A DNA stretch of 43,681 bases from a bacterium (GTDB lineage Bacteria; Patescibacteriota; Saccharimonadia; Saccharimonadales; Saccharimonadaceae). A program made the translations under genes and the position numbers. The stretch is taken from assembly GCA_030431855.1 (NCBI GenBank), contig JAUIII010000007.1:1-43681 (forward strand), given 5' to 3'. The notes beneath the pieces are model-generated. The model saw nothing but the letters and a program-made list of their open reading frames with translations. It did not search any database and was not told where the DNA came from. Below are positions 1 through 43,681 of this stretch, piece after piece. Position 1 is the stretch's first letter. The number at the start of each line of letters is the position of its first letter.

Positions 1-58
1 CGCTGACTCACTAGCGATCATCGGTATTATCGTGGCTATTATCGCGAAGTTTATCTAG
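1..58 (+). CDS. atpE: ATP synthase subunit c, C-terminal fragment
   Basis: The frame from base 2 to the TAG at 56-58 encodes the last 18 residues of a hydrophobic helix (ADSLAIIGIIVAIIAKFI). This fits the second transmembrane helix of the Fo ring subunit c, which carries protons or sodium ions through the membrane rotor. The gene is cut by the window edge, so the ion-binding carboxylate is not visible. It lies 8 bp before the b-subunit gene, the usual bacterial order c-b-delta-alpha. The identification rests on hydrophobicity and position more than on motif. Confidence 0.8.
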   Translation, partial: ADSLAIIGIIVAIIAKFI

Positions 59-66
59 GAGCTTAG

Positions 67-633
67 ATGATACACACGGTACTAACACAATTTGCAGAAG
101 CAGCCACGCATGGCGCGGAGACAGAAACCGCTAGCGGCGGTGTGTTTAGTGCGCTCGGCATCGATTGGCAGATGCTGCTCTTTCAGATTATCGGCTTTGT
201 CGTATTAGTGCTGATTATGGGTAAATTTGTCTACCCTATTCTCATGAAGGCAGTTGATGCTCGTCAGGAAAATATCGAGGAAGGTGCCAAAGCCGCCGCT
301 GAAGCCGAGAAAAAAGCAGTGGAAGCCGAAGCAAACATCGAGAAACTACTGAAAAAGGCTCGCACTGAAGCATCAGACATCGTGTCGACCGCAAAAGCCG
401 AAGCAACTCAGATGGTTGAAAAAGCTGAAACCAACGCCAAGACTCGTTCAGAGCGAATCGTGGCAGAGGCGCACGAAGAAATTGCCAAAGATGTATTGGC
501 TGCTAGAAAAGCACTAGAAAAAGACACGCTGAGCTTTGTGAAGCAAGCAGCTGGCCTGGCTGTTGCTGGCGTGGCTGACAGTCAGCTAGACGCTGCAGTG
601 GTAAAGAAAGCCGTCGCGGAGGCAAAGAAATAA
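67..633 (+). CDS. atpF: ATP synthase subunit b
   Basis: This is the peripheral stalk subunit (188 aa), which anchors F1 to the membrane and resists rotation. Residues about 35-58 form a single transmembrane helix. The rest is a long charged coiled coil rich in Ala, Glu and Lys, starting around VDARQENIEEGAK, as in all b subunits. It is somewhat longer than the roughly 156-residue E. coli protein, mainly through an N-terminal extension of about 30 residues before the membrane helix. An AGGAG-like site precedes the ATG. It ends one base before atpH and belongs to the ATP synthase operon. Confidence 0.95.
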   Translation: MIHTVLTQFAEAATHGAETETASGGVFSALGIDWQMLLFQIIGFVVLVLIMGKFVYPILMKAVDARQENIEEGAKAAAEAEKKAVEAEANIEKLLKKARTEASDIVSTAKAEATQMVEKAETNAKTRSERIVAEAHEEIAKDVLAARKALEKDTLSFVKQAAGLAVAGVADSQLDAAVVKKAVAEAKK

Positions 634-634
634 T

Positions 635-1015
635 ATGATTTCACGCCGTAAGCTAGCTGAATACGCTGCAGAGCGCCTCACTAAAGGGGATGCGGCTTCA
701 ACTGTGATGCAAGAATTAGCTGCGTACCTACTGGACACTGGCCGAAGCAATGAAGCCGAGCTGGTAGTTCGCTCTATCGAAGATGCACTACTCGCTAAAG
801 GCATCGCGCTTGTCACGGTCACGTCAGCACGCGCTCTTACTAGCGATGCAAAAGCATCGGTAGAACAGTTGGTTCGCAGTGAATTTTCACAGGTAAGCGA
901 CGTGATATTGCGCGAGGAAATCGATGTGAGCGTACTAGCCGGGGTGAAAGTTTCACTGGCAGGCGCACAGCTAGACACAACGGCGAAAACGAAATTAGAG
1001 AAATTAGGAGTATAG
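635..1015 (+). CDS. atpH: ATP synthase subunit delta (short form)
   Basis: This subunit joins the top of F1 to the b stalk. The C-terminal signature is clear: a [14 protein letters not shown] stretch followed by a Gly/Asp turn and a final TKLEKLGV helix. The protein is only 126 residues, while typical delta subunits are about 175-180. The missing part is from the N-terminal six-helix bundle that contacts the alpha subunits. The start follows the atpF stop after one base, so there is no room for a longer version in this frame. It is probably a functional reduced form and not a fragment, because the frame is intact and the operon is complete around it. Confidence 0.9.
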
Positions 1016-1017
1016 AA

Positions 1018-2553
1018 ATGGCAGAGTTACAAGTAAAAGAACTTTCCGGTGAACTCCAAGCGGCTATTGCTGGCCTTTCACAATCTGAAGGACTTGAATC
1101 AGCTGGCGTGGTGATTCGTGTGGGAGACGGTGTGGCATGGGTACATGGCCTATCAAAGGCTGGCTACAGCGAGGTGCTAGAAATCGACACGAAGAGTGGC
1201 GTGGTCGAAGCATTCGCATTGAACCTGATGGAAGATGAAATTGGTGCGGTAATCCTTGGCGATGACAGCCAAGTATCAGCTGGTGACACCGTGCGCTTAA
1301 AGGGCGTGGTGCTAGAAGTACCAGTTGGCCCAGAACTGCTTGGTCGCGTGGTAAACCCTCTGGGTGTTGCTATAGACGGCGGCCCGGCTATCAAAGCGAA
1401 ACAAACTGGTAAAGTAGAGCGCGAAGCTATCGGAGTCTTAGGCCGAAAGCACGTGCACGAACCACTGATGACCGGTATTATGGCCATTGACGCCATGTTC
1501 CCTATCGGTCGTGGTCAGCGAGAGCTGATTATTGGCGACCGTCAAACGGGTAAAACTGCTATTGCCATCGACACAATGATCAACCAAGCCAAGCAAAAAA
1601 CTGGCGTGGTAAACGTATATGTGGCGATTGGTCAGAAGCTTTCAAAGGTTGCTCGCCTAGTAGAGCGCCTAAAGCAAGAGGGCGTGATGGATCAAACTAT
1701 CGTTGTGGCGACTGGCCCTGCCGACCCTGCATCTATGCTGTACCTCGCACCATATGCTGGTACTGCTATGGGTGAATATTTCCGCGACAAAGGTGAGCAC
1801 GCGCTGATGGTCTACGACGACCTGACCAAGCACGCTGTAGCCTACCGCCAGATGAGTTTGCTACTTCGTCGCCCACCAGGACGTGAAGCCTTCCCTGGCG
1901 ACGTGTTCTACCTGCACTCTCGCCTGCTCGAGCGTTCAAGCAAGCTTTCAGACGACCTAGGCGCAGGTAGCTTGACTGCCCTGCCGATTATCGAAACGCA
2001 GGCTGGTGACATTTCTGCCTACATTCCTACCAACGTGATCTCTATTACAGACGGTCAGATTTTCATGGAAACTGACCTGTTCTACCAAGGTATACGCCCG
2101 GCTATCTCTGCTGGTCTATCGGTTTCTCGTGTGGGTGGCGACGCTCAGACTAAAGCCGTGAAATCGGTGTCTGGTCACCTAAAGCTTGGCCTGTCGCAGT
2201 TCCGCGAACTTGCCAGCTTTGCCCAGTTTGGTAGCGACCTCGATGCCGATACAAAAGCGCAGATCGACCGTGGTCAGCGTCTGACTGAACTATTGAAACA
2301 GCCGCAGTACCAACCAATGAGTATTTGGGAGCAAGTTGCTTCTATCGTAGCGGTAGATTCTGGCTCGTTCGATGGCGTAGCTGTCGCGAAAATTAAAGAC
2401 GCGCAAGCTGCGATGCTGACGAAATTGCAAAAAGATCACAAGAAAGAAATGACCGAGCTAAACAAAGGCGCTGAAAAAGTAGAGAAAGATTCTGCCGTAG
2501 CTAAACTGATTGAAAAGACTGCCAAGGCTGCAGCGAAAGGTTTTGAGGGCTAA
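1018..2553 (+). CDS. atpA: ATP synthase subunit alpha
   Basis: This is the non-catalytic nucleotide-binding subunit of F1 (511 aa, normal length). The Walker A motif GDRQTGKT lies at residues 173-180. The family stretches [32 protein letters not shown] and the [27 protein letters not shown] signature region are all present. The start has a GGAG site and follows the atpH stop by two bases. It is followed after 3 bp by a small unknown gene instead of directly by atpG, which is unusual. Confidence 0.98.
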
Positions 2554-2556
2554 GAC

Positions 2557-2763
2557 ATGGGAGATAGAATCGTTGTCAATGCGCCAGGCTTCGTTACGTC
2601 ACCGCACGCATTTCGTGTCGCAGAACCAATCCCTACTGATGAAAAAACTGAGCGAAGATTGCAGCTAATTCGAGAGATTGCTGATAGACTGCCGTTTCTC
2701 TCTACTGAACAGCTTGAGGAGATGAATCGATACCGTATGCCTGATGATGGAGATGATTGCTAG
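2557..2763 (+). CDS. small unknown protein between atpA and atpG
   Basis: This 68-residue protein matches no family I recognise. The N-terminal third (IVVNAPGFVTSPHAFRVAEP) looks beta-rich. The middle (DEKTERRLQLIREIADRL) is predicted helical and amphipathic, and the tail is acidic (PDDGDDC) and ends in Cys. A GAGGG site sits about 7 bp before the ATG. The stop codon touches the atpG start with no gap, so translation is very likely coupled. The gene is in phase with tight operon packing and is not a shadow of a larger frame. A role in F1 assembly, stability or regulation is inference from position only. Confidence 0.75.
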   Translation: MGDRIVVNAPGFVTSPHAFRVAEPIPTDEKTERRLQLIREIADRLPFLSTEQLEEMNRYRMPDDGDDC

Positions 2764-3626
2764 ATGCCTAGCCAACGTCAACTAAAATCACGCATTCGCT
2801 CGGTGAAAAATACCAAGCAGATCACCAAGGCCATGCAGATGGTCGCGGCCAGCAAGATGCGCCGTGCGCAAGATAGCACCAAGGCGACTGCACCTTACAC
2901 TGCGACAGCACGTGATATTTTGGCGCACTTGGCAAAACAAGGCGCAACGCGCAACCACCCACTGTTTGAACAGCGCGAAGTAAAAAATCGCCTTCTAATC
3001 GTGATCGCTAGCGATAAAGGTTTGGCTGGTGCGTACAATACGAATGTATCTAAACACTATTTGCGTGAGCTGTTGAACGACGACAAATCGAAGGTAAAGA
3101 CAAAGACTATAGCTGTAGGTCGCAAAGTCACTCAGTTCGCCACTCGACTCAAAGCTACAGAAATTGTCGGTGCGTATGAGGACTTGCCGGATGCGCTGGA
3201 AGGTCACGAGCTTAGCGCAACTCTAGGCACTGCCTACAAGATGTATGAAGCTGGCGACGTTGATGCCGTAGATCTGATATACACTGAATTCATATCTAGC
3301 ATCACACAGACACCAAAGACAGAGCGCTTGCTGCCTGCTGGGCAAGCCGGCGAGCCAACTAACGACGCGATAAACGAAGCTTTGTTCGAACCAAGTACGG
3401 AAGTAGTGCTGCAAAATGTAGTGTATCGCCTGCTGGGCGCACAGTTATTCCAGGCATTTCTGGATGGCCGCGCAAGCGAACACAGCATGCGTATGATGGC
3501 TATGAAAAATGCCACCGACAACGCCACAGATTTGATAGATGACCTGACACTGGCGATGAACAAAGCCCGCCAGGCAGCGATTACGCAAGAACTAGCAGAA
3601 ATAAGCGGTGGATCGGAGGCGATGAA

Positions 3627-3630
<4 letters not shown>
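2764..3630 (+). CDS. atpG: ATP synthase subunit gamma
   Basis: This is the central rotor shaft of F1 (288 aa). The N-terminal helix has the classic LKSRIRSVKNTKQITKAMQMVAASKMRRAQ pattern, and the C-terminal helix has SEHSMRMMAMKNATDNATDLIDDL followed by ARQAAITQELAEI. Both ends form the coiled coil that turns inside alpha3beta3. The central Rossmann-like part includes IASDKGLAGAYNTNV. The ATG follows directly on the stop of the upstream small gene, and its last codons overlap the next small gene by 4 bp (ATGA). Confidence 0.97.
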
Positions 3631-5208
<1,578 letters not shown>

Positions 5209-5209
<1 letters not shown>

Positions 5210-5631
5210 TGAAATTTGAGCTTGTCACGCTTTTAGGTGTACAGCTCGATCAAGAGGTGTACGAAGTACAGATTCCTACCGCCGATGGGCCGATAGGTGT
5301 ATTTCCTGGGCACGAGCCGCTGGTTTCGGTAGCAGTGCCTGGTGCGATTGCCGTACGCCATAAAAAAGAGGATGCCGACAACAAGCTCGAATACTTTGCC
5401 ATTGGAGGCGGCGTGGTAGAAATCACCCCCGCTGGCGTGCGCGTACTCGTAGACGAAGCCGACCGTGGCGATGACATTGTAGAAGCCGAAAGCAAAGCAG
5501 CCCTGGAAAAAGCGTTGAAGCTACGCGAAAACGCCAAAAACCAAGTCGAGCTAGAAAAAGCGACGGCCCTGATAGATCGTCACCAAGTTCGCTTGAATGT
5601 TGCAGGCCTGCGCCGACGACACAAGCGCTAA
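5209..5631 (+). CDS. atpC: ATP synthase subunit epsilon
   Basis: This subunit connects the rotor to the c ring and can inhibit ATP hydrolysis (140 aa, normal length). The N-terminal beta sandwich shows the family features GPIGVFPGHEPLVSV and YFAIGGGVVEITPAGVRVLVDEA. The C-terminal part is a two-helix hairpin (AESKAALEKALKLRENAKNQVELEKATALIDRHQVRLNVAGL). It is the last gene of the ATP synthase operon. It ends two bases before the tail of the convergent dus gene, leaving no room for a separate intrinsic terminator. Confidence 0.95.
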
Positions 5632-5632
5632 T

Positions 5633-6694
5633 CTATAGCGACCACTCCTTTAGCACCGCTCGTACTTCGGTGGTGTTTTTGGTATGCATCAGCTTGTCGC
5701 GTAGTTCGGCCGCGCCTTCAAAACTGTTTACATAAATCTTGAAGAAACGCTTTAATGGGTCGAATTTGCGTGGATGATCGGGTGTATCCCACTGGTCGAA
5801 GAGATCCAGATGTAGGTGGAGTAAGTTGATTAGACTCATCTTGTTAGCCTTTTCGTCAACAGAATTTTCTAAAACGGCTTCGCGCAGCGCTTCACTTTCG
5901 CCCGCAGAAGCAGAAGCAGAAGCTCTGGCTGCAGATGTTTTTGAAAATTTGTTGCCGATTGGCTGTACATTGCTAAAGCAAAAAGGATCGTGGAAGATGC
6001 CCCTGCCGATCATTATACCGTCGATACCAGGGTATTTTTCTACGAGCGCTAGGCCTTCTGTCCTATTCTCAATGTCTCCATTGACTGTGATAAGAGTATT
6101 TGGGGCGATTTCATCGCGCAACGCCAGGATTTCTGGTATGAGTTCGTGGTGCGCTGGAACTTTGCTCATTTCCTTTTTTGTACGCAGGTGAATAGTTAGG
6201 TTCACGATGTCTTGGCGTAGCAGGTGTGACAACCAACCTCTCCACTCGTCGATGTGCGTGTAGCCGAGGCGAGTTTTTACACTAACGGGCAAGCCAGCTG
6301 TCCTTGCAGCAGCTATTGCCGCTGCGGCAAGCTCTGGCTTACGAATCAACGCAGAACCGCCACTTTTGATGGCGCTTTTGGCTGGGCAGCCCATATTTAT
6401 ATCAATGCCATGAAAGCCTAACTCTTTACAATGCGCTGCCAATTGCTCCATGTCGCCAGGCTCACCGCCCCATATTTGGGCAGCTATCGGGTTTTCGTCT
6501 TCTGTGCGGATGAGTCGGCTACCGATGGCCTTCTCGCCCGCGTGCACCCAGCCGGTGGCATTGGTAAATTCTGTAAAAAAAATATCTGGCGAGCCAGCCT
6601 TTTTCACGACATGACGAAACACGACGTCGGTCACTGCCTCCATAGGGGCAAGAATAAAAAACGGCTTTGGTAAATCAGCCCAAAAGTTGGTCAT
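5633..6694 (-). CDS. dus: tRNA-dihydrouridine synthase
   Basis: This FMN enzyme uses NADPH to reduce uridine in tRNA to dihydrouridine (353 aa). The N-terminal FMN motif is LAPMEAVTDVVFRHV. The catalytic Cys lies in INMGCPAKSAIKSGGSALI. Later barrel strands read VSVKTRLGY, ITVNGDI and MIGRGIFHDPF, the last for phosphate binding. A helical C-terminal domain follows, with a low-complexity Ser/Ala/Glu insertion (SAARASASASAGESEA). Its ATG overlaps the stop of the upstream 89-residue gene by 4 bp. Which of the Dus subfamilies it belongs to cannot be read with confidence. Confidence 0.93.
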   Translation of the reverse strand: MTNFWADLPKPFFILAPMEAVTDVVFRHVVKKAGSPDIFFTEFTNATGWVHAGEKAIGSRLIRTEDENPIAAQIWGGEPGDMEQLAAHCKELGFHGIDINMGCPAKSAIKSGGSALIRKPELAAAAIAAARTAGLPVSVKTRLGYTHIDEWRGWLSHLLRQDIVNLTIHLRTKKEMSKVPAHHELIPEILALRDEIAPNTLITVNGDIENRTEGLALVEKYPGIDGIMIGRGIFHDPFCFSNVQPIGNKFSKTSAARASASASAGESEALREAVLENSVDEKANKMSLINLLHLHLDLFDQWDTPDHPRKFDPLKRFFKIYVNSFEGAAELRDKLMHTKNTTEVRAVLKEWSL

Positions 6695-6960
6695 GCGCTA
6701 AAACTAAGACCTTCAGGTGCATCCCTGCCTTGGTCTTCTTCGCCATGAACTTGACCATAGCCTGTTTGTAATGGTGAGAATTCACGAAATACAGCACCTC
6801 GCCCTAACGGTCGAACTCGTAGCTCTACAATTTGACGTCGTATATCATCAAACTCGGGCGATAGTATTCGTGCCATTTGTTGCGCGTGTGTTAAACCGCG
6901 CTCAGGTCGTGGCGGTGTGTTTGCATCTGGTTCAAATAATCTTCCGGGTACAGTGTTCAT
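6691..6960 (-). CDS. 89-residue unknown protein coupled to dus
   Basis: I recognise no family. The protein is hydrophilic, with a Pro/Arg-rich N-terminus (DANTPPRPERGLTHAQQMARIL) and an acidic/glycine-rich tail (YGQVHGEEDQGRDAPEG), and has no membrane segment. The 4-bp ATGA overlap with dus and the TATAAT promoter upstream support expression as the first gene of a two-gene unit. There is no good ribosome-binding site before its ATG; the leader is only about 24 nt. In size and position it resembles the two small ATP synthase operon proteins: short, charged and translationally coupled to a conserved enzyme. Confidence 0.6.
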   Translation of the reverse strand: MNTVPGRLFEPDANTPPRPERGLTHAQQMARILSPEFDDIRRQIVELRVRPLGRGAVFREFSPLQTGYGQVHGEEDQGRDAPEGLSFSA

Positions 6961-6990
6961 AATGATACTATCTACGCTTAATTACTAATG

Positions 6991-7009
6991 ATTATATCAT
7001 GGATGATAT
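6991..7009 (-). promoter_or_regulatory. promoter of the 89-aa/dus unit with palindrome over the -10
   Basis: On the minus strand TATAAT (6991-6996) lies about 30 bp before the ATG at 6960. The -10 overlaps a 16-bp palindrome, ATATCAT-GG-ATGATAT, at 6994-7009. No convincing -35 is visible 17 bp upstream. A palindrome over the -10 could be an operator, or could be chance in AT-rich DNA. Confidence 0.5.
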
Positions 7010-7011
7010 AT

Positions 7012-7054
7012 CGTCTCACACTGTACACAAGCTAGTTCTGTAAAGTGTGAGACG
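7012..7054 (-). repeat. long hairpin at the 3' end of GC-rich cassette 1
   Basis: CGTCTCACACT (7012-7022) pairs with AGTGTGAGACG (7044-7054). After one G/A mismatch, TACA (7024-7027) pairs with TGTA (7039-7042), giving a 15-bp stem with an 11-nt loop. On the minus strand no U-run follows, so it is not a standard intrinsic terminator, but it could mark or protect the 3' end of the cassette 1 transcript. Confidence 0.7.
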
Positions 7055-7066
7055 GACAGGAATGAT
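7055..7066 (+). repeat. 12-bp inverted repeat, left copy
   Basis: GACAGGAATGAT occurs here, and its exact reverse complement occurs at 7832-7843. The two copies lie at the two edges of the GC-rich segment. They could be terminal inverted repeats of an inserted element, or the two strands of a helix that closes a large RNA. Confidence 0.7.
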
Positions 7067-7130
7067 GCGTTGTAGCTGGTGTGCTACAGAGACCTGATTT
7101 TACGCCGTAGCGTCCGTCACGAACAGCTGC

Positions 7131-7295
7131 TCACTTGACCTTGCTGGCGATACTCGCCAGGAAGGCCCGCACACAGGCCATGTTGGTCTTGGTCTGGAGG
7201 AACTTGTAGTAGCTGTCACTGGTCGAGATGTCGGTCTTCTCAGACAGCACGTCGAAGGCCTTGCCATAGGCCGACTTGCAGCCAGGCTTGCACAT
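7131..7295 (-). CDS. 54-residue cysteine-containing small protein in GC-rich cassette 1
   Basis: The protein begins MCKPGCKSAYGKAFDVLSEK and ends ASIASKVK. It has three cysteines and no membrane segment, and I recognise no family. Coding is supported by a strong AGGAGG site 9 bp before the ATG and by codon periodicity: 48 of 54 third positions are G or C, while first and second positions are near half. This is unlike the surrounding genes. The ribosome site lies inside a hairpin (7303-7319), so translation may be switched by refolding of the leader. In the same phase an open frame extends further upstream, but it runs through the hairpin region and lacks a start signal, so I choose the ATG at 7295. 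Foreign origin is likely from composition. Confidence 0.7.
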   Translation of the reverse strand: MCKPGCKSAYGKAFDVLSEKTDISTSDSYYKFLQTKTNMACVRAFLASIASKVK

Positions 7296-7302
7296 AGCGA
7301 TC

Positions 7303-7319
7303 CACCTCCTCTCGAGGTG
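7303..7319 (-). promoter_or_regulatory. hairpin sequestering the ribosome-binding site
   Basis: On the minus strand CACCTC pairs with GAGGTG across a 5-nt GAGAG loop. The 3' arm contains most of the AGGAGG ribosome site (7305-7310) of the 54-codon gene. Such pairing would block ribosome entry unless another structure or ligand opens it. Confidence 0.6.
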
Positions 7320-7374
7320 TCGAAAGCCCACGCGGACGGTCCGCGTGAGGGTGGTGCATGTAAAGCTTTGGGGT

Positions 7375-7411
7375 GGCAGGTGCGCAGGGTATCTAATCCT
7401 ACGCACCTGCC
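7375..7411 (-). ncRNA. hairpin displaying the 16S rRNA helix-24 (790) loop sequence
   Basis: On the minus strand a 10-bp stem (GGCAGGTGCG with CGCACCTGCC), one U-G pair and AGG/CCT pairs carry a nine-base loop ATTAGATAC. The 15-nt string AGGATTAGATACCCT (complement of 7386-7400) is identical to the near-universal tip of helix 24 of 16S rRNA (E. coli about 784-798). It also occupies the same stem-loop position. No other part of 16S rRNA is recognisable around it, and the supporting stem is different. Confidence 0.7.
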
Positions 7412-7831
7412 CATCGGCTGCCGTCATGGGGGCCGGCTCGCCGATGCTCGGTGAAACCCCGGGCACCGAGTCTATACCAAGCAACTGCTTGGAAGCTCGG
7501 ACCGAGTGGCGCACGGGGGCAGGCCCGCACGCCACTCGGCCGTGAATACTCGTCCGGTAGGCTAGCTCCTTCAGAAAGGAGGTGTAGGGAGCTGCACGGG
7601 GACGAGCCCTGCGACGCCGGAGCGTCGGAGGTTTTTGCGGCACACGAATGTACCAAAGCTTACGCGAGCACGATGGGTGTCAGCAGGACCACCGTGCTCG
7701 CGCCCTCTCGTCAGGCGGCTGAGCCGTCGAGAGGGGCGATGCAGCGGCAATCCGCTCAGAAGTGCTACCCGCGGGGGTGCGGGTTGTTCACGCGCTCCAG
7801 GGGCTTTCCAGCAGCATCTACCTTTATTGCA

Positions 7832-7843
7832 ATCATTCCTGTC
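7832..7843 (-). repeat. 12-bp inverted repeat, right copy
   Basis: This is the exact reverse complement of 7055-7066, located where the sequence returns from GC-rich to ordinary composition. On the minus-strand transcript it is the 5' partner of the possible closing helix. Confidence 0.7.
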
Positions 7844-7870
7844 TCTTAAAGTGCATTTAGAGCAGGAAAC

Positions 7871-7918
7871 GAGCAGATAGTGACATACGAACAGCGGCTC
7901 ATATACTACTATCTGCTC
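7871..7918 (-). repeat. hairpin at the 5' end of the cassette 1 transcript
   Basis: GAGCAGATAGT (7871-7881) pairs perfectly with ACTATCTGCTC (7908-7918). Inside, a 3x3 internal loop is followed by six more pairs (ATATGA with TCGTAT, one wobble, minus strand). It would form about 19 nt after the predicted transcription start. It is the first structure of the transcript and also lies just downstream of the uvrD stop codon. Confidence 0.7.
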
Positions 7919-7943
7919 ATCTCTACCACCTAAAGCATGTATT

Positions 7944-7973
7944 ATTGTAACACTTTATATACTAATCTGTCAA
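7944..7973 (-). promoter_or_regulatory. promoter of cassette 1, embedded in the end of the helicase gene
   Basis: On the minus strand TTGACA (7968-7973) and TACAAT (7944-7949) are separated by 18 bp. The -35 hexamer is also the coding sequence for the last residues of the helicase (LLTD). Predicted start is near 7937. Because readthrough from the helicase gene is possible, the promoter gives independent expression of the cassette. Confidence 0.65.
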
Positions 7974-10900
7974 CAAATCATCTTCGAATGCGGTGATACC
8001 AGCGATGGTTTGTTCGTACTGAGACGTGTCGGGGAAATCGAGCGCCATAACACGTTGCCATACGGCTGTAATCAGTTTTTCGAGGCGAGCGAGCGCTACG
8101 TCGTCGACATCAAGACTAAGATCAACTATTTGCCCAGCTTTTGTAGGCTCAATAAATTGCACACCGAGGTCTGTCACAGTGTAGCTACTGTAATCTCGAC
8201 TTTGCTTCATAAGAATATGATAGAAAAGCAGTTGCTGCTGATAGTGATGTGATTTTATCTTGTCGTACGGACTTCCCTTGCCCCAGCCACTAAGGCTTGA
8301 ACCAGTTTTGTAGTCGATAATACGGGCTGTTTTAGCCTTCGTATCCAGCTCAACGACGTCGAGATTCCCTTTTAGTCGTGCCTCGCCTAGTTGTGCGCCT
8401 TGATGACTGAAATCGAGCTCGCTCGATTGTGCTGTATTGAAACTATTGCTTTTTTCTTTTAAGTAGAGCGTGAGCGTGTCGAAGCCTTTATGTAGAAAGT
8501 GCTCGTAATCAGTATGCGAAAGTTGCTGCTCGCCAAGGAATTGCTGAAATATCTGAAGGGCGTCTTCATCTGGTGGCAAGTGGCCGTTGTTTACGACAAA
8601 GCTATGCAGACGCTGCAGAGTAGCGTGGATGGCTGAACCAAAACTAGCGTGCGGTGACTTGGCGCTGGGGAAATGAAGCAGCTGTTCAGTGAGAAATGCC
8701 TTTGGCCCACCCTTGGTAACATCTAAAAATGCGCCAAGACTCGTAGCGGTGAGCTGGAACTTTTCTAGCGTACCCGCCAAAGCCTGCTTCATGTCACCCG
8801 ATGGTAGCGACGCGATGGGGTCGTACCACATATGCTCGGCAGTTGCCATGATAGCTTCCGGTGATGTATCAACCTCTGGAGCTTGCTGTTCAATAAAGCT
8901 TGAGTCGGCTACAAAGCTTGGCAGCAGCTGCTCTTTTGCGGTATCAGAAACAGCGCCATACGTCATGACTAGCATGTGTTTCGCGCGCGTCATGGCAACA
9001 AAGAACAGGCGTAAACGCTCTTCTAGGCTGCCGCTGTGCTGACGGAGCCGTAGGTTTTCAGGGTATGAAATGAGCGACGACGGTGACCGCACAGACTCGC
9101 CCCACACATTATCGACAGCATTGATGATATAGACATGTTCAAACTCGAGCCCCTTGGCACCGTGCGCTGAAACTAGCTGTACGGCGTGCGATGCATCGCC
9201 AATATGCGACAGTGATGTGATGGATGTGTGGGACGCTTCATGTAATTCTATAAACTCGATGAGAGCTGGAAGCAGCAGCGTCACTTGCTCTGGGTTGTGC
9301 TCGCGTAGTTTCGTGCGAATCGTACGCAAAGCTTCTAGGTAGCGTGTGTATTCTAGAATGTCGTTTTCGCGCTTGGCTTCTGAGAAAAAGTAGCGCTTGA
9401 ACGGAGAGGTAAAGCCTTCTTCGGTGAAGCTCGATTGCCCTATCAGAATATCGAGCATCATCTCGAGCGGTGTGTGTGCAGATGCTTTGGCGGCTTCAAG
9501 TAGCCACTCGGCAACAGGTTTGGTGTCTGGCTGCTCAAGCAGTATTTCAAGCCACTGCGAACGATCTTTGTAAGCGTTGAGGCTTATTTGCCAGAGTGTT
9601 TTCGCCGGAATTTCCCACGCGGGATGCGCTATGAGTTCCGGGAGGCCTGTTTCAACTTCGTGATGTTTGCCCTCTTGCAATGCCACGACGGTTTTCGATA
9701 GCAGCAGCAGCATACGAACGACTTCTACCTGCAATACATCATCTTGACGTTCGTAGCTCACCGGAATACCCTTTTCATACAGATGCGGTACAATTGCCTC
9801 GAGATCGGCGTGTTTGCGCGCGATAATAGCGATTTCTTGTGGTTTTACGCCTTGTTGTATCGTCGTCGCCACCTGCGCTGCCACCCATTCACGCTCATTC
9901 GCGGTGGTTGGCAATTCAACGAACTGTGGTGTGACGGGCTGATGTGGGGCGTGTGCACGTAGGCTCTTGTCGAGCTCGGGCAGCTTATGTTCAAGGCGCT
10001 CATTGCCCTGCGCGATGACCCCACGAGCGGCGTCGAGTATCGGCGCGGTAGATCGGTAATTGTCGGTGAGTGTAATGAGCTGTCGGCGTGGGTATAGCTG
10101 GTCGAAATTGATGATATTGCCCACCTCTGCGCCCTGGAAGCCGTAAATCGCTTGGTCGTCATCGCCTACTACCATAATGTTCGGTTGATCTTCAACGATG
10201 GGGTTGTTGGTAAGGTTGCGTAAGATTCTGGCTTGGGCCAGGTTGGTGTCTTGGAATTCGTCTACCATGATGTACTGGTAGCGTTCTTGCAGATCGAAGC
10301 GCACATCTGCCTGGGTTTCGAGCACGTGGATAAGCTGTACAATCATATCATCGTAATCGTAGAGTTTGGCTTTTTCTAAGATGTCGTTGTACTGCTGATA
10401 CACCGGTAGTAAGGCGCGAAGTTTGGCTTGTTGCGAGCTAGCCTTGAGGATGGTGCTGCCATCGGCGGCTTTAGCGAGCCATTGTTTTTTCCAGGCGGTA
10501 ATGGGCGCTGTTTTGTTGCCAAGCTCTCGCGCTTCGCTAATTGCCTGGCGTAAACTTGCGGCCAGAATGTCTGACAGTCGAGGAACGAGCTCTATGGGCT
10601 TGGGCTCGTCGATTGCTTCGATAGTATTCAGCACTACGTCGAGTGCATCGATAGTTTTTGCCGAGATACGTGCGGCAAACGTTTCAGAAAGACGACGCTC
10701 TACTGTACCGATGGCGACATCATTTGCATCTAGCACGCTGCGGAACTCTTCGAGTACCAAGCCGCTACGCTTTATTTCTGATATCGATCGCAGGATGTCT
10801 TTAATTGACGTGTATTCGCCGTTCATGCTGGTTTTTAGCGGATTATCGTAGCGCAAGGTATCAAGAATGCTTGAGATGACGCGGTGTTTTACCAGTTCGT

Positions 10901-11243
10901 CGGCTATGCGAAACGAATCGCCGCTAAAAAAATGATAGCGATACTTGGCCATGACGTCACCGGCGAAGCCATGGAACGTGTGCACCGCCACTTGGTAGCC
11001 ACCTTGCCCCATGATTTCAACCAAACGCTTGCGCATGGCGGTTTGCCCTGCCTCGGTAAAGGTAAGACACAAAATGTCTTGGGGTAACGCGTCGGTACTA
11101 CGCAAAATATTGGCTGCGCGCATACTTAGCAGCTCTGTTTTTCCCGTGCCCGGCCCTGCAATCACCATTAAGGGACCGTCAATATGATCAACCGCTTCCT
11201 TTTGGTTCGTGTTGAGCTTTTTATACCTTGTGTCAAAGTCCAT
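7962..11243 (-). CDS. UvrD/AddA-type SF1 helicase fused to a RecB-like nuclease
   Basis: This is a 1093-residue DNA helicase-nuclease. The N-terminal SF1A motor has Walker A GPGTGKT, motif II DEFQDTN, motif [17 protein letters not shown], motif IV-V regions ([23 protein letters not shown]) and motif VI ([13 protein letters not shown]). The C-terminal 250 residues form a PD-(D/E)XK RecB-type nuclease with [26 protein letters not shown] and the [10 protein letters not shown] motif. No FeS-cluster cysteine set is visible. Such single-chain proteins act in double-strand break processing. It is flanked on both sides by structured RNA loci on the same strand. A TATACT element lies 8 bp before the ATG, so its mRNA is nearly leaderless. 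Confidence 0.92.
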
Positions 11244-11251
11244 ATGTATCT

Positions 11252-11257
11252 AGTATA
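11252..11257 (-). promoter_or_regulatory. -10 element of the helicase-nuclease gene
   Basis: TATACT on the minus strand ends 8 bases before the ATG at 11243. It sits directly downstream of the U-run of the cassette 2 terminator, so initiation would give a leader of only one or two bases. Confidence 0.5.
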
Positions 11258-11261
11258 CGGG

Positions 11262-11288
11262 AAATAAAAAAGACCACCATATGGTGGC
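11262..11288 (-). terminator. intrinsic terminator of GC-rich cassette 2
   Basis: On the minus strand the perfect 14-bp palindrome CCACCATATGGTGG (11274-11287) is followed by TC and six T residues (complement of 11266-11271). It separates the cassette 2 transcript from the helicase gene promoter. Confidence 0.8.
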
Positions 11289-11726
11289 TCGTGTGATTGA
11301 GACCGCCCTGGACCCGGTGCCGACCCTTGCGGGTGGCTCCGGGCCCAGGGGGCCTTGATGGGGCTAGGTCTCAGCGACCTTTCGCCCCGGCTCCACCGCT
11401 TCCGCACCCATGGGGGAGTGCATGCCGCGGTGGGAACGTGGAGGTGGTCGACGACCTCCATGGCGGTAGCTCCAGTCTTGCATGCGGCGTCGCCCGCGAC
11501 TTTGCCCGTCAGATGGGCGGGAGCTGTGCTGGGCGGGAACGTGGGGTTCCGGCCCATGTGCCCCAACAGGGGGGCAACTAGGGGCAACCTGGTGGTCGCC
11601 CGGCTGGAGGTGGGCGCCTGACCTGGCACTAAAGCCGCGCGACGAGCGCGGACCCACCTGTCTTGCAGCCACCGATGCCCGAGCTGGGCTCGCCGACGCA
11701 GCAGTCGTGTGCGTCGAATCGATGGT
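11262..11726 (-). ncRNA. predicted structured RNA (GC-rich cassette 2)
   Basis: A perfect consensus promoter (11733-11761) and an intrinsic terminator (11262-11288) frame a GC-rich transcript of about 460 nt on the minus strand. Its 3' part folds as GAGACC (11367-11372, minus) pairing with GGTCTC (11299-11304) around a long arm. The arm has CCTGG/CCAGG, CCCGG/CCGGG and GCC/GGC pairs capped by a GCAA tetraloop (11313-11343). The 5' part has CGACGCA/TGCGTCG (11694-11716) and CCGCGC/GCGCGG hairpins. Open frames exist in several phases on both strands but none shows strong codon periodicity, and none combines a ribosome site with a start. I do not find tmRNA or RNase P hallmarks. The GNRA loop on this strand supports a minus-strand RNA. 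Confidence 0.65.
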
Positions 11727-11732
11727 CATATC

Positions 11733-11761
11733 ATTATACATCAAATATGTTAAAATGTCAA
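11733..11761 (-). promoter_or_regulatory. perfect consensus promoter of cassette 2
   Basis: TTGACA (complement of 11756-11761), a 17-bp AT-rich spacer and TATAAT (complement of 11733-11738) match the sigma70 consensus at all twelve positions. Predicted start is near 11726. It is the strongest promoter I see in the window and is divergent to the gene at 11798. Confidence 0.85.
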
Positions 11762-11780
11762 TGCTTTTTTATACATAATG

Positions 11781-11789
11781 TGCTAAAAT
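11781..11789 (+). promoter_or_regulatory. extended -10 of the gene at 11798
   Basis: TGCTAAAAT ends 8 bases before the ATG, giving a leader of at most one or two bases. A short GAGG lies inside this gap but would barely be transcribed. Confidence 0.45.
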
Positions 11790-11797
11790 ATGAGGTA

Positions 11798-12286
11798 ATG
11801 GACAGTGAAATCTATGATGATATTGCCTTGGAGCAGATTGCCAAAGACAAGTTTGGTATTCCGTTAGAAATTGAACATGTGATAGTGCGGCATGTACCAG
11901 TGAGCCGCGTGGCATACGCAACGGTATTTTTAACCAAAAGCAAACAACTGTATGTATATATTACCGGTACATCACGCTTGCTGCTAAAAGACATTAAAAC
12001 TATTGTATCGCGAATGGATCTGACCGCTGAAACGTATATTCCGCCAAAAGGCCGACCTGCCTATTTTGATGACATCGGGAGCGAAAAATTCAAAACGGTC
12101 TTCCCTGGTAGGCACAACCCATTACCAGAGGACTTGCAGTACTACCGTACGCTCGCGCCGTACAACCCTGCCCTAGTGCAAATTCGTGAAATAAAACATG
12201 GCGAAATAAAGCAATTTGACCCAGATGCGACTGGCGGGTGGCGCGTGAGTGCGAAGTTTGCCTACCGTCGAATAAAAGCAATTTAG
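11798..12286 (+). CDS. 162-residue unknown protein
   Basis: I recognise no named family. The protein starts MDSEIYDDIALEQIAKDKFG and is soluble, mixed alpha/beta, with no signal peptide. A central segment rich in Pro and aromatics (AETYIPPKGRPAYFDDIGSE, FPGRHNPLPEDLQYYRTL) looks like a conserved core. The frame is open further upstream into the GC-rich cassette, but the ATG at 11798 is preferred because it follows an extended -10 element and the composition changes there. The C-terminus has GGWRVSAKFAYRRIKAI. It is transcribed divergently from the cassette 2 RNA and ends tail-to-tail with the prepilin gene. Confidence 0.7.
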   Translation: MDSEIYDDIALEQIAKDKFGIPLEIEHVIVRHVPVSRVAYATVFLTKSKQLYVYITGTSRLLLKDIKTIVSRMDLTAETYIPPKGRPAYFDDIGSEKFKTVFPGRHNPLPEDLQYYRTLAPYNPALVQIREIKHGEIKQFDPDATGGWRVSAKFAYRRIKAI

Positions 12287-12292
12287 AGCGAG

Positions 12293-12871
12293 CTATCTGA
12301 GCGGACACCAGAAGCTGTCATTGGTGGTGATGCCACCGTTGCCACTTCTGTAGAACTGCCACGCGGTTGATTCGCTCGTTTTGTACATCATAAGGTATGA
12401 GTCGCCATCGCTTTCAGACGTTGGGAATGTAAAGACACAGCCTGGGTTGTCTGTGGGTGAATATGTTTTTGCGCTGCCTGCCCCGCTACCTTTAGTTAAG
12501 TAATACACATAATTGCCGCCCGCATTGGGGACCGTGCAAGTTCCGGAACAGACAAAAAGTTTATAGGGGCCGCTATTGAGGCTGTCGAGTGTGGTGTCGA
12601 GCACGGTGCGGATGGTGTTGTACTGGCCAGGGGTTGGTACGTTGTTGGTAGGCGCCGAACCGAGCAATGTTGTAGCAGTAGGATACTGTAGATTTTTCGA
12701 ATAGTAACGCTCGGCCGCGCTGGTAACCAGCTTCTGCAAGCCTTTTGCCTGGGAGTCATTCGATTTGTTTTGGTACTGTATGTACCCAACGGTGACAATA
12801 CCTGCGAGAATGGCGATCATAGTGACGACAACCAAAATTTCGACCAGCGTAAATGCCCGTTGTTTATGCAT
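12293..12871 (-). CDS. type IV prepilin-like protein
   Basis: This 192-residue protein has a class III/type IV prepilin N-terminus: a short basic leader MHKQRA, then FTLVEILVVVTMIAILAGI with Glu at position +5 of the mature form. The cleavage site is Ala|Phe, where Gly|Phe is usual; Ala is tolerated in some systems. The globular part has four cysteines, in VCSGTC, GCVF and WCPLR, likely forming disulfides, and a C-terminal SFWCPLR. I choose the ATG at 12871 over a longer frame because it gives the standard short leader. No other pilus genes are adjacent; the assembly machinery must lie elsewhere. Confidence 0.85.
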   Translation of the reverse strand: MHKQRAFTLVEILVVVTMIAILAGIVTVGYIQYQNKSNDSQAKGLQKLVTSAAERYYSKNLQYPTATTLLGSAPTNNVPTPGQYNTIRTVLDTTLDSLNSGPYKLFVCSGTCTVPNAGGNYVYYLTKGSGAGSAKTYSPTDNPGCVFTFPTSESDGDSYLMMYKTSESTAWQFYRSGNGGITTNDSFWCPLR

Positions 12872-12902
12872 AGTACTACTGTAGTCGACGCTTCGGTATG
12901 CG

Positions 12903-14213
12903 TCAATGCTGCTTGTGCTTTTTATCCAGCACAACTAGGTGTTCGATATGTGGCGTACATGGGAAGAAATTGTAGCCTGTGTGCGAGCGAATGCCATATA
13001 TTTCAGCCAGTTTGGCGACGTCTCTGGCTTGCGTCACTGGATTGCAACTAAGATAGATAATACGGTCTGGCTCGACTTCTAGCAGTCGCTCTATAACTCT
13101 GTCGTGTAGCCCTGCGCGGGGCGGGTCGAGAATTATGGTCTTTTCCGCCGTGATATATTCAAGCGCATCTTCACTCGCTGCGAGCACTGCATGTGCGCTA
13201 GAGCCAAGCCGTGCTATGTTCTGTTTCATTTCTCGCACAGCGTGTGTATTTAGCTCAACCAGCGTGGTGTTTGGTCCACCGATGGTGAGGCCGATAGTGC
13301 CGACACCGCTGTACATATCAACGGTTCCTTTGCCTTCTACCCAGCGCGCCATTTCGCGCAGAGCGGATTCGTACACCGGTATGTTTACTTGGAAAAAGCC
13401 TTCGGTCGCATAGCGAAACGGGATGCCATGAACTGTATCGGTTAATACACTATCGCCAAACGATGCCAGTCGCTCACTTATGATGCTGGCAGGGCTGCGG
13501 GGGTCTGAGTAGATGACTTCTCCACCTTGTGCCGGAAATTCTTTCGCTTGGTTTTCACTGATGATTTCTGGAACATTATCTTTGATGTACAGCTGCCAGA
13601 CGCAGTTCCCCGCCTGGTCGCAGCGAATCAATAAGGTTTTGAGATTTCGAGCTGTAACGTCCTGCTTCTCTCGCAGTGTGTCTCTGATAGCGATGGCGAG
13701 CTGTACGATTTGGGGTCGAGCAAGCGACATTTGTGACACGGGGATCTTGCCTTTACTGCCCCTACGAAAGAATGCTAGATCAAGCAGTTCCGCGCCACCT
13801 ACCTCTTGTCCGTACCAACTGAACTCAAGTTTATTTCGATATGCGTACCGTTCCCCATCTCCCTGTACAGTGATCGGGTCTGGCAATACGATATCGTGCA
13901 GTTCAAACGCTTCTTCAATAAGCGAGGCTTTGTAGTGTTGCTCGGCTTCGGGTTTCATAATTTGCCACGGGCTCGTAGAAAGGTAGCTTTCCGGGTCATG
14001 CGGCACTACCCTTTCTGAGCCTGGCTCTATTACCTCAATAACGACACCCTCGTTGTAGCTGGATTTCTTCTTAGTGATCTGTACCTTGACTAGCTCTGTC
14101 GGCAGACCTCCCCAGACGAAGATTTTCTTCCCGTCCTCAAGCTGACCCAGTGCTTGGCCACCACCAACTATTTTTTCAAGTCGAACCTCAACGGTAGAGT
14201 ATTTTTTTGGCAT
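12903..14213 (-). CDS. RNA (uracil-5-)-methyltransferase, RlmD/TrmA family
   Basis: This enzyme methylates C5 of a uracil in rRNA or tRNA with S-adenosylmethionine (436 aa). The N-terminal 60 residues form a TRAM domain (VRLEKIVGGGQALGQL). The SAM motif is VDMYSGVGTIGL, followed by VELNTHAVREMKQN. The catalytic region is ILDPPRAGLHDRVIE and YLSCNPVTQARD, with the nucleophilic Cys near residue 390. The Cys set that binds a 4Fe-4S cluster in E. coli RlmD is absent, as in many Gram-positive members. The substrate (23S rRNA or tRNA) cannot be told from sequence alone. Confidence 0.92.
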   Translation of the reverse strand: MPKKYSTVEVRLEKIVGGGQALGQLEDGKKIFVWGGLPTELVKVQITKKKSSYNEGVVIEVIEPGSERVVPHDPESYLSTSPWQIMKPEAEQHYKASLIEEAFELHDIVLPDPITVQGDGERYAYRNKLEFSWYGQEVGGAELLDLAFFRRGSKGKIPVSQMSLARPQIVQLAIAIRDTLREKQDVTARNLKTLLIRCDQAGNCVWQLYIKDNVPEIISENQAKEFPAQGGEVIYSDPRSPASIISERLASFGDSVLTDTVHGIPFRYATEGFFQVNIPVYESALREMARWVEGKGTVDMYSGVGTIGLTIGGPNTTLVELNTHAVREMKQNIARLGSSAHAVLAASEDALEYITAEKTIILDPPRAGLHDRVIERLLEVEPDRIIYLSCNPVTQARDVAKLAEIYGIRSHTGYNFFPCTPHIEHLVVLDKKHKQH

Positions 14214-14226
14214 CTGTTCTATGGTA

Positions 14227-15426
14227 TCAGTTCTTGATATGTTGCACTACCGTTGCTGTACGGTTGGCAATTTGCCGTGCCTCATTTGTTGTCACGACAA
14301 AGATGGGCTTTGAGCGAGCTGTTTGAGCGATACTTATCAGTGATTCTGGCTGCTCATTCATATTATTTTTTTCATCATCGAGGTGAATGTCGAGATGCTG
14401 CAAGTGTGCGGCTATTTTTTTTCGGATAATCGCTGATCGCTCGCCTGCCGTACCGGTAAACACCAGCACGTCAACGCCATTCATCGTGGTGGTCATAGCA
14501 CCGATTTGTTTGTGAACAGAGTGTAGGAATGTATTAAGTGCTAGCGTAGCCTGATGGTCCCCGCCTTCATGGCGGCGTAGTAGCTCGCGAATGTCGGCAG
14601 TACCGCCTAGTCCGAGGAGGCCACTATGCTTATATAGATACGTTTCAAGTTCTCCGTCGGTAAGTTCGGCGTGTTTTTTTAGTGCAATGGCAGCCTCGTA
14701 ATCTATACTACCGCTGCGGGTGCTCATGATGACGCCTTCAAGCGGAGAATAGCCCATGGAGGTGTCGATACTTTTGCCGTTGTATACGGCAGTAACGCTT
14801 GCTCCGCTGCCGAGGTGGCATACAATCATCCGTGAGGCGAGCTTACCTGCCTGTCGGAGCTGGCTGACAACTGATTCGACAGAGAGACCGTGGTAGCCAA
14901 AGCGCTTAATATCGTACTTGTCGGAATCAGATAGTTGGATGCCGTAATTCCAGGCGTAATCGGGCTTTGTAGCGTGGAATGCGCTATCAGACACGAAGAC
15001 GAACCTTGCCGAAGGAAACTCTGCTGAGAGGCTGTCGTATTCGGCTAATGTCGCGCCAATATGTAGTGGCGCTGTGTGTCCAAGATCGCTGAGCGTCTGT
15101 ACTATTTCGTCAGTGACAATGTGGTCTTTTAAAAAGAAACTACTCGGTGCAACGACGCGAAGGCCGACAGCGCTAATTGTCTCGTTGCCTGAGAGCACGT
15201 TATATTCATGGAAGAGTCGTGCTATTTCACTCGCGCTATCTTCCAGCTTATCAATATGTAGATTGCAGTCGTGAGTTACCCCGCCAACACGAAGGTGCGC
15301 TTGGAGCGTAGTGTCGGCATACTCAATATGGAGGGAAGCCTTCTCGCTACCGCCTTGGAATATGCCGTATTTACGACTAGCGCTACCGGGGTTGGCGACG
15401 AGTATTAGCGGGCTGGCCATGTCCAT
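14227..15426 (-). CDS. ackA: acetate kinase
   Basis: This enzyme converts acetyl phosphate and ADP to acetate and ATP (399 aa, normal length). The N-terminal phosphate-binding segment is VANPGSASRKYGIF. Other family stretches are FVSDSAFHATKP, KRFGYHGLSVESV, VCHLGSGASVTAV with DTSMGYSPLEGVIMSTRSGSID, and VFTGTAGERSAIIR near the C-terminus. Its start overlaps the phosphoketolase gene end by 22 bp, so the two are coupled; an in-frame ATG two codons later is an alternative start. Together they turn sugar phosphates into acetate with net ATP, which suits an organism without a respiratory chain. Confidence 0.97.
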   Translation of the reverse strand: MDMASPLILVANPGSASRKYGIFQGGSEKASLHIEYADTTLQAHLRVGGVTHDCNLHIDKLEDSASEIARLFHEYNVLSGNETISAVGLRVVAPSSFFLKDHIVTDEIVQTLSDLGHTAPLHIGATLAEYDSLSAEFPSARFVFVSDSAFHATKPDYAWNYGIQLSDSDKYDIKRFGYHGLSVESVVSQLRQAGKLASRMIVCHLGSGASVTAVYNGKSIDTSMGYSPLEGVIMSTRSGSIDYEAAIALKKHAELTDGELETYLYKHSGLLGLGGTADIRELLRRHEGGDHQATLALNTFLHSVHKQIGAMTTTMNGVDVLVFTGTAGERSAIIRKKIAAHLQHLDIHLDDEKNNMNEQPESLISIAQTARSKPIFVVTTNEARQIANRTATVVQHIKN

Positions 15427-17756
15427 GCATCGATTTCTGGCCGATCCACGCCGAACTGTTTGATATACTCGGTATTTTCGTCAATCTTAGCTTGGTATTT
15501 TGCAATGATATGCTGGGCTTCTTCATAAGGCAGGACTCCGTCGTGTCCCAGCTGATCAAAGGCAGCCATCACTAGGTGGTATCGGCTGGTTTCATTGCGT
15601 ACGTGCATGTCAAATGGCGTGGTGGTAGAGCCAATTTCCATATAGCCTCGCACGTCAAACCGAGTGGAGTCGTGGGCGTAATTGAATAGAATTGACTTGA
15701 TGGTTTGCGGATAGCCGTGGAAGTTGAAAATCACTGGCTTATCGGCGGTAAAATGCTCTTCGAACGTTTTTTGGTTTGCAGTATTGGCTAGCGTACCAAA
15801 TCCGAGCGTTGTAAGACTCGATACATTTACGCAGCGTACGTTAACTAGCGGCCATTCTTGCTTGATAAGGTCGATTGCAGCCATAGTTTCCTTCGTAGGG
15901 TAATCTCCTGCGGCAGCGAGTACGATATGAGGATTTTCGTCACTCGCAAAGTCCCAGGTCATCAGACCGTGTTCAATTTGGTGGCGAGCTTTATCAACGG
16001 TAAGCCAGCGTGGCTCGACAGTTTTCCCTGCTACCAGTACATTGATTTGTCGGGTGCTGGTGAGCATCTTTTCGAGTGCTGCCAGCGTGGTGTTTCCATC
16101 TGGCGGGAAATAGACGTCAGAGAAATTACTCTGCCGACGCAGAACATCATCGAGAAAGCCTGGGTTTTGATGCGAAAAGCCATTGTGATCTTGGCGCCAG
16201 CCGCTGCTCGTAACGATATAATTTAGACTTGGAATGGTTCCACGCCACTCTACTCCCCTGCTCTGCGTGAGGAACTTCGCGTATTGGTCGACCATACTAC
16301 TGATAATTTGCAAAAATGCCTCATAGCTCGCGAACATAGCGTGCCGACCGGTCAATACATACCCCTGCATGAGCCCCTGCATGTTATGCTCCGACAGCAT
16401 CTCCATGACACGACCATCGCGGGCAAGGTCTTTGTCCCATTCATGAATTGGCCACTGCCAGCTGCGGCTCACTGCCTTGAAAACATCATCAAGCTTGTTT
16501 GAATACGTTTCATCAGGTGACATCAGGCGGAAGTTTTTATGTTCGGCGTTTAAACGAAATACTTCTTGCAAGTATAATCCCGTTCGCCGCATACTACTGC
16601 TGCCCATCGTGCCAGGCACATTGGCATCTTCGGCAATTTGTTCTATTTGCGGCAACACGAGGGGCTTGTAAACAGGTTTTCCTCCACGCGCGTACTTACT
16701 CATACCTAGGCGTTTATTCATATTGTCCGGCAAAATCCGCTCAAGAAAGTCGCCGAAGCCTTCCTTGGCGGTAAATAGTTTGTCGAACTTATAGCCATGC
16801 AGCCATTTATTGAGTAAATCGAGCTGAGTTTCGTCGGTTTTGGCGTCCATTAAAACAACTTGATGGCTCAAGCAATTGCCTTCTATTTTCTCGTCACCGA
16901 GTTTTTTTACTCCTGTCCAGCCTTTTAATGTACGCATGATAATCATCGGCATGCGGGGGCTTTCTGTGTCTTTGTCGTGGGAGCGAATCTTCTCAACTAC
17001 ATTTTTGGCCCACTCTAGTGCTTCGGCCATTTCTTCGTTTTCGTCAACATGTTTTTTCGTCGTATCAACAATACGAGGTTCGTACCCATAACCCGAAAAG
17101 AGTGACATTAGTTCGTAGTCACTCATACGACCAAAAATTGTCGGCGCAGAAATTTTGTAACCATTGAGGTGGAGAATTGGCAGTACGACGCCATCTTTTT
17201 TTGGATTTATCAGTTTATTGAGATGCCAGGCACCAGCTGTCGGGCCAGTCTCGGCCTCCCCATCGCCTACTAAACAGGCAACCCACAAATCCGGGTTGTC
17301 CATCACGGCGCCGTAGCTTGTCGACAATGAATAGCCTAGCTCACCACCCTCGAGTATTACACCCGGCGTTTCCGGGTTTGAGTGGCTTGGAAAGCCGTAT
17401 GGCCAGCTGAATTGACGACAAAGCTGCTGTACACCGGCTAAGTCTTTGTCTGGCCCGCCGAAGGTTGCTAGTGTACCTTCGAGGAATAGGTTTGCTTGCA
17501 GGGCTGGGAATCCGTGCCCTGGTCCAAGCACGAACAGCATATCTTGGTCGTGTTTTTTAGCAAAATAGCTAAGGTGCGCATAGGCAAAGTTGATGCCGGG
17601 CCCACTACCCCAGTGTCCGAGTAGACGTGGTTTCACGTCATCTGACACTATGTGTCGGGTCATTTCAAAGTTGTCTTGGAGGAATATCTGGGCCGCTGTC
17701 AGATAGTTGACTGCACGCAAGTACTGGCCCATCGCTCGCTTATCATGCTCGTTCAT
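15405..17756 (-). CDS. xfp: xylulose-5-phosphate/fructose-6-phosphate phosphoketolase
   Basis: This thiamine diphosphate enzyme splits xylulose 5-phosphate (and often fructose 6-phosphate) with phosphate to acetyl phosphate and an aldose phosphate (783 aa). Clear family features are LLGHWGSGPGINFAYAHL, VLGPGHGFPA, GGELGYSLSTSYGAV, the ThDP motif GDGEAETGPTAGAWHLNK with ILHLNGYKI, and in the second half WRQDHNGFSHQNPGFLD. A TACAAT element ends 8 bp before the ATG, so the mRNA has almost no leader. It is the first gene of the xfp-ackA unit. Confidence 0.97.
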   Translation of the reverse strand: MNEHDKRAMGQYLRAVNYLTAAQIFLQDNFEMTRHIVSDDVKPRLLGHWGSGPGINFAYAHLSYFAKKHDQDMLFVLGPGHGFPALQANLFLEGTLATFGGPDKDLAGVQQLCRQFSWPYGFPSHSNPETPGVILEGGELGYSLSTSYGAVMDNPDLWVACLVGDGEAETGPTAGAWHLNKLINPKKDGVVLPILHLNGYKISAPTIFGRMSDYELMSLFSGYGYEPRIVDTTKKHVDENEEMAEALEWAKNVVEKIRSHDKDTESPRMPMIIMRTLKGWTGVKKLGDEKIEGNCLSHQVVLMDAKTDETQLDLLNKWLHGYKFDKLFTAKEGFGDFLERILPDNMNKRLGMSKYARGGKPVYKPLVLPQIEQIAEDANVPGTMGSSSMRRTGLYLQEVFRLNAEHKNFRLMSPDETYSNKLDDVFKAVSRSWQWPIHEWDKDLARDGRVMEMLSEHNMQGLMQGYVLTGRHAMFASYEAFLQIISSMVDQYAKFLTQSRGVEWRGTIPSLNYIVTSSGWRQDHNGFSHQNPGFLDDVLRRQSNFSDVYFPPDGNTTLAALEKMLTSTRQINVLVAGKTVEPRWLTVDKARHQIEHGLMTWDFASDENPHIVLAAAGDYPTKETMAAIDLIKQEWPLVNVRCVNVSSLTTLGFGTLANTANQKTFEEHFTADKPVIFNFHGYPQTIKSILFNYAHDSTRFDVRGYMEIGSTTTPFDMHVRNETSRYHLVMAAFDQLGHDGVLPYEEAQHIIAKYQAKIDENTEYIKQFGVDRPEIDAWTWPAR

Positions 17757-17835
17757 CTACAGATATTGTACACCTAGACTGCCGCTAACCACAAGGGGTA
17801 TCGCCGCGGCAGCTTTTGGGTGGCGTGAGCGCTAT

Positions 17836-20628
17836 CTACTGCGCACTAAATGTCTTTGTATAGAGTACTGTGCCTGGTGTGCAGGTGATGTCTTCGCCAC
17901 TGTGGGCTGGACCACAGATCATCTGATATGTCAGTTCGTGCGCACTAGCATCGTAGGAAAACGTACTGAAGCCTAGGTGTTTTGCCCGGTAAGTAGATTC
18001 CGGCAAGACGGTTTGGAAGTTGATGAGGCCCTGTCCGCCGCCGCCATTGACTACTTGCGTGAGATTGTTCCAGTCTTCAAACACTTCCATGCCGTGTCGG
18101 TGGCCCGCTAGGTCAAGCACATACTTGCCGTCTGGGTTTGATGTGGACGGGCTGTGCTCTGCCGCAAGCGCTCCAAAGACAGACTCCCAGTTGTTTGGTG
18201 GAGTATAGTCCGTGCTGCTGATAACTGGTCGATGGCCATATGTCACAACGAAATCGATGGTAGAATCTTCTTGTGCATCGGTCATCAGGTCGTCGGCCTT
18301 CGTCTCCCAATCAGTGATAGCGTTCCACCATGGTTCTGGGAATGATATGAATAGTACTCGTCCACTGCGGAACCAGCCCCAGTCCTCGCCCTGACAAGTG
18401 TTTACTGTGCTTTCAATCTCTTCTCCGCATCCCGGGTGTGTTGTTTTCGTTGCTTTGTCGTTTGGTACAGTTTGTGGGTTTGGTACTGCCAAACGTCCTT
18501 TGTAGTTTGCTAGGCTGTCGCGTGGTGTACCTTCAGGAGCGTGAGAGGTCGGATTGCCGTATTCGTGGTTACCCCATGTCACCATGAATGCTGCGTTGGT
18601 CGCAAAACTTGCTTCCGCGTCCATAAAGAATTGGTGAACGGCCGATACGCCACATTCATTCGCGATTGAAATATCGCCGTGGTGCAAGACAAAGTTTGGC
18701 GATAATGCACTCATCTGGTCGAACAGGTCTTGTTCGTACTCACGGCATGTGCTGGCTATCGTATCACCTACTGCAACGGCTTGGAAATCATCGGTGTCGC
18801 CCGCTGCGGTGGTAAACGTATGATCTAGGCCGTCAGTGCCTATCTTGTAGTGATATGTCGTACCTAGGCTTAAGCCCGACACGCGGACCTCCATAAATGG
18901 CCCTGTGGTGTCTACTGGCGTGATTGCGCTTGCAGCAGCCGTCGCTGTTTGTCCGTACGTATTGGTTGCACCGTAGTACAGCGTGTCCTCGCTGCCGCGC
19001 CAGCTAAAGACGACTTCGTCTCGAGTGTCGCCGTACGAGTATTTAATCTCGTCGACAACGTCGGTTGGTGCGGGTGGCGCCACGTAGCTAACAGTGGTTT
19101 CTAGGCATAGTTCTGTCGTTGCTACTTCATCTGAAGCACAATAACCTAGTTTCTGAATCGTACCGTTTAGCTGTACGTCATTGTTAGCCTGAGACGGAAG
19201 CGGCGAGCGGTTACCGACTCCCATTGCTGCGGTGGTCGACATGTCACCGGTATTGTTCGTGGTAAAAGTGTCGGTATACACCTGACTCGTCTCTAGGTTG
19301 GTTAGGCGCATCGTTACCACGTTGCTTGATGCATCGTTCGGCCCCTTTACACATTCGAGGCGGTATGGCGTATTTGCAGCGACTGAGGTGGAGCCTCGCA
19401 GAGCTAATTCGCTGCCAAGTGTGTTTTCGCCAGCGAAGCGACATTCTGGAAAGACTTCGTTGTTTGAAGATGAATTACATTTACTAAGCTGTAGTTTTAT
19501 TTGCGACTGATAGTTTGCGTAATTGCCTGTCTGCGTCAGTAATTGCATGGCGTTCTGACAACCGCCTAACCGACTAAATACTGCTGCGGTGCCCACGGCT
19601 TGATCTTCAGTGAAATCCAAGGTTGGTCCGCTAGTTGGTACAGCTGTTCCTCCAGATTGAGAGTACTCAGTGTCGCCTGTAAAGGTGGTTCCTGTAGAGT
19701 CGGAATTCCAATCTCCCGATAATACGAGGTCGACGCCTGCGTTAAGAGCGGCTGTATTACTGACGGTCCCTGTGGTATCGCGTAGGTCATACGTGTACAC
19801 GCTATATTCCTCGCCTGTTGACGGAAGTGTTGCAACGACTTCATTCTCTACACATGTTTGAGCGTTTGCCGCGCTTGTTGACGAGCAGTAGCCCAGTGCT
19901 TGAATCATGCCAGTGAACTGATCTGTGTTGCTACCCTGCGCTGGAAGAGGAGATTTGTTGCCAGCTGTCACATCCTTGTTGGTGCTGATAGTTCCTGTTT
20001 CCGGAATAGTAAAGGTATCGGTGTATGTTTGGTCTGCTGAAACGTCCGTCAGCCTCATAACGAGCTCTGCTCCAACATTTGGTACATCAGGCCCTTTGAT
20101 ACATTCAAGTCTATATAGCGTGTCGGCTACGATGGCAGTTGTACCGCGTTCTGGACTAGTACCAGTGGGTGTATTGCCGCCTGCAACACGACATTCTGGA
20201 TACACGTATCCGTTCGTGCATTTACTTAGTTGAAGCTTTAGCTGTGAGGCCCCAGCTCCAAACGAACCGATTTGAGATATGTTTTGCGAGTCGTTAATAC
20301 ACGTACCATCGCTAGAAAATACTACCGCCATACCAAAACCGTTACTTCCAGGTACTGAAATCGACGGATTAGATGGTGGGTCTGCGGCGCCACCAGACTG
20401 TAGCGACACGAGGTCACCTGTAAAGTTGACGCCTTCCGAGTTGGAACTCCAGTTGCCGCTCAGTACCATATCAACACCACTATTCGCAGCGGCTTGATTA
20501 GTAACCGTTGAGGTGGCGTTCCGAAAATCGTACACAAACAAGCTGTCTGAATGTGCCGCGTTTACAGAGGCGATACCGAATAATGATAGCAGTACCGCAA
20601 CCCCTAATGTGAGTAGTTTCTTTGTCAT
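17836..20628 (-). CDS. secreted metallophosphoesterase, two-module form
   Basis: This 930-residue exported protein has a signal peptide (MTKKLLTLGVAVLLSLFGIASVNA). Two copies of a module of about 235 residues follow, each beginning S-V-Y-D-(L)-R and containing QLKLQLSKC, YPECR and RLECIKGP-type stretches; it resembles a LamG-like beta sandwich. Then come a purple-acid-phosphatase-like Fn3 domain (DEIKYSYGDTRDEVVFSWRG) and a calcineurin-like catalytic domain with VGDT, HHGD, WGNHEYG, TYGHRPV and AGHRHGME metal ligands. The substrate is unknown. The ATG at 20628 is preferred because it gives the signal peptide and follows AGGGGGTG. It is a paralogue of the upstream gene, with its own promoter in the gap. 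Confidence 0.9.
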   Translation of the reverse strand: MTKKLLTLGVAVLLSLFGIASVNAAHSDSLFVYDFRNATSTVTNQAAANSGVDMVLSGNWSSNSEGVNFTGDLVSLQSGGAADPPSNPSISVPGSNGFGMAVVFSSDGTCINDSQNISQIGSFGAGASQLKLQLSKCTNGYVYPECRVAGGNTPTGTSPERGTTAIVADTLYRLECIKGPDVPNVGAELVMRLTDVSADQTYTDTFTIPETGTISTNKDVTAGNKSPLPAQGSNTDQFTGMIQALGYCSSTSAANAQTCVENEVVATLPSTGEEYSVYTYDLRDTTGTVSNTAALNAGVDLVLSGDWNSDSTGTTFTGDTEYSQSGGTAVPTSGPTLDFTEDQAVGTAAVFSRLGGCQNAMQLLTQTGNYANYQSQIKLQLSKCNSSSNNEVFPECRFAGENTLGSELALRGSTSVAANTPYRLECVKGPNDASSNVVTMRLTNLETSQVYTDTFTTNNTGDMSTTAAMGVGNRSPLPSQANNDVQLNGTIQKLGYCASDEVATTELCLETTVSYVAPPAPTDVVDEIKYSYGDTRDEVVFSWRGSEDTLYYGATNTYGQTATAAASAITPVDTTGPFMEVRVSGLSLGTTYHYKIGTDGLDHTFTTAAGDTDDFQAVAVGDTIASTCREYEQDLFDQMSALSPNFVLHHGDISIANECGVSAVHQFFMDAEASFATNAAFMVTWGNHEYGNPTSHAPEGTPRDSLANYKGRLAVPNPQTVPNDKATKTTHPGCGEEIESTVNTCQGEDWGWFRSGRVLFISFPEPWWNAITDWETKADDLMTDAQEDSTIDFVVTYGHRPVISSTDYTPPNNWESVFGALAAEHSPSTSNPDGKYVLDLAGHRHGMEVFEDWNNLTQVVNGGGGQGLINFQTVLPESTYRAKHLGFSTFSYDASAHELTYQMICGPAHSGEDITCTPGTVLYTKTFSAQ

Positions 20629-20665
20629 AGTTACACCCCCTGTGTCATGACCTTGTAATAGGTCT

Positions 20666-20694
20666 ATAGTATGCCTCGTTTTGTGCAAATGCAA
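20666..20694 (-). promoter_or_regulatory. promoter of the two-module phosphoesterase gene
   Basis: TTGCAT (complement of 20689-20694), 17 bp, TACTAT (complement of 20666-20671). The upstream context CTAGTTGC is the same as in the promoter of the paralogue at 22821-22849. Confidence 0.55.
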
Positions 20695-22785
20695 CTAGTT
20701 TTTTGAGTATGTTTGGCTATATAGCGTTGAGCCAGGGGTGCAAGTAGTATTTTGACTGTTGTGCTGAGGACCACAGATCATTGCGAAGGTCAGCGTTCGT
20801 GCTTGGCCATCGTATGATAGTGTCGTAAATCCAAGATGCTTGGCGCGGAACGTAGAGCCGCTGAGTACGGTTTGGAAGTTAATGAGGCCTTGTCCGCCTC
20901 CACCATTAACAACTTGCGTGAGGTTGTTCCAGCTTGCAAATACTTCCATGTTGTGGCGGTGACCAGTCAGGTCTAGTACATATTTGCCGTTTGGATTTGA
21001 GCTTGACGGGCTATAACTAGCTGCGAGCTGAGAAAATGCGGTGTTCCAATCTTTCGGTGGAGTATAGCCAGTACTGCTAATGACTGGTCGGTGGCCATAC
21101 GTTACAACGAAATCTATAGATGAGTCGCTTTGCGCCTGTGCCATCAGAGCACCTGCCTTCGTTCGCCAGTCCATAATAGCGTTCCACCATGGTTCTGGGT
21201 AAGAAATGAAAAGTACTCGACCACTTTGGAACCAGCCCCAGTCTTCGCCACGACATGTATTAATGCTGCTGCCGATTTCTTGGCCACATCCAGGGTGTGA
21301 GGTCTTTGTTGTTTTGTCATTTGGAACGGTTTGAGCATTTGGAATTGCACTTCGCCCCTTGTAATTCGCCAAGCTGTCACGAGGTGTGCCAGCAGGTGCA
21401 TGGCTAGTCGGCTTTCCGTACTCGTGATTGCCCCATACAGGCATAAAGGCTGCGTAGGTTGAATAGCTGTTTTGAAGGTCCATGTAAAACTGATGAACTG
21501 CCGGCACGCCACACTTGTTGGCAATCGCCATGTCGCCGTGGTGCAAGACCATGCTCGGCTGCATTGAGTGTATGAGGCTATTCATTTCTTGTTGATAGCC
21601 GCGGCAGTCACTGGCTATTGTGTCACCTATTGCTACGGCAGAGAAGCTGTCGTTGTCTCCTGCTGCTGTGGTAAAGCTATGGTCAGTGCCGTCGCTGCCG
21701 ATTTTGTAATGATAGGTTGCCCCGAGTGATAGACCGCTTAATCGTGCCTCCATGAACGGTCCGTCAATATCAACTGGTGTTATGTCGCTCTCATTTGCGG
21801 TTGCGAAACTACCATATGACTCGTCGAGGCCGTAGTATATTACATCCGCGTCTCCACGCCAGCTAAAGACAACCTCGTCTCGTGTGTCGCCGTATGAATA
21901 CTTGATTTCATCTGCACCGCCGCCGCTAACTGGCGGATCAACTGGGGGGTCGACCGGAGGATCTACGGGCGGATCGACAGGTGGCGTGGTTTCTAGGTTC
22001 ACTGCACTGTCAAGACACGCCTGCGCCCGGACAACATCATTACTAACGCAGTAGCCGAGTAGTGCGATAACGCCTGTGTATTGGTCGGTGTTTGAACCCT
22101 GTGCTGGCAAAGGGTATTTATTACCTGCGGTGACATCACGAATTGAGCTAATGGTGCCTGTCGCGGGTATGCTAAACGTATCAGTGGTAATGATGCCTGT
22201 CTGAACATCAGTTGTACGCATCGTAACTGTTGCGCTGCTACCTTCATCGGGGCTTTTCACGCATTCAAGTCGGTAGTCGGTGTCGCTAGCTAGTTGTGGT
22301 GATCCGCGCAGCGCGAACTGTTTTGTAGGAGTGCTTTGTCCTGCGATACGGCACTCTGGGTACATCTTGCCACTACGACATTTACTGAGCTGTAACTTGA
22401 TCTGCGAAGTGGATGTGGCGAAAGGACCGATCTGCGAAATATTCTGAGAATCGCTACCACATCCTCCAGTTTGGCTAAAGATTACTGCAGCTCCTACTGA
22501 CTGAGAGGCACTAGCGCTTATCACTGGTCCACTAGCCGGCGCGGCGTGCCCACCAGACTGCAACGATGACGTGTTTCCATTAAATTGGACGCCGTCTGTG
22601 GTCGATACCCAGTCGCCAACTAGTTGCATAGGCGCCGTTTGATTTGCAGACGCACTATTCTGGACTGGACTCGTAGCACTCCTAAAATCGTATACATAGA
22701 TACTATCGGTATCTGCTGCTCGAACAGTCGTTAAAGTTACTATCGATGCCACCGCTAGTACTACAAATGCCAATAGTTTTTTCAC
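20695..22785 (-). CDS. secreted metallophosphoesterase, one-module form
   Basis: This is a 696-residue paralogue of the downstream gene. A GTG start with GAGGTAAGCT before it gives a signal peptide (to about residue 23). A single LamG-like module spans about 24-265 and a flexible PPVD repeat linker about 268-286. An Fn3-like domain spans about 291-375, and the calcineurin-like phosphatase follows from 380 to the end. Metal-binding motifs are IGDT (near 387), HHGD (415-418), WGNHEYG (451-457), TYGHRPVIS and TGHRHNME. Conserved cysteine pairs suggest folding outside the cell. It lacks one of the two N-terminal modules of its neighbour and has the proline linker instead. Confidence 0.9.
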   Translation of the reverse strand: MKKLLAFVVLAVASIVTLTTVRAADTDSIYVYDFRSATSPVQNSASANQTAPMQLVGDWVSTTDGVQFNGNTSSLQSGGHAAPASGPVISASASQSVGAAVIFSQTGGCGSDSQNISQIGPFATSTSQIKLQLSKCRSGKMYPECRIAGQSTPTKQFALRGSPQLASDTDYRLECVKSPDEGSSATVTMRTTDVQTGIITTDTFSIPATGTISSIRDVTAGNKYPLPAQGSNTDQYTGVIALLGYCVSNDVVRAQACLDSAVNLETTPPVDPPVDPPVDPPVDPPVSGGGADEIKYSYGDTRDEVVFSWRGDADVIYYGLDESYGSFATANESDITPVDIDGPFMEARLSGLSLGATYHYKIGSDGTDHSFTTAAGDNDSFSAVAIGDTIASDCRGYQQEMNSLIHSMQPSMVLHHGDMAIANKCGVPAVHQFYMDLQNSYSTYAAFMPVWGNHEYGKPTSHAPAGTPRDSLANYKGRSAIPNAQTVPNDKTTKTSHPGCGQEIGSSINTCRGEDWGWFQSGRVLFISYPEPWWNAIMDWRTKAGALMAQAQSDSSIDFVVTYGHRPVISSTGYTPPKDWNTAFSQLAASYSPSSSNPNGKYVLDLTGHRHNMEVFASWNNLTQVVNGGGGQGLINFQTVLSGSTFRAKHLGFTTLSYDGQARTLTFAMICGPQHNSQNTTCTPGSTLYSQTYSKN

Positions 22786-22820
22786 AGCTTACCTCGCAAA
22801 CGCCGTTTATATTATCTATT

Positions 22821-22849
22821 ACCATAGCAACTTATTGGCTAATACGCAA
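22821..22849 (-). promoter_or_regulatory. promoter of the one-module phosphoesterase gene
   Basis: TTGCGT (complement of 22844-22849), 17 bp, TATGGT (complement of 22821-22826) with a TGC extension just before the -10. The leader is about 30 nt and contains the GAGG ribosome site. Confidence 0.55.
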
Positions 22850-22866
22850 CTAGATTTTGAGGATGT

Positions 22867-22892
22867 AAAAACCCGCTACAGCGCGGGTTTTT
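22867..22892 (-). terminator. intrinsic terminator after the HdeD-like gene
   Basis: ACCCGC (22871-22876) pairs with GCGGGT (22883-22888) around a 6-nt loop. It is flanked by A5 and T5 runs, so it can work on both strands. It ends the membrane-protein unit before the phosphoesterase promoters. Confidence 0.85.
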
Positions 22893-22911
22893 ATGGGTGC
22901 AGTGAAGAATA

Positions 22912-23463
22912 CTAGGCTTCTTCAAATGCTCGCTCGTCTAGCGATGACGCAATCAGTAGTGGTCCAAAGAGCAGCGCGTACAGACCGATAATCCATACGA
23001 ACGCAACGCCTCCAGATACAGGTTGCGAGAGTACAAATACTCCTGCAACGATGCTAAGCGCTCCGCCGATGAGGGCAAAGGTGCGGGCGGTTGCAGTCTT
23101 TACATCACCAAAGAGGCCTGTGACGACGTCAAAAAGCCCCTGCACTACAAGCGTAAAGCCTGTCAGCAAAATAAGAGTTGCAAATGATACACCGGGGTGG
23201 CGGACCAGGTAGACGCCCACGCCTACAGCCAAGACGCCGAATAGCAACTTGAGCCACCACATGCTATCTGTGGAAACGCTCATGAACCCACGTACGACTG
23301 ACAGCACTCCCCATGCTAATACGTAAGCACTAAATATATAGACGAATGTTACGAGTGTGAGGCCAGGCCAGAAGAGTGCGGCGATACCGAAAAGCATCGT
23401 TGCGACACCAGCTACTGCGCCGAGCCACCACACATTGTTAGATTGTTGTACTTTTGCAGCCAT
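22912..23463 (-). CDS. HdeD-family (DUF308) membrane protein
   Basis: This 183-residue protein has about six transmembrane helices. The repeated pattern W-L-G-A-V-A-G-V-A-T-M-L-F-G-I-A and VARH-like loop LVRHPGVSFATLILLTGFTLVVQGLFDVVTGL is typical of HdeD/DUF308 proteins. In E. coli HdeD is linked to acid resistance at high cell density; the role here is unknown. AGGAGT lies about 8 bp before the ATG. It is the last gene of a cluster of membrane proteins transcribed on the minus strand. Confidence 0.8.
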   Translation of the reverse strand: MAAKVQQSNNVWWLGAVAGVATMLFGIAALFWPGLTLVTFVYIFSAYVLAWGVLSVVRGFMSVSTDSMWWLKLLFGVLAVGVGVYLVRHPGVSFATLILLTGFTLVVQGLFDVVTGLFGDVKTATARTFALIGGALSIVAGVFVLSQPVSGGVAFVWIIGLYALLFGPLLIASSLDERAFEEA

Positions 23464-23489
23464 ATAGAATACTCCTTTGTTATATGTGC

Positions 23490-23843
23490 CTATTCTTGTT
23501 CTTTGGGTTGGACTGGTTCGAGGTCGCCTCCTTTCAGGTCACGTAGAACGCCGATTAACCCGGCAGCGATTAATACGATTCCAAGGCCGTAGCGCACGTA
23601 GTCTAGCTGAACGATATCAGCTTCTCGCAGCGTAACGTAGGTGCCAAGAATCAGCGATATAAATCCTATTCTCCGTACAGCACCAAAAGGTACAGCTAAT
23701 AAAATAAGCCCAACGACTGCTGAGCCTAAACCTACGACAAAACTAATTTCAGGCAGGGGCAGCAGGTCGACGACGAGCAAAACGCCCACGAGAAGCAGCA
23801 ATGCCGCTGCACTGACATGGATTATCTTCGCTGATAGTTTCAT
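23490..23843 (-). CDS. small membrane protein, unknown
   Basis: This 117-residue protein has about four hydrophobic segments (AAALLLLVGVLLVVDLL, FVVGLGSAVVGLILLAVPFGAV, a shorter one after RRIGFISLILGTYV, and YGLGIVLIAAGLIGVL) and a charged C-terminus. I recognise no family. The internal ATG at 23843 is chosen over the longer frame because GAGAGGTAGG lies just before it. It sits between the HdeD-like gene and the permease, probably in one unit. Confidence 0.7.
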   Translation of the reverse strand: MKLSAKIIHVSAAALLLLVGVLLVVDLLPLPEISFVVGLGSAVVGLILLAVPFGAVRRIGFISLILGTYVTLREADIVQLDYVRYGLGIVLIAAGLIGVLRDLKGGDLEPVQPKEQE

Positions 23844-23900
23844 AATCCTACCTCTCTCATTTTTCACTATACTCTTGTTAATGAAAAAATTAAAGGAATC

Positions 23901-24965
23901 TTAAGTTTGCCTTTGTTTGTGATTGAGGTAGATTTGGGCTGTTGTCATAAGACCAATAACGATAAGCGGACCGTACACTATACCCATGATTCCAAAGTAG
24001 TAGATACCTGAAAACGTAGCGATAATCGCCAGCGCCTGTATCATACCCGAATCTTTTGGTACGAGTCGTGGGCGCATGACATTATCAAAGTTACAGATGA
24101 CAAATGAATAGATAAGGAACACCCACAGTCCAGGCCAGAAATTACCGCTCACCATGGCAAATAGCGAAATTGGTACAACAACAATTCCACTACCAAGTGG
24201 TACCATGCCGAGGATTGTAAATAAGATGGTAAGTGGCAAGAAATAGGGCTGAAGGCCTAGTAAGAACAGCAAAAATGCAGAGCTAACTGCGGTAACGAAT
24301 GAAATAATGAACTGCCCTTTCAAGCTCGCACTCACCATCAGGCCGGCACGATACATGTATTTGCCGCTATCTTCTTCGGAAAATGGCGAAGCGGTAATAA
24401 GAAAGTGTTTAATTTGCTTGTGGTACACCAAGAGAATATTGAAGGTAAAGCCGTATATGATTGCCGAGGTAATGAGTTGTGGCGCGGATGCTGCAATCGC
24501 TGCGATAATTTTTATAGATTGGCTGATGATGAATGGAATAGTTTGCTGTATGAACTCTCGTAGCGACCTTTCAGCCCCATCGGCAGCATCAGGGGGTAAG
24601 ATTGTTCCCACAGTGTCTCCGACTGCATGAATACTGACGTATAGTGACGAACCAGGTTTGTATTCGAGGTTCGAGACAGTTTCGGCGAGGTTGAACGCCT
24701 GTTGTACAGCAAGCACTATGATAAAAATAATAGGTAGTAAAAAAATGAGGATACTAGACACCATAGTCAGACTTGCAGCTACTTTGTCTTTCATGCGTTT
24801 TCGCAGCCAGTTATACATCGGAAAGAGCAAGTATGCGAAGACGGCACTCAGTGCAATAGGGGCAAGGAATGGCTGAAAAAAAACAAATGCGACAACTATA
24901 CAAAATATACCAATATAAAACCAATTTGGTTGACTATCTTGTGTCATACGATTCGACGTCGCCAC
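23901..24965 (-). CDS. AI-2E family (PerM-like) transporter
   Basis: This 354-residue membrane protein has about eight helices and the AI-2E/UPF0118 layout. Two N-terminal hydrophobic hairpins are followed by a large extracytoplasmic domain and then a C-terminal core with ILGMVPLGSGIVVVPISLFAM and DNVMRPRLVPKDSGMIQALAII. Family members have been linked to export of autoinducer-2 or to Na+/H+ exchange; the substrate here is unknown. The start is GTG with GAGGTGAT seven bases upstream, overlapping the stop of the previous gene by one base. Confidence 0.88.
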   Translation of the reverse strand: MATSNRMTQDSQPNWFYIGIFCIVVAFVFFQPFLAPIALSAVFAYLLFPMYNWLRKRMKDKVAASLTMVSSILIFLLPIIFIIVLAVQQAFNLAETVSNLEYKPGSSLYVSIHAVGDTVGTILPPDAADGAERSLREFIQQTIPFIISQSIKIIAAIAASAPQLITSAIIYGFTFNILLVYHKQIKHFLITASPFSEEDSGKYMYRAGLMVSASLKGQFIISFVTAVSSAFLLFLLGLQPYFLPLTILFTILGMVPLGSGIVVVPISLFAMVSGNFWPGLWVFLIYSFVICNFDNVMRPRLVPKDSGMIQALAIIATFSGIYYFGIMGIVYGPLIVIGLMTTAQIYLNHKQRQT

Positions 24966-25882
24966 TATTTATCACCTCTCTGGCTTGATAACTTTTTTGC
25001 TACTAGCTGAACACCATGGCCAATGCGACCTCTTTGCCAGAAAATAATAATAGCAATTGTCGCAGCGCCAAGCATGGTCCACATTTGTTGTGAGAATGGC
25101 GCCAAGTACGCACTGACTAAATTGGTCACGACCTGGCTCGATGACGAGTTTGCTACCATTGAACCCACACTCTGAGGAATAAACGGCCCAAAGAACAAGC
25201 CTATCAATGCGACAGTCGCAATCGCAACGTACACATGGTATACGTATCTGGCATACACTGCTCGATGCAGATAGATATACGTCCCGAAGAGCACGGCTGT
25301 TAACAGCCAAAATAATGGCGCGAGCCAAATAAATGCACGATATATACCACTGACATTCGGGATATCCGCGGCGCGTACTAAAACCAGTGTCTCTGGAATG
25401 TCTTCACTATTAAAATTCATTAAATTATCATTGCTTGATTGAGCAAGCTGCGCTAGCACAGACAGTGGTTGCTTTATAACGGTAAGCTCAAGTCGCACGT
25501 CTTGAGGGTTTGGGTTCGTCACGTAAGCGTATAGCTTCGTAATCACACCGCTTATCGCCCGCTCGCCTATATCACTTGCTAGCAGGCCGCTGGTAAATGA
25601 AGCAAGGCGGTCGCCGGCAAGTCTTTGTACGATTGGGCGGTCGGCAAGCGTAGCGTCAACAACCGTACGGGCGATTGCGTCGCGATTTTGCAGCTGAGAT
25701 AACGTACTGACGGCAATCGATTTAAACTCATTTTGATTAAAAATAGTGTGCTTTACCCACATGGACCCCTGCGCAAGTAGTAGCGATATACTTGCAAGCG
25801 CGATTAAAAGAGCGCTAAGAATAAACCGATATTTTGCTTCTGATGAAGCAGTCACCTTTTTAGACGTCGTACGTGTTGCCAT
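24965..25882 (-). CDS. membrane protein of unknown function
   Basis: This 305-residue protein has one N-terminal transmembrane helix (about 19-40), an extracytoplasmic domain of about 140 residues and three C-terminal helices (about 183-205, 213-234 and 266-283), with a basic cytoplasmic tail. The soluble domain contains LQNRDAIARTVVDATLADRPIVQRL and a DIGERAISGVITKLY segment, suggesting helices. A strong GGAGGTG precedes the ATG. It overlaps the AI-2E permease by one base, which points to a shared function. I do not recognise the family. Confidence 0.75.
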   Translation of the reverse strand: MATRTTSKKVTASSEAKYRFILSALLIALASISLLLAQGSMWVKHTIFNQNEFKSIAVSTLSQLQNRDAIARTVVDATLADRPIVQRLAGDRLASFTSGLLASDIGERAISGVITKLYAYVTNPNPQDVRLELTVIKQPLSVLAQLAQSSNDNLMNFNSEDIPETLVLVRAADIPNVSGIYRAFIWLAPLFWLLTAVLFGTYIYLHRAVYARYVYHVYVAIATVALIGLFFGPFIPQSVGSMVANSSSSQVVTNLVSAYLAPFSQQMWTMLGAATIAIIIFWQRGRIGHGVQLVAKKLSSQRGDK

Positions 25883-25956
25883 GGCACACCTCCAATTTCT
25901 GCATAAAGTATACTACAGCGTATAGTTTTCGAGTACTTTCTACCTCGGCACTAGTT

Positions 25957-25965
25957 TGGTAGACT
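25957..25965 (+). promoter_or_regulatory. extended -10 directly before the mscS-like gene
   Basis: TGGTAGACT ends exactly six bases before the ATG at 25972. Initiation at the usual distance would place the first transcribed base at the A of the start codon. Confidence 0.55.
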
Positions 25966-25971
25966 GGGTGC

Positions 25972-26838
25972 ATGGACATACAATCAATCTTTAGCGCAAT
26001 AATAAGTCTTAATATGAATGTGCTACTGATACTGCTCGTACTCTCACTAGCGTACTTTTTCTCACTAATATCGCGGCGAGTGATTACGCGAATTATACGT
26101 CGGGCGATTCGACCACAAGATTTCAAGTCGAAACGTGACGAAGAGCAGCGCGAAGATACGCTGATTTCAATAGTAACCACAGCCGCGCACGTAACGATAT
26201 GGACAGCAGCCTTACTAACAGTGCTTTCTATGCTTGGCGTTAACATTGGACCGCTACTAGCTGGTGCTGGTATCGCTGGTGTCGCGCTTGGATTCGGCGC
26301 TCAGACAATGGTGAAGGATTTTCTTGCCGGCTTGTTCATTCTCGGTGAAAATCAGTATAGGGTCGGCGATGTACTACAAGTAAATCAAACCGTTTCTGGC
26401 GTCGTTGAGAAGATAAGCTTACGCATGACGAAGCTGCGAGACCTCGATGGTAACGTGCATTATATTCCAAATGGAGAAATTACAATTGCCACAAACATGA
26501 CAATGGAATACGCACAGGCGGTGGTGGATGTAGGTATTAGCTACGACAGCGATATTGATAAAGTGGAGGCAATCATTGATACGGTCGGTGAAAATATTTA
26601 TGAAGACGAAGTCTGGAGGGGCGTCGCCCTGGAAGCCCCTTACATGCTTCGCGTGAACTCTTTTGACGATTCTGCCATTACTGTACGCATTGTTTGTAAA
26701 ACAGCTCCAATTCGCCAATGGGAAGTAAAAAGCGAAATACTCCGCCGTCTGAAGAAAGCATTCGACAAAGAAGGAATAGAGATCCCCTTCCCTCAGCGGG
26801 TTGTTCACACAGCTCCGGCAAAAAAAACCAAAAAATAG
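25972..26838 (+). CDS. MscS-family mechanosensitive channel
   Basis: This 288-residue protein is a small-conductance channel that opens on hypo-osmotic stress. Two N-terminal helices (about 17-37 and 64-90) are followed by the pore helix with the Gly/Ala pattern LLAGAGIAGVALGFGAQTMVKDFLAGLFI (about 95-123). The beta domain follows with VGDVLQVNQTVSGVVEKISLRMTKLRDLDGNVHYIPNGEI and an alpha/beta C-terminal domain ending EGIEIPFPQR. All family landmarks are present and the length is normal. It appears to be transcribed without a leader. Confidence 0.95.
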   Translation: MDIQSIFSAIISLNMNVLLILLVLSLAYFFSLISRRVITRIIRRAIRPQDFKSKRDEEQREDTLISIVTTAAHVTIWTAALLTVLSMLGVNIGPLLAGAGIAGVALGFGAQTMVKDFLAGLFILGENQYRVGDVLQVNQTVSGVVEKISLRMTKLRDLDGNVHYIPNGEITIATNMTMEYAQAVVDVGISYDSDIDKVEAIIDTVGENIYEDEVWRGVALEAPYMLRVNSFDDSAITVRIVCKTAPIRQWEVKSEILRRLKKAFDKEGIEIPFPQRVVHTAPAKKTKK

Positions 26839-26882
26839 CTTTTTGTCAAAGCGCATGAGCATTGTGGGTGTATACTGATTGT

Positions 26883-27371
26883 ATGGTAAGCAAAAAAGCG
26901 CTTCGCATTGCCAGCATGAAGCGCCGTAGCGCGCTTTCTTCTGGCGAACGCACACTGGCATCTCTGAAGATTTGTCAGCGTCTTTGCGATGAACTCGATT
27001 GGAAAAAAATACACAGGGTAAACGTATACAAAGCACTGAAAAGCCTCCATGAGGCAGACCCGGTGGGAATGGTAGAGTGCATTAAGTCGACGCATCCAGA
27101 CGTGGATGTAGTCATATCTCCGTTTGCATTAAATGCAGCGAAACCAGACGGTGATTTTGATGTGGTGGTGGTACCCCTCGTTGCATTCGACGAACAGTGC
27201 AATCGAATAGGTATGGGCGGCGGTTGGTATGATGAATACTTAGCGGGACACCCGAGCTCAGTAAAGGTAGGCATTGGTTTTGAAATTCAGAAAGTTGATG
27301 AAATTCCAATCAGCCCTATAGACGTACCTATGGACATGATAGTAACAGATACAGCGGTGTACAGGCCTTAG
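26883..27371 (+). CDS. 5-formyltetrahydrofolate cyclo-ligase family protein
   Basis: This enzyme uses ATP to convert 5-formyl-THF to 5,10-methenyl-THF (162 aa, slightly short for the family). The basic N-terminus KKALRIASMKRRSALSSGER is typical, and the signature GMGGGWYDEYLAG matches the G-x-G-x-G-Y-Y-D-R loop. DVVVVPLVAFDEQCNRIG precedes it. The start at 26883 gives the usual N-terminus and lies six bases after TATACT, so the mRNA is probably leaderless. It ends 3 bp from the convergent UPF0145 gene. Confidence 0.9.
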   Translation: MVSKKALRIASMKRRSALSSGERTLASLKICQRLCDELDWKKIHRVNVYKALKSLHEADPVGMVECIKSTHPDVDVVISPFALNAAKPDGDFDVVVVPLVAFDEQCNRIGMGGGWYDEYLAGHPSSVKVGIGFEIQKVDEIPISPIDVPMDMIVTDTAVYRP

Positions 27372-27374
27372 ATA

Positions 27375-27713
27375 TTAGGCGCTTTGTTTCTTGAGTTTCA
27401 CGGCCGTGCCATACACAACCACTTCGCTCATGCCAGCGCCAATATTTGTGGTGTCAAAACGAACAGCCACTACTCCATCTGCACCCATGTTGCGGGCGTG
27501 CTTGTTCATGCGACCAATTGCTTCGAGCCGGCTGTCGCCCAGCATGTGTGCATAGGCGCGAACTTCACTGCCAACGATTGAGCGAAGACTAGCGCCAATA
27601 TTACTGGCAAGGCTACGATTGCGCACTACTAGGCCAAACACCGGGCCGATTGTTTCAGTGATATCATACCCTGCAATGGAGTCCGTGCTGACTACTAGAA
27701 CGTCGCTGTCCAT
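27375..27713 (-). CDS. UPF0145 (YbjQ-like) protein
   Basis: This 112-residue protein of the YbjQ family contains IAGYDITETIGPVFGLVVRNRSL, LGDSRLEAIGRMNKHARNMGADGVVAVRFDT and VVVYGTAVKL, all hallmark segments. Members form pentamer-like assemblies and were once called heavy-metal binding; no biochemical role is settled. The length is normal. It lies 9 bp upstream of a small membrane-protein gene on the same strand. Confidence 0.9.
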   Translation of the reverse strand: MDSDVLVVSTDSIAGYDITETIGPVFGLVVRNRSLASNIGASLRSIVGSEVRAYAHMLGDSRLEAIGRMNKHARNMGADGVVAVRFDTTNIGAGMSEVVVYGTAVKLKKQSA

Positions 27714-27722
27714 TATGCTCTG

Positions 27723-27911
27723 TTACACTCCCAGGCCTTGTAGCGAATAATACAGGACGATTCCTGGCCACACCGCTGCTTGGATAAAGCTAAACACAAC
27801 TTCCCAGAAGCCGTCGGCATTGTTAATGAAATATACGAGCGCTCCAACATATGCAACGAACATAACGTAGCCAGATGGCGCGTGCTGGTAAACTGTTTTA
27901 CTTTTCGTCAT
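27723..27911 (-). CDS. small two-helix membrane protein
   Basis: This 62-residue protein (MTKSKTVYQHAPSGYVMFVA...) has two hydrophobic stretches, YVMFVAYVGALVYFI and WEVVFSFIQAAVWPGIVLYYSL. The pattern matches small conserved membrane proteins of unknown role. The ATG at 27911 is chosen because AAGGGGGT precedes it and a TATACT element lies about 30 bp upstream; the longer frame has no start signal. It likely forms a unit with the UPF0145 gene. Confidence 0.7.
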   Translation of the reverse strand: MTKSKTVYQHAPSGYVMFVAYVGALVYFINNADGFWEVVFSFIQAAVWPGIVLYYSLQGLGV

Positions 27912-28000
27912 ACTACCCCCTTGTGTGCTTTCAGTATAGCACGGCCACGGGAAGGTGTTATATTTGCACAAAAAATAGAAAAGTTGTAAAATAATACAAT

Positions 28001-28532
28001 ATGAAAGCGTTAGATATGCTTGATGCGCGGTTTGCACACGACATCACACGCCCGCATGCAGGTCGAATGCAGTCGTTGGTGCACGAACTATCGAGCGAGG
28101 AACATCAGGGTATACAGGCTGCTGTCGCGTCATGCAGGCATGGCAATGCATCTCGACCTAGACGAGAAGATTTTGTACGGCATGTTGATCCAAGTGCACG
28201 GTCTGGCTGTCGGTGAAAACGGAGTGCGTGTGGTTGGTGCGACAAATCGTGTCACGCATGGACTCGCAGCGAGTACTGTAGACAGGGTTCAGATAGAAAC
28301 GGGAGGAGTCTTTACGCAGAGACACCACGCGCGTCTTCATATTGTGCGTATCGATGACGAACCATTTGGTTTGACCGACCTCAGAACGGCGGATGTACGC
28401 AAGCACGGAGTTGAACAGTTTGATCAATTCGAACTACCGGCGTTCCTATCTCGAGCGGGGTTGAATCTCGTCTATTTTAATCGAGACGAAGAGCACTGGA
28501 CAGTTCTCCCCCACGCGACTGATTCGGCTTAG
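28001..28532 (+). pseudogene. probable frameshifted gene, unknown
   Basis: Frame 1 from the ATG at 28001 gives MKALDMLDARFAHDITRPHA... up to QGIQAAVAS near 28130, then becomes Arg-rich and stops at 28216. Frame 2 reads sensibly from about 28120 (GMAMHLDLDEKILYGMLIQV) to the stop at 28532 (DEEHWTVLPHATDSA). A single-base shift around 28110-28145 would join them into about 176 residues. The family is not recognised; the C-terminal part is rich in Asp, Glu and His. This could be a true pseudogene, a sequencing error, or two genes, with the second starting at the ATG at 28140. A TAAAAT element lies 8 bp before the first ATG. Confidence 0.55.
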
Positions 28533-28594
28533 TCTCTAGAAGTAGGTAACTCAATCAAGAACTCTTTCCTGCTGGCGTGGAGGGATGAACGCTT

Positions 28595-28625
28595 CGATGA
28601 TATAGCTATGCTAGCTCTATCATCG
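28595..28625. repeat. palindrome downstream of the frameshifted gene
   Basis: CGATGATA (28595-28602) pairs with TATCATCG (28618-28625). After a T/C mismatch AGCTA pairs with TAGCT around a TGC loop. No T-run follows on either strand, so it is either an atypical terminator for the plus-strand gene or a protein site. Confidence 0.5.
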
Positions 28626-28626
28626 G

Positions 28627-28660
28627 CTAAACATTGTACAAATCATAGATTTGACAATGT
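28627..28660. repeat. second palindrome between 28532 and the tRNA
   Basis: AACATTG and CAATGTT flank CAAATC and GATTTG around an ATA centre, with a small TA/A bulge. Together with the preceding palindrome it is the main content of this intergenic stretch, which otherwise shows nothing to me. Confidence 0.45.
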
Positions 28661-28700
28661 TCTGAACCCCACGGCGGGCGTTCGATTTACTAGTACAAAT

Positions 28701-28737
28701 CACGAAAAAACGAGCCCAATGGACTCGTTTTTTCGTG
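28701..28737 (-). terminator. intrinsic terminator of tRNA-Gln
   Basis: CACGAAAAAACGAG (28701-28714) is the exact complement of CTCGTTTTTTCGTG (28724-28737), with a 9-nt spacer. On the minus strand the CGAG/CTCG stem is followed by six T. It overlaps the last two bases of the encoded CCA end of the tRNA. Confidence 0.8.
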
Positions 28738-28809
28738 GCTGGGATGGAGGGACTCGAACCCCCGCTGCCGGGACCAAAACCCGGTGTCCTACCACTAGAC
28801 GACATCCCA
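28736..28809 (-). tRNA. tRNA-Gln (anticodon UUG)
   Basis: The minus strand folds as a standard tRNA of 74 nt including an encoded CCA. The acceptor stem is TGGGATG/CATCCCA with discriminator G. The D arm contains AGTGGTAG, and the anticodon stem CCGGG/CCCGG holds the loop TTTTGGT, giving anticodon TTG. The T loop is GGGGGTTCGAGTCCC. The discriminator and anticodon both fit glutamine. Confidence 0.95.
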
Positions 28810-28897
28810 TCAGATTGTGAAATAAACACGAGGCTCCTTTGATAAAGAGCCTCGAGTATTGTAGCAAATTTGGGGGTAAATTGCCAGTCGTCAGGTG

Positions 28898-29365
28898 CTA
28901 GCGAATGGCAATTAGCGTGAGCTGCTGTGGTTTGAGCTGCGATCCCCAACGTACAGTATCTTCTAGTGTTTTACCGAGCAGGCTCTGCCCTAGTGGACTG
29001 CTGGCAGAAATGCGTCCATCGCTCGGGTTCGCCTCGATGCTATCGACTAATTGATAGCTAAATAGGCGGCCTTGCGTGTCGATGAGCTCTACGACGGAGC
29101 CAAGTGCCACTTTTAGCGCATCACGCTTGCGGGGGAATAGCTTTGCATGGCTGAGCTGTAATTGCTTGTCGGCAAGCTGTGCCTCTACTGTATCGAGCTC
29201 TGCTAGGCGATCCATGCGCTCTAGGCGCTGCTCGTGGTTATCTGTCTTGTCAAGTTCGCGCAATCTAATGATGGCTGCTTGACGTTCACGCTCTAAGCGG
29301 GCAACTGATTTCTTCAGTTCTTTCATGCCCTTTTTGCTGAGTAAAATTGTTTTTGCGGTATTCAT
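28898..29365 (-). CDS. GreA/GreB-type transcript cleavage factor
   Basis: This protein enters the secondary channel of RNA polymerase and stimulates cleavage of backtracked RNA (155 aa). The N-terminal 75 residues form the coiled coil. Its tip has D42 and E45 (TDNHEQ), the spacing of the acidic pair that coordinates the catalytic metal. The C-terminal FKBP-like domain has GSVVELID, YQLVDSIEANPSDGRISASSPLGQSLLGK, a classic Gre signature. The canonical ENAEY segment after the acidic pair is replaced by EQRLERM, so it is a divergent member. A strong GGAGG precedes the ATG. Confidence 0.88.
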   Translation of the reverse strand: MNTAKTILLSKKGMKELKKSVARLERERQAAIIRLRELDKTDNHEQRLERMDRLAELDTVEAQLADKQLQLSHAKLFPRKRDALKVALGSVVELIDTQGRLFSYQLVDSIEANPSDGRISASSPLGQSLLGKTLEDTVRWGSQLKPQQLTLIAIR

Positions 29366-29459
29366 TTTTCCTCCTTTTCTTTTATGCAGCCTGAGGTGGA
29401 AATGCTGCTACACGGCTACTATGACATATAAAGCTGAGAGGTTTCTGAAAATGCGTATA

Positions 29460-30464
29460 TTATTGATTTTTTGGCAATGAGATGGTCACCGTTGTCTGGC
29501 CTTTTGGCTTGCTGCTGATAGAGATCTCGCCACCGTGTAAGTCGACTATTTTTTTGGCGACCGCCAATCCCATGCCGTAGCTGCGAGTTGCACCATCTGA
29601 TGTGCGCGAGGTGTCGGCCCGATAAAACGGATCGAAAATATGCTCGAGGTCGGAGGCGCTAATGCCCTTGCCATCGTTCATAATTCGTACCTGAATGAAC
29701 TTAGCAGTGGATTTGATGCTTGCTGTTACCGTGCTGTCGGCAGGGCTGTAGCGTAGCGCGTTATCGAGCACCACCATACAGACATCGCGCAACATGCTTT
29801 CGTTACCCTGCATTACCGCTGGGGCAGAGTCGTCTATTTGTACGCGCTTTTTAGGGTCTAACAACTTTTGAACATGCACAAGCTGCTCACTGATGTCTAC
29901 GGCCTGTTCCATGTCAATATTGCCGTGTTCGAGGCGAGACATTTGCAGTAGTGCATGAGTAAGTTCTGTGAGTTTGTTGACTTCCTCTAAACTACTGGAA
30001 ACAACTTCTTTATAATCTGCTTTTTTCATGCCCGGGTCGCGTAATGCGAGCTCTAGCTCCGATTTCATAACCGACAGCGGGGTTTTTAATTCGTGACTCG
30101 CGTCACTCGTGAACCTGCTCTGCGCCTCATGCATTTCTTGAATTGGTTCAAGCGTACGCTTGGCTAGCCAGTAACTGCCCACGCCGCCAAGTATCCACAC
30201 GACGATGTTTGTATATAGTAGACCTAGTAATATTCCGGTTTTTGCCTTTTCTTCCTGCCGCATGCGTGAATCATGCATAAGTGCACTGTCGATAAAAACA
30301 TTAGGGCTGTTTTGTAGCCGTAATTCTAACCCCTCAAGACGACCGCTCACCTCGCCTATAGCGAGCTGATAGATAGCGCCACTAAATAAGGTCGTTGTGA
30401 TAACGAGTATCAGCACGTACCAGCCAGTAAGTTTTAACGTAGCGGATTCAAAAATTTTTAGCAT
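29460..30464 (-). CDS. sensor histidine kinase
   Basis: This is the membrane sensor of a two-component system (334 aa). Transmembrane helices at about 14-34 and 77-99 bracket a short extracytoplasmic loop. A full HAMP domain is not evident. The HisKA motif FTSDASHELKTPLSV puts the phosphorylated His at 124. The ATPase domain has the N box VLDNALRYSP, G1 NDGKGIS, F box IFDPFYRADTSR and G2 SYGMGLAVAKKI. It follows the response regulator gene directly, with the regulator stop next to its ATG. The signal sensed cannot be deduced; the small sensor loop suggests sensing within or near the membrane. Confidence 0.95.
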   Translation of the reverse strand: MLKIFESATLKLTGWYVLILVITTTLFSGAIYQLAIGEVSGRLEGLELRLQNSPNVFIDSALMHDSRMRQEEKAKTGILLGLLYTNIVVWILGGVGSYWLAKRTLEPIQEMHEAQSRFTSDASHELKTPLSVMKSELELALRDPGMKKADYKEVVSSSLEEVNKLTELTHALLQMSRLEHGNIDMEQAVDISEQLVHVQKLLDPKKRVQIDDSAPAVMQGNESMLRDVCMVVLDNALRYSPADSTVTASIKSTAKFIQVRIMNDGKGISASDLEHIFDPFYRADTSRTSDGATRSYGMGLAVAKKIVDLHGGEISISSKPKGQTTVTISLPKNQ

Positions 30465-31136
30465 TTACACCTCAAGCTTGTAGCCAAACCCGCGCATAGT
30501 GTGCAATAGGGGCGTTTTAAATGGTGCATCAACTTTTTTTCGCAGGTATCGCATGTATACTTCTACGGTGTTTGGCAAAATGTCTGCGTCATAATCCCAG
30601 ACGTGGGCAATAATCATGTCTTTCGATATGGGGCGTCCAGGATTGCGCATCAGATACTCGAGCAACGCAAACTCTTTGGACGTAAGGGTAATAGGTTTGC
30701 CAGCACGAGTGACAGCAAATGTGGTTGTATCAAGCGATAAGTCGCCTGCAGTCAGTATATTTGGCTGTTGCTCGCTCGGGCGTCGTATGAGGGCGCGCAC
30801 ACGGGCGAGTAGCTCTTCTAGCGCAAATGGTTTTGGCAAGTAGTCATCGGCGCCGCTATCAAGGCCTTTAATTTTATCTTCTGTGCGTCCCAGTGCTGTA
30901 AGCAGTAGTATGGGTGTATGAATTCCCTCTTTACGCATTGCTTCTACGATTTGTAGGCCATTATATTCGCCTGGAATCATTCTGTCTATAATACACGCGT
31001 CGTATGGTTCGGTGGTGGCCATGGCGTAGCCTTCGTCGCCGTCGTAGCACACATCGACTGCGTAGTGCTCTAGTTCAAGCGCTCGCTGCAATGCACGAGC
31101 TATCTTGTGTTCGTCTTCCACCACTAATATACGCAT
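30465..31136 (-). CDS. OmpR-family response regulator
   Basis: This is the partner of the kinase downstream (223 aa). The receiver domain has the acidic pair E7/D8 (VVEDEH), phospho-acceptor D51 (ACIIDRMIP), T80 and K102 (DDYLPKPF). The C-terminal winged helix follows from about 128, with SKEFALLEYLMRNPGRPISKDMIIAHVWDYD and VEVYMRYLRKKVD. A TATACT element lies about 10 bp before its ATG. It probably regulates its own operon and further targets. Confidence 0.96.
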   Translation of the reverse strand: MRILVVEDEHKIARALQRALELEHYAVDVCYDGDEGYAMATTEPYDACIIDRMIPGEYNGLQIVEAMRKEGIHTPILLLTALGRTEDKIKGLDSGADDYLPKPFALEELLARVRALIRRPSEQQPNILTAGDLSLDTTTFAVTRAGKPITLTSKEFALLEYLMRNPGRPISKDMIIAHVWDYDADILPNTVEVYMRYLRKKVDAPFKTPLLHTMRGFGYKLEV

Positions 31137-31166
31137 ATCTGTATATAGTATACTCCTATGCTGAAA

Positions 31167-31469
31167 TTACGCTGAAGCGTACTTGGTTGACCAGTCGTGC
31201 ATGCTCTCGAGTATTGGCAGGAGGTCTTTGCCCTTTTTTGTAAGCATATATTCGCAGCGACTCGCAGTAGTGGGACGCTTCTTAATGACGCCGTGCTGCT
31301 CTAGCTTAACCAAACGAGCAGAGAGTGTTCGTGGGTTAATGTCGCCTGCAAGATCTTGTAGCTGGCAAAAGCGAACTGTTTCGGCGTGCATAAAAAAACG
31401 GAGCAACTTAGGTGTCCATTTATCTCCCAGTATATCTGTCGCCGCGTTTATTTCGCCCACTTGTTTCAT
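31167..31469 (-). CDS. HxlR-family transcription regulator
   Basis: This 100-residue winged-helix protein shows the HxlR landmarks: DILGDKWTPKLLRFFM at the start, RFCQLQDLAGDINPRTLSARLVKLEQHGVIKKR (recognition helix and turn), and EYMLTKKGKDLLPILESMHDW. The ATG at 31469 is chosen since the longer frame adds 74 residues of shadow sequence across the divergent promoter. It is transcribed away from the AI-2E-type permease at 31543, which may be its target. The N-terminal cysteine typical of redox-sensing HxlR/HypR members is absent. Confidence 0.88.
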   Translation of the reverse strand: MKQVGEINAATDILGDKWTPKLLRFFMHAETVRFCQLQDLAGDINPRTLSARLVKLEQHGVIKKRPTTASRCEYMLTKKGKDLLPILESMHDWSTKYASA

Positions 31470-31527
31470 AGTAGTAACTATACATTGTCTAGTAAAAATC
31501 GTAAAGTGCACGCCGCAAGAACTTAAG

Positions 31528-31536
31528 TGGTACAAT
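31528..31536 (+). promoter_or_regulatory. extended -10 directly before the permease at 31543
   Basis: TGGTACAAT ends six bases before the ATG, the same arrangement as at 25972, 41001 and 42180. It implies a leaderless transcript. Confidence 0.55.
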
Positions 31537-31542
31537 AGCAGT

Positions 31543-32682
31543 ATGAAAGTACGCATTGAAATAGACACACAAACCTTTATTCGTTTTTGGCTGGTACTAC
31601 TCGGCTTTGTGGTCGCCGCTGTGGCATTATACAGTGCCCGCACTGCGCTAATACTTATTGGCACAGCACTATTCCTGGCACTAGCACTCAATGGCCCGGT
31701 GAGTCGCCTGGCTAAGCATCTACCTGGTAATAGCCGTGCGGTGAGTACCGCAATCTCCTACGTAGTAGTCGTTGCGTTTTTGGGCGCATTTATATTCCTG
31801 GCAGTACCACCGATTGTGCAGCAAACAGCCAAATTTGTGCAAGGACTTCCTGTCGTCGTAGATACCGCTCAAACCCAGTGGAATGGTCTGAACCGCTTGA
31901 TAACTGAGTATAACTTGCAGCCACAGGTCGATAAAGCGCTTGCAGGCATGAGTGACAACGCATCTAAGCTCGCAAGTAGCGCCGGGACAAATGTCATTGC
32001 TGGCGTAGGTTCGCTGATTTCTGTCGTAGCAGGCACGCTTATTGTGCTCTTCCTTACGTTCTTTATGCTGATAGAGGGCCCTACATGGATGAAAAAAATA
32101 TGGGCACTTTATACGAATAAAGAGCGTATGGAGCATCACCGCACCATCGCACGACGCATGAATGCTGTTGTAGCGGGTTATGTAACGGGGCAGCTCACTG
32201 TGTCGGCTATTGGCGCTGCATTCGCTGGTATTACAGTGTTTGTGTTGAGCTGGCTATTTCCTGCCGTCCCAAGCAATCTCGCAGTGCCCGCGGCAGCGAT
32301 GACGTTCATATTCTCACTTATTCCTATGTTTGGCTCGACCATTGGTGCGGCTATTATCTCATTATTACTTGTAGTAAACTCCGCCGCAGCTGTGTTCGTA
32401 TATCTTATATACTTCGTCATATATCAGCAGATTGAAAATAACTACATCTCACCCACCATACAGTCAAAGCGCAACAATCTCACGCCGCTTGCAATTCTTG
32501 CGTCGGTTACTATCGGAATATACCTGTTTGGCCTAGCAGGTGGTATCGTGTCTATACCAGTTGCAGGCTGTGTGCAAATACTGTTCGAGGCATACGTCGA
32601 GCGACGACAGAAAAAGAATGCGAGCGAAGAGACTGAAAAACCTCACAAAAAAGTGATGAAGAAACTGATTGCTGGCGAATAG
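31543..32682 (+). CDS. AI-2E family (PerM-like) transporter, second copy
   Basis: This 379-residue membrane protein has the same layout as the gene at 23901-24965 but is clearly diverged from it. Core segments are GTALFLALALNGPVSRLAKHL, ISVVAGTLIVLFLTFFMLIEG, MTFIFSLIPMFGSTIGAAIISLLL and QIENNYISPTIQSKRNNLTPLAILASV. The C-terminal tail is highly basic (RRQKKNASEETEKPHKKVMKK). An open frame extends about 120 residues upstream but crosses the divergent regulator; the ATG at 31543 with an extended -10 is the better start. Confidence 0.88.
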   Translation: MKVRIEIDTQTFIRFWLVLLGFVVAAVALYSARTALILIGTALFLALALNGPVSRLAKHLPGNSRAVSTAISYVVVVAFLGAFIFLAVPPIVQQTAKFVQGLPVVVDTAQTQWNGLNRLITEYNLQPQVDKALAGMSDNASKLASSAGTNVIAGVGSLISVVAGTLIVLFLTFFMLIEGPTWMKKIWALYTNKERMEHHRTIARRMNAVVAGYVTGQLTVSAIGAAFAGITVFVLSWLFPAVPSNLAVPAAAMTFIFSLIPMFGSTIGAAIISLLLVVNSAAAVFVYLIYFVIYQQIENNYISPTIQSKRNNLTPLAILASVTIGIYLFGLAGGIVSIPVAGCVQILFEAYVERRQKKNASEETEKPHKKVMKKLIAGE

Positions 32683-32685
32683 TAA

Positions 32686-34101
32686 CTACTTTATGTAATG
32701 CCAAACAGTACCGGTAGGCGTGTCGAGCACTTCTATTCCATCTTGTTCTAGCGTATTGCGCAGTTCGTCAGACTTTTGCCAGTCTTTCGCGTCGCGCGCT
32801 TGCTGTCGCTCAATAATCAACCGTTTTTGCCCATCGTTTATGTCGGGCGTACTATCCAGTATATTTAGACCTAATATCTCGTCGACAAACTGGAGAAAAT
32901 CAACAAAATTATTAATTGATGCTTCATCGCGGACTGCTGCGGCGAAGTCATTCAACACTGCCTCAACCTCATGTAATACTGCCACTGTATTTAGGTCAAT
33001 GCCCAGAGTTTCTAGTAGCACTTGTTTGCGGCATTCAACATAGCTATTCGTAAAAGGACCATCGCCAGTGTTTGATTGTTGGTGGCGAAGCACGGCGATG
33101 TTTTTCCAGTTATTCAGGCGGTTTTGGGCTGCTTCTAGAATTTCCCAGGTAAAGTTACCTTCGGTGCGGTAGTGTTTGGAAAGAGCCATAAGTTTAAACG
33201 CCATGATATCAAAGCCGCGGCTTTGGATATCCTCAAGAGTATAAATATTGCCTAGGCTTTTTGAGATTTTTTGGCCATCAACCTTTATGTGGTTGTTATG
33301 TAGCCAAACTTTAGAAAATGGTTTTCCTGTCACACTTTCTGTCTGAGCAATTTCATTAGTGTGGTGTACAGGTATGTGGTCGATACCGCCGGTATGAATG
33401 TCTATCTGGTCGCCCAGTGTTTCGCGAGCAATCACGCTACATTCAAGATGCCATCCCGGAAAGCCAGTGCCCCACGGGCTTTCCCATTCCATGTCGCGCT
33501 TGGCATCGGTCGGGCTAAATTTCCATACCGCAAAGTCTGTCGGGTGGTGCTTACCTTCTACGCTCACGCGAGCTCCAGCCTGGAGACCGTCGATATCGAG
33601 CTTGGCGAGCTTACCGTAGTCACTCAGCTTTGATGTGTCGAAATACATACCGTCGCCATCGATTTTGTACAGGTAACCTTTGCCCTCTAACTCTTTGGCA
33701 AACGCAATCTGCTGGTCGATGCAACTAGTTGCTGTTACTAGGTGGTCGGGGCGGATCAGCCCAAGCAGGTCGTATGCTTCATGCTGGGTGACTTCAGAGT
33801 ACTTTTTGGCAACGTCCCAGGCGGTCAGGCCTTCCTTGCGTGCACCTTTTTCCATCTTGTCTTCACCGCTGTCATCATCAGAAACCAGGTGGCCTACGTC
33901 GGTGATGTTTTGCGTCCTCTCAACCTCGTAGCCCTTGTATTTCAGCACGCGTACCAACACATCCCAGTAAATGTAGCCTAGCCAGTTGCCGATGTGAGGC
34001 TGGCTGTAGACGGTTAGTCCACAGGTATATAATTTTACCTTACCGTCTTCGAGCGGCGTAAACTCACCAACTGTTCCAGTGAGAGTGTTATGTAGCTTCA
34101 T
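32686..34101 (-). CDS. cysS: cysteinyl-tRNA synthetase
   Basis: This enzyme charges tRNA-Cys (471 aa). The HIGH motif is HIGN (36-39), and the KMSKS-equivalent is KISKSLGN. The zinc site that reads the cysteine thiol uses C27 (LYTCGLTVY), the Cys of WHLECSVIA, and the following His/Glu in GGIDHIPVHHTNE. All are intact, so a cysteine-selecting zinc is expected here although other proteins of this cluster have lost zinc sites. The length is normal. Its ATG overlaps the stop of the upstream unknown gene by 4 bp. Confidence 0.97.
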   Translation of the reverse strand: MKLHNTLTGTVGEFTPLEDGKVKLYTCGLTVYSQPHIGNWLGYIYWDVLVRVLKYKGYEVERTQNITDVGHLVSDDDSGEDKMEKGARKEGLTAWDVAKKYSEVTQHEAYDLLGLIRPDHLVTATSCIDQQIAFAKELEGKGYLYKIDGDGMYFDTSKLSDYGKLAKLDIDGLQAGARVSVEGKHHPTDFAVWKFSPTDAKRDMEWESPWGTGFPGWHLECSVIARETLGDQIDIHTGGIDHIPVHHTNEIAQTESVTGKPFSKVWLHNNHIKVDGQKISKSLGNIYTLEDIQSRGFDIMAFKLMALSKHYRTEGNFTWEILEAAQNRLNNWKNIAVLRHQQSNTGDGPFTNSYVECRKQVLLETLGIDLNTVAVLHEVEAVLNDFAAAVRDEASINNFVDFLQFVDEILGLNILDSTPDINDGQKRLIIERQQARDAKDWQKSDELRNTLEQDGIEVLDTPTGTVWHYIK

Positions 34102-34643
34102 AGATTCGTTTCCTCTGAAAGTTTTATATGGACTTTTTCTGCCATCACGCTGGTACTAACATATGCCAGTGCGTCTACATCTGGATTGTATAGTTCTATC
34201 ATATCAAGATCGTTTCTGGGAAATATACGTGCACCTGGAATAGATACACCAGATGACAGTCGCTCCTTTAGCGTATCGTATTCGTGTTGCTCAAGGAAGA
34301 AATCGATATCTCCAACCTGTGAACGGTATATGTCTGGCTTGCGAATGTATAAATGAGTGTAGGTAGTCTCTGGAAGATCGTCCCGGGCTGGTAAAGTGAC
34401 GGGACGTTTCAACTCAAAATATTTCTGCAACGGATCATCCGACGGATGAACTAATTGATCGCGTAACTCAACTAGTTTTTGGTATTCATCATCATAATGA
34501 CAGAATATGCCAATATTACCTGCGTTTGGTAAATAGGCGCCCAGTGAATCTTTGCAGAGCCGGTTGCATGATACGTGGAGGTGCTTTATCGCTTCGAAGA
34601 GCTCGTTTTCTGTTGTAATCGGACTGAAGCGGTATAGTTTCAT
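34098..34643 (-). CDS. 181-residue unknown protein between cysS and the DHH phosphoesterase
   Basis: I recognise no family. The protein is soluble, starts MKLYRFSPITTENELFEAIKHLH, has two Cys in HVSCNRLCKD, and a segment PETTYTHLYIRKPDIY followed by GDIDFFLEQHEYDTLKERL. The size and ordered look suggest a folded alpha/beta protein. It is linked by 4-bp overlaps to both neighbours (cysS and the DHH gene), so it is co-translated in an information-processing run. A function with tRNA or nucleotides is only an inference from context. Confidence 0.75.
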   Translation of the reverse strand: MKLYRFSPITTENELFEAIKHLHVSCNRLCKDSLGAYLPNAGNIGIFCHYDDEYQKLVELRDQLVHPSDDPLQKYFELKRPVTLPARDDLPETTYTHLYIRKPDIYRSQVGDIDFFLEQHEYDTLKERLSSGVSIPGARIFPRNDLDMIELYNPDVDALAYVSTSVMAEKVHIKLSEETNL

Positions 34644-35647
34644 GTCTCTTGAAATGCCTTCTCGGTTGCGGTCAGAAGTTCCTGAACAACTTTGTCGTAA
34701 TCTTCATAGACTCGGAAACCGGCTGCGTATTGGTGGCCGCCACCGCCGAAATAGCCTGCGATTGCTTCAGAAACTGGTTTATTGCTGCGCAGTTTGCCAG
34801 TCAGCTTGCCATCTGGATAGGTTTTGATAGCAATGGCGACCTGCACGTCATCTACCAGGCGCATTTCATCGAGTACCAGTACACTTGGGTTGTATTTGTC
34901 ACTGTATTGCTCAATCTCCTCAAACGGGATGTGAACAAGAGCCAGCTTGCCATTGAGGAAATATTCGATACGCTGCAACAGCTCGCCTTTGTATTTCAAT
35001 ATCTCGGGCGCCTTTTTCATAAATTCACGGCGACGCTCCTCGATATTTGCAACATGTGCACCAAGTTCGGTTAGTTCAGCCGCAATTCGGTAGCTTTCAG
35101 GAGTCACACCTTGGGTAGAAAGGCCTAGGCTATCGGCGAGTTGTGATGCAAGTAGTAGTTCAGCTGCGTCCTTTGAGATTTCCCAGCCTGCGTCTTTGGA
35201 TAGATTAAATATTACCTCGCCAGTAGAAATAGCTTCGCCAGACAGCATAGTGTGCGGGAATGACAGGTTGGATTCAGTCGTGTGGTGGTCGATAACGAGT
35301 ACCGGATGGCTTTCCAGGAAATGACGTGCTCCACGTGCTTCAAGTACTTTCGAGAGCAGTACATCAGCAGCTGTATCTACTATGATAGCCAAATCAGCGC
35401 TCGTGTCGAAATCGCCTACAACCCTGTCCCAGCCGGGAATGTAACGCAGGTATTTAGGAATCTCTACGGGGCAATACAGCACCACATCTTTATCGGCTAA
35501 TAAATCTTCCAGTGCAAGTGCACTCGCTAAGCTATCGCCATCTGGGTTCTCAGCTTGAATAACAATAATTTTTTGCGCTTCGGCGATTAGCTGCTTTGCT
35601 TCGTTATACATCTGTTTTATTGTATCAGAAACCTGCAGCGCCATCAC
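34640..35647 (-). CDS. DHH/DHHA1 phosphoesterase (NrnA-like)
   Basis: This 335-residue protein has the DHH domain motifs AENPDGDSLASALAL, IIVDTAA and VLVIDHHTTESNLSF, a further Asp in ASQLADSLG, and the C-terminal DHHA1 motif GGGGHQYAAGF. NrnA-type enzymes degrade very short oligoribonucleotides (nanoRNA), and some also act on pAp or cyclic dinucleotide products. All metal ligands are present. The start (ATG at 35647 or the next codon) lies against the recR stop. It forms part of the recR to cysS run. Confidence 0.9.
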   Translation of the reverse strand: MMALQVSDTIKQMYNEAKQLIAEAQKIIVIQAENPDGDSLASALALEDLLADKDVVLYCPVEIPKYLRYIPGWDRVVGDFDTSADLAIIVDTAADVLLSKVLEARGARHFLESHPVLVIDHHTTESNLSFPHTMLSGEAISTGEVIFNLSKDAGWEISKDAAELLLASQLADSLGLSTQGVTPESYRIAAELTELGAHVANIEERRREFMKKAPEILKYKGELLQRIEYFLNGKLALVHIPFEEIEQYSDKYNPSVLVLDEMRLVDDVQVAIAIKTYPDGKLTGKLRSNKPVSEAIAGYFGGGGHQYAAGFRVYEDYDKVVQELLTATEKAFQET

Positions 35648-36265
35648 TTAGAGGGTTCGGCGGCCTTCGAGAGCATGCTGGAGTGTAATCTGATCTGCAT
35701 ACTCTAAATCAACACCTACAGGTATGCCACGTGCGAGCCGCGTAAGCGTAACGTCTACCCTGGCATCTTGTATATGACGCTGTAGAAATAGTGCGGTAGA
35801 TTCGCCCTCCACAGAAGCATTAGTTGCAATAATAAGTTCAGAAACGTTGTCTGCCTCGATACGTTTCATGAGTTCGGGAATATGCAGCTGTTCAGGCCCA
35901 ACGCCGTCTATAGGAGATATCGCACCACCCAGCACGTGGTAGGTGCCCTTAAAGTGGCCTGTTCGTTCCAGCGCAACAATATCAAGCGGCTCCTCGACCA
36001 CCGCAATGAGCGATTTATCACGATTCGCGTCGCTGTACAGTGGTGACACGTCCTCGCTAGCGTCAATCAGTGCAAAGGTCACAGGACACTGCTTTACCTG
36101 GCCGTGTAAACCTGATATAGCGTCTGAAAGCTTACCAGCACCGCGTTCGTCGGCTTTTAGCAGGTAATACGCATAGCGCTCGGCTGTACGAGCACCTACC
36201 CCAGGCAGGCGGCCGAGTTCTTCTATTAAGGTTTCGAGTGCTTTTGGCAGCAACGGCGCAGCCAT
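35648..36265 (-). CDS. recR: RecR recombination mediator lacking the zinc finger
   Basis: RecR helps load RecA at gaps with RecO/RecF (205 aa, normal length). The N-terminal helix-hairpin-helix LGRLPGVGARTAERYAYYLL and the Toprim domain (SLIAVVEEPLDIVALERTGHFKGTYHVLGGAISPIDGVGPEQL) are clear, and the C-terminal RLARGIPVGVDLEYADQITLQHALEGR is conserved. The zinc finger normally located between them (four cysteines) keeps only C60; the other three positions have non-Cys residues (FALIDASEDVSPLYSDANRDK). The neighbouring ybaB/ebfC gene is the classic partner. Confidence 0.95.
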   Translation of the reverse strand: MAAPLLPKALETLIEELGRLPGVGARTAERYAYYLLKADERGAGKLSDAISGLHGQVKQCPVTFALIDASEDVSPLYSDANRDKSLIAVVEEPLDIVALERTGHFKGTYHVLGGAISPIDGVGPEQLHIPELMKRIEADNVSELIIATNASVEGESTALFLQRHIQDARVDVTLTRLARGIPVGVDLEYADQITLQHALEGRRTL

Positions 36266-36267
36266 GG

Positions 36268-36558
36268 CTACATTCCAGGCAGGTTCATGCCGCCCATGAG
36301 AGGCTTCATAGTGTCCGCGGCGATTTCCTGTGCTTTCGCAAGACCGTCACGAACCGCAATCTTTATCCAGTGCTCGAGTTCTTCGATGTCGTCAAAGTCG
36401 ATGAGATCTGCATTCAGCTTGATATCATCGATTTTTAACTCGCCAGTAACACGCACTACCACGGCGCCATCGCCAGCCTCTACTTCTACGATTTGTTTTT
36501 TCAGTTGTTGCTGCGCCTTACGAAGGTCGTTCAGCATCTTCATTTGGTCAAAAGCCAT
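36268..36558 (-). CDS. YbaB/EbfC nucleoid-associated protein
   Basis: This small DNA-binding protein (96 aa) is typically encoded beside recR and dnaX, as here. It has the family layout: an N-terminal helix KMLNDLRKAQQQLKKQ, a beta segment VVVRVTGELKIDDIKLN, and a C-terminal helix ending in a Met/Gly tail (MKPLMGGMNLPGM). AGAGGGAGAAT lies just before the ATG and a TATACT element about 40 bp upstream, so this gene has a real leader. Confidence 0.93.
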   Translation of the reverse strand: MAFDQMKMLNDLRKAQQQLKKQIVEVEAGDGAVVVRVTGELKIDDIKLNADLIDFDDIEELEHWIKIAVRDGLAKAQEIAADTMKPLMGGMNLPGM

Positions 36559-36591
36559 AATTCTCCCTCTTTTTACTGACTCTAGTATACG

Positions 36592-38070
36592 CTAGTTGCT
36601 GGTGTTTTTGTAGAGGTAGAACCTATCAGAATCATCAGTCGTCTTGAACGCGATGACATCTGTTGGGGTGGCAGTAATCAATGATGCGCTATTGTGCGTC
36701 ACGACACTGATGCCGTTTTTAGCAATCCGCGGACTGGTTTTAACACGCAGGTTGTCAATATAGCGCTGATGGTTCGCGTACGCTGTGTAGAGCGGTTGCT
36801 CACGCTTCGTAGTGATAATAGTAACAGGAGTGTCGCTAGTGACAGACTGTAACTTATTCGAAAGCAGCCCGAGGTCGAAATTGTAGTTACTGTAGGTTTG
36901 TTGACCGTAGTGAAAGCCATAGCTGTAGCGGTCGATATTTGAAATAACAATACCAACCAATAGCACGCCTAATGGTAGCAGGCCAAATACACGTGCGTAT
37001 GGATTTCGCGGGAACATACGGTACCAAGAGCGAAAGAGGTAGTCAACGGCTTGCCCCATCAGCAGTACGCCAGGAATAAATGTAATAGCAATAATATTTG
37101 GATGTAGCAGTATGAATGGCAATAATAGCAGCAGCCAGAAACTAATAATATAGCTGCGGGTGGTGTATTTTGTCGTGATGAGCTGGTACACGCCCAGTAA
37201 CATTAATAGGAAGGTGCCAAGGCTGTATACTGGTTGCAATGTAGTGGCATTGTGGGGCGTTGGGAAGCTGGCGTACTGCAACAGGATGGTTTTAGCATTC
37301 TCGAATATGTTTCCCCATTCTGACGGAACACCAGCTAATGTAGCGATGACGCTGGGGTCGCGAATGCTACCGAGAATCAGTGGAAGAATAATCAGTATAA
37401 AGAAAAACGCACCAATCGCTAATGAGACTTTTGGAACGCGACGGAGTATCACATGTCGCGCGTGTGGGTGGAATATCGTAGTAATGAACAGCGAGAGCAA
37501 TACGTAGATATTGAGAGGAATGTACAAGCTAAAGCCTGCTAGAATGAACGCGATAACCACCCAGAACGGCATGAACTTACCCTGCTTGATAACAAGTGAT
37601 GCAGTGAGTAGTATGGCGACTGCCCAGAAAATGTACATGATACCGCCGTGCCCACTTTGTGCAAGCAGTAAGAACTGGCCTGTCGTGACGGCTATGATAC
37701 CGGTGAGAATAGCGACATTTCGTCGAAACCAAAGTCGGAGCAACAAAATGATACCCGTTGCAGAGGCAAATGCCAGTAGAATCGACGGTAGCTTTATGCT
37801 GAAGGAATTGAACCCAAACAACGAAATACTAGCGGCTTGCAAGAGGTGGTACGGTAAGAATATTAGCTGGCTTGGCTGTAGTGATAGTAATTTCGAAGGG
37901 TCAAGATTGTCGCTAGTAAGCGCCGTGGCAATCTCCTGCTGGCTGAGGCCACCAGGTATGAAGAGTCCAGCAAGTACTAGTAGTGTAAGGAGCGATATCG
38001 CAAACAGCCCGTACCCAATCGGATACCTCCAGCGATAAATAAGAAAATCTGTTACTTTTCGTTTGCCCAT
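36592..38070 (-). CDS. GT39/ArnT-like membrane glycosyltransferase
   Basis: This 492-residue protein has about eleven transmembrane helices and a C-terminal extracytoplasmic domain, the layout of PMT/ArnT-type enzymes that transfer sugars from polyprenyl phosphate. Recognisable segments are the first loop GGLSQQEIATALTSDNL (where family members usually have an acidic pair), FGFNSFSIKLPSILLAFASATGIILLLRLWF, and AQSGHGGIMYIFWAV. The first-loop acidic pair is reduced to one Glu (QQE). Substrate unknown; a role in surface glycan or protein glycosylation is inference. It interrupts the dnaX-ebfC-recR order. Confidence 0.75.
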   Translation of the reverse strand: MGKRKVTDFLIYRWRYPIGYGLFAISLLTLLVLAGLFIPGGLSQQEIATALTSDNLDPSKLLSLQPSQLIFLPYHLLQAASISLFGFNSFSIKLPSILLAFASATGIILLLRLWFRRNVAILTGIIAVTTGQFLLLAQSGHGGIMYIFWAVAILLTASLVIKQGKFMPFWVVIAFILAGFSLYIPLNIYVLLSLFITTIFHPHARHVILRRVPKVSLAIGAFFFILIILPLILGSIRDPSVIATLAGVPSEWGNIFENAKTILLQYASFPTPHNATTLQPVYSLGTFLLMLLGVYQLITTKYTTRSYIISFWLLLLLPFILLHPNIIAITFIPGVLLMGQAVDYLFRSWYRMFPRNPYARVFGLLPLGVLLVGIVISNIDRYSYGFHYGQQTYSNYNFDLGLLSNKLQSVTSDTPVTIITTKREQPLYTAYANHQRYIDNLRVKTSPRIAKNGISVVTHNSASLITATPTDVIAFKTTDDSDRFYLYKNTSN

Positions 38071-38096
38071 TCTTACTAAAATTATACCATGGGCTG

Positions 38097-39446
38097 TTAT
38101 GAATGCTTTTTGTCCAGCGACATAAAGCGCAGTCGCTCTGGATGGAAGTACAGGTCTACCTTACCGACAGGGCCATTACGGTGCTTCGCGATTATTAGCT
38201 CGGTAATGTTCTCTAGCTCAGGGTTGTCGGGTTCGTAATAGCCAGGACGGTGTATGAACGTAACTATGTCAGCGTCCTGTTCAATGCTTCCCGATTCGCG
38301 CAGGTCTGCCAGCTGAGGTTTTTTGTCTGGCCGGTTTTCGACTGCGCGTGAGAGCTGGCTAAGCGCAATTAGCGGTACATTCAGCTCGCGAGCGATAAGT
38401 TTGAGCCCGCGACTTATTTCAGATACTTCTTGTACGCGATTGCCATCAGTGCGACCGGCTGCCTGCATTAGCTGAAGGTAGTCGACAATAATGAGTCCGA
38501 GCGGATGTTCATGCGATACTCGACGAGCTTTGGTGCGCATCTCAAGTACAGACAGCCCAGGAGTGTCATCGATAAAGATAGGCGCTTCTGCTAGCTCATT
38601 CATGGCATCAGACAGCTTAGGAAAATCATCGTCAGAGATATTGCCCGTACGAATATTCCATGCATCTACCCCGCTTGCGTCAGCAAGCATACGGTCGACC
38701 AGTTGTTCTTTACTCATCTCGAGGCTAAAAAACAGGACTGGCTGTTTAGCGATGGTAGCCACGTTGTAAGCAAGATTCGTTACGAGCGTTGTTTTACCCA
38801 TAGCCGGCCGAGCGGCAAGAATAAATAAGTCGCTTCGCTGCAAGCCTGCCGTCATGTTGTCGAGGTCACGATAGCCTGTGCGGATACCTCGTAGCTGGCC
38901 TTTGTTTCGGTGAAGCTCTTCCATGCGCTCAAAGCTTTCGTTGAGAATACTTTCAAGACTAATGACATCTTGTTTCAGACTTTGATCACTCACTGAGAAT
39001 AGCTCAGCCTCGGCTCTTTCAAGTAGTTCTTGGGTCGTAGTGTCTTCGTCGTAGCCAAGTTCGGAAATGTCTCCGCTGGCACGAATTAAGCGGCGGCGTA
39101 CTGCCTTTTGGCCAACAATCTCGGCATAGCTAGCGGCATGCGCCGCGGTAGGAACGTAAGTGGTGAGTTCAGACAAATAGGCCGAGCCGCCCACTGTCTC
39201 GAGCTCTTTTTTTCGTTTTAGTTCATCTGTTAGTGTGAGAAGGTCGACAGGCTTGTGTTTTTCGTATAGTCGAAGCATCGCTCCAAAAATAATCTCGTGG
39301 CGTTTGTCGTAAAAATCAGCGGCACGCACAAATTCAGTTGCATCAGCCAATACCTCATCGTCGATGAGCACGGCTCCTAACAAACTTTTTTCCGCGTCTA
39401 GGCTTTGTGGGGGCACTTTGCCGGCCGGCACTGTTTTATTCGCCAT
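38097..39446 (-). CDS. dnaB: replicative DNA helicase DnaB
   Basis: This hexameric helicase unwinds DNA at the fork (449 aa). The N-terminal domain starts PPQSLDAEKSLLGAVLID. The linker precedes GIRTGYRDLDNMTAGLQRSDLFILAARPAMGKTT (Walker A ARPAMGKT). Further motifs are VLFFSLEMSKEQLVDRML, IFIDDTPGLSVLEMRTKARR, LIIVDYLQLMQ, IALSQLSRAVENRPDKKPQLADLRESGSIEQDADIV, and FIHRPGYYEPD. The length is normal and I see no intein. The start overlaps dnaX by 11 bp. Confidence 0.97.
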   Translation of the reverse strand: MANKTVPAGKVPPQSLDAEKSLLGAVLIDDEVLADATEFVRAADFYDKRHEIIFGAMLRLYEKHKPVDLLTLTDELKRKKELETVGGSAYLSELTTYVPTAAHAASYAEIVGQKAVRRRLIRASGDISELGYDEDTTTQELLERAEAELFSVSDQSLKQDVISLESILNESFERMEELHRNKGQLRGIRTGYRDLDNMTAGLQRSDLFILAARPAMGKTTLVTNLAYNVATIAKQPVLFFSLEMSKEQLVDRMLADASGVDAWNIRTGNISDDDFPKLSDAMNELAEAPIFIDDTPGLSVLEMRTKARRVSHEHPLGLIIVDYLQLMQAAGRTDGNRVQEVSEISRGLKLIARELNVPLIALSQLSRAVENRPDKKPQLADLRESGSIEQDADIVTFIHRPGYYEPDNPELENITELIIAKHRNGPVGKVDLYFHPERLRFMSLDKKHS

Positions 39447-40917
39447 CTAGTTTCACCTCTTCTCCTCCTCCCATCATAGCAGCAACCTTGGCGGCTTGGC
39501 TATCTTTGGGCGGTAGTGCCGTTGGTTTCGTTTCAATCTCATACTCTGCAAAGTTAAGTTCACCTAGTGACTTGGTCAATAGAGCGCGATATTTGCTATC
39601 GTCGAGCCGTTTTTTATAGAACTGCCCTTTCGTATACAGGGTCAGTGTTTCGCCGGAGATTTCAGGCTCGCAACGTGAAAGAACGCTATGCAGGGCCACG
39701 TGATGTGTACGAACATGCTCAAGCAATTTTGGCCAGTCGAACTCCGTAGCTGCCTTCATTTTGCTTGAACGTTTCGGTGCAGTTTTTGGTCGTTCTGCTG
39801 CTGGTTTGGCTGGCGCAGCTTTTGACGAGGCTTTCTTGACGTTCTCGGCAGCCTTCGGGGTCGGAATGTTAGCAGCGACATCCTCCGGGTCGTTAGCCGA
39901 CTGCGACTCTGTGATTGTTGCTGTGCTGGCCATATTTTTCTCTGCGGGCGCTTGTACTGTATCACGCGGCGCATCTTTATACAGCGCCAAGGTAGTGAGT
40001 AGCTTCATGTCCGGCATCGTTGCCTTATGAAGTTCAAGTAGCTGATCTAGTAGCTGTATGAGCTCGGGTTGCTGGACCATCCGTTGATGAATCAGTTCGA
40101 CAAGTTGATGTAGGATGGTTTTTGTAGGAGTACCACGCTTGGCGAGTTCGTCGAGAGTGCGAGAAATGACAGCGATATCGTGGCGAACGCTGGCTTCTAG
40201 TAGTGCTTCAATATGATCGTCTGTTGCCAAGCCTAGGCTTGTCGATACGAGGCTTTTACTTATACCTTCCTTCTTGTCTGCCAACGATACCAACTGATCA
40301 AATAAGCTTACACTATCGCGGAAGCTGCCATCACTATGACGAGCTATAATTTCGAGTGCTTCATTAGACACCGTGACGTCTTCTTCTTTGGCAATTCGCT
40401 GCAAATTCTTTACGATATCCGCATCTGTGGCGCGTCGGAAATTGTGGCGCTGAGTACGGCTAAGAATAGTGCCGGGAATTTTATCGATATCTGTAGTAGC
40501 GAGGATAAACACGACGTGTTCTGGCGGCTCCTCAAGGGTTTTGAGAAGCGCATTGAAGGCAGGTTTTGATAGCATATGCACTTCGTCTATAATATAGACT
40601 TTTTTTGGCGCACTAGTGGGGGCTAAGCGCACCTTTTCACGCAGGTCGCGAATGTCTTCGACGCCATTATTGCTGGCGGCATCGATTTCAACGATATCGA
40701 GGTGAGTTGACTCGTCGGTATACGGTAAGTTGTTGATCTCGTGCGCTAAAATACGCGCGATAGATGTTTTGCCGACGCCTTTTGGACCGGTAAATAGATA
40801 TGCGTGAGCAATGCGCCCTTGTTTCAAGGCGCGCGCTAATAGTTCAGTCACCTGCGGTTGCCCGACAACCTCTTCAAGCGACCGCGAACGGTATTTTCGA
40901 TACAACGCTTTACCCAT
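39436..40917 (-). CDS. dnaX: DNA polymerase III gamma/tau subunit without zinc module
   Basis: This is the clamp-loader ATPase (493 aa). Walker A GPKGVGKT is at 44-51, Walker B IIDEVH at about 109-114, followed by MLSKPAFNALLKTLEEPPEHVVFILATTDIDKIPGTILSRTQR (sensor 1 and arginine finger). The zinc-binding insert with four cysteines, normally between Walker A and DVIEIDAASN, is missing: residues 60-73 contain no Cys. A flexible Ala/Lys/Pro linker precedes a C-terminal domain of about 110 residues. TATAAT ends 7 bp before the ATG, so the transcript is probably leaderless. Confidence 0.95.
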   Translation of the reverse strand: MGKALYRKYRSRSLEEVVGQPQVTELLARALKQGRIAHAYLFTGPKGVGKTSIARILAHEINNLPYTDESTHLDIVEIDAASNNGVEDIRDLREKVRLAPTSAPKKVYIIDEVHMLSKPAFNALLKTLEEPPEHVVFILATTDIDKIPGTILSRTQRHNFRRATDADIVKNLQRIAKEEDVTVSNEALEIIARHSDGSFRDSVSLFDQLVSLADKKEGISKSLVSTSLGLATDDHIEALLEASVRHDIAVISRTLDELAKRGTPTKTILHQLVELIHQRMVQQPELIQLLDQLLELHKATMPDMKLLTTLALYKDAPRDTVQAPAEKNMASTATITESQSANDPEDVAANIPTPKAAENVKKASSKAAPAKPAAERPKTAPKRSSKMKAATEFDWPKLLEHVRTHHVALHSVLSRCEPEISGETLTLYTKGQFYKKRLDDSKYRALLTKSLGELNFAEYEIETKPTALPPKDSQAAKVAAMMGGGEEVKLDGE

Positions 40918-40985
40918 TTGTTCTATTATATGTCATTTTAACCTTTCGTAGCGTTGTGGTTTTAGGTATTTTATTCGTGAAATTC

Positions 40986-40994
40986 TGATATGCT
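40986..40994 (+). promoter_or_regulatory. extended -10 directly before the gene at 41001
   Basis: TGATATGCT ends six bases before the ATG at 41001, with the same geometry as at 25972, 31543 and 42180. Confidence 0.55.
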
Positions 40995-41000
40995 AATGCT

Positions 41001-41573
41001 ATGAATATCGCTGTTGCCGCAAGTGTGTTGTCGTCGCTGCTGTTTGCTTTTTCCTTTATATGGTATGGAATGAGCGTAGCGAAAGGAAAAGTCCGTGTGA
41101 GCGTGAGTACTTTCGCTGTACTTGCGATTACCTCTGCGTCGCAATTTGTTGCGCTGCTGGTAGAGCAAGCGTTTTACGCAGCGGTATTTACTGGGCTAGC
41201 AACGATTATCAATCTATTCATCGTGTTCGTGGCCATGCGTAGCAAAAATTACGATTTTTCTTCTATCGATAAGTTTTCTCTGGCTGGAGCAGGCGTCGGT
41301 TTGATTGTGTGGTATGCAACAGCTAGCGCGGCATGGAATGTATATGTGCTGAGCGTCGTGATAATGATTTCAACTATTCCGCTTATAGTGAAGACATTTA
41401 AACGACCTGAATCTGAAGACCCTTTGCCGTGGAGATTTAATCTACTCGCATCAGCTATCTTTTTATTCACGATTACATCGACATATCCTATCGACTGGAT
41501 TGTGCCAGTCCGCCAAATGTATCTTGCGGTGATGGTAAATCTGGGCCTCAGCTGGAAGCGCCGGTTTAAATAG
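41001..41573 (+). CDS. multi-pass membrane protein, unknown
   Basis: This 190-residue protein has about six or seven hydrophobic helices, short loops and a basic C-terminus (LSWKRRFK). The pattern MISTIPLIVKTFKRPESEDPLPW resembles a PQ-loop/SWEET-like loop (Pro followed by K-T), and a SemiSWEET lies nearby, but the match is weak. It may be a transporter of the same broad fold. It overlaps the convergent thymidine kinase gene by 8 bp and appears to be leaderless. Confidence 0.7.
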   Translation: MNIAVAASVLSSLLFAFSFIWYGMSVAKGKVRVSVSTFAVLAITSASQFVALLVEQAFYAAVFTGLATIINLFIVFVAMRSKNYDFSSIDKFSLAGAGVGLIVWYATASAAWNVYVLSVVIMISTIPLIVKTFKRPESEDPLPWRFNLLASAIFLFTITSTYPIDWIVPVRQMYLAVMVNLGLSWKRRFK

Positions 41574-42141
41574 TCCCGCCTTCGCGAATGTAGCACTTTC
41601 CACAAAGGGAATCATAGATGATATTATCGCCATTTTCTATGGCTACTTGGTCCCCTTTGAATACATACTTACCATTTACTTTACGTGTATTGAATTCGGC
41701 CTGGCTGCCACAAAAGCACATGGTGGGGAGTTTCTCGATATTGTCGGCAATTTCAAACAAACGTTCGCTACCCGGAAACAGCTGCGTCTGAAAATCTGCC
41801 CTTAAGCCGTAGCAAATAACCGAGATATCGTGCTGTTTTGCAAGGGTAAATAGCTGACTGATTTGTTTTTGCGATAGAAATTGTGCCTCGTCAACTAAAA
41901 TACAGGCAATGTCTTTATATTTCAGAACTTCATTCTCTATATCCATGTCATCTGGTGCCATGATATCGACGGTTCGTTCATGCCCGCCACGCGCAACTAC
42001 TTTATTTTCGCCTTTTGTGTCGATGCCAGGTTTTATCACCAGCACCTTTAGGCCGCGCTCTTCGTAGTTGTACGCGGTTTTTATCAGCGTGTCAGACTTG
42101 CCGCTGTTCATAGCGCCATATTTGAAATGAATTTTTGCCAT
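41566..42141 (-). CDS. tdk: thymidine kinase (type II)
   Basis: This enzyme phosphorylates thymidine to dTMP for salvage (191 aa). The P-loop is GAMNSGKS (9-16). The Walker B-like segment is CILVDEAQFLSQKQI, and the lid region is YGLRADFQTQLFPGS. The zinc site is formed by CFCGSQAEF and LCGKCYI, all four cysteines present. The start at 42141 gives the standard N-terminus MAKIHFKYG. TATAAT ends 7 bases before it, so the transcript is near leaderless and diverges from the SemiSWEET gene. Confidence 0.96.
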   Translation of the reverse strand: MAKIHFKYGAMNSGKSDTLIKTAYNYEERGLKVLVIKPGIDTKGENKVVARGGHERTVDIMAPDDMDIENEVLKYKDIACILVDEAQFLSQKQISQLFTLAKQHDISVICYGLRADFQTQLFPGSERLFEIADNIEKLPTMCFCGSQAEFNTRKVNGKYVFKGDQVAIENGDNIIYDSLCGKCYIREGGTI

Positions 42142-42164
42142 TAACTCTATTATAAACAAAACTT

Positions 42165-42173
42165 TGCTATGAT
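42165..42173 (+). promoter_or_regulatory. extended -10 directly before the SemiSWEET gene
   Basis: TGCTATGAT ends six bases before the ATG at 42180. It is the fourth case of TGn plus a -10 hexamer at exactly this distance on the plus strand. Confidence 0.55.
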
Positions 42174-42179
42174 GAGCAT

Positions 42180-42431
42180 ATGAATGCTGAAATTGTTGGT
42201 TTTCTGGCGGGTTCTATGGTTGCATTGGCACTGTTGCCACAGTTTATAAAATCACTCAAAACAAAATCTACCAGCGACCTATCGTGGGGCTGGATGTTAA
42301 TAAGTATCACTGGCCAAGTGCTGTGGGTGGTATACGGTCTGCTGATTAGCAGCATATCTCTTATCACAATGAGTTCGATTACCCTGGCTATGGCATTAGC
42401 GGTATTTTACCTAAAATTGAAATATAACTGA
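42180..42431 (+). CDS. SemiSWEET sugar transporter
   Basis: This 83-residue protein has three transmembrane helices and works as a dimer for facilitated sugar transport. The PQ motif is P20-Q21 in LALLPQFIKSLKTKSTSDLSWGWM, the hallmark loop of SemiSWEETs. The second and third helices (ISITGQVLWVVYGLLI and MSSITLAMALAVFYLKLKY) match the family. It would supply sugar for the phosphoketolase pathway seen at 15-17 kb (inference). Confidence 0.9.
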   Translation: MNAEIVGFLAGSMVALALLPQFIKSLKTKSTSDLSWGWMLISITGQVLWVVYGLLISSISLITMSSITLAMALAVFYLKLKYN

Positions 42432-42435
42432 TACG

Positions 42436-42457
42436 AAAAGAGCCACCGAACTGGCTC
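42436..42457 (-). terminator. intrinsic terminator of GC-rich cassette 3
   Basis: On the minus strand GAGCCA/TGGCTC with a 6-nt loop is followed by TTTT. A second hairpin, GAGTTAG/CTAACTC (42463-42483), lies just before it. Confidence 0.75.
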
Positions 42458-42524
42458 AAGCTGAGTTAGATTGTAGCTAACTCGGCGAACCCTTTTCGGT
42501 GGCGTGCCACTGATGATGCCTTGC

Positions 42525-42902
42525 TCAGCGGACTCTGGTACTCATCAGCGGCGGCATGACGCTGATGGCCAGGATTGCTCCCGCGGCGTAGCCGAGAGCG
42601 TACAGGTTGTACTTGTCCGACTCGTGTTGAGCGGCGTAGCTGGAGTCGATCGAGTCCCACGACTGGGCGAGCAGACGGTCGACCTCGTCGAGGGCCTCCA
42701 GTGTCACGATCCCGCCGTACTCTTGCTTGCTCGATGCGAGGACTTCGCTTGCACGGGCCGTGGTGCTCTCGGCTGCATCGTTGTACCCATTGGCGTCGTG
42801 TATGGCCTGGATCGAACGCGTGAACATGAGTCCGCATCCGTAGACCAGAGCCACGGCGATGCCGAGCAAGATCCACGCAAGAGCTTTCTTCAGGTGCTTC
42901 AT
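42525..42902 (-). CDS. 125-residue two-TM protein in GC-rich cassette 3
   Basis: I recognise no family. An N-terminal helix (ALAWILLGIAVALVYGCGLMF) and a C-terminal helix (LYALGYAAGAILAISVMPPL) flank a soluble domain of about 75 residues rich in Asp, Ser and Ala, with Tyr residues (EVLASSKQEYGGIVTLEALDEVDRLLAQSWDSIDSSY), probably helical. Coding is supported by a GGAG site 5 bp before the ATG, a complete promoter and terminator, and third codon positions dominated by G and C, unlike adjacent genes. The Cys after the first helix might be lipid-modified, but the lipobox is poor. Recent acquisition from a GC-rich source is likely. Confidence 0.8.
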   Translation of the reverse strand: MKHLKKALAWILLGIAVALVYGCGLMFTRSIQAIHDANGYNDAAESTTARASEVLASSKQEYGGIVTLEALDEVDRLLAQSWDSIDSSYAAQHESDKYNLYALGYAAGAILAISVMPPLMSTRVR

Positions 42903-42930
42903 GAGTTCTCCGTACTTGGGTAGTGATGGA

Positions 42931-42942
42931 CCTCAGATGAGG
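42931..42942 (-). repeat. short palindrome at the start of the cassette 3 transcript
   Basis: CCTCA-GA-TGAGG forms a five-pair hairpin directly after the predicted transcription start. It may protect the 5' end or bind a regulator. Confidence 0.45.
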
Positions 42943-42944
42943 AA

Positions 42945-42973
42945 ATAATAACACAGAAGTAGTAAAAAGTCAA
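42945..42973 (-). promoter_or_regulatory. promoter of GC-rich cassette 3
   Basis: TTGACT (complement of 42968-42973), 17-bp spacer, TATTAT (complement of 42945-42950), giving a leader of about 35 nt to the ATG at 42902. The AT-rich promoter contrasts sharply with the GC-rich body. Confidence 0.75.
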
Positions 42974-42986
42974 TATATACTTTTCT

Positions 42987-43020
42987 AAAATAAAATCCGG
43001 ATTTACTCCGGTTTTATTTT
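42987..43020 (-). terminator. intrinsic terminator after the gene at 43116
   Basis: CCGGA (42997-43001) pairs with TCCGG (43007-43011) around a 5-nt loop. The flanks AAAATAAAA and TTTTATTTT extend the stem, giving a U-rich tail on either strand. It separates the upstream gene from the cassette 3 promoter. Confidence 0.85.
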
Positions 43021-43049
43021 GTTAGCGTTCAGGAGAGAGCAGTCAGTGC

Positions 43050-43102
43050 AGACGAACTTTCGTCTCACTACGTGATGAGAGAACCTATCTCGGTTCTCTC
43101 AT
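43050..43102 (-). repeat. tandem hairpins downstream of the gene at 43116
   Basis: AGACGA/TCGTCT (43050-43065) and the perfect 11-bp stem ATGAGAGAACC/GGTTCTCTCAT (43075-43102) lie between the gene end and its terminator. They could stabilise the mRNA 3' end or form a small RNA. I see no reading frame here. Confidence 0.55.
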
Positions 43103-43115
43103 GAAGCGAAGTCGC

Positions 43116-43631
43116 CTATAGTGCAGCTTCGACAGCTGCCCAGGTAGCTTCTTGGTTGTCTGTTGGGACGATGATGGTGACTTGGTCGCCAACGTTGATG
43201 CGGAAGTAGGTGACGCTAGCCAGCAATATGCGGTATTCGCGACCGTTTGCTTCGACATAGTAAGCGCCGTCGTGCTGTTGCAGGGTACCAATGACCTGTG
43301 TGCGGTCTACTGGGCCAATTTGCTTGTAAATAAAGCTGCCGTCGTCGGCAATAGTTAGCTTCAATATGTCGCCTTCAACAAGCTTAGATTTTGAGGCGTA
43401 GTTAGCAGGTACTGGATATTCTTTGCCGTCTGGGCCGGCCATTTTTTGGCCATCAAATACGCCCTCGACAACCTTGCCGCTGACTTCTTCGCGGCTGCTA
43501 TTTGGTGTAACAATGTGGTCATCGTCACCCAAAATACTAATTAATAACTCTTTGGCGGCTGCTAAATTTGTCTCAGCCTCTTGGATAAGCGCTTTCAGGC
43601 GCTTTACCTGTTTTTCTGGTAATTCAGACAT
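43116..43631 (-). CDS. unknown coiled-coil plus beta-domain protein
   Basis: This 171-residue protein starts MSELPEKQVKRLKALIQEAE, a charged N-terminal helix likely to form a coiled coil to about residue 35. After an acidic linker comes a beta-rich part with repeated turns (GKVVEGVFDGQKMAGPDGKEYPV, KLVEGDILKLTIADDGSFIYKQIG, YVEANGREYRILLASVTYFRINVGDQVTIIVP), suggestive of OB- or KOW-like folds. A frame extends 15 residues further to 43676 near the window edge; I prefer the ATG at 43631. The function is unknown; a role with nucleic acids or transcription would be only a guess. Confidence 0.7.
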   Translation of the reverse strand: MSELPEKQVKRLKALIQEAETNLAAAKELLISILGDDDHIVTPNSSREEVSGKVVEGVFDGQKMAGPDGKEYPVPANYASKSKLVEGDILKLTIADDGSFIYKQIGPVDRTQVIGTLQQHDGAYYVEANGREYRILLASVTYFRINVGDQVTIIVPTDNQEATWAAVEAAL

Positions 43632-43681
43632 GATATTTTCTCGCAGTTCCTTGTCTGTTTTTAGTAGTGGTATCACCCCAT

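What the first reader, a model, noticed from the sequence alone, without database searches (positions are those of the whole stretch)
7012..7973. A large hairpin-dense RNA locus (cassette 1) with its own promoter
More than a dozen near-perfect hairpins, some with 10-16 pairs, follow one another on the minus strand over about 900 bases. One has a UUCG-class tetraloop, which is stable only on this strand. A TTGACA-18-TACAAT promoter lies at the 5' side, and a 12-bp inverted repeat could close the body. I recognise none of the catalogued large RNAs, although size and style recall ornate RNAs such as GOLLD, ROOL or OLE. It may be a new structured RNA class, or an unusually elaborate leader.
Basis: partly seen in the sequence, partly recalled or inferred. 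Interest (0 to 1): 0.85.

Follow-up and report, generated by a model that had tools for sequence, protein, structure and literature searches.

The report
Framed structured RNA carrying swappable mini-gene
This stretch makes a large, intricately folded RNA that holds one tiny protein gene inside a fixed RNA frame; relatives across a whole order of very small-genome bacteria keep the frame but swap the tiny gene and the surrounding hairpins, a kind of genetic cassette that we found in no database or paper searched.

Summary
The minus strand between the uvrD-like helicase gene (ends 7962) and a dus gene encodes a ~930-nt, extremely structured RNA with its own sigma-70-type promoter (z = -11). It matches no Rfam family. 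Homologues exist, and the predicted frame covaries strongly. The 12-13-bp closing stem P1 pairs at 97.7% of cells in 34 sequences, with 99 compensatory cells against 22 in shuffles. The 3' hairpin has 77 against 19. It carries a 54-codon ORF (7295-7131) behind a near-perfect Shine-Dalgarno held in a small hairpin. In about 35 homologous loci from the same order the frame (promoter, P1, terminator hairpin, ORF 194-282 nt from the 3' end) is constant. The hairpins, the ORF (three unrelated types) and optional tRNA-like modules vary. Two near relatives share ~90% of the RNA up to the start codon but have entirely different ORFs. Most copies sit between uvrD and dus; some are in tandem. Best reading: a structured-mRNA cassette that expresses interchangeable ~50-aa proteins from a gated start. 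The protein's role is unknown; conflict or host interaction is inferred. Not GOLLD/ROOL/OLE, not a type I toxin locus by the tests run.

The parts
7944..7973 (-). promoter TTGACA-18-TACAAT; the -35 overlaps the last codons of the uvrD-like gene
   Evidence: 11/12; a promoter of mean score 11.4 precedes P1 in the 35 loci scanned, against 8.6 in shuffles
7866..7923 (-). 5' hairpin between promoter and P1
   Evidence: (I1); kept in close relatives
7832..7843 (-). P1 5' strand GACAGGAAUGAU
   Evidence: I6; covariation; not explained by search bias
7412..7831 (-). hypervariable hairpin-dense core (cargo, noncoding part)
   Evidence: 16 compensatory pairs between window and L024 against 0-2 in slid controls, counted over P1 to terminator; GC about 62% against 48% in flanks
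7375..7411 (-). hairpin whose loop equals the 16S rRNA 790 loop (GGAUUAGAUACCC); in L024 replaced by an unrelated hairpin of the same shape
7303..7319 (-). hairpin CACCUC-GAGAG-GAGGUG that holds the Shine-Dalgarno
   Evidence: similar anti-SD/SD hairpins in most homologues
7131..7295 (-). 54-codon ORF MCKPGCKSAYGKAFDVLSEKTDISTSDSYYKFLQTKTNMACVRAFLASIASKVK
   Evidence: homologues at 96, 51 and 42% identity in the same frame position; no Pfam, NCBIfam or PADLOC family
7111..7118 (-). post-ORF motif GACGGACG, complementary to UGUCCGUC (7058-7051) at the P1/terminator junction: candidate alternative pairing
   Evidence: present in about a third to a half of the loci
7055..7066 (-). P1 3' strand AUCAUUCCUGUC
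7012..7054 (-). 3' terminator-like hairpin CGUCUCACAC...GUGUGAGACG (no T-run in this copy; T-run in most homologues)
   Evidence: covariation; basis of model R1
7962..11243 (-). flanking gene: UvrD-like helicase with PD-(D/E)XK domain
   Evidence: Pfam; upstream neighbour in 30 of 37 loci
5633..6694 (-). flanking gene: dus (tRNA dihydrouridine synthase)
   Evidence: Pfam; downstream neighbour in 31 of 37 loci

Best explanation
It is a structured-mRNA cassette. A constitutive-type promoter makes a ~930-nt RNA. Its two ends are clamped by a conserved long-range helix (P1) stacked next to a stable 3' hairpin (shown by covariation). Inside, a hypervariable forest of hairpins leads to a single ~50-aa ORF whose very strong SD sits in a local hairpin (shown). 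The architecture is inferred to give a long-lived RNA and a gated start that is released by refolding, processing or ribosome binding. Cells of this order keep the frame at a fixed site between uvrD and dus. They exchange the small protein and RNA modules (shown by near relatives with swapped ORFs), probably by homologous recombination in the conserved flanks (inferred). The interchangeable small proteins most likely act in conflict with phages, neighbours or the host cell (inferred from their variability and foreign codon usage only).
For: Covariation of P1 and the 3' hairpin. P1 not explained by search bias: 25 of 35 loci pair at 13/13 and 10 at 12/13; 0 of 350 null searches reach 13 and 17 reach 12. 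Compensatory changes inside the cassette. Structure z of -5 to -22 in 35 copies. Promoter upstream in nearly all of 35 loci. ORF start 194-282 nt and stop 57-99 nt before the P1 end in 32 loci although total spans run from 273 to 955 nt. 15 synonymous against 1 nonsynonymous codon differences between L034 and L036. SD matches of 9-12 nt in 17 of 32 ORFs, against at most 8 in 29 window genes. L053/L055: RNA 89-93% identical up to the start codon and 91% after the end, ORFs unrelated. Fixed uvrD/dus site. Tandem copies with different cargo. ORF GC3 76% against 50.5% for window genes; TTA 0%, AAG 85%.
Against: No transcript or peptide data. Some copies (L054, L056, L059) show no SD-led ORF in my scan, and L027's first cassette frames a tRNA instead, so in part of the family the RNA itself may be the product. 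Some relatives have the ORF without much RNA structure (L092-L094) or have nothing after uvrD. Close ORF pairs other than L034/L036 are not clearly under purifying selection (4 syn: 6 non in L050/L057). The function of the proteins is not indicated by any family match.
Confidence: 0.55

Rival explanations
1. The RNA itself is the working part: an ornate RNA machine (GOLLD/ROOL-like in style) that binds ribosomes, tRNAs or proteins. The small ORF serves mainly to load ribosomes or to make an accessory protein.
For: Extreme structure in every copy. tRNA or tRNA-like modules inside several cassettes, some with 8-nt anticodon loops. Variable 5' part and conserved 3' end resemble GOLLD, whose linker sometimes carries tRNAs and which bound ribosomes in pull-downs (PMC12286853). 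Copies without an ORF exist.
Against: The interior is not conserved in sequence or layout even within a genus. ORFs sit at a fixed place and one pair shows strong purifying selection. No Rfam match.
Confidence: 0.2
2. A type I toxin-antitoxin locus: a translationally locked toxin mRNA with 5'-3' long-distance pairing and SD occlusion, as in hok and aapA1.
For: The 5'-3' clamp and SD hairpin match the described hallmarks (PMC6733600). A metastable alternative 5' hairpin that pairs with the P1 5' strand is seen in some loci (L033, L034, L036, L037).
Against: No antisense promoter: best antisense scores equal shuffles (8.2 vs 8.6). Only 2 of 31 proteins have a membrane-like segment, and those look like signal peptides; most are soluble, basic, often Cys-rich. 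In the window the SD is held by its own hairpin, not by the P1 clamp.
Confidence: 0.12
3. A phage-derived or mobile element remnant that merely persists at a recombination hotspot.
For: Foreign-looking codon usage, small Zn-ribbon-like ORFs and tRNAs as in phages, weak match of the window ORF to phrog_2283 (E = 1.3e-4), fixed hotspot.
Against: No match above noise in 50,697 phage records for the three ORFs tried. 28 viral-contig pattern hits fit chance; the six inspected, including the best-scoring one, lack P1. No integrase or transposase seen beside the cassettes. The host-type promoter and frame are conserved over many genera with compensatory change, so they are under selection.
Confidence: 0.1

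Closest known systems
Type I toxin mRNAs (hok, aapA1/aapA3)
   Same: Small ORF in a very structured, end-clamped mRNA; SD occluded by an anti-SD within a few nucleotides; possible metastable 5' structure
   Different: No antisense RNA promoter found; mostly soluble, diverse, swappable proteins; RNA 300-950 nt with hypervariable hairpin cargo and tRNA-like modules
GOLLD and ROOL ornate RNAs
   Same: Size, hairpin density, association with tRNAs, variable 5' and constant 3' part (GOLLD)
   Different: No Rfam match; chromosomal housekeeping site rather than phage; carries an SD-led ORF; core not conserved
tmRNA
   Same: tRNA-like and mRNA-like parts in one RNA in some copies
   Different: The tRNA-like part is internal and optional and is not formed by the RNA ends; the ORF has its own SD and start codon; ARAGORN calls no tmRNA
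Integron gene cassettes
   Same: Small exchangeable genes in a fixed chromosomal context, sometimes in tandem
   Different: No integrase or attC-like site was seen in the loci examined; each unit has its own promoter and terminator hairpin; the frame works as RNA

Membership tests
GOLLD / ROOL / OLE | match to the family covariance model | tested here: not met
   Rfam 15 scans of the window at gathering and at relaxed E-value, and of 12 homologues: only tRNA and chance miRNA hits
GOLLD / ROOL / OLE | homo-oligomeric RNA complex | not testable with these tools
   needs cryo-EM or native gels
Type I toxin-antitoxin | SD occluded in the primary transcript | tested here: met
   SD hairpins in the window and most homologues, by sequence complementarity only
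Type I toxin-antitoxin | antisense antitoxin RNA with its own promoter | tested here: not met
   antisense promoter scores at shuffle level in 35 loci
Type I toxin-antitoxin | small hydrophobic toxin | tested here: not met
   2 of 31 ORFs with a hydrophobic segment
Type I toxin-antitoxin | toxicity of the peptide | not testable with these tools
   needs expression in a laboratory strain
tmRNA | tmRNA gene call by ARAGORN or Rfam | tested here: not met
Structured functional RNA (any class) | compensatory base changes above controls | tested here: met
Phage-borne element | frame present in viral contigs | tested here: not met
   28 pattern hits in IMG/VR, about what chance predicts; weak R1 scores, and no P1 in the six inspected
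Known anti-phage defence gene | PADLOC model match | tested here: not met
   (8 ORFs, none with E < 0.01)

The most novel reading that the evidence does not exclude
The cassette is a hypervariable, nuclease-resistant messenger meant to be translated outside its maker. The RNA would be delivered to the actinobacterial cell on which such bacteria live, which would explain the very strong SD, the tRNA-like modules and the high-GC codon usage that differs from all of the maker's own genes measured here.
Probability: 0.07. Interest if true: 0.97.

Novelty: categorically new. Interest (0 to 1): 0.85.

Why it matters
It adds a covariation-supported RNA family absent from Rfam, found in about 8% of sampled genomes of one order of small-genome bacteria and in none of those sampled outside it. 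It has an unusual design: a constant RNA frame with a swappable mini-gene, hairpins and tRNA-like modules. It gives a list of dozens of variable small proteins at one fixed site, which makes the question of what these reduced bacteria diversify, and against whom, directly testable. It also warns that such loci are invisible to protein annotation (short ORFs) and to Rfam.

Tried and rejected
16S rRNA mimicry: the window holds the 790-loop hairpin and CACCUCCUUUCU, but neither is kept in the nearest relative, so probably coincidence, or internal SD pairing for the second. Phage origin by search: no match above noise. Pfam, NCBIfam, PADLOC: nothing significant for the window ORF. One cassette ORF (L067) looks weakly like an L37ae-type zinc ribbon, far below cut-off. 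AlphaFold on the 54-aa protein alone: three helices but pLDDT 60, too low to search with. Post-ORF anti-terminator pairing: present in only about a third to a half of the loci, so left as a candidate. Alternative 5' hairpin with P1: clearly non-random in a minority of loci. Own-genome highly expressed controls (L16, EF-Tu) were not found in this incomplete MAG, so codon bias could not be compared with highly expressed genes beyond the ATP synthase operon (GC3 45-53%). Literature searches found no description.

Full report
WHAT IS THERE. The window is contig C19 of an incomplete 0.83-Mb genome. Between a UvrD-like helicase with a PD-(D/E)XK domain (7962-11243, minus) and a tRNA-dihydrouridine synthase gene (5633-6694, minus) lies a GC-rich stretch. 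On the minus strand it folds at z = -11.35. A promoter TTGACA-18-TACAAT overlaps the end of the helicase gene (7973-7944). A 12-bp helix (P1, 7843-7832 with 7066-7055) closes the body, and a 19-nt-arm hairpin follows directly (7054-7012). Rfam has no match. It is a single copy in its genome.

THE PART THAT WAS MISSED. Inside P1, 241 nt from its 3' end, is a 54-codon ORF (7295-7131) behind GAGAGGAGGUGGAUCGCU-AUG. Its protein has homologues at 96, 51 and 42% identity. The three homologous genomes have the same frame around it; in the 42% case (L017, another genus) the neighbours are again uvrD and dus.

HOMOLOGUES. A pattern from the P1 3' strand plus the hairpin hit 16 of 394 family genomes, with none for the reversed control pattern. 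A covariance model of that end (R1, 63 positions) hit 32 of 393 genomes of the order, in 18 of 156 genera and five families. In 240 genomes drawn across the phylum it hit only three, all of the window's own order. In each new locus I searched upstream for a partner of the P1 3' strand. 25 of 35 pair at 13 of 13 positions and 10 at 12. The same search with shuffled strands peaks at 10, reaches 12 in 17 of 350 trials and never 13. The partner lies behind the promoter. P1 sequences vary widely (GACAGGAAUAGUG, GACAGAGGUAGUG, GACAGGUGUGAU, GACAGGCACAGUG, AACAGGUGAUGUA) with matching 3' strands. On 34 distinct sequences 97.7% of P1 cells pair, with 99 compensatory cells (shuffle mean 22, maximum 37). 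The 3' hairpin gives 93% and 77 (19, 29); smaller alignments with slid controls agree. Two cautions apply. The 3' end was used to find the loci. The P1 5' strand was chosen by complementarity, which is why the null search matters. G-U pairs outnumber A-C (33 to 16), which fits RNA of this strand. Interior helices also show compensation: over the stretch from P1 to the terminator, 16 pairs changed on both sides between the window and L024, against 0-2 in slid controls.

ARCHITECTURE. In 35 copies the span is 273-955 nt and the folding z is -5 to -22. A good promoter precedes P1 in nearly all of them (mean 11.4, shuffles 8.6). In 32 loci a small ORF (39-71 codons) starts 194-282 nt and stops 57-99 nt before the end of P1. 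I found no SD-led ORF in L054, L056 and L059. SD matches to the 16S tail are 9-12 nt in 17 of 32 ORFs, while 29 window genes reach at most 8. Most SDs sit in a 5-7-bp hairpin of the type CACCUY-loop-RGAGGUG. ORFs fall into three types: MCxPxCKSxYG (window, L024, L016, L017); Cys-rich, Zn-ribbon-like; and basic helical. Two have signal peptides. Ten ORFs across the types have no Pfam family, nor confident NCBIfam or PADLOC ones. The window ORF has a weak PHROG match (phrog_2283, E = 1.3e-4) that its own homologues do not share. Several cassettes also hold tRNAs or tRNA-like elements near the 5' strand of P1, and some of these have 8-nt anticodon loops.

SWAPPING. L053 and L055 (same genus) share 89-93% of the RNA up to the start codon and 91% of what follows the end of the cassette. 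One encodes a Cys-rich protein, the other a helical one. Window and L024 show the reverse: the ORF is kept, while hairpins are replaced by others of similar shape. 30 of 37 loci have uvrD upstream, 31 have dus downstream, and 29 have both. L027 and L031 carry a second framed unit in tandem; in L027 it frames a tRNA-Gly. In 24 genomes without an R1 hit, most still have a promoter, a small SD-led ORF, hairpins or tRNA-likes after uvrD. Some of these have a P1 frame (L072, and probably L074 and L075), and some have nothing (L076, L085, L089, L090) (read by eye).

CODON USAGE. The 32 ORFs have GC3 of 76%, the noncoding cargo 58% GC, and 21 window genes 45-54% GC3. TTA is unused, and lysine is 85% AAG against 38%. 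ORF GC3 exceeds flank GC in 32 of 32 loci, with a correlation of 0.48. This may reflect foreign origin, selection for structure or translation elsewhere; it cannot be decided here.

MECHANISM. Shown: transcription signals, clamped ends, a conserved 3' hairpin, an embedded ORF at a constant place with a strong SD that can be occluded, purifying selection on one ORF pair (15 synonymous: 1 nonsynonymous), exchange of the ORF within a constant frame. Inferred: RNA stability, gating of translation, exchange by recombination in the flanks, a role of the proteins in conflict or host interaction. A post-ORF GACGGAC able to pair with the P1/terminator junction, and an upstream strand able to pair with the P1 5' strand, are candidate switch elements seen only in part of the family.

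COMPARISON. It works somewhat like type I toxin mRNAs, whose hallmarks are an untranslatable primary transcript, anti-SD hairpins and 5'-3' pairing (PMC6733600). It lacks an antisense promoter and hydrophobic peptides. In style it recalls GOLLD and ROOL (PMC12286853) but fails their models and has a different context. No description was found in the papers searched.

Noticed in passing
window 11265-11760 (minus): A second hairpin-dense unit just upstream of the uvrD-like gene: TTGACA...TATAAT promoter, about 450 GC-rich nt, terminator GAGCCACCATATGGTGGTCTTTTTT, a possible 5'-3' pairing GACCATC/GGTGGTC and a leaderless ORF of about 120 codons. Its end does not match R1.
   Followed up: partly
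window 7375-7411 and 7573-7584 (minus): Hairpin with the exact 16S rRNA 790-loop sequence GGATTAGATACCC, and the 16S 3'-end string CACCTCCTTTCT; neither is conserved in L024.
   Followed up: partly
L025 1118-1195; L051 1092-1167; L069 1025-1102; L075 830-904; L083 1150-1226: tRNA-like elements with 8-nt anticodon loops (ARAGORN reads four-base anticodons) inside or near cassettes; others (L071, L082) seem to have large insertions in the anticodon or D arm.
   Followed up: partly
L017 700-1330: Two further promoter + hairpin + terminator units between the cassette and dus.
   Followed up: no
L027 (tandem unit before the main cassette); L031 (unit after it): Tandem P1-framed units with their own covarying P1 and terminator hairpin; one frames a tRNA-Gly, the other a longer ORF of about 90 codons.
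   Followed up: partly
L028, L031: Cassette ORFs with clear signal peptides and Cys-rich mature parts, suggesting export of some products.
   Followed up: no
window 7019-6991 (minus): Promoter-like GTGAGA-17-TATAAT right after the cassette, perhaps for the genes before dus.
   Followed up: no
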